From Natrialba taiwanensis DSM 12281 (GTDB taxonomy: Archaea > Halobacteriota > Halobacteria > Halobacteriales > Natrialbaceae): a stretch of DNA of 64,000 nt. Within the stretch, counting starts at the first letter, position 1; every line of letters begins with the position of its first letter. A model generated the notes under the pieces. That model worked only from the letters and a program-made list of their open reading frames with translations, was not told the DNA's origin and searched no databases. Positions 1-64,000 of this stretch are shown here, piece after piece. Position numbers and translations under genes: made by a program. The stretch is from assembly GCF_000337595.1 (NCBI RefSeq), contig NZ_AOIL01000050.1, positions 73,588 to 137,587 of the forward strand, read 5' to 3'.

Positions 1-48
1 GAGACGCAACGCTCGGTGAAGCGGGAGATTTGGGTCATGAACAACTGA
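1..48 (+). CDS. C-terminal end of an ORF cut by the window edge (possible TnpB tail)
   Basis: An open frame runs in from the left edge and ends with TGA at 46-48, giving a 15-residue basic tail ending IWVMNN. Its last part lies inside a perfect inverted repeat (18-61) like those at the right end of IS200/IS605/IS1341-type elements, where tnpB usually ends. The assignment to TnpB is an inference from that position; the visible protein is too short to show a domain. Confidence 0.3.
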   Translation, partial: ETQRSVKREIWVMNN

Positions 49-61
49 AGTCTCCCGCTTC
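18..61 (+). mobile_element. Right-end hairpin of a probable IS605/IS1341-type element
   Basis: An 11-bp perfect inverted repeat (GAAGCGGGAGA at 18-28 and its complement at 51-61) encloses a 22-nt loop that contains the stop codon of the preceding frame. Subterminal hairpins overlapping the 3' end of tnpB are typical of IS200/IS605-family right ends. The rest of the element would lie left of the window. It could also be only a transcription terminator. Confidence 0.5.
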
Positions 62-418
62 AACTCCTTCGATTTACTGACTTCCCCGACGCCGTCTAGT
101 GATTCAACACAGCCCAGTGCTGGCAAGGGCGCTATCTAATTGAGAATGTTTGAGAGACGATCAGGCTGTAGTGAATGCTGATCATGTCATACTAGTATCC
201 ACTCAGAGAAATATTAAATATAGTGTATGGTAAGGATTGGTGGATGAGGGAATCCCTTTCCTCCTAACGTGTCTCTGGATATACCTGTATTTGATAGGAT
301 TGTCAGTTCGGGCGATTGTTGCAGTACTTGAATTACTCGTGTTAACTATTCATACAGGGGCAATTTGAATCCAATTTCTCAGGTGGTCTGCCGATGGTTC
401 AGTCAGCGATGAGTCGTG
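62..418. other. Gene-free stretch, AT-richer than the rest of the window
   Basis: I see no convincing coding frame here. The stretch lies between an IS605-like end and an IS6-like transposase remnant and has many A/T runs, which suits an old insertion zone. Confidence 0.5.
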
Positions 419-636
419 GTTGATGAGAAACAAATCGAAGTAGACGGCTAGAAGAAGTGGTTGTACGCTGCGATCGGCACAGAACTGGAAGTCCTGCTGG
501 AAATTGACGTGTTCGGTCACACGGAACTGCCCCTATGGAAGCGTTCTTGGAACGTCTAGGCGAGAAACACAGCATAGACGAAATAGGGCTACTTGTTGAT
601 GCTAGTGGCGATATGAATACAATGTCTAAAAGATAA
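419..636 (+). pseudogene. Remnant of an IS6-type DDE transposase
   Basis: The frame at 419 reads VDEKQIEVDG, hits an in-frame TAG at 449-451, and continues KKWLYAAIG and LLEIDVFGH. This matches the catalytic-core style of haloarchaeal IS6-family transposases (VDETxIxVxGEKxWLYAAID). After about 540 the match moves to another frame (AFLERLGEKH, then LLVDASGD). So there is at least one nonsense codon and one frameshift, and both ends of the gene are missing. No terminal repeats were recognised. It is non-functional; the family assignment rests on remembered motifs. Confidence 0.65.
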
Positions 637-756
637 TATTATATGATGTTTCGTATTCCAGGGCTGACACCAATCGACGGTACCTGCCTTTTCGTCACCG
701 TGTGCACGGACGAAGTCGATTGAGACATTGTTTTCACACTGCGTACAGATCGGCAT
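589..756 (-). pseudogene. Truncated small zinc-finger protein (DUF7563-like N-terminus)
   Basis: The frame from 756 begins MPICTQCENNVSIDFVRAHG, like the small haloarchaeal DUF7563 zinc-finger proteins (MPxCxxCxxxVSxxFVRVFG). The second CxxC half of the finger is gone: after about residue 35 the frame runs into the opposite strand of the IS6 remnant and ends at 589. I infer that an insertion or deletion replaced the 3' half of the gene. A short functional peptide cannot be excluded. Confidence 0.45.
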
Positions 757-853
757 CAGTTAACTACCTCCATTGGCTCTGTTCTTCGCTCGATCGCCAC
801 GTCGAGTGATCGCTGCGAGAGAGAAGAATCGCGCGCCTGCCGTTGCAATGCGC

Positions 854-1897
854 CTATGTCGTCTGTATAATAGAGAGCAACCCGATGCTCTCGAGGAGGA
901 GCCAGAGCACGAACAGGCCGTACACGCCGAGCAGGAACCAGGCCTCCCGTTCGGAGAGGAGCATATCTGTCCTCGCGATCGTGAAAAAGACCGCCGTCGC
1001 GAGGACGAGAAAGGACATCATCGGAACGACGTGGGCGAACTGGATGTCCATTCCTCTCGCGGCGAGAACGCCGATCGGCACCGCGACGAGCAGGTCGAAG
1101 ATGTTACTCCCGAGTACGTTGCCGAGACTGACCGACGAGCGGCCGGACCGCGCCGCGACGACGCTGACGAACGCGTCCGGAACGCTCGATCCCGCCGCGA
1201 CCACGGTCATCCCCCACAGAAATGACGGCGTTCCGAAGGCGTCGCCGAGCCCGACCGCCGCACGGACGAGCCCTTCGACGCCAACGATGATGACGACCAG
1301 CCCCAGCCCGAACCAGAGCCAGTTCCTGGCGAGATCGATGCTCGTATCGACCTCGAGTTCATCCTCGGCGGCGTCGAGATACTGGGTGAAGACGTACAGC
1401 CCGTACAACGCGATCGGGAACAGCGCGAGCGGGCCCGTGACGGTGCCTCGGACGCCGGTCTCGCCGATCGGATAGTAGATCACCGCGAGCGAGAACGTCA
1501 ACAGCAACACGGCGACCGCGAGCATGTAAAAGAGCGACTCCTTGTAGACGAGTTTGCGGTTCGTCTGCATCTCTCCGGGGCCGGCGAGCGCGGCGAGGCC
1601 GGGGATCACGAGCAGGTTAAAGACGGCCGAGCCAACGATCGCGCCGACGCCGAGTCCGGACTCCCCGTGTACGAGCGTCGCGAGGAGCACGCTCATCAGT
1701 TCGGGCATACTCGAACCGGCGGCGGCGATGAGCGCGCCCTGGACGACCGGCGGCACGCCGTAGCCGGCCGCGAGGCTGTTCGAAGCGGATTCCAGCCAGG
1801 AACTTCCCTTCCAGACGACGCCGGTGGCAACCGTCGCGAGTGCAAGCAGGAGCAGAATGTCGAGCACGTATAAGGTATACTCGGGAAGAGAACTCAT
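854..1897 (-). CDS. Sodium/calcium exchanger (CaCA superfamily) membrane antiporter
   Basis: A predicted polytopic inner-membrane cation antiporter of 347 residues. It has two alpha-repeats, each with the family's ion-binding helix: AAAGSSMPEL near residue 60 and VVAAGSSVPDAFVSVVAA in the second half, followed by LGNVLGSNIFDL. The halves are joined by a soluble acidic loop (DAAEDELEVD). The family exchanges Na+ or H+ for Ca2+; the ion here is not known. The Met at 1897 (MSSLPEY) was preferred to one seven codons upstream. It lies 43 bases downstream of rnhB on the same strand, so the two may share a transcript. Confidence 0.85.
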   Translation of the reverse strand: MSSLPEYTLYVLDILLLLALATVATGVVWKGSSWLESASNSLAAGYGVPPVVQGALIAAAGSSMPELMSVLLATLVHGESGLGVGAIVGSAVFNLLVIPGLAALAGPGEMQTNRKLVYKESLFYMLAVAVLLLTFSLAVIYYPIGETGVRGTVTGPLALFPIALYGLYVFTQYLDAAEDELEVDTSIDLARNWLWFGLGLVVIIVGVEGLVRAAVGLGDAFGTPSFLWGMTVVAAGSSVPDAFVSVVAARSGRSSVSLGNVLGSNIFDLLVAVPIGVLAARGMDIQFAHVVPMMSFLVLATAVFFTIARTDMLLSEREAWFLLGVYGLFVLWLLLESIGLLSIIQTT

Positions 1898-1940
1898 ATA
1901 AAACAACACGACTGTCATCGCCTGCTCGCAACGAGCCGTC

Positions 1941-2654
1941 TCAGAACTGCCCGAGCCCTGTCTGTTCGGCCGCCGCGAGCACGTCTTCGCACGTCGCCCA
2001 CGACGCTCGCGCTACCGGCGGTAACTCGCCGTGTTCGTCGACATAGCGTTCGAGGAACTCCCGGGTCGTCGGATCGCTCGGGTACCCGCTGCCGACCGAG
2101 CCGAACTCGTCGGCGATCGTCTCGACGTGCGCGTCGCGGGCGACCTTGGCGACGATACTCGCCGCCCCGACGATCGGCGAGTTCTCGTCCGCGCCGTGGC
2201 GCGCGTCGAGTTCGAGTTCGAGCGTGCAGGCGTCGGTCACTCGCCGCGCGAAGCGGTCGGCGTCGGTGTCGCAGGCATCACAGAGCCCCGTCAGCGGATC
2301 GGCGCTGAACTCGTTTTCGTTCTCGTTCTCGTCCTTGTTTTCGTTCTCGTTCTCGTCCTTGTTTTCGTTCTCCTTCGAGAGGGATTCGATCGCCTGCGCG
2401 TGCGCCCGAACAGTGAGCGAGTTCATGTCCGTCTCGGGATCGTCGATCTGCGCGGGCGTTATTTCGGCGAGACCGATACCGATCCGGTCGTCGGCTCGCA
2501 GCGTATCCGCGAGTTCGTCGCGGCGGGCGGGTGCGAGTCGTTTCGAATCCGCGATACCCTCGGGGAGCGCCGCGTCCGTCTCGACGTGGACGGCGGCGGC
2601 GAACATCGACCCCAGGGCCGGACCCTTGCCGGCTTCGTCGACGCCGAATGGCAT
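1941..2654 (-). CDS. rnhB: Ribonuclease HII
   Basis: This enzyme removes RNA from RNA/DNA hybrids, such as primers and misincorporated ribonucleotides. The 237-residue protein starts MPFGVDEAGKGPALG, which carries the first catalytic acids (DEAGKG). DSKRL follows near residue 36, and GAASIVAKVARD marks the C-terminal half of the active site. The frame is open upstream, but the Met before FGVDEAGKG is the family's usual start. Between about residues 94 and 115 there is a low-complexity Glu/Asn/Lys/Asp insertion encoded by a tandem repeat, absent from the family core. The protein is longer than typical archaeal enzymes because of it. Confidence 0.93.
   Translation of the reverse strand: MPFGVDEAGKGPALGSMFAAAVHVETDAALPEGIADSKRLAPARRDELADTLRADDRIGIGLAEITPAQIDDPETDMNSLTVRAHAQAIESLSKENENKDENENENKDENENENEFSADPLTGLCDACDTDADRFARRVTDACTLELELDARHGADENSPIVGAASIVAKVARDAHVETIADEFGSVGSGYPSDPTTREFLERYVDEHGELPPVARASWATCEDVLAAAEQTGLGQF
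2311..2373 (-). repeat. In-frame 24-bp tandem repeat inside rnhB
   Basis: On the + strand the motif TCGTTCTCGTTCTCGTCC is repeated with a 24-bp period, roughly 2.5 copies, itself built of TCGTTN hexamers. Read on the minus strand it encodes runs of ENENKDENEN. The length keeps the reading frame of rnhB. Confidence 0.9.
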
Positions 2655-2831
2655 ACGCCGAGGGTCGGTCGCGGATCGGTAAACCGTTGCGTTCTTCCGG
2701 TCCATTTCACCGAGTGACCGACGGGTGACAGCGGCCGGCTCGCGTCGAGAACGACGAGCGAGTCGGTGGGAATCGAACCCGAGACGTGGCGTACACTTTT
2801 GGTCGTCGCCGTGAATGGTACTCGAACAAAC

Positions 2832-3011
2832 ATGATTCGAGGTGCTCTCGCGTGGCTGCGCGAACGGATCGCCGTCGAGGATGCCGACGAACGCATCGAG
2901 GGCTCCGGAGAGCCGATCATGTCTCCACAGCATCGACGATCATCGGACGCAGAAGGCGAACTCGGTCGGCTCGAAGAACTCGCCGATGAAACCGAGCGTG
3001 ACGATTCGTAA
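2832..3011 (+). CDS. Small acidic hypothetical protein
   Basis: A 59-residue protein starting MIRGALAWLRERI and ending in an Asp/Glu-rich tail (LADETERDDS). Codon use (G/C in third position, many GAC/GAG) fits a real haloarchaeal gene better than the other frames here. It sits between divergent rnhB and the 3' end of pus10 and converges with the latter. No domain is recognised. Confidence 0.5.
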   Translation: MIRGALAWLRERIAVEDADERIEGSGEPIMSPQHRRSSDAEGELGRLEELADETERDDS

Positions 3012-3038
3012 CTCTGCTGCCTTGCAGGGGCGAACGCG

Positions 3039-4409
3039 CTACTCCTCGTCGGCTCGCGGCTCGTCCCGAAAGTACTCCTCGAGTTCGAACGGCTCGGTCT
3101 CTCCCTCGACGCCGGTCACGTCGAGCGCCGTCACCTCGGCGTCGGTGCCGAGCAGGCCGGCCAGACTCGGCTCCGTTCGCCCGTCGTCGCTGCTGACGAG
3201 TTCTTTCACGTAGAGGCCGCCCTCGCCGTGGATTCGAACCTCGGCCCGGGTCGGTTCGGACAGGTCGCCGTCGGTGTCGTAGACCGTCCGCTCGCGGGTC
3301 AGCGCCGCCCGTCGGTGGTCGACGCGTTGTGGCGTGTCCTGTTCGACCGTCGTGCCCCGGAGTTCGGCGAGCGCATCCTCGAACGCCGTCTCATCGATTG
3401 GCTCACTGAACTCGACGTCCGCGCGGTAGTGTTTGCTCGCGTCGTGTTCCTTGACGCGTTCGACCATCTCGTAGGTCGCCAGCCGGAGTCCCGCGACTTC
3501 GACGGAGCCCGCGGCGGCCTCGTTGATCTCGCGTTCGAGCGCCGCTGGATCGGGGTCGCGGTTCCGGGGCCGTTTCACTTCGAGGACGAACGGGCGGCCC
3601 GCCTCGAGCATGCGGGCGTCGACGTCCTCGCGGCCCGCGCCGTGGAAGGTGCCCTCGTCGCCGTCCATTGCGTCGACGACGTGGGGTCGAACCGTCTGCT
3701 CGACGCTCGTCTCGTACATGTATCCCGAGCCGCCGCAGTAGTCACAGGGTTCCTCGCCGTCGTCGCCGAGCTGGATGCCGCTGCCGCCACACTCCCGGCA
3801 GGGCCACTCGGTCTGGGGAATGTCGCGCTCGAGTTTGCGGTAGCGTCCGTAGACGAAGGCCGGATTGATCTGTACGTCGATCGCGTGGCTCGTGACTTCG
3901 GCTGCCGCGCCCGATTCGAGCACGTCGAGGGGATCGAATCCCTCGAGATCGATGACCGCCAGTACGTCCGGCCGGTCGAAGTCGACGTCGGTACCCGTCT
4001 TCGCGCCGACGCGGCGGCCCACCTCGCGGTTCAGCTCGCGTTTGAGCGATTCGCCGCTGTCGGGTTCGAGCGACGCGTCCTCCCGGAGGAGGCGCTCGTT
4101 CTCTTCGGCCAGCGGCGGGACCTTCGTCCCGACCTGGTAGGTCTCGAAGTCGACGCCGTCGAGTTCAGCGACGATGGTGTCGGCGATGGCATCGAAGGTG
4201 CCGCAGTAGCCTTCACAGACCCAGCACGCGTCGGGGTCGTCGGGATCGTAGTCCGCGTCGTCGGCCAGTGCGATGGTCGTCCGAAGTGCCCGGCCGCGCT
4301 CGGCGTTCGTCAGGCCGAAACTCCGGTCGGCAAAGGGGCGACCGAGACAGGAATCACAGAGGGGCCCCGTCGCGAGCAGCGCGCGGGCGTCGTCCTCGAG
4401 CGTCGTCAT
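3039..4409 (-). CDS. pus10: tRNA pseudouridine synthase Pus10
   Basis: Pus10 makes pseudouridine 54 and 55 in the T-loop of archaeal tRNAs. The 456-residue protein has the N-terminal zinc/THUMP-type region (LCDSCLGRPF and CWVCEGYCG), a further zinc-knuckle insertion (CRECGGSG, CDYCGGSGYMYETSVEQ), and the catalytic region GAGREDVDARMLEAGRPF with the expected Asp in EDVDAR. Length and domain order are normal for haloarchaeal Pus10. It probably cooperates with TrmY (7653-8255), which methylates pseudouridine 54. A weak TATA-like stretch about 26 bases upstream suggests a leaderless transcript. Confidence 0.93.
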   Translation of the reverse strand: MTTLEDDARALLATGPLCDSCLGRPFADRSFGLTNAERGRALRTTIALADDADYDPDDPDACWVCEGYCGTFDAIADTIVAELDGVDFETYQVGTKVPPLAEENERLLREDASLEPDSGESLKRELNREVGRRVGAKTGTDVDFDRPDVLAVIDLEGFDPLDVLESGAAAEVTSHAIDVQINPAFVYGRYRKLERDIPQTEWPCRECGGSGIQLGDDGEEPCDYCGGSGYMYETSVEQTVRPHVVDAMDGDEGTFHGAGREDVDARMLEAGRPFVLEVKRPRNRDPDPAALEREINEAAAGSVEVAGLRLATYEMVERVKEHDASKHYRADVEFSEPIDETAFEDALAELRGTTVEQDTPQRVDHRRAALTRERTVYDTDGDLSEPTRAEVRIHGEGGLYVKELVSSDDGRTEPSLAGLLGTDAEVTALDVTGVEGETEPFELEEYFRDEPRADEE

Positions 4410-4554
4410 ATCCTATGCGTCGGGCGGCCGCGGGTAACACGTTTTCCCTTCCCGATTCGCATCACTTGCAGTAGTGTTCGCGTGTCCTCACGTTTGCCGC
4501 CCGATCTCGGCCGTCCTCGGTACTGCAAAATAGGTGGACTCTCATCCATCGACT

Positions 4555-5655
4555 ATGGACGATTTTCGACCGGGTCGACGACGGTTTCTGGCGGCCGCCA
4601 GCGCCGGACTCGCCGGCGTCGTCGCCGGCTGTTCGGAACCCTCGACATCGGGACCGATCGAGGGCAGTTCCTCGCACGAAATTGACCGCGGAAACCTCGC
4701 GGACGGCTCGACGTTTACCGATATTTACGAGGCGGTTATCGACTCCGTCACGCAGGTTCGCGTCTTCGGCGTGAAGGACCCGAATAGCGACTCTGAAGGC
4801 CGCGGGCAGGGATCCGGGTTTCTCGTCGACGAAAACCACGTCGTCACGAACGCACACGTCGTCGCCGGCGGCGAAGAAACCGATCTCCAGTACATCAACG
4901 GCGACTGGACGACGACTGAACTCGTCGGAACGGATACGCACAGCGATCTGGCGGTCCTCGAGACGGATCACGTTCCCGATATCGCAACGCCGCTGACGCT
5001 TGCCGACCAGCGACCAGTTGTCGGCCAGCAGGTCCTCGCGATCGGCAATCCCTACGGGCTCGAAGGCTCGATGTCCGAAGGGATCGTCAGCGGCGTCGAT
5101 CGAACGCTCGACGCACCGGGACGCGAGTTCTCGTTCCCGAACGTCGTCCAGACCGATGCCGGCGTCAATCCCGGCAACAGCGGCGGGCCACTGGTCGACC
5201 TCAACGGAAACGCCGTCGGCATCGTCAACGCTGCCGGCGGCGAGAACATCGGCTTTGCGATCTCTGCAGCACTGATGCAGCGTGTCGTCCCGTCGCTGAT
5301 CGCGGACGGGGAGTACAACCACTCGTTTATGGGAATTACGTTTATGACCGTCGACCGCCTCGTCGCCGAGGCGAACGATCTCCCTGAGGCCACCGGCGTT
5401 ATCGTCGATAGCGTCCGGTCGGGCCAGCCAGCAGCGGGGACGCTCCACGAATCGACACGGACGACCACGCGCGGCGGCGCACCGATACCCGTTGGCGGAG
5501 ACGTCATTCTCGAACTGAACGGCGAACCGGTTCCGGATCGACACGCGTTCTCGACGTATCTCGCCCTCGAAACCAGCCCCGGCGACACGCTCTCGCTCAC
5601 GCTTTGGCGAGATGGCCGGGAAACGACCGCAGAAATGGTCCTCGGCGAGCGATAG
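4555..5655 (+). CDS. HtrA/DegP-type serine protease, Tat lipoprotein
   Basis: A predicted secreted, lipid-anchored trypsin-fold protease. The N-terminus carries a twin-arginine signal (GRRRFLAAASAGLAG) and a lipobox ending at Cys26 (VAGC). The catalytic triad is visible as His101 (TNAHVV), Asp131 (HSDLAVL) and Ser209 (NPGNSGGPLV). The last third looks like a single PDZ domain (GDVILELNGEPV). The ATG at 4555 was chosen over an in-frame GTG at 4534 because the twin-arginine motif then sits at residues 8-9. The substrate is not evident; family members degrade misfolded exported proteins. Confidence 0.92.
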   Translation: MDDFRPGRRRFLAAASAGLAGVVAGCSEPSTSGPIEGSSSHEIDRGNLADGSTFTDIYEAVIDSVTQVRVFGVKDPNSDSEGRGQGSGFLVDENHVVTNAHVVAGGEETDLQYINGDWTTTELVGTDTHSDLAVLETDHVPDIATPLTLADQRPVVGQQVLAIGNPYGLEGSMSEGIVSGVDRTLDAPGREFSFPNVVQTDAGVNPGNSGGPLVDLNGNAVGIVNAAGGENIGFAISAALMQRVVPSLIADGEYNHSFMGITFMTVDRLVAEANDLPEATGVIVDSVRSGQPAAGTLHESTRTTTRGGAPIPVGGDVILELNGEPVPDRHAFSTYLALETSPGDTLSLTLWRDGRETTAEMVLGER

Positions 5656-6009
5656 GCTCCGCAGCAGTTGTCGCACTCGCTCCCCGCTGGCCGCTATCGT
5701 TGCAACTGTTTCCTCGATCACTCGACCGTTTCTCCATCATCCGTTGGATAGGCACCCGCCGCAATAGGGGAAGCAAATCACTGATTGAATCGGTCCGTTT
5801 CCGTCGTTACGCTACCGATACAGCCGTTTTGATCCCGATAACAGTCTCGTACAGGTTAGCCGCTGTCGAGTTCTTTTTCGGCGAAATGAACGGTTCGAAC
5901 CGGCTCGAAATGGGGATCAGGGTCTCGTTTGCCGCGTTTAGCCTCCCGATAACAATAGGTTCAACCGCTGAACCCGAAGTTGGCGCGAACACTCGACGCC
6001 TGCCATTCA
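5656..6009. other. Gene-free stretch
   Basis: No frame here has haloarchaeal coding character; the frames present are Arg/Ser-rich, as expected of antisense shadows. It presumably holds the terminator of the protease gene and the promoter of the gene at 6010. Confidence 0.5.
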
Positions 6010-6285
6010 ATGACTCACGATGCTGACAACTGGTCGTCGGATACCGCAGTCGGTGACGAACAGTCGACGTCGAGCACGGTGGACAACGCGAACGCACCCG
6101 TGGATACGGACGCGCGGCGACAGACACACGACACCGGACCTGAACTCGATCACGTCAGAATCGACAACGGGGACTCGCCCGATGAGTGTGCTATCTTCCC
6201 GGCGGAGGCTCCCGAAGAAGAACTCATGTCGAACTGGATCGCGGCGACCCAGGGGTCGTTCGTCGATCTGGAATCGATACGCTAG
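6010..6285 (+). CDS. DUF7511-type small protein
   Basis: A 91-residue acidic protein with a variable Ser/Asp-rich N-terminal half and a conserved C-terminal block (DDECAIFPAEAPEEEL-like, then NWIAATQGSFVDLESIR) matching the haloarchaeal DUF7511 pattern as I remember it. Function is unknown. The start at MTHDADNW avoids a longer upstream reading with poor codon use. It is followed four bases later by a small membrane protein gene and probably shares its transcript. Confidence 0.7.
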   Translation: MTHDADNWSSDTAVGDEQSTSSTVDNANAPVDTDARRQTHDTGPELDHVRIDNGDSPDECAIFPAEAPEEELMSNWIAATQGSFVDLESIR

Positions 6286-6289
6286 TCCA

Positions 6290-6511
6290 ATGCACCTCGG
6301 GAGTACAGTTACGACAATCGGGTTCTGGGTCGGGACGCTGCTCCCTGTCGTCTATCTCCCGCTGTTCGTGGCGGGCATCGGGTCGGCGACCAGATTTTCG
6401 ATCTTTCTCTGTGTGCTCGTGATCAACATCATCGCCCTCGTTATCGGCCACGACTATCGCGGCTCTCGGTCGTACGACGAGCGCCAACTCGACGGGTCCC
6501 GCTCACGATAG
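6290..6511 (+). CDS. Small two-helix membrane protein
   Basis: A 73-residue protein with two hydrophobic segments (about residues 9-31 and 36-55) and a charged C-terminal tail (DYRGSRSYDERQLDGSR). The start ATG lies four bases after the stop of the DUF7511 gene, which indicates an operon. It resembles conserved haloarchaeal hypothetical membrane proteins; no function can be assigned. Confidence 0.65.
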   Translation: MHLGSTVTTIGFWVGTLLPVVYLPLFVAGIGSATRFSIFLCVLVINIIALVIGHDYRGSRSYDERQLDGSRSR

Positions 6512-6647
6512 CGATCGCATTTCCATCGGAGAGCGGCAACTTGCACCACTCTCGTCGTCACTGCAAGTCAGTGGGCACCCGATCGGACAGCCGTCGTGCG
6601 ACCAGTGCGTAACCAGTTGTAACCAGTTTCAGTCGGTGCTGGAGGAG

Positions 6648-6827
6648 TCACGAGGACCAGACCTGCGCCTGCGGCGTTCCACAACTGTCACAGACGACGG
6701 CCCGGTTTCCCTTGTAGCGGTCACGTTCGAGTTCGCCGTCAGCGCAGGCCGGACAGGGCCGTCCCTCGAGGAGCGACAGCAACTGTCCATGTGCCGCGTT
6801 CTGCTGTGACGATTGTGATTTCGCCAT
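6648..6827 (-). CDS. HVO_A0556-family zinc-finger protein
   Basis: A 59-residue protein with two zinc-binding pairs, CPAC and CDSC, in the context LSLLEGRPCPACADGELER and NRAVVCDSCGTPQAQVW. This is the pattern of the haloarchaeal HVO_A0556 zinc-finger family. Such micro-proteins are usually intracellular and of unknown or regulatory role. It is a single gene, divergent from the membrane hydrolase gene at 6951. Confidence 0.8.
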   Translation of the reverse strand: MAKSQSSQQNAAHGQLLSLLEGRPCPACADGELERDRYKGNRAVVCDSCGTPQAQVWSS

Positions 6828-6950
6828 ATAGACACTTCAGCCCGAGATACTGGAAACGATTGGCCCTGTCTATGCAATGTTCGGCCGCCCCGTCTCACCG
6901 CGCGGGACGAGTCGAAGCACCTATTCGTCGATCCCGAGAAGGGCCACGGG

Positions 6951-7508
6951 ATGTGGCCCTGGGGACACCTCGCTGTCGCGTACCTGCTCTATACCGGCTA
7001 CACTGCGCGTCGATTCGACCGCTCGCCGCGGTTCGTACCACTGGTCGCACTCGCGATCGGCTCGCAGTTTCCCGATCTGATCGATAAGCCGTTCGCCTGG
7101 ACGTTCGGCGTCCTCCCCGGCGGGCGGACGCTCAGCCACTCGCTGCTGTTCGTCGCGCTGTTCCTCCCGGCGATATACGTGGCTGCGGATCGACTCGAGT
7201 TCAGGTCGGCGAGTGTCGCCTTTTCGATCGGTTACCTCTCGCACCTACTCGCGGATATTCCGCCGTCGGTGCTCACCGGTGAGCCGACGGGTGCCGCGTA
7301 CTTGCTCTGGCCGGTGGTCGAGCAGCCGCCCGAGGATCCGATCGGCGGGATTCTGGATGCGTTCCTCAACTACTACACGATGGGACCCTACGAGTGGCTC
7401 CAGCTCGGCCTGTTCGTCGGTGCGGTCCTCGTCTGGTATCGTGATGGCGCGCCGGGGTTGGCGACCGTTCGGGCGTCGGTTCGCCGGTATCTGCCGACTC
7501 GATCCTGA
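6951..7508 (+). CDS. YdjM/DUF457-family membrane metal-dependent hydrolase
   Basis: A 185-residue integral membrane protein of the LexA-binding/YdjM family, annotated as metal-dependent hydrolases. Putative metal-ligand motifs are seen: GHLAVAYLL near the start, SQFPDLIDKP, TLSHSLLF and GYLSHLLADI. Four or so hydrophobic segments are predicted. The substrate is unknown. It starts ATG at 6951 right after a purine-rich stretch. Confidence 0.8.
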   Translation: MWPWGHLAVAYLLYTGYTARRFDRSPRFVPLVALAIGSQFPDLIDKPFAWTFGVLPGGRTLSHSLLFVALFLPAIYVAADRLEFRSASVAFSIGYLSHLLADIPPSVLTGEPTGAAYLLWPVVEQPPEDPIGGILDAFLNYYTMGPYEWLQLGLFVGAVLVWYRDGAPGLATVRASVRRYLPTRS

Positions 7509-7652
7509 CTGGTCACCCACGTTGTCCGCCCCCATTTCCTTCCCTTCTCTTCTCTTCTCCGCCCCTCCATACCTTCCCTCTCCTCGAGCTGTCCTCCCCC
7601 CGAAGCCGTTCGAAACCGTGGCGGCTATCCCGCCACCCGCCGTTCATCGCGT

Positions 7653-8255
7653 ATGCGCCAGTTCGTTCTCATCGCTCACGACGTGCCGCTCGAACCCGAC
7701 TTTTCGCTCGACGATCTCGCCGGCGGTGCCGGCCGACTCGACGCGCTCTGTCGATCGATTACCGCCTCGTTCGTCACCTCCCACGGCATCCGCGAGGACG
7801 TCCGCACCCATCTCGTCGTCCAGGACGAGTTCACGATCACTTTCACCGGGAGCGATCTCCGGCGACTCAATCCGGACGAGCGAAGCACCGCCGCCCTCGT
7901 CCGCAACGCGCTGGAGCACCGCGAGGAAGCCATCGGTGCCTTGCCGGCCGAGCCCAGTCCTGGCATCGAACTCTACCGCCGCGGCCTCGCGGACACGCTC
8001 GCTGAACTCGCCGATGACGGGCCGGTCGTGCAACTACACGAGGACGGCGAACCGGTCGTCGACATCGATGCAGCTGAACTCGAGTCGGGGGTATTCGTCC
8101 TCTCGGACCACCGGGATGTCACCGAGGCGGAGGCAGAGCTGCTCGACGCGCACGTTGAGCAGCGCCTTCGACTCGGTCCGGAACGCTTGCATGCGGATCA
8201 GGCGATCACCGTTGCGCATCACTATCTGGACACGGCGGGGTACGACCGGTTTTGA
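7653..8255 (+). CDS. trmY: tRNA (pseudouridine(54)-N1)-methyltransferase TrmY
   Basis: TrmY is a SPOUT-class methyltransferase that uses S-adenosylmethionine to turn pseudouridine 54 of tRNA into N1-methylpseudouridine. The 200-residue protein starts MRQFVLIAHDVP, as in the family, and has the C-terminal knot region GVFVLSDHRDVTEAEAELL followed by an HHYLDTAGYD-like end. Its substrate base is made by Pus10, encoded 3 kb away on the other strand. The tRNA-Pro gene lies about 100 bases downstream. Confidence 0.93.
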   Translation: MRQFVLIAHDVPLEPDFSLDDLAGGAGRLDALCRSITASFVTSHGIREDVRTHLVVQDEFTITFTGSDLRRLNPDERSTAALVRNALEHREEAIGALPAEPSPGIELYRRGLADTLAELADDGPVVQLHEDGEPVVDIDAAELESGVFVLSDHRDVTEAEAELLDAHVEQRLRLGPERLHADQAITVAHHYLDTAGYDRF

Positions 8256-8319
8256 GGACACTGGGCGTTACGACGGAGATGTGAACGGAAGACACAGTCC
8301 CGCTTGCGGGGTTTCGGAA

Positions 8320-8329
8320 GCGTTAAACG
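8320..8329 (+). promoter_or_regulatory. Probable box A (TATA-type) promoter of tRNA-Pro
   Basis: GCGTTAAACG is centred about 29 bases before the first base of the tRNA, which is the spacing expected for an archaeal TBP site with transcription starting at or just before the tRNA. Confidence 0.5.
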
Positions 8330-8353
8330 AACGGGCACCCAGGTATAACCTGC

Positions 8354-8426
8354 GGGCCGGTGGGGTAGCTTGGTATCCTTCGGCCTTCGGGTGGCCGTAA
8401 CCGCGATTCGAATTCGCGCCGGCCCA
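8354..8426 (+). tRNA. tRNA-Pro (anticodon CGG)
   Basis: A 73-nt cloverleaf: acceptor stem GGGCCGG pairs with CCGGCCC (8419-8425), discriminator A at 8426, D-arm with GGGGTAGCTTGGTATCC, anticodon stem CGGCC/GGCCG enclosing TTCGGGT with CGG at 8388-8390, and T-arm CGCGA-TTCGAAT-TCGCG. There is no intron and CCA is not encoded. All stems pair fully. Confidence 0.95.
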
Positions 8427-8446
8427 CTTTTCCCGCATTTTTCTTC
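8427..8446 (+). terminator. T-rich terminator after tRNA-Pro
   Basis: Two T tracts (CTTTT and ATTTTTC) follow the tRNA's 3' end directly, the usual archaeal intrinsic termination signal. Confidence 0.5.
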
Positions 8447-8659
8447 GAGAGTGCTCACTTTCGGGTGTTTAACTGCGCGCCGCGAGTTCTCGTTCTCGTC
8501 GTTGTAGCCAGCGGTGACGAGATCGAGCCGCTCGATTTCGAGTGTTGCCTGAAATACCATCGTGTGACAGCGTCGTAGTACCAAAAACGGTCACCGGTGT
8601 GGATTGCTAACGAGCGAGGAAAATCCGAGTGAATGCATCGTCAATACGGAGCAGAAATA

Positions 8660-8851
8660 TCACTCTGCAGTCGTCCCATCCGGTGCCGGTTCCCCATCGT
8701 CATCGACGAGAACGAACTCGGTCGAACCGCAGGGACAGCCGTCGTTCCCGATCAGCTGTATGTCTCCATTCGGCCACTGTCGGGCCGCGTAAACGGAATC
8801 GCACTCGGTGCATTTGGCGAGTTCTCTCGAAACGTCATCTCTGTTTGCCAT
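8660..8851 (-). CDS. Small zinc-ribbon-like haloarchaeal protein
   Basis: A 63-residue protein with CTEC near the N-terminus (LAKCTECDSVYAARQWPNG) and CPCG later (GNDGCPCGSTEFVLVDDDG), forming one likely zinc site. The layout matches short conserved haloarchaeal proteins annotated as hypothetical. The start at MANRDDVS gives the compact form of the family. No function is known. Confidence 0.7.
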   Translation of the reverse strand: MANRDDVSRELAKCTECDSVYAARQWPNGDIQLIGNDGCPCGSTEFVLVDDDGEPAPDGTTAE

Positions 8852-8960
8852 TCCCCGACAGTATAATGACGATATTGACTGAATTAGCGTTTCTATTTGC
8901 GAAACTGTTAGCGCGGTTCCAGAAGGGGAGCAGTGAGAATCTATCGCGGCGGTGGGCATA

Positions 8961-8978
8961 CGGGCTGCTAGCAGCCCG
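8961..8978. terminator. Perfect 18-bp palindrome, probable terminator of the DUF2270 gene
   Basis: CGGGCTGCTAGCAGCCCG is self-complementary over its whole length and lies 55 bases past the stop codon of the minus-strand DUF2270 gene. A second smaller inverted repeat (AAACGG/CCGTTT) is nearer the stop. Without a loop the palindrome could equally be a protein site. Confidence 0.4.
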
Positions 8979-9032
8979 TTCCGGCACACCCACGACTGTG
9001 CGGGTGCGCGGAGAAACGGCCAGTAGACCGTT

Positions 9033-9749
9033 TCAGTCCTCGTGACTGCCGTCAGTGTCTTTCCAGTCGCCGCTTTCGACGCCGTGGATTTCCCCCTTCG
9101 CACGGCGTCTGGCGGGCCAGGCTGCAACCGCGATAACGGCGGCGTAGAAGACGGCCAGTCCTGCCGCCACGGCGATCCCCGGGATGCCTGGGAGTTCGGC
9201 GGCTTCGGTCCACTGCGATTCGGGGGTAAAGAGCGTGACTTTGCTCACCCAGGCGACGCCGACGACGGCGAAGAGGAGCGCGTAAACCCGTCTCACCCGT
9301 CGAGAAAGTGCCTCGAAGAACGACACTTTGAACGTCGGCTGTCTGAGGTCTTCCCCGACTTCCTCTCGCCAGCGGGGGTGTTCAGCGCCGGCCGGGTCGA
9401 ACGCGTTGGCGAAGACGTTCTCCTGCAGCAGTCGAACGCGGGCGCGCCAGACGTCGTAGAAACGATAGCGACGCACCTCGAAGAAGAGGAACATCGCCAG
9501 GAGCAACAGGCCGACGAGCAGGAGGTACGCCGGTATATCCTCGCTGGAGAAGACGATCGAGAGTAACGCCGCGATCAGCGTGATCGCCCAGTCGGTCGTC
9601 CGATCGAGCCGATCCTGCGCGCTCGTCGCCTGGGCAACCTCGCCCCGATAGTAGTGCGGGACGAGCGAGAGGAAATCATCGGAATCGGTCGCCGCCGCCG
9701 CTGCGACCTCCTCGTGTTCTGGATCAAGTGAATCGTTCTCGCGACTCAT
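9033..9749 (-). CDS. DUF2270-family membrane protein
   Basis: A 238-residue protein. Acidic N-terminus, then the block LVPHYYRGEVAQATSAQDRLDRTTDWA characteristic of DUF2270, two adjacent membrane segments (about residues 53-92), a basic central region (RYRFYDVWRARVRLLQEN), and two further hydrophobic segments before the C-terminus. Function is unknown. It follows the transducer operon on the same strand with an 80-base gap, so it is probably separate from it. Confidence 0.85.
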   Translation of the reverse strand: MSRENDSLDPEHEEVAAAAATDSDDFLSLVPHYYRGEVAQATSAQDRLDRTTDWAITLIAALLSIVFSSEDIPAYLLLVGLLLLAMFLFFEVRRYRFYDVWRARVRLLQENVFANAFDPAGAEHPRWREEVGEDLRQPTFKVSFFEALSRRVRRVYALLFAVVGVAWVSKVTLFTPESQWTEAAELPGIPGIAVAAGLAVFYAAVIAVAAWPARRRAKGEIHGVESGDWKDTDGSHED

Positions 9750-9830
9750 AGATAGTTTACGACGGCGACGAGTATAACGGAGGCGTGTCGAAACGCGAAT
9801 CGGACGAGTTCAGCGCTGGGCCCCTGAACG

Positions 9831-12314
9831 TTACATGGGTGGGACGGTCGACTGATCGGCCTCGGTTGGCCCGTCAGCGCCCTCCTGCGAGACGGCAGTC
9901 TCGAACCGGTCGAGCGTCTGTGAGAGTTCGGCCGCCTGGTCCGCGAGGCTGTCGACGCTGTGGGTGACTTCCGAGAGCGAGGCCGTCTGTTCTTCGGCGG
10001 CGGCGGAGACGTTGCCGGCCTCAGCGGCGGATTCCTCGCTGCTGCTTGCGACCTCGTCGACGGCGGTGACGACTTCCTCGGTCGAGGACGCCTGTGCGTC
10101 GGTCGCAGCGGAGATTTCCGTGACGCCGTTGTTCGTGTCCTCGGCGAGTTCGGCGATCTCCGCGAGTGCGTCGACGGCCGGCTGGACGGCTTCGGTGCCC
10201 TGCTCGACCTTCTGGCTCGTGTGCTCGACGACATCGACGGATTCGTCCGTCTTTTCCCGGATGTCGTCGATCCGGTCTTCGATCTCCGCAGCGGCGTCTT
10301 TCGCGTCCGCGGAGAGTTCTTTGATCTCCTGGGCGACCATGTCGAACCCGCCGGCCTCGCCGCCTTCGCCGGCGCGCGTCGCTTCGATGCTCGCGTTCAG
10401 CGCGAGCAGGTTGGTCTGGTCCGCCACGTCGGAGATGGCGTCGACGAGTTCGGTGATCTGTTCGACCTCGGTTTCGAGCGACTGGATTGTCTCGACGGCG
10501 CGTTCGGCCTCGGTTTCGACTTCGGTCATCTCCTCGATCGCGACGGTCGCGGCCTCGCGGCCCTCGCGGCTGGAGTCGACGGTCCGTTCGGCGACCGTCT
10601 CGACCTCGCTCGCCGTCGATGCGATCTCCTCGGTCGACGCTGAGAGGTCCGACAGCTCTGCGTCGACGGTCTGGAGTTGCTCGCTCTGGCGCTCGGAGGC
10701 GTCCGAAATCTCCTGCACCGATTCGGCGACCTGTTCGCTCGCGCTCTGAACCTCCTTGCTCGAGGCGCTGACCTGCTGGCTCGCGGCAGCCACGTCGGTC
10801 GCGAACTGCTTGACCTCATCGACCGTCGACTCGAGTTCGTCGAGCATCGCGTTGAACTCGGTGCCGATCTCCTGCATCTGCTCGTTGTCGGTGTCGACGT
10901 CGGCGCGGACGGTGAGGTCGCCGTTTGCGGCCTCGCGCATCGTCCGGCTGTACTGGTCTGCGCCGCGTTGCAGTTCCGCGGTCACCTCGGCCATGCGTTC
11001 GCGCTCGGACTCGGCTTCGGCCTGTGCAGTCTCGGCTTCCGTTTTGGCTTCCTCCGCCTCGGCCTGGGCCGCCTCGGCCTCGGCTTGGGCCTCCTTCGCT
11101 TCGGTGATCCGCGTCTCGAGCGCCGTGCTCATCTCGTCGAAGGACTCGTAGAGCCGGCCGACCTCGTCGATTCGGTTCGTCGAGAGGTCGATGTCGAGTT
11201 CACCCTGTTCCATCCGCTTGGCCCGATCTCGAAGGGTTTCAAGCGGCGTCACGGTCTGGCGCGCGAGGAAGACCCCGCCGACCACCAGCGTGAGCAGTCC
11301 GGCTCCGATGACCGAGAGCAGGCTGTGCCCGACGGCTGAACTCGCGGCGAACGCCTGGTCCGTCGGGACGGTCGTGATCGCAACCCAGTCGTTGTCCGCC
11401 ATCGCGCTGTAGCCGATGACGAGATTGCCGTCGCGTTCGAACGCCGTGCCCTCGCGAACGGTGCCGAGGGATTCGACGATTTCCCCGTCGGGGTCGCCGC
11501 CGAGTTCGTTGCTCGCGAGGACGGTGTCGCCCTCCGTGTTGAGGATCATCGTCTCCTGGTCCTCGTGGAGTTGCCGCAGTCCGTCGACGCGGTAGTCGAT
11601 CGTTCCGACGACGACGGCGATTCGGGCCTCGTCACCCTCGACGGGGCTCGCGAATGCGATTACCTGATCATCGAGGGTGCCGGACTGGTATGCCGCCGGC
11701 GAGTACCAGATGTCGTTCGCCGCCGTCAGGTCGACGCCGGGCTCGATTCCCGTCCAGGGTTCGTCGATACTGGACAGCGACCGGCCGCTGACTTCTCCGT
11801 TCGTACTCGTCAGCACTCGATCGTAGTTCGTGTCGACGACGTGGATCGCCCGAACGTCGACCGGTAACTTCGCCTGTTCCTCGATGATGTGTGATTCGGC
11901 CGTTTCCGCATCGGTTTCCGACAGTGCGGGAGCGGACGAGAGCGAACGGGTGTGTGATTCCATCGAGATCGTCCACTCGTTGATGGAGTCCGCGTGCATG
12001 TCCACCGTCGCCGTCAGTTGCTGTTCGGCGTCGGTTTCGACGGTGTTCTGGGCGTTGACGTACCCGATCGCCCCGACGGCAGAGAGTACGACGAGGATCG
12101 CCAGCACCGAGATCACGAACTTCCACCGATAGCTCCCACGAATCACTGACGGGACCAGTGACCGCATCGTGGAACCGAGTTCAGACCCGTCCCCGAGCGT
12201 CTCTGCAGCGCGCCCGTCGCGTCTCTCGGAACCCTCGTTTCCAGTTGTCTCTCCCGTCTCAGAACTCTCGCCCGCAGTCGTCTCTTCCGGCTGCTCCGGC
12301 TCGTTCGCCGTCAT
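9831..12314 (-). CDS. Methyl-accepting chemotaxis transducer (BasT-like Htr)
   Basis: A membrane chemoreceptor that signals to CheA/CheW. Residues 1-60 are a charged cytoplasmic tail; TM1 is about 66-86, an extracellular Cache-like sensor follows, and TM2 is about 331-351. A HAMP domain (352-404), a long AE-rich coiled coil (about 400-445), a second HAMP-like segment and a full signalling domain come next; the tip reads DQTNLLALNASIEATRAGEG. Its start overlaps the end of the binding-protein gene by four bases, so both are translated together. This is the arrangement of BasB-BasT and CosB-CosT in Halobacterium, where the transducer senses the loaded binding protein. Confidence 0.9.
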   Translation of the reverse strand: MTANEPEQPEETTAGESSETGETTGNEGSERRDGRAAETLGDGSELGSTMRSLVPSVIRGSYRWKFVISVLAILVVLSAVGAIGYVNAQNTVETDAEQQLTATVDMHADSINEWTISMESHTRSLSSAPALSETDAETAESHIIEEQAKLPVDVRAIHVVDTNYDRVLTSTNGEVSGRSLSSIDEPWTGIEPGVDLTAANDIWYSPAAYQSGTLDDQVIAFASPVEGDEARIAVVVGTIDYRVDGLRQLHEDQETMILNTEGDTVLASNELGGDPDGEIVESLGTVREGTAFERDGNLVIGYSAMADNDWVAITTVPTDQAFAASSAVGHSLLSVIGAGLLTLVVGGVFLARQTVTPLETLRDRAKRMEQGELDIDLSTNRIDEVGRLYESFDEMSTALETRITEAKEAQAEAEAAQAEAEEAKTEAETAQAEAESERERMAEVTAELQRGADQYSRTMREAANGDLTVRADVDTDNEQMQEIGTEFNAMLDELESTVDEVKQFATDVAAASQQVSASSKEVQSASEQVAESVQEISDASERQSEQLQTVDAELSDLSASTEEIASTASEVETVAERTVDSSREGREAATVAIEEMTEVETEAERAVETIQSLETEVEQITELVDAISDVADQTNLLALNASIEATRAGEGGEAGGFDMVAQEIKELSADAKDAAAEIEDRIDDIREKTDESVDVVEHTSQKVEQGTEAVQPAVDALAEIAELAEDTNNGVTEISAATDAQASSTEEVVTAVDEVASSSEESAAEAGNVSAAAEEQTASLSEVTHSVDSLADQAAELSQTLDRFETAVSQEGADGPTEADQSTVPPM

Positions 12315-13561
12315 TGTGCTACCCCCTCCGGCGTTCGCTCCTCGATCGAGACGATCTCCTCGCCCTCGAAGGTGAAGTACTCGTATGTAACTGACCCACC
12401 ATCACCGCTTTCGTCGAACGCGACTTCACCGGAGGCACCGCGGTACTGAACCGGCTCGCCGTCCGCGGCGAGTTCGAGTCCAGTGGCGAGTTCACCCGGC
12501 ATGATTTCCGTTCCCCCGCTGGTCGTTACGTCGATCATATTCGATCGGATAGCCGTCCCGTCGTTTGCGCCCGCCGCGGCGTTCGAGAGCAAAAGCGTCG
12601 CCGCCGCATCGTAGGCGTTTGCCGTGAACAGCGGCGGTTCGCCGCCGTGTTCGTCTTGGTACAGCGAGGTGAACCCGTCTCGACCGGGTCCGGACGACAC
12701 CGGTGCGGTTCCATAGACGTTCGAGAGCGATGCGTCGACGCCCCGTGGAATCGCCTCGTCCTGGAGCCCGTCACTGACGAGGACGGTTTCCGTTCCCTGG
12801 TGGTTCTCGTAGTACTCGGCCAGCAGGTCGACGCCGCTCTCGGCGTAACTGACGAGAAAGAGGATATCCGGATCGTCTGACAGTGCCTCGCGAAGCGGCT
12901 CGGTGTAGGAATCGCTGCCCTCCGTGAACGAGACCTGGTGTTGAATCGTTCCGTCGAACGACGCCGAGAACGCGCCGGAGAGCTGCCGGCCGTAGTCGCC
13001 GGCTGTATACAGCGTCGCCGCCGTCTCGGCATCGTGTTCGGATACCGCAATCTGTGCGGCGATGACCGCCTGCATCGAGTCGTCAGGTGCCGTCCGAAAC
13101 GAGAATCCGCGATCGTTGAGGATGCCCATCGTCGGCGACGTGCTTGCCGGTGAACAGGTGACTACTTCGGCTGGAATCGTCGCCTGTTGGGTCATCTGTA
13201 GCGTTACGTCCGACGCTGCTGCCCCGACGATGGCCGGGTAACCCGCATCGATCAGTTCCGCCACGTTGTTGACCGCAGCCGTTGGCGCTGTCTCCGAATC
13301 GACGACTTCGAAATCGACCGAGACGTCTAGGTCGGATCCCTCAAGTTCGACGATCGGCAGCATCGCCCCGTTTCGGAGCGGGTCACCGAACGCTTCGAGT
13401 CCGCCCGAAAGCGGAAGCACACCGCCGTACTGAAGCGTCCGGTCGGCCAGTGCCAGTTGGTCGTCGTCGGCGTTCCTGCCGAGAAATCCGTCGCCCAGAC
13501 AGCCAGCGATCGCTGTAACCGCACTGCCGGCGATAACCCCGAGAGACTCCCGTCGCCTCAC
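12311..13561 (-). CDS. Leu/Ile/Val-type binding lipoprotein, chemotactic co-receptor (BasB-like)
   Basis: A 416-residue periplasmic-binding-protein-fold (LivK-type) lipoprotein. A Tat-like signal (MRRRESLGVIAG) ends in a lipobox at Cys21 (IAGC). The body has the Peripla_BP_6 features LQYGGVLPLSGGLEAFGDPLRNG, the hinge region AAVSDVT-like GAAASDVTLQMTQQA and NAYDAAATLLLS. No permease or ATPase genes flank it; the next gene, overlapping by four bases, is a transducer. I infer that it reports an amino-acid-like ligand to that transducer rather than feeding an importer. The ligand cannot be read from sequence. Confidence 0.85.
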   Translation of the reverse strand: MRRRESLGVIAGSAVTAIAGCLGDGFLGRNADDDQLALADRTLQYGGVLPLSGGLEAFGDPLRNGAMLPIVELEGSDLDVSVDFEVVDSETAPTAAVNNVAELIDAGYPAIVGAAASDVTLQMTQQATIPAEVVTCSPASTSPTMGILNDRGFSFRTAPDDSMQAVIAAQIAVSEHDAETAATLYTAGDYGRQLSGAFSASFDGTIQHQVSFTEGSDSYTEPLREALSDDPDILFLVSYAESGVDLLAEYYENHQGTETVLVSDGLQDEAIPRGVDASLSNVYGTAPVSSGPGRDGFTSLYQDEHGGEPPLFTANAYDAAATLLLSNAAAGANDGTAIRSNMIDVTTSGGTEIMPGELATGLELAADGEPVQYRGASGEVAFDESGDGGSVTYEYFTFEGEEIVSIEERTPEGVAQ

Positions 13562-13827
13562 GGTTTCTCACACCCGTTCGTCACTTCCCCCTGATTGCAG
13601 TCGCTCTGCCTCGTGTCACGGCGCATAGTTATCCGTCTGCTGTTGAGACTTTCAACGTTCTGGCCATATTCCAGGACAGTGACCACTCTCCGGTATCTCG
13701 CGGGATGTCACTGAGTCGCTATCGAATAGCGTGCTGGCACCCGACAGGACGTTCGTGAGACGCCCCGTCGGAAGCCACGGCTACCACCACGGGAAACGAG
13801 TTCAGTCACTGACAGAGCGACGCGACG

Positions 13828-14214
13828 CTACAGATCTCGAAGTCGAATCCCGTCTTCGACCAGCCGAGCGTTTCGCTCGCGGTCGATATACTCGGCGAGT
13901 TCATCGTGGTCGTGGATCTGCGCGATGACGTCCGCGTAGAGCGTCCGCCACGCGATCGCGTAAATCGGCGACTGCCCCCACGCTCGCAGTTCCGGCACGA
14001 GGTCGTCGTAGGTTTCGTATCGCTGCTCGAACCGGTCGAGCACGTCGAGGACCTGACCCGCTGCCTCGCGGTCGTCATCAGCGGCCTCGAGCGCCTGATT
14101 GAGTCGCTGTTCCCATCCGGCCACGGCTTCTTTCATATCGGCCTCGGCGACCTCGTCGTCCGCCGGCAATCGCTCGAGCAACGGTTCCGGAACGCCGAGT
14201 GAAATCGAGTCCAT
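13828..14214 (-). CDS. Hypothetical helical protein
   Basis: A 128-residue acidic, largely helical protein starting MDSISLGVPEPLLERLP. It contains no Cys and no recognised motif; WEQRLNQALEAADDDREAAGQVLDVLD-type repeats suggest a helical bundle. An upstream extension exists in frame, but the Met at 14214 gives normal codon use. It lies 23 bases downstream of the acetyltransferase gene and probably shares its transcript. Confidence 0.65.
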   Translation of the reverse strand: MDSISLGVPEPLLERLPADDEVAEADMKEAVAGWEQRLNQALEAADDDREAAGQVLDVLDRFEQRYETYDDLVPELRAWGQSPIYAIAWRTLYADVIAQIHDHDELAEYIDRERNARLVEDGIRLRDL

Positions 14215-14237
14215 ATGATGGTGTCCATCGGCGACCC

Positions 14238-15176
14238 TCAAGAATCTGTAGGCCAGGTCGCAAACAGCACCTCGTCGACGAACTCGTCGTCGAGACGATA
14301 GTGATCCGCTCGGACGCCCTCGCGCTCCCATCCGTTGGCCTCCAGGAAGGAAATCGCCGTCTCGCTCGAACTCGGGACGCCTTGGACGACCTTCCGGTAG
14401 CCGGCCTCCCGAGCCCACTCGAGGCCGTGCTCGAGGAGCGTCCGTCCGATTCCTGCACGACGGTGTGCTGGAACGACACCAACCGTCAACTCGGCCGTAT
14501 GCGATCGGGAGTCGAGCGCCGGAACGTCGAGATGGAGCCAGCCGACGATCCGAGTATCGTCGGGTTTGTCGGCGGAGGTGGGGTCGGTCTCCGGGGTAGA
14601 GTCAGTGTCAGAGTCAGAATCGGAGTCAGCACCGGACCCAGCGTCAGCAGTCGTCTCAGACTCGGTGTTCGAATCGAGCACCGCAGCAAAGCACATCCGC
14701 GACTGTGAGCCGTCCTCGGTCCCGTTCACCCGAACCAGCGCCGGTGCTCGTTCGAGCCGCGTCGCCAGATCGGCCGCGACGACGTAACTTCCATCCTGTG
14801 CCACCGTCCGCATCGCCTCGAGAATCCCCTCCCGGTCCGGCTCTCGGGCGGTCCGAATCGTCACCGCCCCCGACTCGGTCTCGAGTTCAGTTGGCGATCC
14901 GGGAACCGAAACTCGGAGCGTCCCCTCGGATTCGGTCAGGTACCCCTCGGCGAGCAGCGTCTCGAGACACGACTCCAGTGTCGACGGTTCGAGGGCCGTC
15001 TGCTGCGTATAGTTGCCCGATCGAGCCGGCTTCGAGTGCGCCGGGCCTGCATCGACCCGCACCGACCGGAGCAACTCCGCCCGCGTCGCCGTTCCGTGCC
15101 GGTCGACGAACTCGTAGACCGCCCGCTGAACGTCGTCGAACGAACTCGTCGGGTCGTCATCGGTGTGCATGGCCAT
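14238..15176 (-). CDS. GNAT acetyltransferase with N-terminal winged-helix domain
   Basis: A 312-residue protein. The first about 90 residues look like a winged helix (VQRAVYEFVDRHGTATRAELLRSV, then LEGYLTES-like LAEGYLTESEG). The rest is a GNAT domain with the acetyl-CoA loop VPAHRRAGIGRTLLEHG and a conventional C-terminus. The GNAT domain is split by an acidic low-complexity insert of about 40 residues rich in Ser-Asp and Thr-Asp, encoded by a GTCAGA-like microsatellite near 14590-14650. The substrate is unknown. Two nearby ATGs (15176, 15170) are both possible. Confidence 0.8.
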   Translation of the reverse strand: MAMHTDDDPTSSFDDVQRAVYEFVDRHGTATRAELLRSVRVDAGPAHSKPARSGNYTQQTALEPSTLESCLETLLAEGYLTESEGTLRVSVPGSPTELETESGAVTIRTAREPDREGILEAMRTVAQDGSYVVAADLATRLERAPALVRVNGTEDGSQSRMCFAAVLDSNTESETTADAGSGADSDSDSDTDSTPETDPTSADKPDDTRIVGWLHLDVPALDSRSHTAELTVGVVPAHRRAGIGRTLLEHGLEWAREAGYRKVVQGVPSSSETAISFLEANGWEREGVRADHYRLDDEFVDEVLFATWPTDS

Positions 15177-15463
15177 AGTGGGTTCGCCATCGGGAACGGG
15201 TATGAGTGTGCGGGTTGCAGACGAAACCTGTTGTGTCCCGACACGGCGTCTCGCCACGTCGATAGCCGTCCCACCTGTGACCACCCGATCAGCCCGTGAC
15301 TGAACTCGACCTAATTCTATATCGCTGCATATGATTCATCACTTATATCGATCCCCGCCAGCGGGTGAGCTGCATCGATCAGTAACTCACTGCGCTCGAT
15401 GACCGCCCACCGAGACGAACACCAGAGCCGCACTCACTGTCAGGAACAGCGCACCGACCGGAA

Positions 15464-15534
15464 GTCCGAGGACGGGACTCGAACCGCGTATCTCGCTCAC
15501 ACGGAGCGAATCTTACCGTTAGACCACCTCGGAC
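15464..15534 (-). tRNA. tRNA-His(GTG)-like sequence, structurally deviant, possibly a pseudogene
   Basis: On the minus strand an 8-bp acceptor (GTCCGAGG/CCTCGGAC) includes a G-1:C73 pair, the hallmark of tRNA-His. The D-arm GTCT-AACGGTA-AGAT and anticodon stem TCGCT/AGCGA pair fully, and the loop CCGTGTG places GTG at the anticodon. Deviations: C instead of the universal U33, and a T-stem (GCGG-TTCGAGT-CCCGT) that pairs only if one extra C is ignored. A GTG-started frame encoding a hydrophobic peptide overlaps its 3' half and runs to about 15400. The flanks (15177-15463, 15535-15683) hold nothing else I can identify. Confidence 0.5.
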
Positions 15535-15683
15535 ACGCTTTCGCCATCGTCACACACACCTGCTACCCACTTCAGCCCACCTCTCGTTTGCATCAGCTGA
15601 AACGACGTTCTCATCATTTGAGACGAGCACTCTCTATAGTACCAGGCAATCTGCACTGAACTCGTGGCTGTTCGGTGACGCAA

Positions 15684-16784
15684 TCACCGTCGCATCCGGA
15701 GGTAGAGTTCACGGCCGGCGGTCACGAATTTCCAGCGGAGTCCGTCGCCGCGTTCCCAGTAAAGATTCGGGACGAGTTCGCCGCCGAACCCCGCTTTGAA
15801 CCGGAACAGTCCGCTTCGAAAGTCGCCGGTCGCCCCGCCGAAATCGTAGGCGTCGTACCCGTTGTCGATCGCCCACCGGATCACGGCGTCGTAGAGCAGT
15901 TCCGAGGCGTGGTCATCGTAGTATTCCTCCGGGACGGCGGCGAAGAAGCCGTGAACGGCGGACTGTTCGTCGTCGAGCAGTTCGAGGAAACCGCCCGCGT
16001 ACTCGCCGTCGAGTCGGAGGGTCAGGAGGAGCAGCCGCGAGTCCATCGCTAAGAGGTTCTCGAAGAACGCGAGTGGGTAGGCGTCGCCGCCGATCTGTTC
16101 CATGTGTCGTTCGTACGCGCGGTGAAATCGTTCGAGTGTCGCCCGCGTGAGTTCCTCCTCGACGATTTCGTAGGGGTGGGCTTTGCCCTGCTCGATTCCC
16201 TTACGTCTCGAGTCGCTCATTCCCGACCGGACCTGGTCGTACCCATCCGTAAGGGAGAGGACGAATCGACCCTTCGACCGTGCCGGTCGATACCCGTGCG
16301 AGCGGAGCACGTCGCTGTACTGGAGATACTCCGTATCGTGGGCCCGAATTTCGTGAACGATCGTCCGGCCGGTACAGAGCGTCGGAATCGTCTCGAGGAT
16401 CGCATCGAGTGTCTCGGCGGTGTCGGTCGTAATCGCAGGGCCGCCAAATCCGGGGTACGTCGACCAGAGCCGTTGAAACGGGACTTTCGGGAGGTCGACG
16501 ACGAAGTTCGGGAGGATTCCGATCGGATTGCCGTCTTTGGTCACGACGACGTGGTTTGGCGTGTAGCCGAGCCCGGTTTCGATCGCCTCGAGCCACTCGT
16601 AGCGATGGAAAACGCTCGCTTGTTTCGCGTGGGCAATGACGTGATTCCACCGCGAACGATCGATACCGTCGATCGTCTCGTGGACCGTCACCTCGTAGTC
16701 GGTGTTCGTCTCACGAGTTCGCTCGCCGATGCCCGGTCGCGTTCGACTGTCGAGTTTCGTTTTGACTGCCGAGAGAGTACCCAT
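15684..16784 (-). CDS. FemAB-like / GNAT-fold peptidyl or acyl transferase
   Basis: A 366-residue protein with two GNAT-like halves as in FemAB and related Acetyltransf_6 proteins. Motifs: SVFHRYEWLEAIE, STYPGFGGPAI, the basic SDSRRKGIEQGKA before the second half, and the C-terminal AYDFGGATGDFRSGLFRFKAGFGG. In bacteria FemAB proteins add residues to cell-wall precursors; archaea lack murein, so the acceptor here is unknown, possibly surface glycans or lipids. It is monocistronic as far as can be seen. Confidence 0.8.
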   Translation of the reverse strand: MGTLSAVKTKLDSRTRPGIGERTRETNTDYEVTVHETIDGIDRSRWNHVIAHAKQASVFHRYEWLEAIETGLGYTPNHVVVTKDGNPIGILPNFVVDLPKVPFQRLWSTYPGFGGPAITTDTAETLDAILETIPTLCTGRTIVHEIRAHDTEYLQYSDVLRSHGYRPARSKGRFVLSLTDGYDQVRSGMSDSRRKGIEQGKAHPYEIVEEELTRATLERFHRAYERHMEQIGGDAYPLAFFENLLAMDSRLLLLTLRLDGEYAGGFLELLDDEQSAVHGFFAAVPEEYYDDHASELLYDAVIRWAIDNGYDAYDFGGATGDFRSGLFRFKAGFGGELVPNLYWERGDGLRWKFVTAGRELYLRMRR

Positions 16785-17179
16785 CAGTGAACGCTTCCAG
16801 TCAGTGACTTGTGGTCGTTTGTTCGCCCATCACGAACTGAACGGAGACACTACACTTAACACCGATTAGGTGCGCAGAGAGGCGATTGCTGCCCCACAGC
16901 GATGAGTTAGCCAGTAGTCGTTGCTATTCTGGATAAACTCTATTACACGATATGGAACTGAGTGAATCGGTCTACCACTACTTCGGAGGTTGGTACACTA
17001 TGACCCAGAATTGGTGGAAAACGAGCGTATCTCAGTGAGAACCAGGAGTCAACGAGTCCAGAGAGTGGCGTCGATCGACGGCTTTCAGTGTTTGAGACTG
17101 CAGTAGCTCTTCTCAGTTGGTTTTCTGGACACAGCTATCGCTCACGACCTGGCAGACCGATCAGTTTCAGCGAATATCT
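16785..17179. other. Gene-free stretch next to the transposase
   Basis: No credible gene is seen. The stretch is AT-richer toward 16900-17150 and should contain the left end of the insertion sequence, but I could not match terminal inverted repeats by eye. Confidence 0.4.
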
Positions 17180-18724
17180 TCAGTCGACAGGCCAGAGGTA
17201 TTTTGCGACGTAGTCGACGAACTCGCCAGCCGTGAGATACGGTGAGAAGTCCACGATTTCTGTGGAAACACGTGCTTTGAGCAGGAGATCCGTTAGCCGC
17301 CACAGATTGTAGAGGAGTACCGCAAACACGAAGTAGAACGACCGAACGCGGTAATCCTTCGAACTCGTCGTCGCGAGAAAATCGTGCTTGATCGTCTTGT
17401 ACTCATTCTCGATTTGCCAGCGATCGCTGTACCGCCGGCAGAACCCTTCTGCATCGGTAGCAGAAACCGCCACGTTGGTCGCGAACACCGCAGTCCCATC
17501 ACTATCCTCTGAAGAGGTTGGGACGTAGCAAAACCGCATCTCGTGACTTCCGTGCTCGACGTCTACCTGGGCAGTTTCGACTGCCACGTCCTCGCTGTCC
17601 GCTTCCATCTGTTCGAGGACGGTCGCTTCGGTCTGCATCGTCCGCTTTGGAATCAGGTAGTTCACGTTTAGATTCGACAGCGTCTGGAAGACATTCATCG
17701 AATCGAACTCGCGATCGCAGACCACCGTATCGACGGTCACGAGTTGCTTTGCACGCCGGACGAGGCGATGCAACTGATTAGGGCGATTCTGGTCCCAGGA
17801 GGAACTCTCCACAACCGGTTCGACGGCGAGAATGAGCGGGATATTCTATCCGACGAGCGTCAGCGTCGCGAATTTGTACCCGCGGTACTCGTGTTTCGTG
17901 CCGCTGACCATCGGCATATCCTCTACGGTCCCGTAGTACGGGATGGTCGTCGTGTCGATCGCGACCGTCACCGGCTCTTGGAGCGGGAGATGATCGATCG
18001 CCTCGAGCATCTGCTGGGTTGCCTCGTCGAACCCCGTCAGAATCTGTTCGGGATCGAATTGCTTGATCGTACGGAGATGTGTATCCCCATGTGGCGTCTG
18101 CTCTCGATGAGAGTGGGCGGCGAAGCTTCGTGAACCCTGATCAGCGCCGCAACCGACCATCCCGATGTAGCTCTGGAGCTCCAGAAAGCAGTTATCGTCA
18201 TAGGAGCTGTTATCGGCGCGTTCTGAATCGAATGGTGCGAACGCGTAGGACCGGCCGAGTTTGAGCATCCGCGTGATTTGCTGAGACGAAAAGGTATTCT
18301 CGTCCGATTCTGCGGACTCGGAAGCATCACTCTCCGTAGACCCCTCTCGGACAGTCTGGATAGGGACACCGTACTCGTGGGCATACTCACGGATTTTGGT
18401 GACCCACGAAGAGACGATATCGCGCAGTTCCTCGGGGAAGCGATTTCGCCAAGTCCGCGAGAACGTCGATGCGTCGGGGACGCTTTCGAGGCCGACAGCG
18501 GCCGAAACTTCGGGCCAGCGTTGGAGATCGCGGGCTAACTCCTCGTAGTTACGATTCGTGAGCTCCTTGTACAGCAATGCTTGAACCATCGGCCCCAAAT
18601 CGTATGCTGCTGGGTGCCACTCCGGATACTCGTCGAGTTCTTCGCGAAGGAGCTCTGGAATTGTCGTCGCTTGGAGAGTCTCGATCAACGACGAACACGT
18701 CCGTAGCTCGTAGCGAACGTCCAT
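17180..18724 (-). pseudogene. DDE transposase interrupted by one in-frame amber codon
   Basis: Reading the minus strand from 18724, 292 residues run to a TAG at 17846-17848; the same frame then continues NIPLILAVEPV and on to a normal end at 17180, about 514 codons in all. The DDE residues appear to be Asp in VAIDTTTIPYYG, Asp in VVCDREFDS and Glu in WQIENEYKTIKHDF, in an IS4-like layout. One substitution therefore separates it from an intact gene. No frameshift is needed. Codon use is less GC-biased than in the neighbours. The exact IS family and its ends are not determined. Confidence 0.8.
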
Positions 18725-19239
18725 CGTAACTCCACACCGCTAACCGACGCTTCTTCTGGGCTTTTCTCGCTGGATCATCGACAGTGTCTGGACGGAAGTC
18801 AGTCTGCCAGTCGATCGTATTGAAGCCCGTCGTCTCCATCTAATCGACCGACTCGACTGGAGTCATGAAGAAGTGGTCGATCGAACAGTGAAGTAAAGTA
18901 GTCTCTATCCGGTAGAGAAACGAATGGCATTTGTGATGAATTTGTCTCTGCTGAAATCACTGACAGGAGATACATAAAGACCACCAGCGGTCAAGACAGG
19001 TGACACAGGTATCGTTGTATTATAAAATCATTTTCCATATTTAATTGGATGCGGGAAACAAAACTGCAGTGTCGACGGCGCACCTGCGAAAACTGCTAGG
19101 AGGAATAGGGATATATCGATCTCTTTCAGAAATTGTCTGTTTGGACATTCCATATTCAAACTTGAATCCCCTTGGTTGTTGGGGTTCCTTTTGCAGTATT
19201 GATAGCTCCTTTTCCTCTGGGTGCAGAGGATATGAACGC
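18725..19239. other. AT-rich stretch upstream of the transposase
   Basis: Minus-strand bases 18725-18839 can encode METTGFNTIDWQTDFRPD, which looks protein-like but is in a different frame from the transposase; it may be a lost N-terminal part. Bases 19000-19240 are AT-rich (TATAAAATC, CATATTCAAA) and could hold a promoter for the gene at 19240. No terminal repeat of the IS was found. Confidence 0.4.
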
Positions 19240-19869
19240 ATGCACCAAATTAGTGAAGTCCACTTTACGACTCACGGCAAGACTGAAAACCGGCAACTCA
19301 TCGACCGATATATCTTAGATGCAGTCGAGAGACTCCCGCAGCAGGAGTTCTGCGATCACGCGGCGTTCATGCCCTTGACGCACGACGCAGTCGGTGGCGG
19401 CAACGTCTGGATCACGGTTGCAGGCGATATGGAAACTCTCGTTGATCACGAGTCCGACAATTGGGACGATTTCGTTGAAGAGGGGTTCGTGTCGGAATGG
19501 GACGTGACCGAGGTGACGGAGGACTGGTACGAGATGGCAGGAGAGCAGGGTGGAGAGTTACTACTCCAACTTCATCGCGTTGCGAATCAGGCGACTAAGG
19601 CCGCTTTCGAGGAATTCGAGACCCCACCAGCGCCAGTTGACACCTATCCGGAAGAGGATGCAAAACACCCGGTCGGGTGGTGGATGGTGCTTGACACTAT
19701 GTCGGGGCACCAAGAGTACACCTTTGAGGAAAGAGTGGAGGCATTCTTGTATGGGATTCGGCACAAGTACGAAGATGTTTCTAAGTTGGAATCGCCCGAG
19801 AAGGCGGCTCAGCAGATCGATGAGTGCATCCAATCACTCGAAACGCTCCGAAACGAGATGCAAGACTGA
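19240..19869 (+). CDS. Hypothetical protein of 209 residues (accessory)
   Basis: Begins MHQISEVHFTTHGKTENRQ, preceded by a GAGG tract. The composition is acidic, with many Trp (WDDFVEEGFVSEWDVTEVTEDWYE), suggesting a compact soluble protein. A frame is open upstream to 19045, but that part has foreign composition (Cys/Ser-rich) and is unlikely to be translated. Codon use is less GC-rich than in the neighbours, and it sits beside a transposase, so recent acquisition is plausible. No family is recognised. Confidence 0.6.
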   Translation: MHQISEVHFTTHGKTENRQLIDRYILDAVERLPQQEFCDHAAFMPLTHDAVGGGNVWITVAGDMETLVDHESDNWDDFVEEGFVSEWDVTEVTEDWYEMAGEQGGELLLQLHRVANQATKAAFEEFETPPAPVDTYPEEDAKHPVGWWMVLDTMSGHQEYTFEERVEAFLYGIRHKYEDVSKLESPEKAAQQIDECIQSLETLRNEMQD

Positions 19870-20193
19870 CGAAATCATCGCGAAAAATTCGCACATCGAC
19901 TGAACAGAGGGTTCAATCCAATTTGGCGTGGAAGAAAGCCACGCATCAAAATCATCTTCCGAAGTTGTGGTCTACAGAGTGGGCGTTTAGATCGTTACAA
20001 CTCTCAACCGAGTGGACTGCTGCTTGCCATTTCGTTGCAGACAGTCGCGGTATCCGCTTTTGAGAGACTGTGATGGAAGTTCGAATTCGCACATCCACCA
20101 CATCTTGGAACCGTTTTGCTGAACTGACGAGCGGTCTCAGTTACACTGAGTCAGCGGACGCCGGAGTGAAGAACCCAGTCGGGAACGTGCTCA
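19870..20193. other. Gene-free stretch
   Basis: No coding frame with haloarchaeal character is seen between two convergent genes. It is AT-richer than average near 19880-19990. Confidence 0.4.
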
Positions 20194-20673
20194 CTACTCG
20201 GTGATCGGTTGCCGAGTTTCGGTTTCACAGGCCGTACAACGGATAATGACCGCCGACCGATCGTCGGCTACTTCGGACGTATGGATGGTTTCCTCACTGC
20301 ACTCTGTACAGTCCAGCAGGTACTCGATATCTTCGGAATCGCGTGGTGCACCGAGTGCGAGCGCTTTGACCCGGTCCGACGAGTGATTCGTTCCACGTTG
20401 GAACTCTCCCGGCTCGAATCTGATGACCTCACCGGCATCAACCTGTATCTCGCCCATTTCCGTTCGGAACGTTGCCGTTCCCCTCAGAACGAAGAACACT
20501 TCTTCCTGATCGTGGTGGCGATGATAGGCAAAGCCGAAGCTCTCACCCGGCGCGAGTTCGAAATAGTTTATCGCAACCCCGTTTGTCCCGAGTGCCTTCG
20601 AAATTGGTCGGACGATGTCTGCAGGGCTGTTCGTCGGTGGAACGTCGACAGCATCAATGACGATGTGTTGCAT
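20194..20673 (-). CDS. Cupin-domain protein with C-terminal zinc-knuckle
   Basis: A 159-residue protein. Residues about 40-105 are a cupin barrel with metal-ligand motifs GESFGFAYHRHHDQEEVFFVLRG-like (two His and a Glu) and RFEPGEFQRGTNHS. A short tail adds CTEC and CTAC pairs that could bind zinc. Such proteins often bind small ligands or isomerise sugars; the role here is unknown. The Met at MQHIVIDAVDVPP was chosen because upstream sequence lacks coding character. It is divergent from the DUF3995 gene. Confidence 0.75.
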   Translation of the reverse strand: MQHIVIDAVDVPPTNSPADIVRPISKALGTNGVAINYFELAPGESFGFAYHRHHDQEEVFFVLRGTATFRTEMGEIQVDAGEVIRFEPGEFQRGTNHSSDRVKALALGAPRDSEDIEYLLDCTECSEETIHTSEVADDRSAVIIRCTACETETRQPITE

Positions 20674-20790
20674 CGGTCGGAGTACCACGAGACACGAGTT
20701 ATGTCTGTCCCCGAGAACAGCAGGTCCGTTTAGAGACCAATATCGGAAACGGAGCACCATCTCTTTCGTCACGGAACGCGAGCGGAGAGT

Positions 20791-21291
20791 ATGGGCGAAT
20801 CTCGGCGGACGCAACCAGTCGGTCGGACGCGGGTGCCGATATGGGCCGGCTACGCGGCCTGTCTGTGGGCAGCGGTGTTCGCCGCGATGAGTTTCTACTG
20901 GGCGCTCGGGGGAACTCTCGGACTGAAGACGATCGGCACGTTTGCGCAGTCACGAGATGCGACGTTTGTCGCGATGCTGTGGGCAACCGGGATCGTGAAG
21001 GCCGGCGGCGGACTCGTTGCACTTGCGCTCGTTCGGCCCTGGGGTCACCGCGTTCCGCGTCCGCTCTTACTCGGTTGTGCCTGGGCAGGCGGTATCGGGT
21101 TGATTTTGTACGGCAGCGGGAATCTACTACAGCACGCGCTTATGGCGGTCGGAATGTACAGCGTCCCCGACGCAATCGGTTCGACGACGGCAGTCTGGTG
21201 GCATCTCCTGTTCTGGGACCCCTGGTGGATCGGGGGCGGCGTGCTGTTCAGTATCGCAGCGTGGGGCTACACCACTCGTACGCGCAACTGA
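20791..21291 (+). CDS. DUF3995-family membrane protein
   Basis: A 166-residue integral membrane protein with four hydrophobic segments and the DUF3995 features AAMSFYWALGGTLG, a GIVKAGGGLVALAL segment, and the C-terminal WHLLFWDPWWIGGGVLF. Function is unknown. It begins 118 bases from the cupin start in the opposite orientation, so the two share a promoter region. Confidence 0.85.
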   Translation: MGESRRTQPVGRTRVPIWAGYAACLWAAVFAAMSFYWALGGTLGLKTIGTFAQSRDATFVAMLWATGIVKAGGGLVALALVRPWGHRVPRPLLLGCAWAGGIGLILYGSGNLLQHALMAVGMYSVPDAIGSTTAVWWHLLFWDPWWIGGGVLFSIAAWGYTTRTRN

Positions 21292-21447
21292 CGCTGACGT
21301 CGGTAGCGGGCTCCAACGGAGCCAAAACGAACGTGGAACCAGCCGAGGAGGGCACGGCTCTCGTCGTTCCGGTGGACGCTCCGAGTTCACCGTGCTATCC
21401 GGCACCGGCACCGTCGGTCTCCGTCTCTGCCTCTGTGGGGGCCATCA

Positions 21448-21455
21448 CTTATTGT
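21448..21455 (+). promoter_or_regulatory. TATA-like box of the orc/cdc6 gene
   Basis: CTTATTGT is centred about 27 bases before the GTG start at 21479. This spacing predicts a leaderless transcript and supports the GTG as start. Confidence 0.45.
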
Positions 21456-21478
21456 GATCGGTCAGCAACAGTGACGGT

Positions 21479-22522
21479 GTGATCGTCGACGGTCGAGTGC
21501 TCCGCGAGGACTTCGTTCCGAGCGAGGTCGTCCATCGCCACGACGAGGTGAACCTCCTTTCGGAGGCCCTGGAGCCGCTGCTTTCAGACCGCCGGCCTGA
21601 TCCCTCGTTCCTGTTCGGCCCGACGGGCGTCGGCAAAACCTGTATCGCCCGCTACACGCTCGCCCAGTTGCACGAGCAGGACCCGGATGTCCGGGTCGCC
21701 TACGTCAACTGCTGGCAGGAATACACGCGATTTCGCGTGCTGTACAGCCTTCTTGAAGCAACCGGCCGAACGACGGATATCCACCGATCGACGGCGAAAG
21801 ACGAACTCTTCGACCGACTCGCCGAGGGAGATACCCGACCGCTCGTCGCCATTCTTGACGAAGTCGACCAGCTCGAAGAAACCGCCGCACTCTACGACCT
21901 ACACCGGTTACCCCACGTCTCGCTGGTGCTGATCGCCAACCGCGAGGAAGAACTCTTCGCCAGCTTCGACGACCGCGTCCGGTCGCGGCTGCACGCCGGT
22001 ACCCGAGTGCAGTTCGACCGGTACGGAACGGCCGAACTCCGCTCGATCCTTCGCGAGCGAGCAACGCAGGGGCTCGAACCGGATGCGGTGACGACCGACC
22101 AGTTACAGACGATCGCCGACGCGGCCTCCGGCGATGCGCGCGTCGGGATCGGAATCCTCCGGTCAGCAGCACGCCGTGCGGAACGAAACGGGTGCGAGTA
22201 CGTCACCGAGGCCACGATCGCGGCGGCGATCCCCGACGCTCGAACGGCGATTCGGCGCAAGACCGTCGAGGGACTTCCAGACCACCAGCGCGTGCTCTAT
22301 GAAATCATCACCGATGCGGGCGAGATCGAGCCGGGTGAACTCTACGAGGCGTACGAACGACGGGTCGCAGAGCCAAAGACGGCGCGGACGCTACGAAATT
22401 ACCTGACAAAGATGGTGCACTACGACCTGATCGAGTCAGTTGGTGAGCACCGCGGGAGGCGGTATCGGCCCGTCGCAGACGGGGACGAGGGCGAGGAGTC
22501 GGAGCTACCGACCGAGAAGTGA
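21479..22522 (+). CDS. Orc1/Cdc6-family AAA+ replication initiator paralogue
   Basis: A 347-residue Orc1/Cdc6 protein. Walker A is GPTGVGKT (residues 47-54), Walker B ILDEVD (about 125-130), sensor-1 LVLIAN, and an arginine finger region FDDRVRSRL; a C-terminal winged-helix region ends with LTKMVHYDLIESVGEHRGRRY. The start is GTG and reads VIVDGRVLREDFVP, like MITDARVLxPEFVP of relatives. Haloarchaea carry many paralogues; this is a short one. No ORB-like inverted repeats are visible on either side, so it is probably not origin-linked. Confidence 0.88.
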   Translation: MIVDGRVLREDFVPSEVVHRHDEVNLLSEALEPLLSDRRPDPSFLFGPTGVGKTCIARYTLAQLHEQDPDVRVAYVNCWQEYTRFRVLYSLLEATGRTTDIHRSTAKDELFDRLAEGDTRPLVAILDEVDQLEETAALYDLHRLPHVSLVLIANREEELFASFDDRVRSRLHAGTRVQFDRYGTAELRSILRERATQGLEPDAVTTDQLQTIADAASGDARVGIGILRSAARRAERNGCEYVTEATIAAAIPDARTAIRRKTVEGLPDHQRVLYEIITDAGEIEPGELYEAYERRVAEPKTARTLRNYLTKMVHYDLIESVGEHRGRRYRPVADGDEGEESELPTEK

Positions 22523-22901
22523 GACGACGAAAGCGAGAGGGGTGGAGCGAAGCGGTGACAGCAGGGGCCGCGGCGCAGTTCGTGCCAGCGCGTGCCATAT
22601 TTCGCTCCGTTTTGACTGTCCGCGTAGACGGAGCGTCCCATCCTGTGTAGAGTGAACACTACATTTATCCCTGCCAGTCGATTTTGCCATACTAGAAGCT
22701 GCAGCACAAACCGGCTGAGAAACGCGTTCAGAGTGGTTTACATGGGTGGATACCGGAAATCTGAGTTAGGTGCCAGACTGGGTATCGAGGCAGCAAACGC
22801 CGCAATAGGGGCGACAGGGACAACCAGCCTGCCCGTGACTCGTTCACTGCGAGTTCATACTGTCGGACAGTATCAGAAGCGACGGCGACACGGACGGGCC
22901 G
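22523..22901. other. Gene-free stretch, promoter region of the receiver operon
   Basis: No credible gene. ACATTTATCC at about 22661-22670 resembles a TATA box but lies too far upstream for a leaderless start at 22902, so a leader of about 200 bases or another promoter is implied. Confidence 0.4.
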
Positions 22902-23363
22902 ATGACTGACGGTCGAGCGGCCAAATCGATGCCGGTACAGATCCTGTTAGTAGAGGATAATCCGGGGGATGTTCGGCTCACCGAGGAAGCGTTCAAGCAG
23001 GGACGAATCGAGAACGAACTGCACGTCGTTTCCGACGGGGCCGAAGCGCTCGAGTACCTCTATCAGCGCAGTGAGTATGCGGACGCACCGCGTCCGGATC
23101 TGATTCTGCTCGATCTCAATCTGCCGCGGACGGACGGGACGGAAGTGCTCGAAGAACTCAAAAACGACGCTGAGCTCCATTCGATTCCGGTGATCGTTCT
23201 GACGAGTTCACGAGCGGAGGAGGATATTGCAACGTCCTACGAGTTGCATGCAAACGCGTATCTGACGAAGCCGGTTGACCCTGACGAGTTCATCGAGACG
23301 GTACGGACCTTCGAGAAGTTCTGGTTTTCGGTGGTTCGGTTGCCGTCGGAGCGTGATCAGTAA
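22902..23363 (+). CDS. Stand-alone response-regulator receiver protein
   Basis: A 153-residue single receiver domain of the Rcp1 type. The acidic pair is in LLVEDNPGD, the phospho-acceptor is Asp71 ([11 protein letters not shown]), the switch Thr is in VLTSSRA and the Lys in [10 protein letters not shown]. There is no output domain; the C-terminus ends [13 protein letters not shown]. Such proteins relay phosphate between histidine kinases and other regulators. The stop TAA shares its last A with the ATG of the next gene, so the two are translated together. The cognate kinase is not in the window. Confidence 0.9.
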
Positions 23364-25138
23364 TGACGGACAGTGACCGCGAGGACGAGCGCCGGAACCA
23401 GTCCGACAGCGAAACGACGGCCGAATCGGGCGAACACGACAAACTCGATACCACGACCGCGATACCGGAGCAATCCGAGACACTTCGAGCGTTACTCATC
23501 GAGGACAATCCCGGCGATGCGCGGTTGATCGAGGAAATGCTCCGGGATACGGAAGAACTCGCACAGCGGGTCAGTCCGACCGAGTCTGCCGGGCAGACAC
23601 CGGAGATAACCCGCGAAAATCAGCTGGCAGACGGCCTTGAGACGTTCGAGCACAGTGCCGTCGATGTCGTCCTGCTCGATCTAAATTTGCCGGACAGCCA
23701 GGGACTCGAGACGCTCGAAACCGTCTCCGAAGCGAGCGATACGACGCCAATCGTCGTGTTGACTGGTCTGCGGGACCAGCAAGTCGGTATTCAGGCGATC
23801 CAGCAGGGAGCACAGGACTTCCTCGTCAAAGACGAAGTGACGAGCGAGTTGCTGGTTCGAACGATTCACCACGCGATCGAACGCGCCCGCCAGGAGCACG
23901 AACGACGCCGCCAGCGCGAACAACTCGAGGCGATCAACCGCCTCAACGATATCGGTCACGACATTATCCACTCGGTGATCACCACCGAGACGCGCGCTGA
24001 ACTCGAGCAACAGGTCTGTGACCGCCTGACAGCGTCGGACGGCTACCGCTTCGCCTGGATCGGCGAGATCAACCCGGGAAGCGACGACGTCGTCCCGAAG
24101 GCAACGGCCGGCGTCAAGGACGGCTATCTCGAGGCGGTCGAGATCAGTACTGACGAGGACAAGCCGATCGGCCAGGGACCGGCGGGAACTGCGGTTCGAA
24201 CCGGGACTGTGCAGGTCGCAAACAACGTCGACAGCGACCCCGAGTTCGAGCCCTGGCGCGAGGAAGCGGAATCGCGCGGCTACCAGTCATCGGCGGCGAT
24301 CCCGATCATCCACGAGGATCTCATCTACGGCGTTCTCAACGTGTATGCCTCGTCCCCACGCGCGTTTACCGCTCCGGAGACGCAGATTCTCGCCCGCATT
24401 GGCGACACGATCGCCCACGCGATCACCGCGATCGAACGCCGCGACGCGCTGGTCAGCGACGCCGTCATCGAACTCGAGTTCAGAATCGAAGAGATGGTTC
24501 CGGAACTGGTCGCGCTGACGGATACCGAGTCGCGGACGATTTCGATCAAGCAACTGATCCGGGGCGACGAGGCGCTACTTGCATACGGGACGGCCCGGGA
24601 TATCTCACAGGAAGCCTTCGAAGAGGCCATCGAGCGAAGCGAGGGCGTCACCGCTGTCAGATTCCTCTCCGTAAAGCGTGACGAGTTCGAACTCGTGATA
24701 CCGGCTGCGGCCTCGCTGTTCGAGGCGATTGCGACCCACGGTGGCCGGGTCGAGTCGGCGACGATCGCGGATTCCGAGTTCAGATTCGTCGTCGAACTCC
24801 CGCGCGGCCGGGATACGCGCCAGATGATTGAACTGATCAAAGACCACCGGGACGATGCGACCTATCTCGCACAGCGAACGACGGAGCGGGGCGAGCGGGC
24901 CGAGCCGGGGTCGGGTGGATCGGGAGCCGGGAGGCGAATGATGGGCGTCCTCGAGGACGATCTCACGGCGAAACAGCGAGCGGCCCTCGAGACGGCGTAC
25001 TTTGCGGGGTACTTCGACTGGCCGCGCGAGAGTACGGGTGAGGAGATCGCGGACCGCCTCGGCATCGCGCCGGCGACGTTCAATCAGCATCTCCGAACCG
25101 CAGAGCGGAAGTTTTTCGATTCGGCCCTCGGGGAGTAG
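23363..25138 (+). CDS. Receiver-GAF-BAT-HTH_10 transcription regulator
   Basis: A 591-residue multidomain regulator of the bacterio-opsin-activator type. It has an acidic N-tail (1-40), receiver (about 42-160, Asp106 in LLDLNLPDSQG), a short coiled coil (165-190), GAF sensor (about 195-350), BAT domain (about 360-510), a Gly/Ser linker and a C-terminal HTH_10 (LTAKQRAALETAYFAGYFDW, then EEIADRLGIAPATFNQHLR). It probably binds DNA under control of phosphorylation and a small ligand or redox signal sensed by GAF. It is co-translated with the upstream receiver, which may compete for or deliver phosphate. Confidence 0.92.
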   Translation: MTDSDREDERRNQSDSETTAESGEHDKLDTTTAIPEQSETLRALLIEDNPGDARLIEEMLRDTEELAQRVSPTESAGQTPEITRENQLADGLETFEHSAVDVVLLDLNLPDSQGLETLETVSEASDTTPIVVLTGLRDQQVGIQAIQQGAQDFLVKDEVTSELLVRTIHHAIERARQEHERRRQREQLEAINRLNDIGHDIIHSVITTETRAELEQQVCDRLTASDGYRFAWIGEINPGSDDVVPKATAGVKDGYLEAVEISTDEDKPIGQGPAGTAVRTGTVQVANNVDSDPEFEPWREEAESRGYQSSAAIPIIHEDLIYGVLNVYASSPRAFTAPETQILARIGDTIAHAITAIERRDALVSDAVIELEFRIEEMVPELVALTDTESRTISIKQLIRGDEALLAYGTARDISQEAFEEAIERSEGVTAVRFLSVKRDEFELVIPAAASLFEAIATHGGRVESATIADSEFRFVVELPRGRDTRQMIELIKDHRDDATYLAQRTTERGERAEPGSGGSGAGRRMMGVLEDDLTAKQRAALETAYFAGYFDWPRESTGEEIADRLGIAPATFNQHLRTAERKFFDSALGE

Positions 25139-25181
25139 CCCCGGCTTGCTGTTGTGAGTGGGTGAGGCGCGGCGCGATCGC

Positions 25182-26210
25182 CTAATGAGCGTTCAATCCG
25201 ACAGCCTCGGCGAGCAGTTCGTGCGAGCGGAGCACGTCGTCGTGGTCCGCGATGAGGTTCTGGACGATCACGTCGTCGACACCGACCTGGTCGGTCAGTT
25301 CGTTGAGCAGCGTTCCCACCGTCTCCGGACTGCCGGACATCGCGCGGGGCCACTCGCCGGGCGGCAGCGACTGCGGTGTCGGGTCGGGGACGCCACCGAG
25401 TTCGTCGATGGCTTCGTCGACCGTCGGCGTCGATCCGGTAACACCACGTTGCATGCGCTTGTATGACGCCTCGGCGCTCGCCCGAAGGCGTGCGGCTTCC
25501 TCGTCCGTGTCGGCACAGGCGACGTTCACCGCGAGCATTCCCGCCGGTTCGTCCACGCCGGCGTCCGACGCGGCGGGGTCGAAGTGCTCTCGGTAGGTCT
25601 CGAAGGCGCGCACGGCGAGGGTCGGCCTTATAAATGCTGCAAAGCAGTAGCGGAGCCCGAGTTCACCCGCGATTTTCGCACTGGAGGGACTGGATCCGAG
25701 CACCCAGATTTCCGGGACATCCTCGGCCGAGCGAGCCAGTTGGAGGTCGGCGTACGGATGGTCCGCACCGAACTCGTCGTAGAGGTGGTTGGCGGTTTCT
25801 TCGATCTTCTCGGCGTGGTCCTCGTCGGGGTTTCGCTTGCGTCGCTCGGTCCGAAGCGCGCGGTCGGCGGCTGGTTTGCCGGTGGCGCGTCCGAGTCCGA
25901 GATCGATGCGGCCGGGTGCGAGCGCGTCGAGCGAACTGAACGTTTCGGCGACTTTGAACGGGCTGTAGTGGTTGAGTAACACCGTTCCGGAGCCGACGCG
26001 GATCGCGTCGGTTTTGGCCGCGAGATGGGCGATCAGGACTTCGGGCGTCGTGCTCGCGATCGAGTCGGCCATGCTGTGGTGTTCGGCGACCCAGAATCGC
26101 GAGTACCCCAGTTCCTCGGCCAGTTGTGCGAGTTCGACGGTGTTCTCGTAGGCCTCGGTTGCACTCGCTCCGTCGGGGACGGGTGCAAGATCGACAATCG
26201 AGAGGTTCAC
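25182..26210 (-). CDS. LLM-class flavin-dependent oxidoreductase
   Basis: A 342-residue luciferase-like monooxygenase-fold enzyme (TIM barrel). It starts with GTG (reads VNLSIVDLAPVPDG) and has the family blocks LGYSRFWVAEHHS, IRVGSGTVLLNHYSP and LDALAPGRIDLGLGRATG. Members use FMN or coenzyme F420; the window also encodes CofG, CofH and CofC, so F420 use is possible, but the MsnO-type sequence seen is more often FMN-linked. The substrate is unknown. It converges with the BAT regulator gene. Confidence 0.88.
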   Translation of the reverse strand: MNLSIVDLAPVPDGASATEAYENTVELAQLAEELGYSRFWVAEHHSMADSIASTTPEVLIAHLAAKTDAIRVGSGTVLLNHYSPFKVAETFSSLDALAPGRIDLGLGRATGKPAADRALRTERRKRNPDEDHAEKIEETANHLYDEFGADHPYADLQLARSAEDVPEIWVLGSSPSSAKIAGELGLRYCFAAFIRPTLAVRAFETYREHFDPAASDAGVDEPAGMLAVNVACADTDEEAARLRASAEASYKRMQRGVTGSTPTVDEAIDELGGVPDPTPQSLPPGEWPRAMSGSPETVGTLLNELTDQVGVDDVIVQNLIADHDDVLRSHELLAEAVGLNAH

Positions 26211-26359
26211 ACCGATGATTCGGGGTGAAGGCCGAATAACTGCTCGCTTCTCTCCGACTGTGAGGTGGAGACACAGAGCGTGACACTGGTGAGCGAAGTG
26301 GCGAGCAGCAAACGCAGGTCAAAATGTTCCGGGACCGGTTCGATCGGCCGGCCGGCGTC

Positions 26360-26962
26360 TCATGCACTCCGTGGTTCGCTCGCGGCGGCGCTCGTCTCGT
26401 CCATGTTCCGGCCCCCGAAGGCGACGATGGCCATCGAGAGGCCGGTCATGAAGAGGCTTACGCCGACGAGTAGGCCGATCGCCCAGGTCGCATCCGCCGG
26501 GAAGCCGGCCCAGAGCAGGACCGCCAGCGCGAGCGAGAGCACGCCGCTTGCGGCGACGGACATGCGTCCGGGCTGGTCCGCCATCCGCATCGACATCCAG
26601 AGTTCGGCGATGCCATCGGCCAGCAGGTACGCGATGGCCAGGATCGTGAGCGTCAGGAGGCCGATAACGGGGTTTGCGAGCAGTAGGAGCCCGGCGACGA
26701 CGGCGACGATTCCGAGTGCGAGTTGCCAGAGCGAGCCGCTCCACCCGCGTGCGGTAACGGCGTGTGCGCCGTGGACGATGCCGCTAAGCACGAGCAGCAC
26801 GCCCAGTGCGATCGTCGCCGAGATCCCCGTCACGAGCGGGAACGCGATCGCGAAGAGACCGAGGAGGCCGACGACGGCCCCGGCGATGGCGAGCGTTCGC
26901 CAGCCGTGCTTGAGCGAGTAGCTGTGCGGTTCGTCGTCTGTAGTTACTGTGTTCGAGGACAT
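26360..26962 (-). CDS. HdeD-like (DUF308) membrane protein
   Basis: A 200-residue integral membrane protein with six hydrophobic segments arranged as repeats, as in HdeD/DUF308 proteins. Examples are LAIAGAVVGLLGLFAIAFP and LGVLLVLSGIVHGAHAV, with WQLALGIVAVVAGLLLL later. Bacterial HdeD is linked to acid resistance; the archaeal role is unknown. The Met at MSSNTVTTDDE was preferred to a longer reading without coding character. Confidence 0.85.
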   Translation of the reverse strand: MSSNTVTTDDEPHSYSLKHGWRTLAIAGAVVGLLGLFAIAFPLVTGISATIALGVLLVLSGIVHGAHAVTARGWSGSLWQLALGIVAVVAGLLLLANPVIGLLTLTILAIAYLLADGIAELWMSMRMADQPGRMSVAASGVLSLALAVLLWAGFPADATWAIGLLVGVSLFMTGLSMAIVAFGGRNMDETSAAASEPRSA

Positions 26963-27178
26963 TGCTGTCTCCGATAGGGAGTAGGGCGTGTAGGGAGATA
27001 AAACGCATTTATATTTTGACAATAATTCCCGAGAATGGACCGGTCCGAAAACTGGAGACACCGACGGATTGGGACGGAGCGATCACGCGTTGGTTCGATG
27101 GTACCGACATGAAGTGTCGGTTTCAGAAATTGTCTAGAGCCCGGTTGATTACATCCATGGCCCACAAACCGAATCGTA

Positions 27179-27301
27179 ATGGTCGAACAGGAGGCGGACA
27201 CGGACGAACACGATTCTTATTGTCGCTGTGATCTCTGTGGGGACCGAGTTCAGGTAGCGATCTATCGTGAGCATCTGCTCAAAGACTGTCCCGGTCGCTG
27301 A
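27179..27301 (+). CDS. Zinc-finger micro-protein (40 residues)
   Basis: Reads MVEQEADTDEHDSYCRCDLC, then GDRVQVAIYREHLLKDCPGR. The pattern C-x2-C...Y-x2-HL...C matches short haloarchaeal proteins with a C2HC-like finger of the form CEYCG...Y..HL...CPG. It is acidic at the N-terminus. The role is unknown; such proteins are often missed because of their length. Confidence 0.65.
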   Translation: MVEQEADTDEHDSYCRCDLCGDRVQVAIYREHLLKDCPGR

Positions 27302-27361
27302 TCGCTCGCGGTCGTCGCTGGCAGTACTGCCGTCGACGCGACGGCGGGGAGACGGCGCGAT

Positions 27362-27406
27362 GAACTCGCGACCATCTCACGCCCGAACATCTCGGCGCGG
27401 CCGACG
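27362..27406 (-). pseudogene. 45-bp fragment duplicated from the 3' end of arcS
   Basis: Forty-one or so of 45 bases match arcS positions 29640-29684. The minus strand reads VGRAEMFGREMVASS, against VGRAEMFGREMAESS in the PUA domain of ArcS. Homology stops abruptly on both sides. It is a relic of a duplicated or second PUA-domain gene, lying between two small zinc-finger genes. Confidence 0.6.
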
Positions 27407-27421
27407 GGATCTTCGAACCGG

Positions 27422-27694
27422 TCAGTTCGAGTTCGCCGATCGTGCATCGACGGTGAACTCAAGCAATCCGAGAGCCGCCACGCAGTCGGGACAGCAGGGC
27501 CGGCTGGTGACTTCGTAGGTTCCTGTCACGCCGGGTCCCGGACGCGCGGTGAGGCGAATCCAGCGGTCGGTTTCGATGGGGCGGTCACAGCGGTAGCAGA
27601 CCGTCTCGTTCTGTGCGTCGAGGTCGGTCGGATCCTGGGTGTGCGAATCGCAGGATATCGACCCGTCGGCCGGGCCGTCGAACTCCGCGGTCAT
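27422..27694 (-). CDS. Small zinc-ribbon protein
   Basis: A 90-residue protein with two zinc-binding pairs: CYRC (ETVCYRCDRPIETDRWIRLTA) and CCPDC (SRPCCPDCVAALG). The C-terminus is short (LEFTVDARSANSN). The start at MTAEFDG excludes an upstream stretch without coding character. It resembles small haloarchaeal zinc ribbons of unknown role. Confidence 0.65.
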   Translation of the reverse strand: MTAEFDGPADGSISCDSHTQDPTDLDAQNETVCYRCDRPIETDRWIRLTARPGPGVTGTYEVTSRPCCPDCVAALGLLEFTVDARSANSN

Positions 27695-28157
27695 CGACGC
27701 CGCCTCTGCTGGGGAGCGAGGATACAATTCGGTGCAGGTCCGTACGTGGAGCCATACGGCTCTGTGCGCTGGTCGTGAGCGATAGCTATCCCTGTCCGTC
27801 GTGCGAGACCTTTTTGTCTCGGTAGCAGTAATGGAAACATGGCAACCATTGCAAGCCGCAGTGGAAGCCACGTCTCGGGTGTCCTATCACCCGGGGCATT
27901 TCGTACGCATGCCCCCGCGTATTCGTTTGGAGGTGACTTCCATTCTGACAGTTCCGCAAGGAGAGTAATATAACTACTGGAATTTCTGTGAAGAAAGTGG
28001 GCAGATGGGTGCCCTCGTTATCGTGCGGAGACGGGGTCGGTTCGTCAGTCGTCGCGGTCAGTCGCGGACACAAAGGTGGAAATGGGGTGGTGGGTACGAT
28101 TAGCAACACAGTCACCAAATATTTAGTGTGGCGGAGTGAGCATCTACCGTGCCTTCC
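27695..28157. other. Gene-free stretch with possible zinc-finger debris
   Basis: The + strand at about 27776-27826 reads DSYPCPSCETFLSR and stops, like the first half of a CPxC finger without its partner. CAAATATTTAG at 28118-28128 is a plausible TATA region for the lipoprotein gene at 28158. Nothing else is recognised. Confidence 0.4.
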
Positions 28158-29314
28158 ATGCGTCGTCGCCAGGTCCTCGTGGCCGCATCCTCCGCGACCG
28201 TCGGTCTCGCTGGCTGTACTACGGCTCGGGAACGCCTCGGAGATGTGCGCCGCAGTACCCCGGAGCGCCGCGTTGACCCCGACGGCGTCCCGGGCCGGGA
28301 ACGTGGGCCGAAGACGACTACGGCCCTGCGAAGCGCCGGTACAATCCGCACGCAACACCACCACGAACCGAACCCGAGATCGACTGGCGGTACGACCTCG
28401 ACGACCGGCTCGGTGACGGGTCGCTCGTCGTCGCCAACGGGACAGTGTACGTCTCGACACGACACCGGCTGGTGGCGCTCGACGCCGCCGACGGAACACA
28501 CCAGTGGGAGCACGATACCGACGGCGCTGCCGGGCTGAAGTACGTCGATGGACGCCTGTACCACCTACACTGGGGGCTCCAAGAATCGGAGCTAGTCGCG
28601 CGTTCACCCACAGGAGACGAGCAGTGGCGAGCCACCGTACCGAGCCAAATCACGGGTATTCACGAGCAGAACGGCTACGTGTTCGTCGCGGGTCGAGATC
28701 GGTACTGGACGCTCCACGCAGACACTGGTCAGATCGTCCGCGAGCGCGAGACGTGGGTTCGAAACATGGCGGCTGCCAACGGCATGCTGTACGTAGCCTT
28801 TTCCGGGATTCTCGCCAGCTACGAGGGAGAGGGCCGAACGCTCGCGGAACGCTGGCGCGTCCAGAGTCGGGACCCCACCGAATCGCGTCATCCAACGATC
28901 GCGGAGGAACTGATCTACGTTTCACAGTACCAGCCTCCCGCCGACGGCGGAGACGTGGTTGTCTACGACGCCGACGGAGAGACACAACACAGAGTTGAAC
29001 TCGATTACGGGTCGTTCGCGATCACCGTTGCCGAGAACGGACCGATCGTCGCGCCGATCGCGACGAGTAACAGGGAACTCCTCGCGATGCGGCCCGACGG
29101 AAGTCGACGATGGACCGCCGGCGTGAGCGGGGCTGCCGGCGCGATCGTCGCCGACGGAACGGTGTATGCCGGGTATCCACTGACTGCGATGGACGCCGAA
29201 TCCGGCGAACGTCTCTGGGAGCAAGATGCGACCGGAACTGCCCGATTCGCCGCTGCGGACTCGACGCTGTACGCGTCGACGGCCGACAATCACATCGTCG
29301 CCTTACGCGAGTGA
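28158..29314 (+). pseudogene. Frameshifted PQQ-type beta-propeller lipoprotein
   Basis: The start at 28158 gives a Tat-like lipoprotein signal MRRRQVLVAASSATVGLAGC. That frame is then lost: from about 28277 the coding character continues in another frame (TWAEDDYGPAKRRYNPHATP) and runs without a stop to 29314. The body carries repeated blades such as GTVYVSTRHRLVALDAADG, GYVFVAGRDRYWTLHADTG and LTAMDAESGERLWEQD, typical of PQQ-binding-like propellers. One indel between about 28220 and 28300 would restore a protein of about 385 residues. The body alone could start at GTG 28445. Either a pseudogene or an assembly error. Confidence 0.75.
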
Positions 29315-29435
29315 TCCGCCTCGGTCGGCGGATAATGCCACGGAGAAGCGGGTGACCAGCGCCCAATTGTGACAGCCATCAGGCGGTCTCTCGGATGAAC
29401 CGACCACTTACGATCTGCTATCTCTCCCATCTCGG

Positions 29436-29600
29436 TCACATGTAGACGTAGCGCAACAGCCCGTTCGTCCCTTTCGCTACTGAGCCACGAATCCCCTGCT
29501 CAGTCAAACTGTGAAGGAACTCCAAACGGCTCTCTAATTTCTCCCGAGTGGACTTCGTGGCTGAGCCCTCAAAGGCCAACAGATGAAGGACCCTACTCAC
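29436..29600 (-). CDS. 54-residue ORF coupled to arcS
   Basis: A GTG at 29598-29600 overlaps the arcS stop TGA (29597-29599), and the frame reads VSRVLHLLAFEGSATKSTRE and later GIRGSVAKGTNGLLRYVYM. It looks like a real amphipathic protein or a protein tail. Codon use is unlike the neighbours (TTA, TTG, AAA present). It could be a short coupled gene or the residue of a transposase-like protein. No family is recognised. Confidence 0.4.
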   Translation of the reverse strand: MSRVLHLLAFEGSATKSTREKLESRLEFLHSLTEQGIRGSVAKGTNGLLRYVYM

Positions 29601-31387
29601 TTCTCTTCGACGTGGCGAATCTCGCAGGCAACGCCGCGTGAACTCTCGGCCATCTCGCGGCCGAACATCTCGGCGCGGCCGACGCCGAACGCCTTCGGCC
29701 CCTCGACAACGACCTCGTCGCCGACGCGGATCGTTTCGTCGGCGTCGACGACACCCGGCGCGAGCACGCTGCCGTGGGGAACGAAGCCGTCGATTTCGAC
29801 GCGCTTGACCGGCGCGTCGCTGTCGACCCACTGGCGGGCACCCGCGAGGGTAAAGGAGAGGGTGCCGTACTGGGGCACCATCGTCGCCAGCTGGGTATCC
29901 TCGCGGTCTCGAACCTGGATTTTCGGGTACCGGCTGGTAGTCTGGATGTCGGCGAAGAGTTCGTCGCCGGCTCCGTCGCCGAGCAGGTAGTCCGCGATGG
30001 CGCGGACGGTGTTGTGCTCGCGCTCGCGCTTCGAGTACTTGAGTTCGCCCGCGAGCGCCTCGCTGAGATTCGCGAGGGACTCGTCGTCCGTGGGGTGTTC
30101 CGCGACGGTGTAGGTCACGTCGAGGTCGAGTTCGTCCTCGACGCGGCCGACGATGTCCCGATACCCTTCGTCGGGAACGTGAGCGATGATCCGCGGGTAC
30201 TCGTTGCGCTCGAGGTACCGCCGCAGCACCGCGCTGACGAACTGCTTTTCGTCCTCGGACCAGCGCCCGGTGACGACGGTGTCGTAGTGTTGGGCCGGAT
30301 AGGTCGTTTCGAGTTCTTGCGGCACGACGCCGATGGGGCTGGTCATCGAGACGAGGTGGGCGCGCCACTGGATGGCGTCGTGGAACTGGCGGTGGCTCTG
30401 GGACTCGCTGTAGGGCTTCGCCGCGGAACAGGGCACCAACACGAGCGGGTTGTCGAAGCGGTTTCGGTACCGCGTCGTGACGCGGTCGGCGTAGCGCTGG
30501 ATCTCGACCCGGCGGAGGGTGTCCTCGGTCGCCGCGTCGATCTGTGCATCCCGGAGGATCGGCGTGCGCTCCTCCAGGTAGCCCCACTCCGAATCGAGTT
30601 CGCGCATCGCAGCGGTGAGCCACTGGTCCTGGCGGGCCTGTCCCTCGACGTAGTCGCGCAGGCGGCCGTCGCGAATGCGCCGGCGGACGATTCCAAGCTC
30701 CGCCTCGAGCGCGTTGACGTTGTGCTCGACGCAGTCCTCGCGGGTGAACTCGTCGCGGGGCTGCTGGCAGGCGGGACAGGAACAGGGCAGTTCCTTGAGA
30801 TCTTCGAGGAAGTAAGCGTCGTCGGTCGTCAGGTACCGGCCTTCGGTGCCTTTCACGACGGCGGCGGTGCGATCGAAGAGGTCGACGCCGGCGTAGGCGA
30901 GCAGGGCGACGTTGCGCGGCGTGGCCACGCCGGAGAAGAACAGTGCGGTGTCGGTCGGAATCTCGCTTCGAACATCGACGACGGCCTCGACGAGTCCCGC
31001 CCCGTGGCCGGTGAACGATTGCACGTCCGAAACCGCGTAGGCGTCGGTGCTGTGGTCCGCGGAACTCTCGCTCGAGACCACTGCGACGCTCGGGTAGTCC
31101 ACGTCCGGATACTCGACAGCGAACGACTCCTGGACCTCCTCGGCGGTGCCGCCGGGAAACGCTCGGTGGGGGAGGACGGTGAGTTTCGAGTCGTCGCCCG
31201 CGGGGAGTTCGCGGTCGGCTGACCAAAGCGAACCCGTGTCCTCGAGCACGTCGTCGACGAGCGCGGGGGTCGTTCGGGGTGGCTTGCGATCGGGGTCCGA
31301 ATCGGCAGCCGCAGCCTCGAAATCGAGGCGGAGTTCACCCACGCGCGCGGCCCCGTCGCGCTCGTGGACTTCGAAGTACTCGGTCAT
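29597..31387 (-). CDS. arcS: Archaeosine synthase subunit alpha ArcS (TgtA2)
   Basis: ArcS acts on preQ0 at position 15 of tRNA after TgtA, attaching lysine, and works with RaSEA to give archaeosine. The 596-residue protein has an N-terminal TGT-like barrel with the zinc site CSCPAC...C...H, the ArcS-specific motif PCSAAKPYSESQSHRQF in the middle, and a C-terminal PUA domain (KRVEIDGFVPHGSVLAPGV, then GRAEMFGREM). Start MTEYFEVHERDG mirrors the TgtA start. It lies upstream in a same-strand group with a TRAM protein and tgtA. Confidence 0.93.
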   Translation of the reverse strand: MTEYFEVHERDGAARVGELRLDFEAAAADSDPDRKPPRTTPALVDDVLEDTGSLWSADRELPAGDDSKLTVLPHRAFPGGTAEEVQESFAVEYPDVDYPSVAVVSSESSADHSTDAYAVSDVQSFTGHGAGLVEAVVDVRSEIPTDTALFFSGVATPRNVALLAYAGVDLFDRTAAVVKGTEGRYLTTDDAYFLEDLKELPCSCPACQQPRDEFTREDCVEHNVNALEAELGIVRRRIRDGRLRDYVEGQARQDQWLTAAMRELDSEWGYLEERTPILRDAQIDAATEDTLRRVEIQRYADRVTTRYRNRFDNPLVLVPCSAAKPYSESQSHRQFHDAIQWRAHLVSMTSPIGVVPQELETTYPAQHYDTVVTGRWSEDEKQFVSAVLRRYLERNEYPRIIAHVPDEGYRDIVGRVEDELDLDVTYTVAEHPTDDESLANLSEALAGELKYSKREREHNTVRAIADYLLGDGAGDELFADIQTTSRYPKIQVRDREDTQLATMVPQYGTLSFTLAGARQWVDSDAPVKRVEIDGFVPHGSVLAPGVVDADETIRVGDEVVVEGPKAFGVGRAEMFGREMAESSRGVACEIRHVEEK

Positions 31388-31461
31388 ACCAGAACTGGGC
31401 GGGGGAGCGCGAAAGAGGCTGTCGGTGTCGGTCGCCGGCTACCGTGTGTCTTCCCCTCGTG

Positions 31462-31824
31462 CTATGCACTTCCAACGTACCTCGCCGTCGCCGACGTGTG
31501 TCCCCGATTGAACGAGAGGATCGAAATCCGGATCACGTCCGTCGGCTCGCAGCGGTCGGGCACGTCCTCGACGAAGACGACGAAGCCCTCGATCTTGCAG
31601 ACCGCCTGGCGCTCGCCCGTGTGGTGTTCGGAGAACTCCTGAATCGCGACCTCGCGTTCGTCGCCGATCTCGACCGGCGGCTCGCGCTGTTGGGCTTCCC
31701 TGTGGCTTTCCCACGAGTCCCGTTGAGCGGCCGAGCCGCCCGGGCCACGAACCCGCCGCACGACCCACGACGCGAACAGGACGATTACGAGCAGTCCGAG
31801 CACCAGCGACGCTACACCGAGCAT
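31462..31824 (-). CDS. TRAM-domain protein with N-terminal membrane anchor
   Basis: A 120-residue protein. Residues 1-23 form one hydrophobic helix (MLGVASLVLGLLVIVLFASW), followed by an Arg/Gly linker. A TRAM domain of about 65 residues follows, with HHTGERQAVCKIEGFVVFVE and DVIRISILSFNRGHTSATA. TRAM is an RNA-binding OB-fold found in tRNA-modification enzymes and as stand-alone archaeal RNA chaperones. It sits between arcS and tgtA on the same strand, so a role in tRNA handling is plausible. The membrane anchor is unusual for a stand-alone TRAM protein. Confidence 0.8.
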   Translation of the reverse strand: MLGVASLVLGLLVIVLFASWVVRRVRGPGGSAAQRDSWESHREAQQREPPVEIGDEREVAIQEFSEHHTGERQAVCKIEGFVVFVEDVPDRCEPTDVIRISILSFNRGHTSATARYVGSA

Positions 31825-31873
31825 ATCGGATACTGGATCGTGCTCACACCTTTGCTGTTCTGATTCGACTGTT

Positions 31874-33349
31874 TCACTCGCCGGTCAGATCCACGAGTTC
31901 AACGCGGGCCGGCAGCCGGTCTCGAATCGGCGCGGGCCAGCCCCGGTGTGCCAGGGTGAACTCGGTGTCTGGGTTGGATTCGACAAGTCTGGTCACGCCG
32001 TCCGCGGCGGCCGCGATGGCCGCGCGATCGGTTCGATCCGGTACCTCGGCTGTGAGCGGGTAGCTCTTCGAGAGCGCCCGCGGGAAGGGGCCGAACGGCG
32101 GCTCGACGCGCCAGGAGGCGTCGAACTCGTCGCCGCGGGGGGCGTCGCCCTCCGTCAGGAGCAGCGAGTCGGGAACCGAGAGCCGGTCGAGTCGCCGGTG
32201 GTGGCGGCGCACTTCGGGTCGGCGCGCGCTCTCGTGGGACGTATAGAAGAACGCGCCTTTCGAGACGGGGTCCGTCCGCTCGAGTTCGGCCGCGTGATCG
32301 AGCAGCGTCCGGTAGCCGTCGAGCATCGTGGGGTGGGAGCGAGCGCGCTGTTCGACGAGTTCGAGCAGGGTGCCGGCGCGGATGGCCTGTTTGATCCGGC
32401 GGATTTCGGCGAAGGTGACGTGGAGGTTGTGGGCGGCGAGTGCTTCCTCTCGCTTTCGGTCCGGCAGGTCGCGGATCTCGGCGGGCGAGTGGGCGGCACA
32501 GACGGGACACGAACAGGGGAAGTACGCGAGATCGTCCAGGTTGCGAGTGCCGCGAACGGTGAGGTAGCGGTCGTCGCGGGCGTAGAGGGCGTAGGCGGCG
32601 GAGTCGAAGAGGTCACAGCCCATCGCGGCGGCGAGGGCGAACATCATGGGGTGGCCGGCACCGAAGAGGTGGACCGGTGCGTCGGCTCCCAGCCCGCGTT
32701 TCGCGGCGGCGACGGCGTCGACAACGTCGTCGTAGCGGTAGTCGTTCATCAGCGGGACGACCGCGCCGACGGGGAAGACGTCGAGGTCGGTCGCGTCGGC
32801 GTGGCGGCCGGCCCGCTCGCGCAGATCGGGGTAGGTCGAGCCCTGGACCGGCGCGCTGACGAGCATCTCGCCCGTGTCGACGGCCTCGGCGGCTTCGAGT
32901 CGCTCCTGGGTCGTTTCGAGTTCGGCTTCGGCGCGCTCGCGGGAGACATCCGGCGGGGTCGGAATGTCGACGGGCGTGCCGATGTCGGAGCCGATCGCGT
33001 GCTGGAACTCGAGGATTTCCTCGGTTGTCACGTCTATCTCGCCGTACTCGGCGAGCTGGAACGAGCCGGAGTCGGTCATGATCGCGCCGGGGAAATCGAG
33101 CACTTCGTGAAGGCCGTATTCGAGGGCCTCCTCGCGAACGTCCTCGGTGCCGTGGATGATGTAGGAGTTCGTGATGAGGATCTCAGCACCGAACTCGTCG
33201 GCGAGCCGGCGGGGGCTGATCGTGTCCAGGTTCGGGTTGATTACGGGCAGGAGGGCGGGCGTTTCGACGGTGGCGTCGGCCCGTGGAACGGTCAGTTCGC
33301 CGAGGCGGCCGCCGGCGTCGGTCGCTCGAATTTCGAAGCACTCGCGCAT
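31874..33349 (-). CDS. tgtA: tRNA-guanine(15) transglycosylase
   Basis: TgtA exchanges guanine 15 of archaeal tRNA for preQ0, the first tRNA-bound step of archaeosine synthesis. The 491-residue protein begins [19 protein letters not shown]; the catalytic region is [17 protein letters not shown], and the zinc site is [10 protein letters not shown] with a following His (AAHNLH). The C-terminal part after about residue 350 is the archaeal extension, but no PUA domain is obvious, which is usual in haloarchaea, where the PUA is on ArcS. It is the first gene of a tgtA-TRAM-arcS group. Confidence 0.94.
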
Positions 33350-33495
33350 CGACCGTGTGTTGGCGAGGGGACCGGTAAACGTTCCGTTCCGCGGCGTTCC
33401 GATGGGTGCCCTTCGCTAACCGGCGGTGCAGACACACCGGTCTTCGTTTTCGACTCGGCCGGTGGCCGTCCCTCGGCTGAGACGGCCACACCCAA

Positions 33496-34056
33496 TTACG
33501 CCGACTCGTCCGGCCCGAACAACTCGTAGTACGATACGGCCAGAACCGCTCGTCCATCGCGGACCTCACCCGCAGCGATCGCGTCTACGAGTTCATCGAG
33601 CGGCGTCGGGTCGACGCGGATATTCTCGTTGTAGTCGAGTTCTTGCTCGGCGGTCGGACGACAGTCGTGGGCGACGAAGAAGTGCATGACGGAGTCGGCG
33701 ATGCCGTTTGCCGGTTCGACGGTGACGAGCGAGTCGAGACGGTCGGCTTCGTAGCCGGTTTCTTCGGCGAGTTCGCGGTGGGCAGCGGCTTCGAGGTCGT
33801 CGTCTTCGGGTTCGGTGCCGCCGACGGGCAGGCCGTAGTTGACGCGGGAGACGGCCTGTCGCCACTCGGCGATGCAGACGACGTCGCCGTCCGGCGTGAA
33901 GGGAAGGAGACAGACGCTTGCGGGTTCGGAGAGGTAGTCGAACTCGGCGTCGGTGCCGTCGGGGAGGCGAACGGACTCGTTAACGAGATCGAAGCCGGGA
34001 CAGGTGTAGGCTACCTGCCGATCGACGGTCTCCCAGGCGAGGGGATCTGCTGGCAT
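33496..34056 (-). CDS. NUDIX hydrolase, ADP-ribose pyrophosphatase-like
   Basis: A 186-residue NUDIX protein with the box GGTEPEDDDLEAAAHRELAEETGYEAD, preceded by WRQAVSRVNYGLPV. The order of elements (YLSEPASVCLLPF, then the REL-EE helix, then VEPANGIADSVMHFFVA) matches ADP-ribose/nucleoside-diphosphate-sugar pyrophosphatases. The first Met gives extra residues without coding character, so MPADPLAWETVDRQ was chosen as the start. It is divergent from the PadR gene. Confidence 0.88.
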   Translation of the reverse strand: MPADPLAWETVDRQVAYTCPGFDLVNESVRLPDGTDAEFDYLSEPASVCLLPFTPDGDVVCIAEWRQAVSRVNYGLPVGGTEPEDDDLEAAAHRELAEETGYEADRLDSLVTVEPANGIADSVMHFFVAHDCRPTAEQELDYNENIRVDPTPLDELVDAIAAGEVRDGRAVLAVSYYELFGPDESA

Positions 34057-34243
34057 ATCGCTCGATACGACGCTGTGTCTCAAAAGCGCCACGTCATCCG
34101 GGCCGGTGATCGGAGCGGTGAATCGACGTGGTAAGTGGTGCCCTGTATCGACACTATGGGGTCCGTTCTCCGCGATGGACGGCGTGTACTCGCTCTATAA
34201 CAAAGCCACGAATCGATGAAGGTTGGGATTCAGAGGATGATCC

Positions 34244-34519
34244 ATGGATCAGCTAACTGGATTCCAGCGTGATTTGCTGTACGTGATTGCAGGCAAGGAT
34301 CGCCCGTCCGGCCAGACGATTCTCGATGATATCAACCACTATATCGACCAGCCGGTCACCCACGGACGGCTGTATCCGAATCTCGACACCCTCGTCGAGA
34401 AAGAACTCATCGAGAAAGGACAACTCGACCGCCGGACGAACTACTACGCACTGACACCGAAGGGACGACGAGTGTTACAGCGTCGTCAGGAGTGGGTTAA
34501 TCAGTACGTCGACGTCTGA
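34244..34519 (+). CDS. PadR-family transcriptional regulator
   Basis: A 91-residue winged-helix protein: MDQLTGFQRDLLYVIAGKDR, then GRLYPNLDTLVEKELIEKGQ and TNYYALTPKGRRVL. This is the minimal PadR form common in haloarchaea, a DNA-binding dimer. GAGG about ten bases before the ATG could act as a ribosome binding site, and CTCTATAAC near 34191-34199 as a TATA box with a short leader. Its targets are unknown. Confidence 0.88.
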   Translation: MDQLTGFQRDLLYVIAGKDRPSGQTILDDINHYIDQPVTHGRLYPNLDTLVEKELIEKGQLDRRTNYYALTPKGRRVLQRRQEWVNQYVDV

Positions 34520-34561
34520 TCACTGCTGGCGAGCGACTGCTCGAACCGTCTCAGGTGTTTT

Positions 34562-34686
34562 TCTCCACTGCCACCGCAATTTGATCCGTTTCTCCACTGT
34601 CACCGCAATCTGAACCGTCCTCTTCGATCCGAACCATCCTCCATCAGAACCATCCTATCTGAACCGTCATCCCATCCAAACCACCC
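34562..34686. repeat. Tandem repeats downstream of the acidic lipoprotein gene
   Basis: Two 29-bp copies abut exactly (34562-34590 and 34591-34619, differing at four positions; each begins TCTCCACTG and contains CACCGCAAT). They are followed by about four shorter units of 14-17 bp built on GAACCATCCT/GAACCGTCAT (34631-34686). The array lies between the convergent PadR and lipoprotein genes. Confidence 0.8.
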
Positions 34687-34729
34687 GATGTCTCGAACGG
34701 ACCCGGCCTGGATCGGTGCAGTTGAACTG

Positions 34730-35065
34730 TTAGCCAGTCTCGGCGGTAGATTCCGTTTCAGTGTCGGAACCGGTTTCGGTTCCGCTCTCGTTGTCGGTAC
34801 CAGTGTCGTTCTCGTTTCCGTTTCCGTTGTCACTCTCGTTCCCGCTCTCTGTCTCGGAGTCGTTAGTCACGTCAGTACCGGCTTCTTCATCACCTTCTTC
34901 TTCTTCTTCGATATCCTGCCCGTTGCCGGTCTCTTCTTCAGACTCAGGCGTCCCGTTTTCGTCGTCTTCCCCAGGGCCGCCACAGCCCGCAACGAGTACC
35001 GTTGCAACCGCCGTTCCTGTCAGCCCGAGCAATCGCCGCCGAGATGGACCAGTCGAACGAGCCAT
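34730..35065 (-). CDS. Short Tat lipoprotein with acidic low-complexity tail
   Basis: A 111-residue protein. A twin-arginine signal (PSRRRLLGLTGTAVATVL) ends at a lipobox (VAGC). Everything after the Cys is low-complexity: Glu/Asp/Asn/Gly/Thr/Ser only (QDIEEEEEGDEEAG, NDNGNGNENDTG-like). No folded domain is predicted, so it would be a flexible, highly negative surface stalk. Its DNA is a degenerate microsatellite, so length probably varies between strains. A tandem-repeat array follows its stop. Confidence 0.7.
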   Translation of the reverse strand: MARSTGPSRRRLLGLTGTAVATVLVAGCGGPGEDDENGTPESEEETGNGQDIEEEEEGDEEAGTDVTNDSETESGNESDNGNGNENDTGTDNESGTETGSDTETESTAETG

Positions 35066-35140
35066 ACCGACTCTCTACCAGTGAAACGAATAAACGCTGA
35101 GCCGACATCTGCGTGGATCGTCACGCACTCGGCGTCGACA

Positions 35141-35147
35141 TTTATAC
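35141..35147 (+). promoter_or_regulatory. TATA box of the MoaD/SAMP-like gene
   Basis: TTTATAC is centred 26 bases before the ATG at 35170, the classic spacing for a leaderless haloarchaeal transcript. Confidence 0.65.
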
Positions 35148-35169
35148 CATCGCCGGTCAACTAGCCCGT

Positions 35170-35472
35170 ATGGAACTCACGCTGCGCTTCTTCGCCACGT
35201 TCCGGGACGCCGTCGGCGAGAAAGAACGGACACACACCGTCGATGCCGACGCCACCGTCGGCGACGTTCTCGCCGACCTCGAAACGACCTACGACGGCCT
35301 CGATGGCCACCTCCTCGCCGAGGACGGTACCGCCGTTCGCCAGCAACTGAGCGTCCTCAAGAACGGCCGTGATATTACCCACATGGCCGGCCCGGATACT
35401 GAACTCGAAAACGGCGATGTCGTCTCGGTCTTCCCGCCGGTCGCCGGCGGCCGCGTCGACCACTGTCGATGA
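35170..35472 (+). CDS. MoaD/SAMP-type ubiquitin-like protein with residues after Gly-Gly
   Basis: A 100-residue beta-grasp protein: MELTLRFFATFRDAVGEKER, LSVLKNGRDITHMAG and the C-terminal DVVSVFPPVAGG. In MoaD and in SAMP modifiers the chain normally ends at Gly-Gly, which is adenylated by an E1-like enzyme for sulfur transfer or protein conjugation. Here six more residues (RVDHCR) follow Gly93-Gly94 before the stop. The protein would need trimming, or it is a non-conjugating homologue. The start is set by the TATA box 26 bases upstream. It may serve pterin synthesis for the aldehyde oxidoreductase at 40307. Confidence 0.85.
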   Translation: MELTLRFFATFRDAVGEKERTHTVDADATVGDVLADLETTYDGLDGHLLAEDGTAVRQQLSVLKNGRDITHMAGPDTELENGDVVSVFPPVAGGRVDHCR

Positions 35473-35592
35473 ACTGAATCGCGAAATCGGCTTCCGGTAG
35501 CGGATGCTGCTCGGGAACCGAGTTCTCTTTGAAGCTCTGTTTCGAGAACACTTTACGCGTCGGCCCACCGAACTACTGTGAGGAGTGATCGA

Positions 35593-36495
35593 ATGGAGTT
35601 CGACCCGGAAACTGACGAGTACGCCGACAGCGAGGCCGATGGACGACGATCCGAACGCACGAGCCGGCGGGCAGACGGTCGTGAGGACGCGGCGGCCGAC
35701 GTGACGCCGGCCACAGCCGAACCGAACACGGCATCGACCACAGCCACACCCACCGCCGAGAACGAGGCAACCGCTACTGAGATCGCAGCCGGCGCAACCG
35801 AAACGGACACCGCCGTCACGTTCGACCGAGACGGTCTTCGAGCCGGCTTTCTCAAAACGATCCCGGTTGCCCTCGGCGTTGGCGGCTACGGCATCGCGTT
35901 CGGCATCCTGGCCGACCAAGCCGGTCTGAGCGTCGCCGAGGCTGCACTCATGAGTGCCACCGTCGTCGCCGGTGCATCCCAGATCGTCGCCGTCGAACTC
36001 TGGGCCGACCCGCTCCCGATCGCCGCCGTGCTCGTCACCACGTTCGCCATCAACCTTCGGTACTCCCTGATGGGTGCCGCCCTTCAGCCGTGGTTCAAGC
36101 GCCTCTCTGCCACCAAGGTCTACGGCAGCCTCTTCGTCATGGCCGACGAGAACTGGGCGCTAACCATGCGCTCGCTGAAATCAAACACCGGCTACGGCGC
36201 GTTCCTCCTCGGCAGCGGCATCGCCGTCTGGCTCGCCTGGGTCGGCGCAACGATCGTCGGCACCGTCGCCGGCGGCGTCGTCGGCGATCCGACGACGTAC
36301 GGCTTCGACTTCATCCTCACCGCCGTCTTCCTCGCCCTCACCGCCGAACTCTGGGAGGGTCAGTCCTCACTCCTCCCCTGGACCGTCTCGCTTGCCACCG
36401 CACTCATCACCGCTGAACTCGTTCCCGGCCGCTGGTACATCCTCCTTGGCGGCCTCGCCGCCGCCACCGTCGAGGTGATTCGCCGTGGCGAGTGA
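35593..36495 (+). CDS. azlC: AzlC-family branched-chain amino acid exporter, large subunit
   Basis: AzlC forms with AzlD an inner-membrane exporter for branched-chain or related amino acids. Of about 300 residues, the first 80 are an unusual hydrophilic tail rich in Ala, Thr, Glu and Asp. The AzlC domain follows (FLKTIPVALGVGGYGIAFGI, AALMSATVVAGASQIVAVELW, TFAINLRYSLMGAAL). An in-frame GTG at 35578 has a TATA-like CTTTACG about 26 bases upstream and could be the true leaderless start. The azlD gene overlaps its end by 11 bases. Confidence 0.9.
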   Translation: MEFDPETDEYADSEADGRRSERTSRRADGREDAAADVTPATAEPNTASTTATPTAENEATATEIAAGATETDTAVTFDRDGLRAGFLKTIPVALGVGGYGIAFGILADQAGLSVAEAALMSATVVAGASQIVAVELWADPLPIAAVLVTTFAINLRYSLMGAALQPWFKRLSATKVYGSLFVMADENWALTMRSLKSNTGYGAFLLGSGIAVWLAWVGATIVGTVAGGVVGDPTTYGFDFILTAVFLALTAELWEGQSSLLPWTVSLATALITAELVPGRWYILLGGLAAATVEVIRRGE

Positions 36496-36808
36496 CGCTC
36501 TTATCCTCTCTCTCGACCCGCTCGTCGTCGCCGTCGTCCTCGCGATGGCACTCATCACGTTCCTCACGAAGGTCGGCGGCATCTGGCTCGTTCGCCGATT
36601 CGAACTGAGCGACCGTCTCGAAGCCGGCCTCACCGTGCTCCCCGGCGCGATCGTCATCGCCGTGATCGGACCTGAACTCGCAGCCGGCGGCCCGGCGGAG
36701 TGGGCTGCTGGGGGTGCCGTCTTGCTCGTCATGTGGCGAACTGAGAGCATCCTGCTCGCGCTGTGTACCGGCGTCCTCGCCGTCGTCGCGTTTCGGATGG
36801 CCTTCTGA
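36485..36808 (+). CDS. azlD: AzlD-family exporter small subunit
   Basis: A 107-residue membrane protein, GTG start, with four hydrophobic segments and the family motifs ALITFLTKVGGIWLVRRF and LTVLPGAIVIAVIGPEL. It partners AzlC and overlaps its gene by 11 bases, so the two are translationally coupled. Length is normal for the family. Confidence 0.9.
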   Translation: MASDALILSLDPLVVAVVLAMALITFLTKVGGIWLVRRFELSDRLEAGLTVLPGAIVIAVIGPELAAGGPAEWAAGGAVLLVMWRTESILLALCTGVLAVVAFRMAF

Positions 36809-36828
36809 GACTCGAAGCGCAAGGATAG

Positions 36829-38478
36829 CTACGTCTGGATCGCCCGCCGCGCCAGCGACGCACCAAGTGCGAGCAGCCCGACAGCACCAAACAGCACTGG
36901 AATCAATGTTCCGATAGTTTCGGTCGTCGCTCCGGCGAAGTCCAGCGGCGCGATACCGTTCAGGGGTCCCGCGTACCAGAGGACGAGATAGCCGAGTTCG
37001 AACGACCGTCGTGTTCGGCTCCACAGGCCGACTGCCTGAGCGACCGCGGGAACGAACAGCACCGCTCCGACCAACACGACCGCTCCCTCGAATCCAGTAT
37101 TGAGGATGGTTGGCCAGAGTGCGACGCCAAGAAAGGCCGCTGTCACGACCGCGCCGGCGGCCCACTCCGCGAGGAGTTGCCGGTACGGTTGGTTTGAGGT
37201 GACGATGAAGGGTGTAATCCGGTGGTGGTCCGTCCGGTAGCCCATCCCCGACCAGACGAACAGCGGCCAGATCGCCGCGACCGAGACAATCGCGTTTGGC
37301 AGTGCGGAGCCAGTGACCCCGACGACGACGATGAGCGCCGCTCCGACGTACCACCACCGAGCATGGCCTCGGGCCAGGAGCGTGAACTCCTGAACGAACA
37401 GTCGTCCGAACCCGCCCGCCGAACGGTCGATGACGGGAGTCAGCGAGCGATTCGCGGGTTCGTCAGTTTCGGATTCGGCGGCAGCAGTATCCTCGCTGGA
37501 GAAGACGGACGTAACGAACCGATCGAGTCGACTGACGACGGCAGTACCTGCCGATTCGTCGCGAGGCGCGTATCGATCGTACGGCAGGGTCGCGATGAGT
37601 GCCAGTCCGACGCCCGCCAGCGCGAATCCGAGGCGATTCGCGTAGAACCACGCGGGCCAGGAGCCGCCGTTCCACTCGAACGTGGCCATCTCGCCGTCGA
37701 GTGTGCCGGTCCCGTAGTTCGCTACCGGCGGGCCGTCGTATCCGGGAGCGACTTCGAGCAGCGCGTCGAACGTCATCTCTCCGGCTGCGACCAGACCGAT
37801 CGAGTCGACGGCCCGAATCCAGAGCGAAATCGATCCCGCTCCCCCATCGTCCCCCGCGAAGGCGGCTGCCACGAGGGACAATAGCGTGACCGCGCCGAAG
37901 AAGTACGTCACGTTCCCGAGCGTGCCGCGAAGCCAATCGATCGACTGGAAGACGAGCGTCACGCCGGCCACGAAACACCCCATCGGAACGCCGATCAGAA
38001 AGACTGCACCGACGATCCAGATCGGGTTGGTTGGACCGACACCGTGGACAGCATGATTGACGAGTGCAGCAGCGGCCAGCGTGGTCAGCATCGCCACGAC
38101 GACGCCGACGTGGCTGAACCACTTTCCCAGGAGGTACGCGCGGTCGCTCACGGGCGTACTCGCGAGGAGTTCATCGAATCCCGTTGTGCGATCGCGTCTG
38201 AGCGAACTCGCGAGCACGTAGTAACCGAAAAACAGCAGGAACAACCCCCCAGTGAGCCCGGTTGTCAGCCCGATGTACGGCGCGGTCGGCTCCCCTCGAT
38301 AATCGACGGTGGTCCCGCCCACGGTATCCTGATACAACAACTCGAACGTTCCGACGTTCAACTGGTAGCCGATATACGCGATGATCGCTAACACGACCAG
38401 AAACCGGCGCGAACGGGTCCGTTGGAGGAAATCGGCGCGCGCAACTCGAACCGCGGTCGAAACCGTTCCGCCGACCAT
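36829..38478 (-). CDS. ABC-2-type transporter permease
   Basis: A 549-residue membrane protein with about 12 hydrophobic segments. The N-terminus (VRVARADFLQRTRSRRFLV) and DRTTGFDELLASTPVSDRAYLLGKW are typical of ABC-2 export permeases. The start codon follows the ATPase stop immediately, with no spacer, so the two genes form an operon. The substrate is unknown; such pairs often export drugs or act in surface biogenesis. Confidence 0.87.
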   Translation of the reverse strand: MVGGTVSTAVRVARADFLQRTRSRRFLVVLAIIAYIGYQLNVGTFELLYQDTVGGTTVDYRGEPTAPYIGLTTGLTGGLFLLFFGYYVLASSLRRDRTTGFDELLASTPVSDRAYLLGKWFSHVGVVVAMLTTLAAAALVNHAVHGVGPTNPIWIVGAVFLIGVPMGCFVAGVTLVFQSIDWLRGTLGNVTYFFGAVTLLSLVAAAFAGDDGGAGSISLWIRAVDSIGLVAAGEMTFDALLEVAPGYDGPPVANYGTGTLDGEMATFEWNGGSWPAWFYANRLGFALAGVGLALIATLPYDRYAPRDESAGTAVVSRLDRFVTSVFSSEDTAAAESETDEPANRSLTPVIDRSAGGFGRLFVQEFTLLARGHARWWYVGAALIVVVGVTGSALPNAIVSVAAIWPLFVWSGMGYRTDHHRITPFIVTSNQPYRQLLAEWAAGAVVTAAFLGVALWPTILNTGFEGAVVLVGAVLFVPAVAQAVGLWSRTRRSFELGYLVLWYAGPLNGIAPLDFAGATTETIGTLIPVLFGAVGLLALGASLARRAIQT

Positions 38479-39354
38479 CTACGCCACCTCTCGCGGCCCG
38501 ATGTGGTCGAGATACGCATCCTCGAGCGTCGGCGTCACCGATTCGGCGTCGGACGCCGGACGCTCGTCGGCGATGAGCCGCACCCGGACGCCGTCGGCCT
38601 GTTGGACGGTGCTCGAAACCCGGTATCGCTCGCGCAGTTTTGCGAGGTCCTCGCGCGGGGCGACGAACTCGTAGACCTTGCCGTTGGTGGCCGCGACGAA
38701 CGACTCGGGGTCGGCGTGAGCCAGTAGTTCGCCGTCGTTCAGGAGGGCGACCCGTTTTGCCGTCGCCTCGACGTCGGGGACGATGTGCGTCGAGAGGAGG
38801 ACGACCCGATCGCTCGCGACCGACGAGAGCAGGTTGCGAACCTGGACCCGCTTTTCGGGATCGAGGCCGACGGTAGGTTCGTCGACGACCAGCAGGTCGG
38901 GATCGTTAAGCAGTGCCTGTGCGATGCCGACGCTCTGGCGCATCCCGCCGGAAAAGGTGCGGAGTTTCCGATCCCGCACCCGCTCGATACCGGTCAGCGC
39001 GAGTAGTTCGTCGATACGAGCGTCGGCCGTCTCTCGGTCGATCCCGCGCAACGCGGCCATGTACTCGAGAAACTCCGCGGCAGTCAGATTGGGATAGACG
39101 CCGAAATCCTGGGGAAGATAACCCAACACGTCCCGGATCTCGCCGGGCGAGTCGGTGATGTCGGTGCCGTTCCAGGAGACGGTTCCCGTCGTCGGCTCCG
39201 CAACCGTCGTGATGATGCGCATCAGCGTCGACTTCCCCGCCCCGTTCGGACCCAGCAGGCCGTGGATCCCCGTCTCTAATTCGAGGGTGATATCACGAAC
39301 GCCCCAGAGTCCCTCTCCGTAGCGCTTGCCGACGGACTCAAGAGATAGTTCCAT
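38479..39354 (-). CDS. ABC transporter ATP-binding protein
   Basis: A 291-residue ATPase partner of the permease. Walker A is GPNGAGKST, the Q-loop YLPQDFGVYP, the signature TFSGGMRQSVGIAQ, Walker B LLVVDEPTVGLDP and the switch His is in LLSTHIVPD. The C-terminal 80 residues form the usual extension of exporters (DAYLDHIGPRE). The start at MELSLESVGKRYGEG was chosen over one five codons upstream. It is first in the two-gene operon. Confidence 0.92.
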   Translation of the reverse strand: MELSLESVGKRYGEGLWGVRDITLELETGIHGLLGPNGAGKSTLMRIITTVAEPTTGTVSWNGTDITDSPGEIRDVLGYLPQDFGVYPNLTAAEFLEYMAALRGIDRETADARIDELLALTGIERVRDRKLRTFSGGMRQSVGIAQALLNDPDLLVVDEPTVGLDPEKRVQVRNLLSSVASDRVVLLSTHIVPDVEATAKRVALLNDGELLAHADPESFVAATNGKVYEFVAPREDLAKLRERYRVSSTVQQADGVRVRLIADERPASDAESVTPTLEDAYLDHIGPREVA

Positions 39355-39462
39355 TGATACAATCAGCACACTATAACGACAAAAATATATTCATGTAATG
39401 ACACACCCGCTGTCGGCCACACGCGGGCCAGTGCGGCCCGACAGATGCTCCCGGCACGCGAA

Positions 39463-39469
39463 TTTATCC
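39463..39469 (+). promoter_or_regulatory. TATA box of the DUF1952-like gene
   Basis: TTTATCC is centred 26 bases before the ATG at 39492, predicting a leaderless transcript. Confidence 0.6.
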
Positions 39470-39491
39470 GTTCGGCTGACGAACACTCGTC

Positions 39492-39782
39492 ATGGAACGG
39501 CGCATCGAGCGGTCCTTTCGCGGAATTTCCGAGCGGCTCGCAGTTCGGTATCTCTCGAATCTCGGCGGTGAGCGCGTCCAGGACGGCGACGAAACGACGG
39601 TCGAAGCCGACGACTGGACGGCGACGATCACCTCGGAATCGGTCGACATCGGACCGACGCTGACACTTACCGAGGTAACGATAGTTTTCGAACGTGATGA
39701 GAACGACGACGCCGACGGGAGCACACAGCTCGACGAACTCGTCGACACCTTCGCTCAAAAGGCCATGCGTGCCGGAGGATGA
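39492..39782 (+). CDS. DUF1952-like protein ending in Gly-Gly
   Basis: A 96-residue protein with MERRIERSFRGISERLAVRY, LSNLGGERVQ, a beta-rich middle (DIGPTLTLTEVTIVFERDE), and the C-terminus TFAQKAMRAGG. The layout recalls the DUF1952 domain that in some archaea and Thermus is fused behind MoaD-type ubiquitin-like domains; that link is from memory and should be checked. The Gly-Gly end is a possible activation site. It is a leaderless gene followed seven bases later by the gene at 39789, upstream of the convergent aldehyde oxidoreductase. Confidence 0.65.
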   Translation: MERRIERSFRGISERLAVRYLSNLGGERVQDGDETTVEADDWTATITSESVDIGPTLTLTEVTIVFERDENDDADGSTQLDELVDTFAQKAMRAGG

Positions 39783-39788
39783 ACGAGC

Positions 39789-40172
39789 GTGAGCGCCGAT
39801 CCCATCGACGGCCAGGTTCTCCTGCTCACCGCCGCCAAAGCGAGCGTGTCACCGTCGCGCCTGCCTGAACTCGTCGACGACGCACAGGCACTCCTTTCCC
39901 AACGCCTTGCGCACTACCGACACGAGTTCGAACGCATCCACACCGACGAGTTCACCGAGGCGTTTCTCGTCGAGTGGGGTCACTGGGAGGACCTCGGCGC
40001 TGAACTCGGGATGAGCGAGCGAGAGATCGCGGCGGTTCGCCGGGCACACGAAGAGCAGGTACTCCGTGCTGGCCGACGGACGGATCGTGAGGATGAGTTC
40101 GAGACGGCGTTCGAGATTCGGGAGGCGGTGTGTATCGGAGTGGAGTCCGAGTGCGAGTCAGATCCAGCGTGA
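39789..40172 (+). CDS. Hypothetical acidic helical protein
   Basis: A 127-residue protein with GTG start, seven bases after the preceding stop, so probably in the same operon. It reads VSADPIDGQVLLLTAAKASV, then QRLAHYRHEFERIHTDEF and HWEDLGAELGMSEREIAAVRRAHEEQ. The last part resembles an HTH-like helix pair (ELGMSEREIAAVRRAH), but DNA binding is not shown. The C-terminal 25 residues are low-complexity and acidic. No named family is recognised with confidence. Confidence 0.6.
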   Translation: MSADPIDGQVLLLTAAKASVSPSRLPELVDDAQALLSQRLAHYRHEFERIHTDEFTEAFLVEWGHWEDLGAELGMSEREIAAVRRAHEEQVLRAGRRTDREDEFETAFEIREAVCIGVESECESDPA

Positions 40173-40306
40173 GTGGGATGAGGGTGGATTTCGGCTCGTT
40201 TTCCCGGGATACAGCGGCGGTCACGATGGTTTTCTAGCCGCGAACTACTGAAGACGAGGCAAAACGGATCGGATTGGAAGCGGACAGCGAGGGTTGGAAC
40301 CGCGGT

Positions 40307-42229
40307 TCAGTCGTCGGCCGGAGCCGCCGAATCGTCGGCCGAGATGCCCGTTCCCGGTCCGACATCGATGTCGAGGTCGTCGAGTTTCTCATCGGGGACG
40401 ACGCCGTCAACCCAGCCGCGGTAGTCGTAGTACTCGTCTTTCATTTCGTCGAGTTCGCAGAACTCGCCTTCGCTTGCGCCCTGACCGCGGATGCCGTCTT
40501 CGAGGAAGCGCTCGGGGAGCGAGTCGTCGTCGCCGTCGAAGCCGAGGAGGTTGTTGTAGTAGCGCTCCAGGTTGTAGACCCGTTCGCCGGCCTCCAGCAG
40601 TTCGTCCTCGGTGACGTCGCGGCCGGTCATGCCGTTGTACTGGAGGACGTACTCCTCGATGCCCTCCGCGAAGGCGTTGAACTTGCAGATGTCGAAGGAG
40701 TCGCTGATGGCGTGGAGATCCTGGAACTGGGCGGTGAGTTCGCCCTTGCCTTCGTATTCGTAGGGGTCGACCTTCTCCGGGATGCCCAGGATTTCGGCGG
40801 CCGGCGTGTAGCCGCGCAGGTGGCACGCCCCGCGGTTTGAGGTGGCGTAGCCGATCCCCATGCCTTTCAGGCAGCGCGGGTCGTAGGCGGCGATCGTCTG
40901 GCCCTTCACCGCAAGCGAGTTGTCGTGGGCCTCCTTGCGGTCAGCGACGCGGCGTGGACCCTCGGCCAGCAGGTCCGCGAGGTCGTCCTCGCGGCGGGCG
41001 ATGCGCTCGATCATGTCGACCATGGTCTCGTGGTCACCCCAGTCGAGTCCGCCCTCGTCCTTGAGCTTGCCCTCCTCGGTCATCTCCATGGCCATCGCCA
41101 TCATGTTCCCCGTGTCGATGGTGTCGACGCCCATGTCGTTACAGCGGTCGATCATGAGCGCGATGGCGTCGCGGTCGGTGTGCCCGGAGTTCGGTCCGAG
41201 CGAGTAGGCGGATTCGTACTCGTAGGACTCCATCCGGACGTTCATCTCCTCGCCCTTGTGCATCGCCTGGACTTCGACCTCCTTCTTGCAGGCAACCGGG
41301 CAGGAGTGACAGGTCGGTTCGTCGACGAGGATGTTATCGCGGACGTTCTCGCCGGAGACGCGCTCGGCGTCGATGTCGACGCCCTCGGTCTCGCGCATGC
41401 TTTCGGTCGACGTATAGCGACCGTTCTTGGTGGGGAGGCCGTCCATCTCCTCGCCGATGTTCATCAGGACGTTCGTCCCATACTGCGAGAGGCCGCCCTC
41501 GTTCGGCGCGGTAACTTCGGATTCTGTGATCGCCTGCATGGCCTGCTGGTGGCCCTCGCGGAACGTCTCCTGGTCCGCCGGCTGGGGCATCTTTGTGTTC
41601 GACTTGATGACGATCGCTTTGAGGTTTTTCGACCCCATCACACAGCCCGTCCCGCCGCGGCCCGAGGCCCGGTCGTCCTCGTTCATGATGCTCGCGTACT
41701 TGACCTCGTTTTCGCCGCCGGGACCGATCGCCATCAGCGAGAGGTTCTTCCCGTAGGAGCCGTCGACTTCCTCCTCAAGTCGGTCGCGGGTCTCGTGAAC
41801 GCCGTTTCCCCAGAGATGGGAGGCGTCGCGGAGTTCGACCTCGCCGTCGTCGACGTAGGCGTAGACCGGGTCGTCGGCTTGTCCCTCGACGAGCAGGCCG
41901 TCGAAGCCGGCCCACTTTAGGCGAGCGCCGGACCAGCCGCCGTGGTGGCTGTCGGTGACCGTGCCGGTCAGCGGCGATTTCGTACAGACGGCGATCCGTC
42001 CGCTCATCGTCACCTGCGTGCCCGACAGCGGCCCGTTCATGAACGCAAGCAGGTTGTCCGGTCCGAGCGGATCGACATCCGGTCCTTGGTCGAAGACGTG
42101 CTTTACGCCGAGCCCGCGTGCGCCGATATATTTCCGTGCGTCCTCCTCGTCGATCGACTCGTAGTCGATCGTTCCCTCCGACAGATCGATACGAGCGAGC
42201 CGGTCCTGGAAACCACCGAGTTCAGTCAT
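40307..42229 (-). CDS. aor: Tungsten-type aldehyde ferredoxin oxidoreductase
   Basis: AOR oxidises aldehydes to acids with ferredoxin as electron acceptor, using a bis-pterin tungsten cofactor and one [4Fe-4S] cluster. The 640-residue protein shows the N-terminal pterin-binding region (YIGARGLGVKHVFDQG, LLAFMNGPLSGTQVTMSGR, RASGRGGTGCVMGSKNLKA) and the cluster motif CHSCPVAC. A further Cys in FDICKF completes the cluster set. Length is normal. It is apparently monocistronic. A TTAATAAA-type box about 20 bases before the ATG is close to, but not at, the expected distance. Confidence 0.93.
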   Translation of the reverse strand: MTELGGFQDRLARIDLSEGTIDYESIDEEDARKYIGARGLGVKHVFDQGPDVDPLGPDNLLAFMNGPLSGTQVTMSGRIAVCTKSPLTGTVTDSHHGGWSGARLKWAGFDGLLVEGQADDPVYAYVDDGEVELRDASHLWGNGVHETRDRLEEEVDGSYGKNLSLMAIGPGGENEVKYASIMNEDDRASGRGGTGCVMGSKNLKAIVIKSNTKMPQPADQETFREGHQQAMQAITESEVTAPNEGGLSQYGTNVLMNIGEEMDGLPTKNGRYTSTESMRETEGVDIDAERVSGENVRDNILVDEPTCHSCPVACKKEVEVQAMHKGEEMNVRMESYEYESAYSLGPNSGHTDRDAIALMIDRCNDMGVDTIDTGNMMAMAMEMTEEGKLKDEGGLDWGDHETMVDMIERIARREDDLADLLAEGPRRVADRKEAHDNSLAVKGQTIAAYDPRCLKGMGIGYATSNRGACHLRGYTPAAEILGIPEKVDPYEYEGKGELTAQFQDLHAISDSFDICKFNAFAEGIEEYVLQYNGMTGRDVTEDELLEAGERVYNLERYYNNLLGFDGDDDSLPERFLEDGIRGQGASEGEFCELDEMKDEYYDYRGWVDGVVPDEKLDDLDIDVGPGTGISADDSAAPADD

Positions 42230-42393
42230 GGTAATCCCTCATCGTTTATTAAGGCCGCCAGAGTGTTAGTTGTTCACACCCTCAGGTAACGGGTTTCGGT
42301 TACGGCCAGTGATACCAGTGTCTCGAACTGCCCGCCTGCACGATCGAGTTCAGAGTGAGCGCGATTCAATGGGTCCTCGAACGTCGCAGCCAG

Positions 42394-42582
42394 TCACAAC
42401 AGGAGTGCAACGATCGCCAGCACGATGAAGACCAGCACGAAAATCCGTGCGATCTCCATCGAGATGCCGGCGACACCCCGAGCACCGACTGCAGCCGCGA
42501 CGATCGCGAGGACGAAAAAGACGATCGCCCAGTACAGAAAGCCATCACCGGCGAGCTGGAGCGGCGGTGTGAACTCGAACAT
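42394..42582 (-). CDS. DUF1328-type small membrane protein
   Basis: A 62-residue protein with two hydrophobic segments: FLYWAIVFFVLAIVAAAVGA and ARIFVLVFIVLAIVALLL, separated by RGVAGISMEI. This is the DUF1328/UPF0391 layout of unknown function. The Met at MFEFTPPLQL was chosen; an upstream reading adds only basic residues. Confidence 0.75.
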   Translation of the reverse strand: MFEFTPPLQLAGDGFLYWAIVFFVLAIVAAAVGARGVAGISMEIARIFVLVFIVLAIVALLL

Positions 42583-42848
42583 AGTCCGCCTCCGCTTGCA
42601 TCTCACATAAACGCCACCGACCGTCTCTCACTGTTTGCCCCGCTAACGACAGGCTACAGCACAGTAAGGACTCCTTCCCGTTTCGTGGTCACACCCTACG
42701 CCGCTATCGATCATCGCACACTGTCGTCGATACCCGTTCACCGGCCGGTCACGGCGACCTATCCAGGGCACCGGTGAACTCGTCCGATATATTGACCCTT
42801 GGTGTCGCTCCCCAAACGGTTAAGAGTAGCCAAGATGTATGATAACAC

Positions 42849-43040
42849 ATGTCTACCTATCGCTCCCCGTTCGACCGGCTGCGGGCGAAGTTCGACGAAA
42901 CTGAACTCACGTGTCGGCAGTGTGGGTACCACGACGAAAGTGGTGGGTGGCGGGTCAGTTCATCTGGTGATCGCGTGCAGTATCAATTCGTCTGTCCGGC
43001 CTGTGGCGCTGTCGAAACGCGTGAAATGCGGCTCAGCTGA
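42849..43040 (+). CDS. HVO_0649-family zinc-finger protein
   Basis: A 63-residue protein: STYRSPFDRLRAKFDETELT, then CRQCGYHDESGGW, DRVQYQFVCPACGAVETREM. Two CxxC pairs form one zinc ribbon, as in the haloarchaeal HVO_0649 family. Function is unknown. It is a single gene about 100 bases before the RaSEA gene in the same direction. Confidence 0.8.
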   Translation: MSTYRSPFDRLRAKFDETELTCRQCGYHDESGGWRVSSSGDRVQYQFVCPACGAVETREMRLS

Positions 43041-43138
43041 GGTGGTGCGGTACCGGTCGTTTTGTGATCGAGTGGAATCGGGGATGCCGGTCAGCCCAGA
43101 CGAAGGCGCTTTAGGCGCTGGCCCGCTTTGTCCGTCCA

Positions 43139-44239
43139 ATGAGTCAACCCACGCCCGAGGTCTACGAGCAGGGCAAGGGCATGGACGCCCACAACCAGGT
43201 AATGCGGGAGATCCGCTCGCGCAAGGAGGCGAGCTACGACCCCCACGAACCGACCCGCGTCTGGCTCGACGAGGACAACACGCCCGACGGCGTCAAACAG
43301 AGCCTGACCATCATTCTCAACACCGGCGGCTGCCGCTGGGCGCGTGCCGGCGGCTGTACCATGTGCGGCTACGTCGCCGAGAGCGTCGACGGCGGCAGCG
43401 TCAGCCACGAGGCGCTGATGAACCAGATCGATGTCTGTCTCGAGCACGAGCAAGAAAACGGGGACGAACCGGCCCAACTCATCAAGATTTACACCTCCGG
43501 ATCCTTCCTCGACGAGCGCGAGGTCGGTGCAAAGACGCGCCGCGCCATCGCCGACACCTTCGCCGACCGCGAACGGATCGTCGTCGAATCGCTCCCGGAT
43601 TTCGTCGACCGGGAGAAGATCGGCGAGTTCACCCAGCACGGCATCGACACCGACGTTGCGATCGGACTCGAGACGGCGACCGACCGCGTGCGCCACGACT
43701 GCGTGAACAAGTACTTCGACTTCGCGGACTTCGAGGACGCCTGCGCGGAAGCCGCCCTCGCCGACGAGGACGCAGACGGCAAGGCAGACGCCGGCATCAA
43801 AGCCTACCTCCTGATGAAGCCGCCGTTTCTCACCGAATCCGAAGCCGCCGCGGATATGATTTCTTCCATCGAACGCTGCGCCGCCGTCGAGGGCTGTCAC
43901 ACCGTCTCGATGAACCCCTGTAACGTCCAGCGCTACACGATGGTTGACGAACTCTACTTCGACGACGGCTACCGGCCGCCGTGGCTCTGGTCGGTCGCGC
44001 ACGTGCTCGAGAAAACCGCCGACGTAGACGCCATCGTCGTCTCGGACCCGGTCGGTCACGGCTCCGACCGCGGGCCACACAACTGCCAGGAGTGTGACGA
44101 CCTCGTACAGAAGGCGATCAAGGACTTCGATCTGCGCCAGGACCCCGCCGTCTTCGAGCAGGTCTCCTGTGAGTGCGAGCGGACGTGGGAGGTCGTGATG
44201 GAGCGCGAGCGGAGTTTTAATCAGCCACTGACGCGGTAA
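43139..44239 (+). CDS. Archaeosine-forming radical SAM protein RaSEA
   Basis: RaSEA works with ArcS: it cleaves the lysine adduct on position 15 of tRNA to leave the formamidine group of archaeosine. The 366-residue protein has Cys65, Cys73 and Cys76 in GGCRWARAGGCTMCGYV (the C-x7-C-x2-C form of Elp3-like TIGR01210 proteins), with IYTSGSFLDEREV, GLETATDRVRHDCVNKYF and MNPCNVQRYT. A TATA-like GCTTTAGG lies about 27 bases before the ATG, indicating a leaderless transcript. ArcS and TgtA are encoded 10-14 kb away. Confidence 0.9.
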   Translation: MSQPTPEVYEQGKGMDAHNQVMREIRSRKEASYDPHEPTRVWLDEDNTPDGVKQSLTIILNTGGCRWARAGGCTMCGYVAESVDGGSVSHEALMNQIDVCLEHEQENGDEPAQLIKIYTSGSFLDEREVGAKTRRAIADTFADRERIVVESLPDFVDREKIGEFTQHGIDTDVAIGLETATDRVRHDCVNKYFDFADFEDACAEAALADEDADGKADAGIKAYLLMKPPFLTESEAAADMISSIERCAAVEGCHTVSMNPCNVQRYTMVDELYFDDGYRPPWLWSVAHVLEKTADVDAIVVSDPVGHGSDRGPHNCQECDDLVQKAIKDFDLRQDPAVFEQVSCECERTWEVVMERERSFNQPLTR

Positions 44240-44248
44240 CGCCGGTTG

Positions 44249-44929
44249 TTAGGCGGTCTCGAAGCCGCGCAATACGCCCTGTCCGTCCGTCGGGCCGACA
44301 TCGGGCAACGTCGCGCGCTCCGGATGTGGCATCAAGACGGCGACCGTCTCGCGCTCGCCGAGGATGCCCGCGATGTTGTGCTTCGACCCGTTCGGATTCG
44401 CGTCGGCGCTCGGTTCGCCGTTCTCGTCGCAGTACCGAAAGAGCACGCGGCCGTCGTTCTCGAGTTCAGTCAGTCGTTCCTCGCCGATCTCGTAGCGGCC
44501 CTCGCCGTGGGCGATGGGGATCTCGATGACCTCGCCTTCGTCGTAGGCGGCGGTCCAGGGGGTGTCGTCGCGTTCGACGCGGAGGTGGACGTGTTCACAC
44601 TGGAAGCGGGCGCTCTCGTTGGTCGTGAACGCGCCGTCGGTGAGGCCGGTCTCGCAGCCGATCTGTGCACCGTTGCAGACGCCGAGGATGGGCGTGCCGT
44701 CGGCGGCGGCCTCGCGGACCGCGGACACGATCGGAGAGCGGGCGGCCATCGCGCCGGCGCGGAGGTAGTCGCCGTAGGAGAAGCCGCCGGGGAGGACGAT
44801 ACCCGACGTGTCCGCAGGGAGACCGTCCTCGTGCCAGACGATTTCGGCGTCGATACCGAGGTGCGTGAGCGCGCGCTCGGCGTCGCGATCGCAGTTCGAA
44901 CCGCCGAATCGGATGATCGAGACCGTCAC
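44249..44929 (-). CDS. purQ: Phosphoribosylformylglycinamidine synthase subunit PurQ
   Basis: PurQ is the glutaminase subunit of FGAM synthase, releasing ammonia for the fourth step of purine synthesis. The 226-residue class-I amidotransferase starts at GTG (reads VTVSIIRFGGSNCDRD). It has LPGGFSYGDYLRAG, the nucleophile Cys in ILGVCNGAQIG, and the His/Glu pair in MPHPERA. It follows purS by 60 bases on the same strand; purL is not in the window. Confidence 0.93.
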   Translation of the reverse strand: MTVSIIRFGGSNCDRDAERALTHLGIDAEIVWHEDGLPADTSGIVLPGGFSYGDYLRAGAMAARSPIVSAVREAAADGTPILGVCNGAQIGCETGLTDGAFTTNESARFQCEHVHLRVERDDTPWTAAYDEGEVIEIPIAHGEGRYEIGEERLTELENDGRVLFRYCDENGEPSADANPNGSKHNIAGILGERETVAVLMPHPERATLPDVGPTDGQGVLRGFETA

Positions 44930-44988
44930 AGTTGCCACCCCGAAGTGGTGCGACCGACGGGTTCGAGCAGCGTGATTGGGACGGACAT

Positions 44989-45240
44989 CTACCGGTCGTC
45001 GACCTCCACGTCGTAGTCGTGGATGGTCGGGTTCGCGAGTAGTCGTTCCGCCATGTCCTCCGCGCGCTCGCGGGCGGCCGCGGTCGAGTCGGCTTCGAGA
45101 TCGACTTCGAAGCGGTCGGCCGAGCGCAGCGCTTCGAGTTCGAAACCGAGCCGTTCGAGGGCCTGTTTGGTGGTTTCGGCCTCGGGATCGAGGACGCCGT
45201 GTTTGAGTCGAACCGTCACCGTGGCGGTGTAGGCGGTCAT
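44989..45240 (-). CDS. purS: Phosphoribosylformylglycinamidine synthase subunit PurS
   Basis: PurS is the small subunit that bridges PurQ and PurL. The 83-residue protein starts MTAYTATVTVRLKHGVLDPE and contains ALERLGFELEALRSADRFEV and ANPTIHDYDVEV, all family hallmarks. The Met at 45240 matches the usual start; an upstream reading is unlikely. It is first in the purS-purQ operon. Confidence 0.94.
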   Translation of the reverse strand: MTAYTATVTVRLKHGVLDPEAETTKQALERLGFELEALRSADRFEVDLEADSTAAARERAEDMAERLLANPTIHDYDVEVDDR

Positions 45241-45424
45241 CACCTGAAACCCCGTAACCGTGCTCAAAAACGCTTTCGGCTTCGCTACGCAATACACGTT
45301 TGTGGATAGGTATTACAGCGAGGGGGCCGAGCAGTCACGGCAAGTCCGGTTTCTGGGATAGAACGAGGGATCGCTATCGTGTTGAAACGCCTATCTTTTT
45401 TGTTTGGAAAGGGAAGACAACCGT

Positions 45425-45913
45425 ATGACCACGGATCGGCCGGTGATCCACGTTTCCACGCTCGCGTTCACCCTCGCCTCACTGGTGCTTTCCCTGGGCC
45501 TGCTTACACTGGCCGTGATCGACGTCGGCCTCGCGATCGTCGTCATTATCTTTGCGTTCATTTTCGGCGGTAATCTTCTCGGACACATCACGACGGCACT
45601 GGCCGACGAGGTGACGAGTTCAGTCGACGAGACGAAACCGAACGACACGGCTGCCGATTCCCTCGAAACGCTGCGAGCGCGGTACGCAAGCGGCGACCTC
45701 TCGGACGCCGAATTTGAGCGGAGACTCGAGACCCTCGTCGAGACGGAGACCGAGACCGATGCCGCTCGGTACCTCGCTGATCAGTCCCGGCAAGACGATC
45801 GCGGCCGCCCTCCGTTCGATTCTGCGGCCGAACGCGATGGTGGCACTGCCCGGGAGGATGGGGTCGACGCTACTCGCGACCGTGACCCCGACCCCGAGCG
45901 GTCGATCGAGTGA
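45425..45913 (+). CDS. SHOCT-domain membrane protein
   Basis: A 162-residue protein with two hydrophobic segments (LAFTLASLVLSLGLLTLAV and IVVIIFAFIFGGNLLG), then a SHOCT motif (SLETLRARYASGDLSDAEFE) and a disordered Asp/Arg-rich tail. SHOCT segments are short oligomerisation motifs; the role is unknown. GGGAAG precedes the ATG. A TTG seven codons upstream is in frame but less likely as start. Confidence 0.8.
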   Translation: MTTDRPVIHVSTLAFTLASLVLSLGLLTLAVIDVGLAIVVIIFAFIFGGNLLGHITTALADEVTSSVDETKPNDTAADSLETLRARYASGDLSDAEFERRLETLVETETETDAARYLADQSRQDDRGRPPFDSAAERDGGTAREDGVDATRDRDPDPERSIE

Positions 45914-46065
45914 TGCCGCTAGCGGTCCCGTCCTCGTGAGACCGCAATGGTGGTATCGAATCTCTCGCAGAGACAGCCACGGAAAGCAGGACTTTTAGCC
46001 GCCCGTAGACTGAGATGCGTACTGATACTAATGTCCCGACATACGCTCGAGCGGAGGTGGCCACG

Positions 46066-47034
46066 ATGACGACCGACGTGACCGAAATTACGGTGATTGG
46101 AGACGACGACACCGGGCTCGTCGCCCGGGTGACGAGCCTTCTGTTCGAGCGCGGGATCAACATCGAAGACCTCGATCAGGCGGTTCGAGACGGCGTCTTC
46201 CGGATGTCCCTCGCCGTCGATACGAGCGAGATGGTCTGTACGGAGGAAACGCTTCGCGAGGACCTGCACGAACTCGGCGACGACCTCGGCCTTGACGTGC
46301 AGGTTCGCTTCCCCGCGGACCGCGAGACCCAGGAAATCGCCGTTCTCGGGACGAAGGAGAGCCACTGTCTCGAAGCCCTGTTCGAAGCCTGGGCCAACGA
46401 CGAACTCGGTGCCGACATCGGGGTCGTCATCGGCAACCACGACGATCTCCAGCCGCTCGCCGAGCACTACGGGGTCCCGTTCCACGACATCGGCGACGAG
46501 AAGGGCCAGCAAAACGAGGAGCAACTCATCGACCTCCTCGCGGAGTACGACGCCGACCTCATCGTCCTCGCACGCTACATGCGCATCCTGAGTCCGAACG
46601 TCGTCTTCCGCTACGAGGACCGGATCATCAACGTCCACCCCTCGTTGCTGCCCGCGTTCCCCGGCGCAGAGGCCTACCGCCAGGCCGTCGAAGAGGGCGT
46701 CCGCGTCGCCGGTGTGACCGCCCACTACGTCACGACGGACCTCGATCAGGGTCCGATCATCACCCAGCGCGCCTTCGACGTGCCCGACGACGCCGACATC
46801 GAGGAGATGAAACGGCGCGGCCAGCCGCTCGAAGCCGACGCCCTCCTCGAAGCGGTCAAACTCCACCTCAACGGCGATGTCTCCGTCCACCGCGGCCGAA
46901 CGACGGTCCGCGAAAACGGAACCGGGTACCAGCTGGGCCTGCCATCGAAAATCGACGATGTCACCCCCGACCGCCCCGTCGACGGCATCGGCAGTGCAGT
47001 CGCAGACGACCACTCCGGCACCCACGAATCCTGA
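46066..47034 (+). CDS. purU: Formyltetrahydrofolate deformylase (PurU-type)
   Basis: PurU hydrolyses 10-formyltetrahydrofolate to formate and tetrahydrofolate. The 322-residue protein has an N-terminal ACT domain (EITVIGDDDTGLVARVTSLL) and a formyltransferase-fold domain with GVVIGNHDDLQPLAEHYGVP, the His in INVHPSLLPAFPGAEAY, and VTTDLDQGPIITQ. GGAGGTG nine bases before the ATG is a strong ribosome binding site and decides the start over one 17 codons upstream. The about 50 residues after the usual domain end are extra (DVSVHRGRTTV to the stop). Its formate could supply purine synthesis. Confidence 0.9.
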   Translation: MTTDVTEITVIGDDDTGLVARVTSLLFERGINIEDLDQAVRDGVFRMSLAVDTSEMVCTEETLREDLHELGDDLGLDVQVRFPADRETQEIAVLGTKESHCLEALFEAWANDELGADIGVVIGNHDDLQPLAEHYGVPFHDIGDEKGQQNEEQLIDLLAEYDADLIVLARYMRILSPNVVFRYEDRIINVHPSLLPAFPGAEAYRQAVEEGVRVAGVTAHYVTTDLDQGPIITQRAFDVPDDADIEEMKRRGQPLEADALLEAVKLHLNGDVSVHRGRTTVRENGTGYQLGLPSKIDDVTPDRPVDGIGSAVADDHSGTHES

Positions 47035-47144
47035 CCGACACGCAGTAGCGGATCGTTCGGTAATTTTGAATTCTAGTTTCCGAATTCGAGTCCGCTCACC
47101 TACTTTCCGAAACGTTCATCTACTCGACGGACGGATTTGATACT

Positions 47145-47318
47145 ATGTCTCCCGGAACGGAGCCGGTCGGCCGGCAACGGGCTCTCGATTGCGATGTCGT
47201 CGCCGCAATCGACGAGTTCGACGGCGAGCCACACTACATCATCGCCGATATTTCGCGGGATGAAGCCTGGCTCTCGATCGCTGAACCCGACGCCGAACCG
47301 CTCGAGGCGTGGCGATAG
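47145..47318 (+). CDS. DUF7556-type small protein
   Basis: A 57-residue acidic protein: MSPGTEPVGRQRALDCDVVA, then DEFDGEPHYIIADISRDEAW and LSIAEPDAEPLEAWR. It matches short conserved haloarchaeal proteins that I recall as DUF7556. No function is known. It lies between purU and the convergent small membrane protein. Confidence 0.65.
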   Translation: MSPGTEPVGRQRALDCDVVAAIDEFDGEPHYIIADISRDEAWLSIAEPDAEPLEAWR

Positions 47319-47501
47319 GGTCATTTGAACGACGACCGACACTCGCTTTGACGCTGCCGGTTCCGGCGTTTGCTGACTGAACTCGAGACCAAAGACAGCG
47401 GCTGTGAAACGATTTTACTTATAACTACGACACTATCGACGACAGCGACTGCGACACCGCTAACGAAAAACAACTACCGATACGCCCGGACTCCGAGACG
47501 C

Positions 47502-47708
47502 TCAATCTGCGTCCGTCGGCTCGATGGAGGGTCCGCCCTGTGCGGACGAAACAACTCGATCCGTCCACGAATTGGAGACGACCGGAGCCAACGCGAGGAC
47601 GACCATGGTCGCGACGAAGACGGTCAGCATAACGCCAGCGACGATAGTGAACCCGATAACAGGGTCAAACGGGACGATACTCGAAACGATACTCGTGGGA
47701 ACCGTCAT
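47502..47708 (-). CDS. Small single-pass or two-pass membrane protein
   Basis: A 68-residue protein with one long hydrophobic stretch (PVIGFTIVAGVMLTVFVATM, extended by VVLALAPVV) and a polar C-terminal tail. It lies 74 bases after the purC stop on the same strand. No family is recognised. Hydrophobicity and acidic tail argue for a real gene. Confidence 0.55.
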   Translation of the reverse strand: MTVPTSIVSSIVPFDPVIGFTIVAGVMLTVFVATMVVLALAPVVSNSWTDRVVSSAQGGPSIEPTDAD

Positions 47709-47782
47709 GTGAGGTCGTGCTGCACTCGGGACCCGTCGAATATGAGCGTTACTTTCTGTACCGGGATGTTGATCGCAGCAAG

Positions 47783-48811
47783 TTACAGCCGGCGGACGGC
47801 ACCGATCGCCGACGAGAGCGGCGGGGCATCGAAGAGTTCCTGTCCAGTGTAGGTGTTTGCGCCTGCACAGTACATGTCCCGGGCAGTTTCGAGAACACCG
47901 TCGTCGAGCGATTCCGGCTCACGAGTGCACAGTGCCTTCCAGTCGGCGACACCATCCTGTTTTGCCTCGGCCTTTGCAGTCTCGACGGCCTGCACCCACT
48001 CCGGCTGGGTGCGCTTGTGGTACTGGCGGAGCACTTCCTTCGAGAGCTGTGTCCCCTCGTAACTGAACCGGTTCTCGTCGAACGTGCCGACGACGTCTGC
48101 AACGCGAATCTCCCCGTCGTAGTAGAGACACTCGATCTTGCCGTCCTGGTGGTCGAGTCCGGCCGAGTCAGCCTGGTCGGTGATGATCCGGTTGACCTCG
48201 CGTGCGAGTTCAGCGAGCGCGTCGATGTCGGCGCGGCCGGCGATCGCGTCGGCTTCCGCGCGGTCGAGGTAGCGGTCGCTCTCCTCGTACTTCGTGGAGA
48301 ACTCGACGATCGGGTCGTCGAGGTCGACGGGGTCGTCGGGCCAGGTGTCGAACGCGAGGCCGTGATCGGCTGGCTCGGTGCGGCTGCGAAGGCTGGAGCC
48401 GATCGGGACCTCGTTGCGGAAGACGATCTCGAGCGGAATGAGGTAATTCGTGCCGGCGGCGTCATGGTAGTGGTCGTAGTCGTATTCGCGACCGTCGTTC
48501 GGGAGGTCGGGGACCTGGGTGAGGTCGATGGCCATCTGCCAGGGTGGGCGAGAGGCATCCTCGAGCGGGACGACCTCGCCGTTCTCGACAACACCGCGGT
48601 AGTGCGTCGGGACGCCCTCGGACTCGAGCAGTTCGAAGTTGAACGCGCCCATCGTACAGAGACTCGCGCCCTTTTCGGGGATTTGATCGGGCATCTTCCC
48701 CCAGTCGAAGACGGAGTAGTCGTCGGTGAAGACGAACGACCCGCGGCCGAGTTCGGTATCGGTTGCCGCGTCGTTGATCTGGAACTCTTTAACGCTCGTC
48801 ACGCTCGCCAC
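47783..48811 (-). CDS. purC: SAICAR synthase (PurC), haloarchaeal type
   Basis: PurC joins aspartate to CAIR in purine synthesis. The 342-residue protein has [42 protein letters not shown], the ATP-binding [20 protein letters not shown] and the end [13 protein letters not shown]. Haloarchaeal PurC is longer than the bacterial enzyme, as here. It is divergent from cofH and therefore shares an upstream region with it. Confidence 0.93.
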
Positions 48812-49012
48812 CTCGTACGGGCATGGAGCCGGTCACCGTCGTCCATACCTCAGTTGCCGGGACGGTGGGTCAAGAAGGTTTCAATATCGCTTGCCAGCCG
48901 TCCGAGGCGAAAAGCGGCGAGAGGTGTCGAGTGACGGAAGAAGGCGGTCAGTTCGGCGGCGGGTTGACCGGTTCCATCACGTTTTTCTCGCTGTGTGCGT
49001 ATCGTTACCTCG

Positions 49013-50386
49013 ATGGAGCGCCCGGTGACCGAGGCTGATCTCACGTTCGAGCACGTTCCCGAGACCGACCAGGCGTTCGAGAACGCACTCGAGAAGGCAC
49101 GGACAGGCGAGCGACTGACGGTCGACGACGCGATCGAGTTGCTCACGACAGGGACGGATACCGACGGTATCGACGACGCGCGCAAGGAACAGGTGCTCGA
49201 GGCGGCGGATCACCGTCGAGCGGATGTCGTCGGCGAGGAAGTAACCTTCGTCGCGAATCTGAACAACAACGTCACGACGGCCTGTAACGTGGGCTGTCTG
49301 TTCTGTAACTTCAAGGACGCCGCACATACGTTCGAACGCGAGACGGCGGTCCAGACGGCGGGCTTTACGAAGACGCCCGAAGAATCTCGGGAGATCGTCG
49401 CAGACGCGGTTTCGCGCGGAATCTACGAAGTCACGTCCGTCTCCGGGCTGCACCCGGCGTTCGCGCTCGACGAGGAACACCGCGAGATTCTCGAAGCCCA
49501 TCCCAATCCAAAGGAGATCAACTATAAGCCCCCCGAGCGCTACGAGACCGATCCCGAAACCTACGCGGCGCAACTCGAGGCGATGAGCGTCGACGGCGTC
49601 CACGTCCACTCGATGACGCCGGAAGAGGGATACCACGCCAAGCGCGGCACGGACTGGTCCTACGAGGACGTGTACGGCCGACTCGCCGAGGCCGGCCTCG
49701 ACACCGTTCCCGGGACCGCCGCCGAAATCCTCGTCGACGAAGTGCGAGACGTGATCTGCCCGGGAAAGATCACCACCGACGGCTGGCTCGAAGCGATGGA
49801 GGCCGCGGCGAACGTCGGCCTCGGCCTCACGGCGACGATCATGTACGGCCACGTCGAGAACGAGGCCCACCGGGCGATGCACCTTCAGCGAGTTCGCGAA
49901 CTCCAGGAGCGCGTCGACGGCGCGATCACGGAGTTCGTCCCGCTCTCGTTTATCCACCAGAATACGCCGCTGTTCGAACACGACGTGGTCGACAGTGGTG
50001 CCTCCCAGGCCGAAGACGAACTCATGATCGCCGTCTCGCGTCTCTTCCTCGATAATATCGACCACATCCAGTCCTCGTGGGTCAAGTACGGCGACGAAGC
50101 CGGACTCAAGATGCTTCACTGCGGCGCGGACGACTTCATGGGGACCATCCTCTCCGAGGAGATCACGAAGCGGGCCGGCGGCGAGTTCGGCGAGTTCAGA
50201 TCGGTTGCCGACTACGTCGAGTTGATCTCTTCGATCGGACGGGTGCCGGTCGAGCGGTCGACGGACTACGAGACGCGGCGGGTGGTCGATCCGGCCGCCT
50301 CGTCGTTCGGTCCTGAACTCGGGCCGAAGGCCGACGGAACGCCGCTGCTTGCCGCCGGAGAGCAACCGGTTTCGGCGGACGATTGA
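49013..50386 (+). CDS. cofH: F0 synthase subunit CofH
   Basis: CofH is the radical SAM subunit that joins 5-amino-6-ribitylaminouracil and tyrosine on the way to F0, the deazaflavin of coenzyme F420. The 457-residue protein has Cys91, Cys95 and Cys98 in CNVGCLFC, then VTSVSGLHPAFALDE, KPPERYETDPE and HVENEAHRAMHLQR. The ATG at 49013 was chosen over GTG 48995. It ends in DD-stop; the DNA coding that end is repeated downstream as a 26-bp tandem array. cofG and cofC lie 2.5-4 kb further on, on the other strand. Confidence 0.92.
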   Translation: MERPVTEADLTFEHVPETDQAFENALEKARTGERLTVDDAIELLTTGTDTDGIDDARKEQVLEAADHRRADVVGEEVTFVANLNNNVTTACNVGCLFCNFKDAAHTFERETAVQTAGFTKTPEESREIVADAVSRGIYEVTSVSGLHPAFALDEEHREILEAHPNPKEINYKPPERYETDPETYAAQLEAMSVDGVHVHSMTPEEGYHAKRGTDWSYEDVYGRLAEAGLDTVPGTAAEILVDEVRDVICPGKITTDGWLEAMEAAANVGLGLTATIMYGHVENEAHRAMHLQRVRELQERVDGAITEFVPLSFIHQNTPLFEHDVVDSGASQAEDELMIAVSRLFLDNIDHIQSSWVKYGDEAGLKMLHCGADDFMGTILSEEITKRAGGEFGEFRSVADYVELISSIGRVPVERSTDYETRRVVDPAASSFGPELGPKADGTPLLAAGEQPVSADD

Positions 50387-50481
50387 GTGGTGGATTTCTA
50401 ACGGACGACTGAGCGGTGGGTTCTGGCAGACGATTGAGTGGTAGGTTTCTGGCGGACGGTCGAACGGTGGAGTTTCAGGGG
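50378..50481 (+). repeat. 26-bp tandem repeat containing the cofH stop codon
   Basis: Four degenerate copies start GAC at 50378, 50404, 50429 and 50455 (spacing 26, 25, 26). Copies 1-3 share GACGAYTGAGYGGT, so the last codons and TGA of cofH are repeated twice more; copy 4 has CGA instead of TGA. The rest of the 50387-50690 gap holds only the sppA promoter. Confidence 0.85.
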
Positions 50482-50652
50482 CGGAAAACGCTCGGCAGGG
50501 TCTTTTATACTATCGTTCGACGGACTAGCTGCCAGCGACGACTGGGGGAGTCGGATCGGCAGTCGTGACGAACCGGTGTGGTGACCGTCCGACGGTCACT
50601 ATCGCCGATAGCATTGCCTCCATCTATAAATTACTGTGTGGAAAACAAGGAA

Positions 50653-50664
50653 TTTTTATATATT
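50653..50664 (+). promoter_or_regulatory. TATA box of the sppA operon
   Basis: TTTTTATATATT is centred about 32 bases before the ATG at 50691, predicting a start of transcription near 50684 with a very short leader. It is the clearest TATA box in the window. Confidence 0.65.
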
Positions 50665-50690
50665 CAGTAACGAGAGTCATCCACACTGAA

Positions 50691-51692
50691 ATGACAGGAA
50701 TACTCACTGCCGTCCGAGAGCTACTCGGGACGATCGCACGGTCGTACGTGACCGTCGTCGTCGCTGCCCTCCTCATCGGTGCTGCAGTCGCGCCGATCGC
50801 CTGGGGGGCCACGAGCGGCCCGGATGGCTCCGTTGCGGTCATCGAAGTCGACCAGTCGATTACCGAGGCATCCGCCGACGAAATCGCAGCTGATCTCGAG
50901 ACGGCCCGTGAGAACAGTTCGATTGATGCGGTTGTTCTCAAGATCGATAGCCCCGGTGGCGGCGTTACCGCGAGCGAACGCCTCTATCTCGCTGTCGAGC
51001 GCACCGCCGAAGAAATGCCCGTCATCGCCAGCATCCAGTCGATGGGTGCCTCCGGCGCGTACTACATGAGCGCCCCGACGGACGACATCTACGTCTCCCC
51101 GAGTTCGACCGTCGGCAGCATCGGCGTCCGCGCAACCTACACCGATAGCTCGGCCGCGAACGAGATCACAACCGGTCCCGACAAGGGAACCATGAGCGAG
51201 ACGCAGGTCAAAGAACAGACCGAACTGATGAAACAGACGTTCCTCGGCTCGGTCCTCGAACACCGCGGCGACGACCTCTCGCTTTCCGAAACTGAACTCT
51301 CCTACGCGAAGGTCTACACCGGTACCGAGGCCGTCGACAACGGGCTCGCAGACGAAATCGGTGATACCGAAGTCGCAGTGGGCGAGGCCGCGGATCGCGC
51401 CGGACTCGGCGACTACGAAACCGTCGAGATGGAACGGAGTTCGTCACTCGGCACCGGAATCCTCTTCGAGGGCGACGACAGCGGCGGCGAAACCGCCGCA
51501 ACCGGGCCCCACCACCACCCGCAGACGTTCGGCCAGTACGGCGACGTGTCCACACCCGCGTTCCTCGCGCTTTGGGGGAGCGTCGACGGCGAGACTGTCA
51601 TCGCCGAGACTGGTGGCGAACGCACCGCAGCCACCACGACAGGATCGGCACCATCACTGGGAGCGGCCCCACAGGGAGGTGCCTCGCCATGA
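50691..51692 (+). CDS. sppA: Signal peptide peptidase SppA (S49 serine protease)
   Basis: SppA degrades cleaved signal peptides and membrane fragments. The 333-residue protein has an N-terminal membrane anchor (SYVTVVVAALLIGAAVAPIA), then IDAVVLKIDSPGGGVTASER, the nucleophile Ser in SMGASGAYYMSAP, SSTVGSIGVR and YAKVYTGTEAVDNGLADEIG. The start MTGILTAVRELLG follows the TATA box; a longer reading upstream is not supported. After the protease domain come about 90 Gly/Ala/Thr-rich residues. It overlaps the next gene by four bases. Confidence 0.9.
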   Translation: MTGILTAVRELLGTIARSYVTVVVAALLIGAAVAPIAWGATSGPDGSVAVIEVDQSITEASADEIAADLETARENSSIDAVVLKIDSPGGGVTASERLYLAVERTAEEMPVIASIQSMGASGAYYMSAPTDDIYVSPSSTVGSIGVRATYTDSSAANEITTGPDKGTMSETQVKEQTELMKQTFLGSVLEHRGDDLSLSETELSYAKVYTGTEAVDNGLADEIGDTEVAVGEAADRAGLGDYETVEMERSSSLGTGILFEGDDSGGETAATGPHHHPQTFGQYGDVSTPAFLALWGSVDGETVIAETGGERTAATTTGSAPSLGAAPQGGASP

Positions 51693-52723
51693 GTGCAGGC
51701 CCGCTCCGCTCGCGACTCGCGCTGTTCGTGACCGTCGTCCTCCTCACTGTCGCCGCCGTCACCGCCGCCGGCGTCGTGACCGACCAGGGACAGACGGCGA
51801 AACCGACCGTCGACCAGCCCCATTTCCAGCCCAACGCGACCACCGTCGATGAACTCGACCAGAGCGGCGAGATCGAGTTCAGTTCGACCGGGTCGAAGAC
51901 GGTACTAATCGATGTGGCTCACGGAAACGGCGTCTCGGAAGCGGATTTGCAGCCGGTCGTCTCGGCGCTGACTGCGGCCGGTCACACCGTCACGTACCAC
52001 GAGGGTGCCGGTCAGTTCGCCGACAGCCCGGACGCTGCGCTCAGGAGTGACTTGCAGGATGCGGACGCGTTCATCGTCGCGGAGCCGACGCAGCGATACA
52101 CGGCAGGCGAGGCCGACGCCGTCACGGAGTTCGCCGACGCCGGCGGCCGCGTCATGTTCGCTGCCGGGCCGAGCGGCGGTGACGTGAGCGATGTTGTCGG
52201 CGGCCTGCTCGGCGATGCCAGCGGTGCCGAAGCCGGCCAGGGCGAGTTCGCCGCGGTCACGTCGCCGCTCGGGATCGCCTACGATACCGGCTCCCTCTAC
52301 GATATGGAGTCCGTCGGCTCGAACTATCGGACGATCGATGTGACGCCGGCGTCGGAGACGGCCTTGACAGACGGAGTCGACCGGGTCGTTCTCGATAGCC
52401 CGACGGCGGTCGTCGCCGATGGAGAGACGCTCTTGGCGACGAGCGAGACGGCCGAACACGAAGAGAGTCGCCACTCGGGCGAGTTCGGCGTCGCCGTCCG
52501 AAGCGATAACGCGGTCGCGGTCGGCGACACGGGCTTTATGTCCTCGGAGACTGCTACCATCGCGGATAACGACGTCTTCATCGGGAACCTTCTGGAGTTC
52601 CTCGTCGGCGGAGAGAAGACGCCCGGTGAGCCGAACGTTCCCGACGACGCGACTGGCGGACAGGGGGCGGCCGGTGGGCAGACCGGAACGGGACAGCCCG
52701 GCGGCGCGACGATTATGCCCTAA
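51689..52723 (+). CDS. DUF4350-type secreted/membrane protein
   Basis: A 344-residue protein with an N-terminal hydrophobic signal or anchor (LALFVTVVLLTVAAVTAAGV) and a GATase-like region as in DUF4350 (TVLIDVAHGNGVSEADLQPV, DADAFIVAEPTQRYTAGEAD, GGRVMFAAGP). The C-terminus is Gly/Gln/Thr-rich without a membrane helix, and the end is TGTGQPGGATIMP. Family role is unknown, often next to MoxR or transglutaminase genes. Here it is translationally coupled to sppA (ATGA overlap), suggesting a joint role at the membrane. Confidence 0.75.
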   Translation: MSAGPLRSRLALFVTVVLLTVAAVTAAGVVTDQGQTAKPTVDQPHFQPNATTVDELDQSGEIEFSSTGSKTVLIDVAHGNGVSEADLQPVVSALTAAGHTVTYHEGAGQFADSPDAALRSDLQDADAFIVAEPTQRYTAGEADAVTEFADAGGRVMFAAGPSGGDVSDVVGGLLGDASGAEAGQGEFAAVTSPLGIAYDTGSLYDMESVGSNYRTIDVTPASETALTDGVDRVVLDSPTAVVADGETLLATSETAEHEESRHSGEFGVAVRSDNAVAVGDTGFMSSETATIADNDVFIGNLLEFLVGGEKTPGEPNVPDDATGGQGAAGGQTGTGQPGGATIMP

Positions 52724-52881
52724 ATACGTCCGGTCTTTGCGTTCTTTTATCCGCAGTCTCTCATAACGCCGGACGATCGTCAGTAAACGCCAGTGAACAC
52801 TTGATTGCGTCTCACGGATCGTCGGTCGTGGCGACGGCCGTCCGAGTGCGAACGGTGTGGAAATAATTTTGTCCGGTAGAA

Positions 52882-54078
52882 TCAGTCGTCCGTTGCCGTC
52901 GAAATCGTCGCCTCACCCCGAAGCACCGACCGATACCGCCGTCCGCCGGCATCGTCCGCCGTCAGCGCCGCCCGAATCTGCGGTGAGAGCCACTCGCGTG
53001 TCTCCGATTCAGTGCCGGCCCCATCTACACCGGTTCCCGCTGCTGGCACGCCGCTGAACTCGTCGGTGCGCAGGTCGGCCGGCAGGAATCGCTCGTATAT
53101 CGGGAGCCGTTCGCAAAGTGGAAGGTCGGCGGCGGCGGCGATGTCCTCGAGTTCTCGGAGTGCCGGCCAGGTGTAGTCGGGGTTGATGTGGTCGTCGGTG
53201 ACGGGGGAAACGCCGCCGAGGTCGTCGACGCCGCAGTCGACGAGTTCGCGGGCGGCCGTGAGGTTCGGCGGGACTTGCACGGAGATCTCCTCGGGGAGGG
53301 CGACCCGCGCCATCGCCGTGACGCGGCGCATCGTTTCGAGGTCGGGGGAGCCGTCACTCCAGCGTTCGTTGCTCACGACGGGTTGGATGATGACCTCCTG
53401 AACGTGGTCGTACCGCTCGTGCAGCTCGCGGATGGCGAGCAGACTCTCGGCGCGGTCGTGCCAGTCCTCGCCGATGCCGACGAGGATCCCGGTCGTAAAC
53501 GCCACGTCGAGTTCACCTGCGTTCGCGATCGTCCGCAGGCGCTGGCCCGGTTCCTTCTGTCGGGGGCCGCCGTGGGCGTCGACGTCGGCGGTCGTCTCGA
53601 GCATCACGCCCATACTGGCGTTGACGTCGGCGACCGTCGCCAGCTGCTCGCGGGTCTGGTCGCCGGGATTCGCGTGCGGGAGCAGCCCCTCCTCCAGGGC
53701 GACCTCGCAGGCCGCTCGCAGGTAGGTGTGAATCGAGTCGTAGCCCCATGCATCGAGCTGGTCGTGGATCTCGGTGTAGCGGTCGTCGGGATCGTCGCCG
53801 AAGGTGAACAGCGCCTCGGTACAGCCGGCGTCGGCTCCCCGTTTGCAGATGTCCCGAACCTCCTCAAGCGAGAGCAGGGAGGCCTGTCCCGGCGGATCGA
53901 AGTACGTACAGTAGGTGCAGGTGTACCGACACGCCGTCGTCAGCGGGACGAAGACGTTCCGCGAGAAACTCAGCTCCGACGGCGGTCCGACGTGATCGGG
54001 TTCGACAGCCAGCAGGTCGGTGATCGCCGCCTCATCGATCGTGAGTTCGACATCGTACTCCGCCGCCCCGGGAATCAT
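52882..54078 (-). CDS. cofG: F0 synthase subunit CofG
   Basis: CofG is the second radical SAM subunit of F0 synthase. The 398-residue protein has Cys50, Cys54 and Cys57 in TTACRYTCTYCTYF, then EALFTFGDDPDDRY, HANPGDQTREQLA, VMLETTADVDAHGGPRQKEPG-type motif, and QVPPNLTAARELVDCGVDD-type C-terminal region. The Met at MIPGAAEYDVEL was chosen over one upstream. It lies downstream of cofC on the same strand with a gap of 102 bases. With cofH at 49013, both halves of F0 synthase are present. Confidence 0.92.
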   Translation of the reverse strand: MIPGAAEYDVELTIDEAAITDLLAVEPDHVGPPSELSFSRNVFVPLTTACRYTCTYCTYFDPPGQASLLSLEEVRDICKRGADAGCTEALFTFGDDPDDRYTEIHDQLDAWGYDSIHTYLRAACEVALEEGLLPHANPGDQTREQLATVADVNASMGVMLETTADVDAHGGPRQKEPGQRLRTIANAGELDVAFTTGILVGIGEDWHDRAESLLAIRELHERYDHVQEVIIQPVVSNERWSDGSPDLETMRRVTAMARVALPEEISVQVPPNLTAARELVDCGVDDLGGVSPVTDDHINPDYTWPALRELEDIAAAADLPLCERLPIYERFLPADLRTDEFSGVPAAGTGVDGAGTESETREWLSPQIRAALTADDAGGRRYRSVLRGEATISTATDD

Positions 54079-54180
54079 TACCTCGGTGTGTCGTTGCGCC
54101 GCCCTAAAGCGTTTCACTTCGAGCGGTATCCTCGTCGATCCGCCTCGGGCAATCCGCAGTCGGTTCCGGTCGATCCGCGG

Positions 54181-54864
54181 TCAGTTTTCGCAGGAATCGG
54201 ACGCCGAATCGGCAGCCGAGCGGTCGACACCGACCCGCCCGTCGCTCGTCTCGAGTTCGAATCCCCACTCCCGAAGCGTCGTCGCTGTCCGTCCCCGACC
54301 GTGGAGCAATACCTCGGCCAGATCCGCCGGTTCGTCGATATCCGTTCCCAGCCGAAACGAGTCGACCGTCTCGATCGTCGCGCCGACTTCCCGGGCGCGC
54401 GCTCGGTGGTCGCGATACGAGGCCCCGTGATAGTCCACTCTGAACTCGGGGTGGCGAACCACGAGCGCGTTCGTTCCGCCGCCCCGTCCGGGCGCGATGA
54501 CGATATCTCCCGGCGTCTCGACGAAACCCGTAATCGCTTCTGGGGTTGCAAGCGCCAGATCGGCCATGACGATTGCGACCGGCTCCGCCGTCGCTGCAAG
54601 GTGGTCGTTCACTGCCTCGGTTAACGGCCGGTCGTCGACTGCGACGGCAGGGCGTGACGCACGGTCGGTGAACTCGTCGCACTCGTCGAGTTCGATCGGT
54701 GCCGTCGACAGGATCAGCGGATCGAGTTCCGGATCGGCCTCGATGAGTGCATCGAGAACGTCCGCGAGCATGGCTCTGGCCACACTGCGTCGCTCGGCGG
54801 GATCGAGTACCGTACCGAGACGCGTCTTCGGCGTCTCGGAAGCGAACGGGACGACGACCTGCAT
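54181..54864 (-). CDS. cofC: 2-phospho-L-lactate guanylyltransferase CofC
   Basis: CofC activates a three-carbon phospho-acid (phospholactate or phosphoenolpyruvate) with GTP for F420 synthesis. The 227-residue nucleotidyltransferase starts MQVVVPFASETPKTRLG and shows VAIVMADLALATPEAI, the Gly-rich APGRGGGTNALVV and SFRLGTDIDEPADLAEVLL. The C-terminal 40 residues after the core are variable and acidic. It is the probable first gene of a cofC-cofG operon. Confidence 0.92.
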   Translation of the reverse strand: MQVVVPFASETPKTRLGTVLDPAERRSVARAMLADVLDALIEADPELDPLILSTAPIELDECDEFTDRASRPAVAVDDRPLTEAVNDHLAATAEPVAIVMADLALATPEAITGFVETPGDIVIAPGRGGGTNALVVRHPEFRVDYHGASYRDHRARAREVGATIETVDSFRLGTDIDEPADLAEVLLHGRGRTATTLREWGFELETSDGRVGVDRSAADSASDSCEN

Positions 54865-55088
54865 TTGTCAGTGGTTAGAAACAGGCATCCAAAAACACGT
54901 CGAACTCCCGGGTCGGGAACACCCGTGTCACTCGGTTAGTCGGTTCGTTCGTGCCCCCCGACACGAACACCGCGAAGCGACGCGAGGTGGCCGCGACAGC
55001 ACGTGCATCCGTTCGCGAGTAGTGACCGCAACTGCGACGGACCGCTATCGCGAGTTCAGTTCGGTAGCGCGTCGGTGAACTCGGTCCG

Positions 55089-56267
55089 TCAGAACAACGG
55101 CTCGAGTTCGTCCTCGTCGTCCTCGACGAGTTCTTCGAGATTCTCTTCGCTTTCGGCCTGGATGTCGTCCATGTTGTCCTGGGCCTCGATTGCGACCTGC
55201 TGGAGACGTTTGATCCGGGGGACGTTCGTGACGCCCGAGAGCAGGATCGCTGCGGCGACTTCCGGTTTTTCGCGTGGGTAGTCGCCACCGCGGACTTCCA
55301 TGCTGCCGGTTTCCTCTTCGAGCCACTTGCGCCCGCGCTCGATGCCTTTTCGGTTTAAGTACTCCGAGGGGCCGCCGAGGACGAGCAGCGCGCGTTCGGT
55401 GCCTTCGATCTCACAGGGGAGTGTGAGTCGACCGAGGGCGGCCTTGCGGACGAGACTGGTGATCCGGTTGGTCGTGTTTGCGGCGTCGAGTCCCTCGTCG
55501 CTGGCTCCGTCGCCGGTGAACCGGGAGAGCAGTCCGCCGCTGGTGTTGAGTTCGACCTCCTCGCTCGCAAAGCCGACGGTAGAGACGCCCCCGCCCGAGA
55601 GCGTGTTGATGATCTCGGAGGAGTCGACGACGCTCTCTGCAACTTCTTGGTCGCCGGCGACTTCGCCGGCACCGAAGAGGAGCCCGAACCGGCGGACGAT
55701 CTCCTCGTTGATCTGTTCGTAGCCGCCTTCGACGGACTCGCCGGTCTGTCGCCAGGAGTCGTTGTCGAAGACGAGCAGGTTGTCGACCTCGCGAACGAAC
55801 GTCTGGAACGAGCGTGCCGCATTGAGCGTGTAGATCCCGCCCTCGTCCGTGCCGGGAAGAACGCCGAGACCGTAGACGGGAATCGTATAGATCCGCTGGA
55901 GATGCTTCGCAAGAACTGGCGCACCGCCAGAGCCGGTCCCACCACCCATGCCGGAGACGATCAGGAACGCGTCGACCTCGTGGGTCGGAATCGAGTCGAT
56001 CGCGTTTTGCACTTCGTCGATGTCTTCTTCGGCGATTTCCGCGCCGAGTTCGTTGTCCGCTCCAACGCCGTGGCCCTTGACACGGGCCTGACCGATGAGA
56101 ACGCGATTGTCCTGTGGAATCCGTTCGAGACCCATCAGATCCGCCTTCGCGGAGTTCACAGCGATCGCCGCACGGACGATACCGCTGTTAGTCCGATCGT
56201 CGTAATCGAGGAATCGATCGACGATTTTGCCACCGGCCTGTCCAAATCCGATCATCGCCAGCTTCAT
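55089..56267 (-). CDS. cetZ1: Tubulin-like protein CetZ1
   Basis: CetZ1 is a tubulin/FtsZ-superfamily GTPase that controls cell shape (rod formation and motility) in haloarchaea. The 392-residue protein starts MKLAMIGFGQAGGKIVDRFL (nucleotide-binding loop), has the tubulin signature SGMGGGTGSGGAPVLA, PVYGLGVLPGTDEGG (T5 side) and a C-terminal acidic tail ELVEDDEDELEPLF. These features fit CetZ rather than FtsZ1/2. A TATA-like CTTATGG lies about 50 bases upstream. It is monocistronic. Confidence 0.92.
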   Translation of the reverse strand: MKLAMIGFGQAGGKIVDRFLDYDDRTNSGIVRAAIAVNSAKADLMGLERIPQDNRVLIGQARVKGHGVGADNELGAEIAEEDIDEVQNAIDSIPTHEVDAFLIVSGMGGGTGSGGAPVLAKHLQRIYTIPVYGLGVLPGTDEGGIYTLNAARSFQTFVREVDNLLVFDNDSWRQTGESVEGGYEQINEEIVRRFGLLFGAGEVAGDQEVAESVVDSSEIINTLSGGGVSTVGFASEEVELNTSGGLLSRFTGDGASDEGLDAANTTNRITSLVRKAALGRLTLPCEIEGTERALLVLGGPSEYLNRKGIERGRKWLEEETGSMEVRGGDYPREKPEVAAAILLSGVTNVPRIKRLQQVAIEAQDNMDDIQAESEENLEELVEDDEDELEPLF

Positions 56268-56450
56268 ACTTTGTCAGGGGGCTCCGTTGATTTGGACCAG
56301 AGCGATTAGGACCATAAGTCTTTCTATGAAGTGAATTTCTTGCATAATTCTATATCTCCATAAATCGATAGACGGGACCGGGATTGAAGAAACACCTATT
56401 CAATAACCAACAGGTATGCATCCATAACTTGAGACGTAGACGGCGGCCGA

Positions 56451-57380
56451 TTATGCGAGCGGTTGGCTCTCCTCGCGCGGTGTTCCATCTCGCACGCCGA
56501 GATACGCACCGAGTGTCAACAGATCGGTTGATTCGACGCCGAACACCTGTACGTCGTTCTCCGCGACGGTGTTATCGAACTCGAGCGACCGCGCCTGGTC
56601 CGCCCCGAACGGGACGAACGGCAGCGGGTCGGCGGCGGGGAGTCCGAGCTTTGTGAGCGCCATCGGTATCGGGAGGATTGTCACCGGTCGACCGTCCGCC
56701 TCATAGACGAGTTCAGTCGCGTCGGCCAGGGTAACGACTTGGGGACCGCCGAGCTCGTACGTGCGTCCGACGTGGAAGTCGTCTACGAGCGCATCGGCGA
56801 GAAGCGGTGCGAAGTCGCCGACCCAGATCGGCTGAAAGCGCGTCTTCCCGCCGCCGGGCAGGCCGGTCAGGTACGGTGTCGTGAGTCGTTTTGCGAAGGA
56901 GAGGAACTCGCCGCCGTCGCCGAAGACGACTGCGGGACGGACAATCGTCCAACTCAGTGCCGCTTCGCGGACGATCGACTCGGCGCGGCCCTTGGTTCGA
57001 ATATACGCCGTCGGCCCGTCGGGATCGGCGCTGAGGGCGCTGATCTGGAGGAATCGATCGACGCCGTGTTCCTCGGCCGCTCGAACCAGGTTTTCCGTGC
57101 CGCCGAGGTGGACCGTCTCGTGGTCGGTCCCGCCGGGGGGCTGGTAGAGCGGGGAGAGGGCGACGAGATTGACGATGGCATCGTGGCCCGCGACGGCGTC
57201 GACGATCGAATCGTAGGCGCTCACGTCGCCCGTCGACAGGTCGACCTCGTCGGGGAGTTCGTCGGCGTCTTCGGCCGTCGGGTTTCGGGACAACGCCGTG
57301 ACCTCGTGGCCGCGTTCGGCGAGTTCGGTACAGAGGTGCGTGCCGATGAAGCCGGTGCCGCCGGCGACGAGGACCTGCAT
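56451..57380 (-). CDS. NDUFA9-like NAD(P)-binding epimerase/dehydrogenase family protein
   Basis: A 309-residue atypical short-chain dehydrogenase of the complex-I NDUFA9 type. It begins MQVLVAGGTGFIGTHLCTEL (GxxGxxG nucleotide loop), then DAIVNLVALSPLYQP, YIRTKGRAESIVREA (the Y-x3-K-like pair is degenerate) and RPAVVFGDGGEFL. Such proteins bind NADPH but may not be catalytic; some act in membrane or quinone metabolism. The Met at 57380 was chosen since the loop must start there. It is a single gene. Confidence 0.87.
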   Translation of the reverse strand: MQVLVAGGTGFIGTHLCTELAERGHEVTALSRNPTAEDADELPDEVDLSTGDVSAYDSIVDAVAGHDAIVNLVALSPLYQPPGGTDHETVHLGGTENLVRAAEEHGVDRFLQISALSADPDGPTAYIRTKGRAESIVREAALSWTIVRPAVVFGDGGEFLSFAKRLTTPYLTGLPGGGKTRFQPIWVGDFAPLLADALVDDFHVGRTYELGGPQVVTLADATELVYEADGRPVTILPIPMALTKLGLPAADPLPFVPFGADQARSLEFDNTVAENDVQVFGVESTDLLTLGAYLGVRDGTPREESQPLA

Positions 57381-57582
57381 AGGTGAGACATGCACTCGAT
57401 TCCCCAAATAAGTAGTTGCCGCGGAGAGTCACCGTGGCCGTCGGTACGAGAAACCTAGCTACTCGTGACAGCAGGTACGGGGCCCATCCACTCGTGACAA
57501 CAACCACGAACGGCGTCACCGCTCGAGCGGTTGACAACGGCCACTCGACAGATTGTAATACCTCACCCGACGACGTGCGAGC

Positions 57583-58176
57583 ATGCTCGTCACGCTCGAG
57601 GGACTCGACGGGAGCGGCAAAACGACGGTCTGGGAGGCTCTGCAGAAATCCTACCCCGACGCCGTCTTCACCCGCGAACCCACCAACGACTCCTGGTACG
57701 GCGACGCCGTCTACCGATCGATCGAAGACGACGACGCCGACTCGCTCGCCGAACTCTTCCTCTACACCGCCGATCACGCCGACCATCTCTCCCGGAAGAT
57801 CGAACCGGCCCTCGAGCGCGGCGAACTCGTCATCTCCGATCGCTACGCCGACTCCCGATTCGCCTATCAGGGGGCGACGCTCGCGGAGACCGAGCGCGTC
57901 GAGAACCCGCTCGAGTATGTTATCGACATCCACGACGCGTTCTCGGTCGAACCCGACTTGACACTCTATCTCGACCTCGATCCCGAGACGGCCGCCCGAC
58001 GCGCCGGTTCAACGAACAAGTTCGAACGCGTCGAGTACCTCACCGCAGTCCGGGAGAACTACGAACGGCTGTGCGAGCGATACGACGACCGCTTCGTCCG
58101 CATCGACGCCGCGCAATCACCCGCCGCAGTTCTCGAAGACGTGCGGGACGTACTCGCGGCCACCGTTGACCGCTGA
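57583..58176 (+). CDS. tmk: dTMP kinase
   Basis: Thymidylate kinase phosphorylates dTMP to dTDP. The 197-residue protein starts [20 protein letters not shown] (P-loop), followed by [13 protein letters not shown], the [18 protein letters not shown]-type motif, and [21 protein letters not shown] stretch 26 bases upstream of the ATG suggests a leaderless transcript. The stop is the first unit of a 7-bp tandem repeat (58174-58204). Confidence 0.93.
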
Positions 58177-58204
58177 GTGCTGAGCGCTAAGCGCTGAACA
58201 CTGA
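58174..58204 (+). repeat. 7-bp tandem repeat of stop codons at the end of tmk
   Basis: TGA, TGA, TAA, TGA and TGA begin at 58174, 58181, 58188, 58195 and 58202. The units are TGAGTGC, TGAGCGC, TAAGCGC, TGAACAC. Because the period is seven, the five stops fall in all three frames. Confidence 0.85.
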
Positions 58205-58306
58205 ACTCGCAACACGACCGGCCGATTCACACCACTCGGACAGCCGGTGTCGAGTTCGGAAACAGAAGCGCGTCGATCGGCAGCCGAGTGCAGCGTCAGG
58301 GCAGTG

Positions 58307-58549
58307 TCACCCGTCGTTCCGGTCCATCGCGATATAGGTCTTCGTGTCGGTCACGCCCTCGAGACCCTGAATATCCGACGAGACGGCCTTGAGAACGTCG
58401 TAGACTTCCGGGGCATCGATCTCGACGATGATGTCGTAGTTGCCCGCGACAATGTGGGCGTTCGCGACCGACTCGAGCGCGGTCACCTGCGAGAGCAGCC
58501 CCTCCGACTTGCCGGCCGCCGTCTTGACCATGATAAACGCGTGGACCAT
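58307..58549 (-). CDS. Stand-alone Lrp/AsnC RAM (ligand-binding) domain protein
   Basis: An 80-residue protein: MVHAFIMVKTAAGKSEGLLS, ESVANAHIVAGNYDIIVEID and ALKAVSSDIQGLEGV-like end with TKTYIAMD. This is the RAM/ACT-like effector domain of Lrp-type regulators without the HTH. Such proteins bind amino acids as oligomers and may modulate full-length Lrp proteins. Its neighbours give no clear hint of target. Confidence 0.88.
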   Translation of the reverse strand: MVHAFIMVKTAAGKSEGLLSQVTALESVANAHIVAGNYDIIVEIDAPEVYDVLKAVSSDIQGLEGVTDTKTYIAMDRNDG

Positions 58550-58615
58550 CGTTCGCCGGTGTGGTACACTCCCGCACGACTAAAGCCTTTGCCTCACCGG
58601 AAGGTGACGCGGGCG

Positions 58616-59797
58616 TCAGTCGAACTCGTCCGGGACGGTCATCCCTTCGACCACGTCGAACGCTTCGTCGCCGTCAAATCGGGTTGGGTCGAAGGTATCA
58701 ATGCCGTCGCCGCCGAGCACCTGCCGGGCGAGCCGCTGACCGATCGCCGGCGCGCGCATAAAGCCGTGGCCCTGGAAGCCGGTTGCGACGTACAGTCCGT
58801 CCGTTAGTTGCCCGACCAGCGGATCGCGGTCCGGCGTCGCCGTACAGAGTCCGGCCCAGGCCCGCTCGAGTTCAACGTCGGCGGTGGGCAACCGATGGCG
58901 CACGCGCTCGAGCAGGTCCGACGCGAACTCTGGGTTTGCGTCTCGATCGTAGTCGTCCGGGTCGGCCTCCCACTCCTCGGTGCCGTCGCCCGCGAGCAGC
59001 CCTTCCGGGTGCGGGCGAAGGTAGAACCCGTCGCTGGCGTCGTAACACGTCGGTTCCGGGTGGTCACAGTTCGCGACGAGCGCCTGGACGCGGTAGGGTT
59101 TCATGGCGATCGAGATGCCGGCGTCCGCGAGGAGTCGCTTCGTGTGTGCGCCGGCGGTCACGAGGACCGCGTCGAACTCGTTGACGGTCCCGTCTTCGCG
59201 GACGATTTGGGATGGATCAGTTCGGACGCTGACGGGCGTGTCGGTCTCGAGCGTCGCGCCCGCCCCCGTTGCTGCGGTGGCGAGGCAGGCGGTGTACTGG
59301 CCGGGATCCGTGTACCCCGCGCCGCCGGCGACGCCCGCGACGGCCACGTCGTCCGCCCGCACGGTCGGGAACCGGTCCGCGAGTTCATCGCCGTCCATCG
59401 TGACGGCGACGACGCCCTGCGCTTGCATTCGTTCGACCTGGTCGCGGATGGCGTCGGCACGCTCGTCGTCTCCCTCGCGGGCGAGCCAGACGTAGGGACA
59501 CTCGACGAAGGGGAACGTGTCGTCGCCCGATAGCGCCCGGAAGCGTTCGATCGCATCGCCCGCGAGTTCGGCGTCGAGCGAGTCCGCGAAGGCGTCGTAA
59601 CAGATGCCGGCTGCGCGACCGCTCGAGCCGTGTGCGACGCTGCCGCGGTCGTACAGCGTCACGTCCACGCCCTCGCGGGCCAGATCGTAGGCTGCGGTCG
59701 CGCCGACGGCTCCCGCACCGACGACGGCGACCGAAAGCCCCGCACCCCGGTCGGTGAAGGCATCGGCACCGACGGCAAGTTCGGCGTCGTCGCTCAT
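58616..59797 (-). CDS. FAD-dependent amino-acid/sarcosine oxidase-like (DAO family)
   Basis: A 393-residue DAO-family flavoprotein. The dinucleotide-binding motif is VAVVGAGAVGATAAYDLARE, followed by a basic-acid RGSVAHGSSGRAAGICYD. The C-terminal block (GLYVATGFQGHGFMRAPAIG) is shared with sarcosine and glycine oxidases. The substrate cannot be read from sequence. Its start ATG overlaps the stop of the creatininase gene by four bases, so the two are translated together, hinting at sequential hydrolysis of a cyclic or amide compound and oxidation of the resulting N-methyl or secondary amine. Confidence 0.87.
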   Translation of the reverse strand: MSDDAELAVGADAFTDRGAGLSVAVVGAGAVGATAAYDLAREGVDVTLYDRGSVAHGSSGRAAGICYDAFADSLDAELAGDAIERFRALSGDDTFPFVECPYVWLAREGDDERADAIRDQVERMQAQGVVAVTMDGDELADRFPTVRADDVAVAGVAGGAGYTDPGQYTACLATAATGAGATLETDTPVSVRTDPSQIVREDGTVNEFDAVLVTAGAHTKRLLADAGISIAMKPYRVQALVANCDHPEPTCYDASDGFYLRPHPEGLLAGDGTEEWEADPDDYDRDANPEFASDLLERVRHRLPTADVELERAWAGLCTATPDRDPLVGQLTDGLYVATGFQGHGFMRAPAIGQRLARQVLGGDGIDTFDPTRFDGDEAFDVVEGMTVPDEFD

Positions 59798-60558
59798 TTG
59801 TGATCACGCGGCCAGCAATCCGCGAGCGGTCGCGCCGCGAGCCAGTCGAGCAGCGCGTCGAGGTGGTCGCGCCCGGCCTCGAACAACGCCGCGCCCTTCT
59901 CGGGGTCGGCCTGGGTCGGCCGGCCGACCGCCCCGCTCTCCGAGAAGTCGATCGTATCGAACCCGATCGGCGCGCCGTGGCTGAACTCGCCCCAGGAGTC
60001 GCTCGCCCCCGCTTCGGCGGCGGCGAACTCGTCCGGCCGAACGAGGTCCTCGCGGAGGTGCCAGAGCAGGCTCGACTCCATCGCGTCGGCGTGACCGCCG
60101 TCCTCGTCGAACAGGTCGGCCGCGAGGTCGTCGACGCTGTCCCACCAGTTCCAGGGGGGCGTGAACGCCGTTTCCTCGTTTCGCAGGGTCCGTGCGGCCC
60201 GTCGGAGCGCGTCCGTGTTGCCGCCGTGGCCGTTGACGACGACCGTTTTGCGGACCCCGTGGTCGGCGAGGCTCGCGATCGTTTCCTCGACGTAGCGTTC
60301 GAACGTCGCCGCGGAGACGTACAACGTGCCGTCGAACTGCCGGTGGTGGCCGCTGACGCCGACCGGAATCGTCGGGAGGACTACGGTATCCTCGCGGTCG
60401 GTTGCAGTATGAGCGAACGCCTCGGCCGCCATGAAGTCCATCCCGAGCGGTAACGCCGGTCCGTGCTGTTCGGTGCTCCCAGTCGGTAGCACGGCGACCT
60501 CGGCCGCCTCGAGTTCGTCGGCAGCGTCGGTCGTCGTGCGTTCGGCGAGCAGTGTCAT
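59794..60558 (-). CDS. Creatininase-family amidohydrolase
   Basis: A 254-residue creatininase-fold metal enzyme. Ligand motifs are seen as Glu and His in GSTEQHGPALPLGMD (with Asp), His in VVNGHGGNTDA, and Glu in HADAMESSLL. Members hydrolyse creatinine, guanine-derived formamides (ArfB) or mycofactocin peptides, so the substrate is open. It is the first gene of a two-gene operon with the FAD oxidase. ArfB-like use would fit haloarchaeal F420/riboflavin synthesis, but the oxidase partner speaks for catabolism. Confidence 0.87.
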   Translation of the reverse strand: MTLLAERTTTDAADELEAAEVAVLPTGSTEQHGPALPLGMDFMAAEAFAHTATDREDTVVLPTIPVGVSGHHRQFDGTLYVSAATFERYVEETIASLADHGVRKTVVVNGHGGNTDALRRAARTLRNEETAFTPPWNWWDSVDDLAADLFDEDGGHADAMESSLLWHLREDLVRPDEFAAAEAGASDSWGEFSHGAPIGFDTIDFSESGAVGRPTQADPEKGAALFEAGRDHLDALLDWLAARPLADCWPRDHK

Positions 60559-60621
60559 GCCGTCCTCTGGTTGCCGGAGTGACTTATATCGTCTGCCGTT
60601 CGTTTCGAAGAAATAGCGGTC

Positions 60622-61422
60622 CTACTCGAGGAAGGCCTCGAGTTCGCGAGCGGGGTAGCCGACGACGGTCGTTGCGCCGGCCTCGCGGAGCGCGTCGGTC
60701 CGTTCGCGGACCGCGGCTTCGGTGCCGACGAGCGTGTAGTCCTCGGCGGCGGCGAGCAGGATTTCACGAGTTCGGCCCGTCGCGCGCGAATCGGTGACGG
60801 TTCTGTCTCCGTCTTCGTCTCTGTCGTCCGGGAGCGCCGCGGCGACCGGTCGCCGGCGAGCGACGTAGTCCCCGACGGCGTCGAGGATCGCGTCTTCGTC
60901 GGCCGTTAGCACTGTCGGTGCGTAGACTGCGATGTCGCCGTCGAAGGTCGCAGCACGAAGCGCCCGCAACTCGCGCATCGTCGTTCGCGAGAGCAGGTCG
61001 TACTGTGTTGCGCCCGTCGCCATCGCGATTCGTTCGACGCTCTCGGTGCCGACCCAGGAGTCGGGGTCCGTTTCGAGTGCCGCACCCAGCCGGGGCGCGA
61101 CGGCGCGGTCCTGCTCGTCGTCGGTGAGGTAGGCGGGGTGGCCGGCGACGAGGATGCGCTCGACGCCCGACGGGAGTTCGGCGGCGAGCGAATCGTCTCC
61201 GAGCGGGTCGAATCCGTCGGCACGAACGGGGGTCGTCAGCCGAACTGTCACGTCGGCCGAAAGCGCTTCTATCGTCTGCCGGTCCGGGACGTGATCGTGT
61301 CCCTCGTAATCGATCGCGATCGTCTCGACCGGGAGCGACGTCGCTCGCTCGACATCACACTCGGCCGGTTTGAGCGCGACCGCATCCAGGCCGGCGCGGG
61401 CAACTGTACTCGTTGTTAGCAT
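60622..61422 (-). CDS. DUF7388-type haloarchaeal protein
   Basis: A 266-residue acidic protein: MLTTSTVARAGLDAVALKPA, DVTVRLTTPVRADGFDPLG, VERIAMATGATQYDLLSRTT and TREILLAAAEDYTLVGTEAA, with a TIM-barrel-like alternation. I recall this layout as DUF7388, without a known activity; the pattern is somewhat like luciferase-type barrels. The start at MLTTSTVARAG was chosen because upstream sequence is Arg/His-rich. It lies 63 bases upstream of the creatininase gene on the same strand, so it may share its transcript. Confidence 0.7.
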   Translation of the reverse strand: MLTTSTVARAGLDAVALKPAECDVERATSLPVETIAIDYEGHDHVPDRQTIEALSADVTVRLTTPVRADGFDPLGDDSLAAELPSGVERILVAGHPAYLTDDEQDRAVAPRLGAALETDPDSWVGTESVERIAMATGATQYDLLSRTTMRELRALRAATFDGDIAVYAPTVLTADEDAILDAVGDYVARRRPVAAALPDDRDEDGDRTVTDSRATGRTREILLAAAEDYTLVGTEAAVRERTDALREAGATTVVGYPARELEAFLE

Positions 61423-61669
61423 CGACGGACACCTCGCATGGAGTTGGTAGTGGGTACTTCGCCTCGGAAACGGCAAGAACAGTACAACTGAACGCGATCG
61501 GATCGAAATCGAGTCAGGTGACGGCGGCGATGACGACTGCCTGTGGAACCGGTGTCGTTATCGCCCGTGCGGAACTCGACCCATCGTCTGTGCGACCATA
61601 GGACTGCTGGGTCCGGCGCGTGCAAAAACCTGACGCTCGATGCGGATTTTTCGAGAACCGGTGAGCCGC

Positions 61670-62245
61670 TCAGGTGTCCGCTGGTGCTTCGAACGGCGTT
61701 GCCAACTCGAGTAGCTGGACGAGAATCCGGCCTGTGGCTCCCCAGACGGTGTAGCCATCGACGTGGAAGTAGTGCACCACGATATCGCCGTAGTAGGGGT
61801 GATCGCGCCGATCGAACTCGTAGTTATCCGGTTCGAGCAGGTCGGACAGCGACAGGAGCACGATTTCGGCGACTTCGTTGTCGTCGCGTTCGTACTCCCG
61901 ATCCGGAACGCGGGCGACGAACGGCGTGACCGCGTACTCGCTGACCGTGCGGATGTCGTCGAGTTGGCCGACGAGTTCGGCTTCGGTCGGGTCGAGGCCG
62001 ATCTCTTCGTTGGCTTCGCGGAGTGCGGTATCGAGGATGGAGTCGTCGATCGGCTCGGCTCCGCCGCCGGGGAAGCTCATCTGTCCGGGGTGATCGCCGA
62101 GGTGGTCGGCGCGGCGGGTGAACAGGAGGTGGTCCTCATCGTTGCGATCGACAATCGGCGCGAGTACCGCGGCGTCGAACTGCTGGTCGTCGATCCCGAC
62201 GGGTTCGTGAGCGGCGATCGGATCGAGGGTGAGCCGCCGACACAT
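61670..62245 (-). CDS. NUDIX hydrolase, CoA pyrophosphatase-like
   Basis: A 191-residue NUDIX protein with the UPF0035/CoA-type motif: LLFTRRADHLGDHPGQMSFP, then the NUDIX box GGGAEPIDDSILDTALREANEEIGL. The C-terminal part (TVSEYAVTPFVARVP, YTVWGATGRILVQLLEL) matches CoA pyrophosphatases (NudL/PCD1 type) that cleave coenzyme A into phosphopantetheine and ADP. It begins one base past the stop of the upstream DUF7109 gene, so the two form an operon. Confidence 0.88.
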   Translation of the reverse strand: MCRRLTLDPIAAHEPVGIDDQQFDAAVLAPIVDRNDEDHLLFTRRADHLGDHPGQMSFPGGGAEPIDDSILDTALREANEEIGLDPTEAELVGQLDDIRTVSEYAVTPFVARVPDREYERDDNEVAEIVLLSLSDLLEPDNYEFDRRDHPYYGDIVVHYFHVDGYTVWGATGRILVQLLELATPFEAPADT

Positions 62246-62246
62246 C

Positions 62247-62738
62247 TCACTCGAGCGCCCCCGAGATGGTCCGGCGCGCGGGCGCTAAATCGAGCGGTGC
62301 CCAGGCTTCGAGATCGTAGCTCACGTCGAGCAGGTGTGACAGTCGCTCCTCGTCGGATGATTCGGTGGCTTCCTCGACTGCATCGGCGAACCGTTCGCGG
62401 GCGCTCTCGCCGAGTGCAGTTCGGTCGAGTTCTCGTCGCTCGACGTCGAGGATGTGGGGAACGTCCTCGGCGTGGTCCGGAACGGTTGGAAACGCCGTCG
62501 GGCCGGCGACCAGGAGGGGTGCCGTCGGTTCCGAGGGAGCGGTGACGGCGGTCGGCGGGGAGCGAACGAGTGCGAACGACGCGAGTGCGCCGTCGATCGT
62601 CTCCTCGAGTGCCGTCTCGTTGACGGACTGGCCGTCCGCACGGAAGGCGGCCTCCGAGAGGGCGCGGTCGAGTTCTGTCCTCGTCAACCCGCCGAAGAGG
62701 TCGACGACGCCGGCCAGTTCGTCGGCGGTCGCATCCAT
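62247..62738 (-). CDS. DUF7109-type haloarchaeal protein
   Basis: A 163-residue acidic protein: MDATADELAGVVDLFGGLTR, TELDRALSEAAFRADGQSV and, later, DVPHILDVERRELDRTALGE with LAPARRTISGALE at the end. I recall this as DUF7109, of unknown function; the two halves suggest helical bundles. The Met at 62738 is the natural start. It ends one base before the start of the NUDIX gene and is its likely operon partner. Confidence 0.7.
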   Translation of the reverse strand: MDATADELAGVVDLFGGLTRTELDRALSEAAFRADGQSVNETALEETIDGALASFALVRSPPTAVTAPSEPTAPLLVAGPTAFPTVPDHAEDVPHILDVERRELDRTALGESARERFADAVEEATESSDEERLSHLLDVSYDLEAWAPLDLAPARRTISGALE

Positions 62739-62836
62739 ACGCGGTGTAACGAGCGGTTCGCTGATAAAGATTGATAGCCGCCAGTCGCTCACAGCGCGGC
62801 GTCTGAGTCGCTCGTGATCGATTGTGATTGATCGCC

Positions 62837-64000
62837 CTAATCGTCTGCGCTCGTCTCGAGCCGCGTCGCGTCGTCGAGCCAGGGCCGGGACGCGGCGAGA
62901 ACGGATGCCGGTTCGATCGGTGCGTTCGTCCACTCCGGCAGTCGGTGGTCGGGACCTGGCGGCGTGATCGAGCCGGCGTAGCGCTCGAGTTGGTCCCGTT
63001 CGGCCGCCGGATCGTACGCGAGTTCATTGAACGCGGCGTCGGCGCGGTACTGGTCGATCAGTTGCCGGCCGGCTGCCAGGTAGCGTTCGGGAAGCGTCTC
63101 GTAGTTCAGTTCGACGCCACCCTCCTCGAGGACGCGACAGAGCGTCGCCGCGACCTCGCGGCTCATCCCCTCGAGTCCGGTATCGCCCGCGACTGCGCGG
63201 TGATCGTGGACGTGTCGCCCGAGGTCGACCTGTGCGCTCCCCTCGAAGCCGGCGTGTTCGAACGCGTCACCGAGAATACCGACCTCGAGTCCCCACGCCT
63301 GCGGCGCACGGATACGACGCGCAAGGGAATCAGTCATGGCGAACTCGCCGGCCAGCGCGTACCGGAACGAGTCGAGGTACGCCAGGAGAGCCGCATCGTG
63401 ATCGTCGCCCACTGCGCGAAGTAACGGGCGATAAAACAGTCGAAACAGTCGCCCGTAGAGGCGATTCTGCTCGATGCGCGCGTAGTAGCCCTTGGTGAAC
63501 TCGAACTCCTGGCCCATCGCCAGCGGCGCGACCAGTCGGCGGACGTGATCCGCCTCGTAGCTCCGGGCATCAGCGTCGTGGACCACGATGAACTCCGCGG
63601 CTTCGGCCGCGGGTCCGAGTGCGAGCCACACGTCGCGGCCCTTGCCCGTTCCCTCGCCGTTCGGGAGGCCGGCGTCGGCGAGCACGGCTTCGACGGCGGG
63701 GGCGTTACACCAGAGAACCCGAATCGGCAGCGAAAACGAGGCGAGCCACTCGCGAAACGGCTCGATCCGATCGGGGTCGGCACGGACGGGCACGAAGACG
63801 GCGGCGGGCGCGGGGTCGAGACGCTCGAGTTCGGCCAGGACGCGGGCGGCGGCAGGGCTGTCGTGTTCGCGCCCGGCCATGGGGACGACGATGGCGGTAT
63901 CGCGCAGGTGGTCGTCGAACTCGAGTTGCCGGTCGTGTTCGCGCTTGTACTCGCGCTCACCAGCGGGAGCGGGCTCCGCAGACTCGCGCGCTGTCTCCGC
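62837..64000 (-). CDS. Glycosyltransferase (glucosyl-3-phosphoglycerate synthase-like), 5' end outside the window
   Basis: The frame is open from the right edge (64000) to 62837, so at least 387 residues are visible and the true start lies outside. It has the GT2/GT81 pattern DTAIVVPMAGREHDSPAAAR, the nucleotide-sugar-binding EFIVVHDADARSYEADHVRR with the DxD, VAPLAMGQEFEFTKGYYARI, and WGLEVGILGDAFEHAGF, followed by a His-rich metal site (LGRHVHDHRAV). These are features of glucosyl- or mannosyl-3-phosphoglycerate synthases, which make precursors of compatible solutes or glycans. Internal Met at 63880 is not the start. Confidence 0.8.
   Translation of the reverse strand, partial: AETARESAEPAPAGEREYKREHDRQLEFDDHLRDTAIVVPMAGREHDSPAAARVLAELERLDPAPAAVFVPVRADPDRIEPFREWLASFSLPIRVLWCNAPAVEAVLADAGLPNGEGTGKGRDVWLALGPAAEAAEFIVVHDADARSYEADHVRRLVAPLAMGQEFEFTKGYYARIEQNRLYGRLFRLFYRPLLRAVGDDHDAALLAYLDSFRYALAGEFAMTDSLARRIRAPQAWGLEVGILGDAFEHAGFEGSAQVDLGRHVHDHRAVAGDTGLEGMSREVAATLCRVLEEGGVELNYETLPERYLAAGRQLIDQYRADAAFNELAYDPAAERDQLERYAGSITPPGPDHRLPEWTNAPIEPASVLAASRPWLDDATRLETSADD

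Follow-up and report, generated by a model that had tools for sequence, protein, structure and literature searches.

Archaeal ubiquitin-like proteins that are made as precursors and processed by JAMM proteases are already known from Caldiarchaeum subterraneum, in which CsJAMM processes SAMP precursors and the related CsRpn11 cuts the precursor of CsUb (PMC6043591). Specifically, the native first residue of the CsUb tail is Cys, and its replacement by Gly leads to faster cleavage and its replacement by Glu to none (PMC6043591). Likewise already known is the linear cleavage of an artificial fusion by HvJAMM1 of Haloferax volcanii: a SAMP1-MoaE fusion is cut precisely after Gly-Gly in vitro and is also cleaved in vivo, in a manner that depends on both the Gly-Gly and jamm1 (PMC4443979). 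The passages of that paper that were examined make no mention of natural tailed haloarchaeal SAMPs, and the literature searched contained no description of natural tails on these proteins, an absence that is weak evidence. Since Gly-Gly is already the C terminus of the model SAMPs, little attention is usually paid to whether archaeal SAMPs require maturation; among the SAMPs of H. volcanii, HVO_2177 is SAMP3, whose conjugation was demonstrated after correction of its start codon (PMC4500146). What seems new here, within the literature examined, is that natural haloarchaeal SAMPs are often precursors, following the presence of JAMM1.

Within the window (the whole 64,000-nucleotide stretch of DNA analysed here), the open reading frame at 35170-35472 on the plus strand encodes a SAMP3-type MoaD/ubiquitin-like modifier of 100 amino acids, tail included. 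Its C terminus, ...SVFPPVAGGRVDHCR, comprises the conserved VFPPVAGG (residues 87-94; 35428-35451, with the Gly-Gly at 35446-35451) and, after it, the six residues RVDHCR (35452-35469), followed by the stop codon TGA (35470-35472). The ATG at 35170 fits as the start codon because a TATA box-like TTTATA (35141-35146, plus strand) lies 24 nt ahead of it, a spacing usual for leaderless haloarchaeal transcripts. The protein scores as a MoaD/ThiS-type beta-grasp protein against the SAMP1 model (94.8 bits, cut-off 60), ThiS in Pfam (63.5 bits, cut-off 22.5) and moaD_arch (69.6 bits, cut-off 49.5), and the family-model match stops at residue 94, the second Gly of the Gly-Gly, so that the original prediction of a MoaD/SAMP-like protein running six residues past its Gly-Gly is confirmed by translation and family match alike. 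Automatic names may mislead because the NCBIfam "SAMP1" model also catches this SAMP3: by phmmer the window protein matches SAMP3 (2M19) with an E value of 4e-29 and SAMP1 with one of about 1e-7. The closest solved structure is 2M19, which we take to be HVO_2177; its match to the window protein covers residues 1-94 of the latter, and its own chain stops at Gly-Gly. In the AlphaFold model (15 sequences; pLDDT 80) the core consists of strands and helices, and residues 91-100 lie below pLDDT 50. Flanking the gene are, on the minus strand at 34730-35065, a divergent gene for an acidic, low-complexity probable lipoprotein with a basic start, a lipobox-like VAGCGG and no Pfam match, and, immediately downstream on the plus strand at 35578-36808, an AzlC/AzlD branched-chain amino acid export pair.

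The tail is not peculiar to the window. SAMP3 is tailed in all seven genomes of the genus that were compared, the tails being RVDHCR, CVDHRR in each of the two nearest relatives (which share the frame and stop position of the window gene), GRP, GRPQP, GRPQL and one glycine-rich stretch of 19 residues. Across the family, 30 of 104 SAMP3 orthologues, in 13 genera, are tailed; Gly-Gly is the C terminus of the remaining 74. Of the 104, 102 have VFPPVAGG unaltered and two carry a single I/V change, and the codons of the motif vary synonymously. The median tail is 4 residues long, whereas a median of 38 codons separates an untailed gene from the next in-frame stop. Parsimony requires at least 14 changes of tail state in the family and 24 over 173 order-wide sequences, counts that rest on the tree of a single short gene. 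Because most orthologues end at Gly-Gly and the motif stays all but unchanged despite its codon variation, the tails are, on this comparison, derived stop losses that have arisen many times, behind a motif still under selection; the window SAMP3, extended beyond a conserved Gly-Gly, conforms to this pattern. The original prediction had allowed for a recent stop-codon loss should orthologues end at Gly-Gly: the loss is indeed derived, but it is neither recent nor unique, given the tailed genus and the many origins. The alignment of haloarchaeal homologues that it proposed finds no conservation of the tail sequence, even within the genus, and we have set aside the idea that the tail is a conserved functional peptide. 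Nor is there support for the significance it attached to a Cys in the tail, which occupies position 5 of the tail in the window and position 1 in that of the sister species, a shift that takes one T/C change in each of two codons; Cys was discarded as a conserved feature.

Every genome of the genus has genes for two JAMM proteins. Our search for a JAMM/MPN protease gene able to trim the tail, also proposed with the original prediction, found JAMM1 in the window's genome on contig C55 (83497-84033), outside the window; the 179-residue protein matches the NCBIfam desampylase model NF041370 at 148.9 bits (cut-off 130) and keeps HSHPRGPPRPSETD, with HSH...S..D intact, and by its sequence it is the predicted cognate protease. 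The distribution of tails follows that of this gene. In the order, 222 near-complete genomes were counted: of the 178 that encode JAMM1, 108 have one or more tailed SAMPs, and of the 44 that do not, none has. These genomes are related and not independent, and tail states of SAMP1 and SAMP2 outside the fetched loci are stop flags in the search output, with ambiguous SAMP2 rows dropped. By genus units the counts are 36 of 50 and 0 of 18. Six families hold both JAMM1 states; in five of them tails are found on the JAMM1-positive side only, and in the sixth the near-complete genomes have no tails. For SAMP3 alone, near-complete genomes have a tail in 68 of 163 JAMM1-positive cases versus 0 of 11 JAMM1-negative ones (p=0.007). 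An independent-pairs test of JAMM1 against tail state on the SAMP3 tree gave 4-5 contrasts, none against expectation but too few for significance, which was not reached; three incomplete genomes, left out of the JAMM1 counts, encode a tailed SAMP3 but gave no JAMM1 match. In addition, SAMP3 itself is present in 98 of 100 near-complete JAMM1-positive genomes of the family versus 0 of 13 JAMM1-negative ones. Several genera of the family have lost SAMP3 and JAMM1 together and retained SAMP1 and SAMP2, and this joint loss suggests from gene content that SAMP3 is tied to JAMM1.

We rejected a restriction of tails to SAMP3. In the genomes of the family, tails are also found on 12 of 117 SAMP1 proteins, 7 of 62 of a fourth, VYGG-type paralogue and about 27 of 119 SAMP2 proteins; in all, 36 genus units have tailed SAMP genes. 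Within the genus, the SAMP1-type and VYGG-type paralogues end exactly at Gly-Gly, and SAMP2 does so in the window's genome and has SR added in four other species. Counting each combination of genus, paralogue and residue once among all sequenced short tails, we found A, G, S, T or C directly after Gly-Gly in 62 of 76 cases, compared with 27 of 70 one position further on (Fisher p=1e-7); over all later positions these residues make up 142 of 349. This bias, a tendency found in the present analysis and not a strict published requirement, has the form that a protease site would be expected to impose on sequence. The window protein departs from it, with Arg in first place (as in 7 of 86 genus-collapsed tails), and the two sister species have Cys there. 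A null drawn from the C termini of neighbouring genes (small residues in 94 of 166) was discarded as uninformative because the six-frame reading frames included spurious antisense families, and was replaced by two controls, the second tail position for residue bias and a Gly-Gly protein for tail rate.

The latter control, at 39492-39782 on the plus strand, is a Gly-Gly-terminal protein unrelated to SAMP3 that fits the TBP-like family arCOG06308 described in PMC2948915, of which it is a putative member. In all 126 distinct sequences of this protein the Gly-Gly is the very end of the chain, and tails are thus not general to Gly-Gly ends in these genomes. In other haloarchaeal families the TBP-like domain is fused downstream of SAMP3, joined to its VFPPVAGG with or without a linker (thirteen loci); the domain itself ends in ...RAGG, and the product is a naturally occurring polyprotein of two parts, each with a Gly-Gly end. 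At eleven loci of a single genus in another family, the LRLIKGG of SAMP2 leads into a fused AhpC/TSA peroxiredoxin-like domain (Pfam 1e-18), with Ser following the Gly-Gly in nearly all.

We consider it likely that the window gene codes for the precursor form of a SAMP3 and that JAMM1 matures it; the chain is probably synthesised long and then trimmed in the manner of eukaryotic ubiquitin. After loss of the original stop codon had created the tail, the JAMM/MPN+ metalloprotease JAMM1 (desampylase) would cut the peptide bond after Gly94 and release RVDHCR, and the exposed Gly-Gly carboxylate would be adenylated by the E1-like UbaA for isopeptide conjugation or sulfur transfer, with JAMM1 maturing tailed SAMPs ahead of their use by UbaA. 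Because JAMM1 would trim it, such a tail could be tolerated, so that its sequence and length might drift while the residue beside the cut stays mostly small. Both JAMM1 as the enzyme and its cutting of this particular tail are what we infer. It is unlikely, although not negligibly so, that some other peptidase, be it the second JAMM protein or a carboxypeptidase or protease of a general kind, does the trimming and that JAMM1 is merely correlated: a second JAMM protein is present throughout the genus, and tails that are short and predicted to be disordered could be nibbled by exopeptidases, but in near-complete genomes the tails track JAMM1, recombinant JAMM2 alone was not functional (PMC4895103), and a carboxypeptidase would explain neither the preference for small residues directly after Gly-Gly nor the tolerated fusion of whole domains.

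We give rather little credence to the proposal that the tail is never removed and that the window SAMP3 no longer conjugates and acts non-covalently, if at all. The unusual Arg at the head of the tail would fit such a protein, as would the dispensability of SAMP3 for molybdopterin synthesis in H. volcanii reported in PMC4443979; however, all tailed orthologues retain the motif, there is constraint on the residue that opens the tail, and inert tails would not predict a JAMM1-linked pattern. Of the two outcomes that the original prediction offered, trimming by a protease or no conjugation, the first fits far better than the second, because the motif is intact, the residue that follows it is under constraint, and no near-complete genome has tails without JAMM1. 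The lack of tail conservation between species might also point to an unselected stop loss that happened recently in a single genome, or to an artefact of sequencing, but this is scarcely credible, since every member of the genus is tailed, two sister species share the length and stop position (which excludes a sequencing frameshift), and tailed SAMP genes recur across genera. Returning to maturation by JAMM1, slow processing or a small unprocessed pool of the window SAMP3 is possible because its first tail residue, Arg, makes it a slightly awkward case.

The pattern seen points to widespread processing of precursors among haloarchaea, and JAMM1 would thereby gain a second role besides taking SAMPs off conjugates. 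We regard as evenly balanced the broader proposition that SAMPs of the Halobacteria are commonly precursors with JAMM1 as their required maturase, that loss of JAMM1 forces Gly-Gly ends, and that in several families the polyprotein of SAMP3 and the TBP-like domain is an archaeal analogue of ubiquitin fusions. To our knowledge, ubiquitin in eukaryotes is always made as a precursor.

It is informative to set the window SAMP3 beside the known systems. H. volcanii SAMP3 (HVO_2177, 2M19) is its orthologue by best match and has the same VFPPVAGG, but stops at Gly-Gly, whereas the window protein carries RVDHCR beyond. In Pseudomonas, the residues after the Gly-Gly of the ThiS-like QbsE are taken off by the JAMM protease QbsD; this is a bacterial siderophore pathway, and both tail and context differ from those of the window SAMP3. 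The Caldiarchaeum pairs (SAMPs with CsJAMM, CsUb with CsRpn11) resemble the present case as archaeal ubiquitin-like precursors cut by a JAMM protease after Gly-Gly, although they belong to a different phylum, the CsUb tail begins with the small residue Cys and that of the window with Arg, and cleavage was shown in vitro there and is predicted here. Finally, HvJAMM1 acting on SAMP1-MoaE shares with the proposed maturation the same enzyme family, the same class of host and a cut exactly after Gly-Gly; the fusion cut there is artificial, unlike the natural tail of the window SAMP3.
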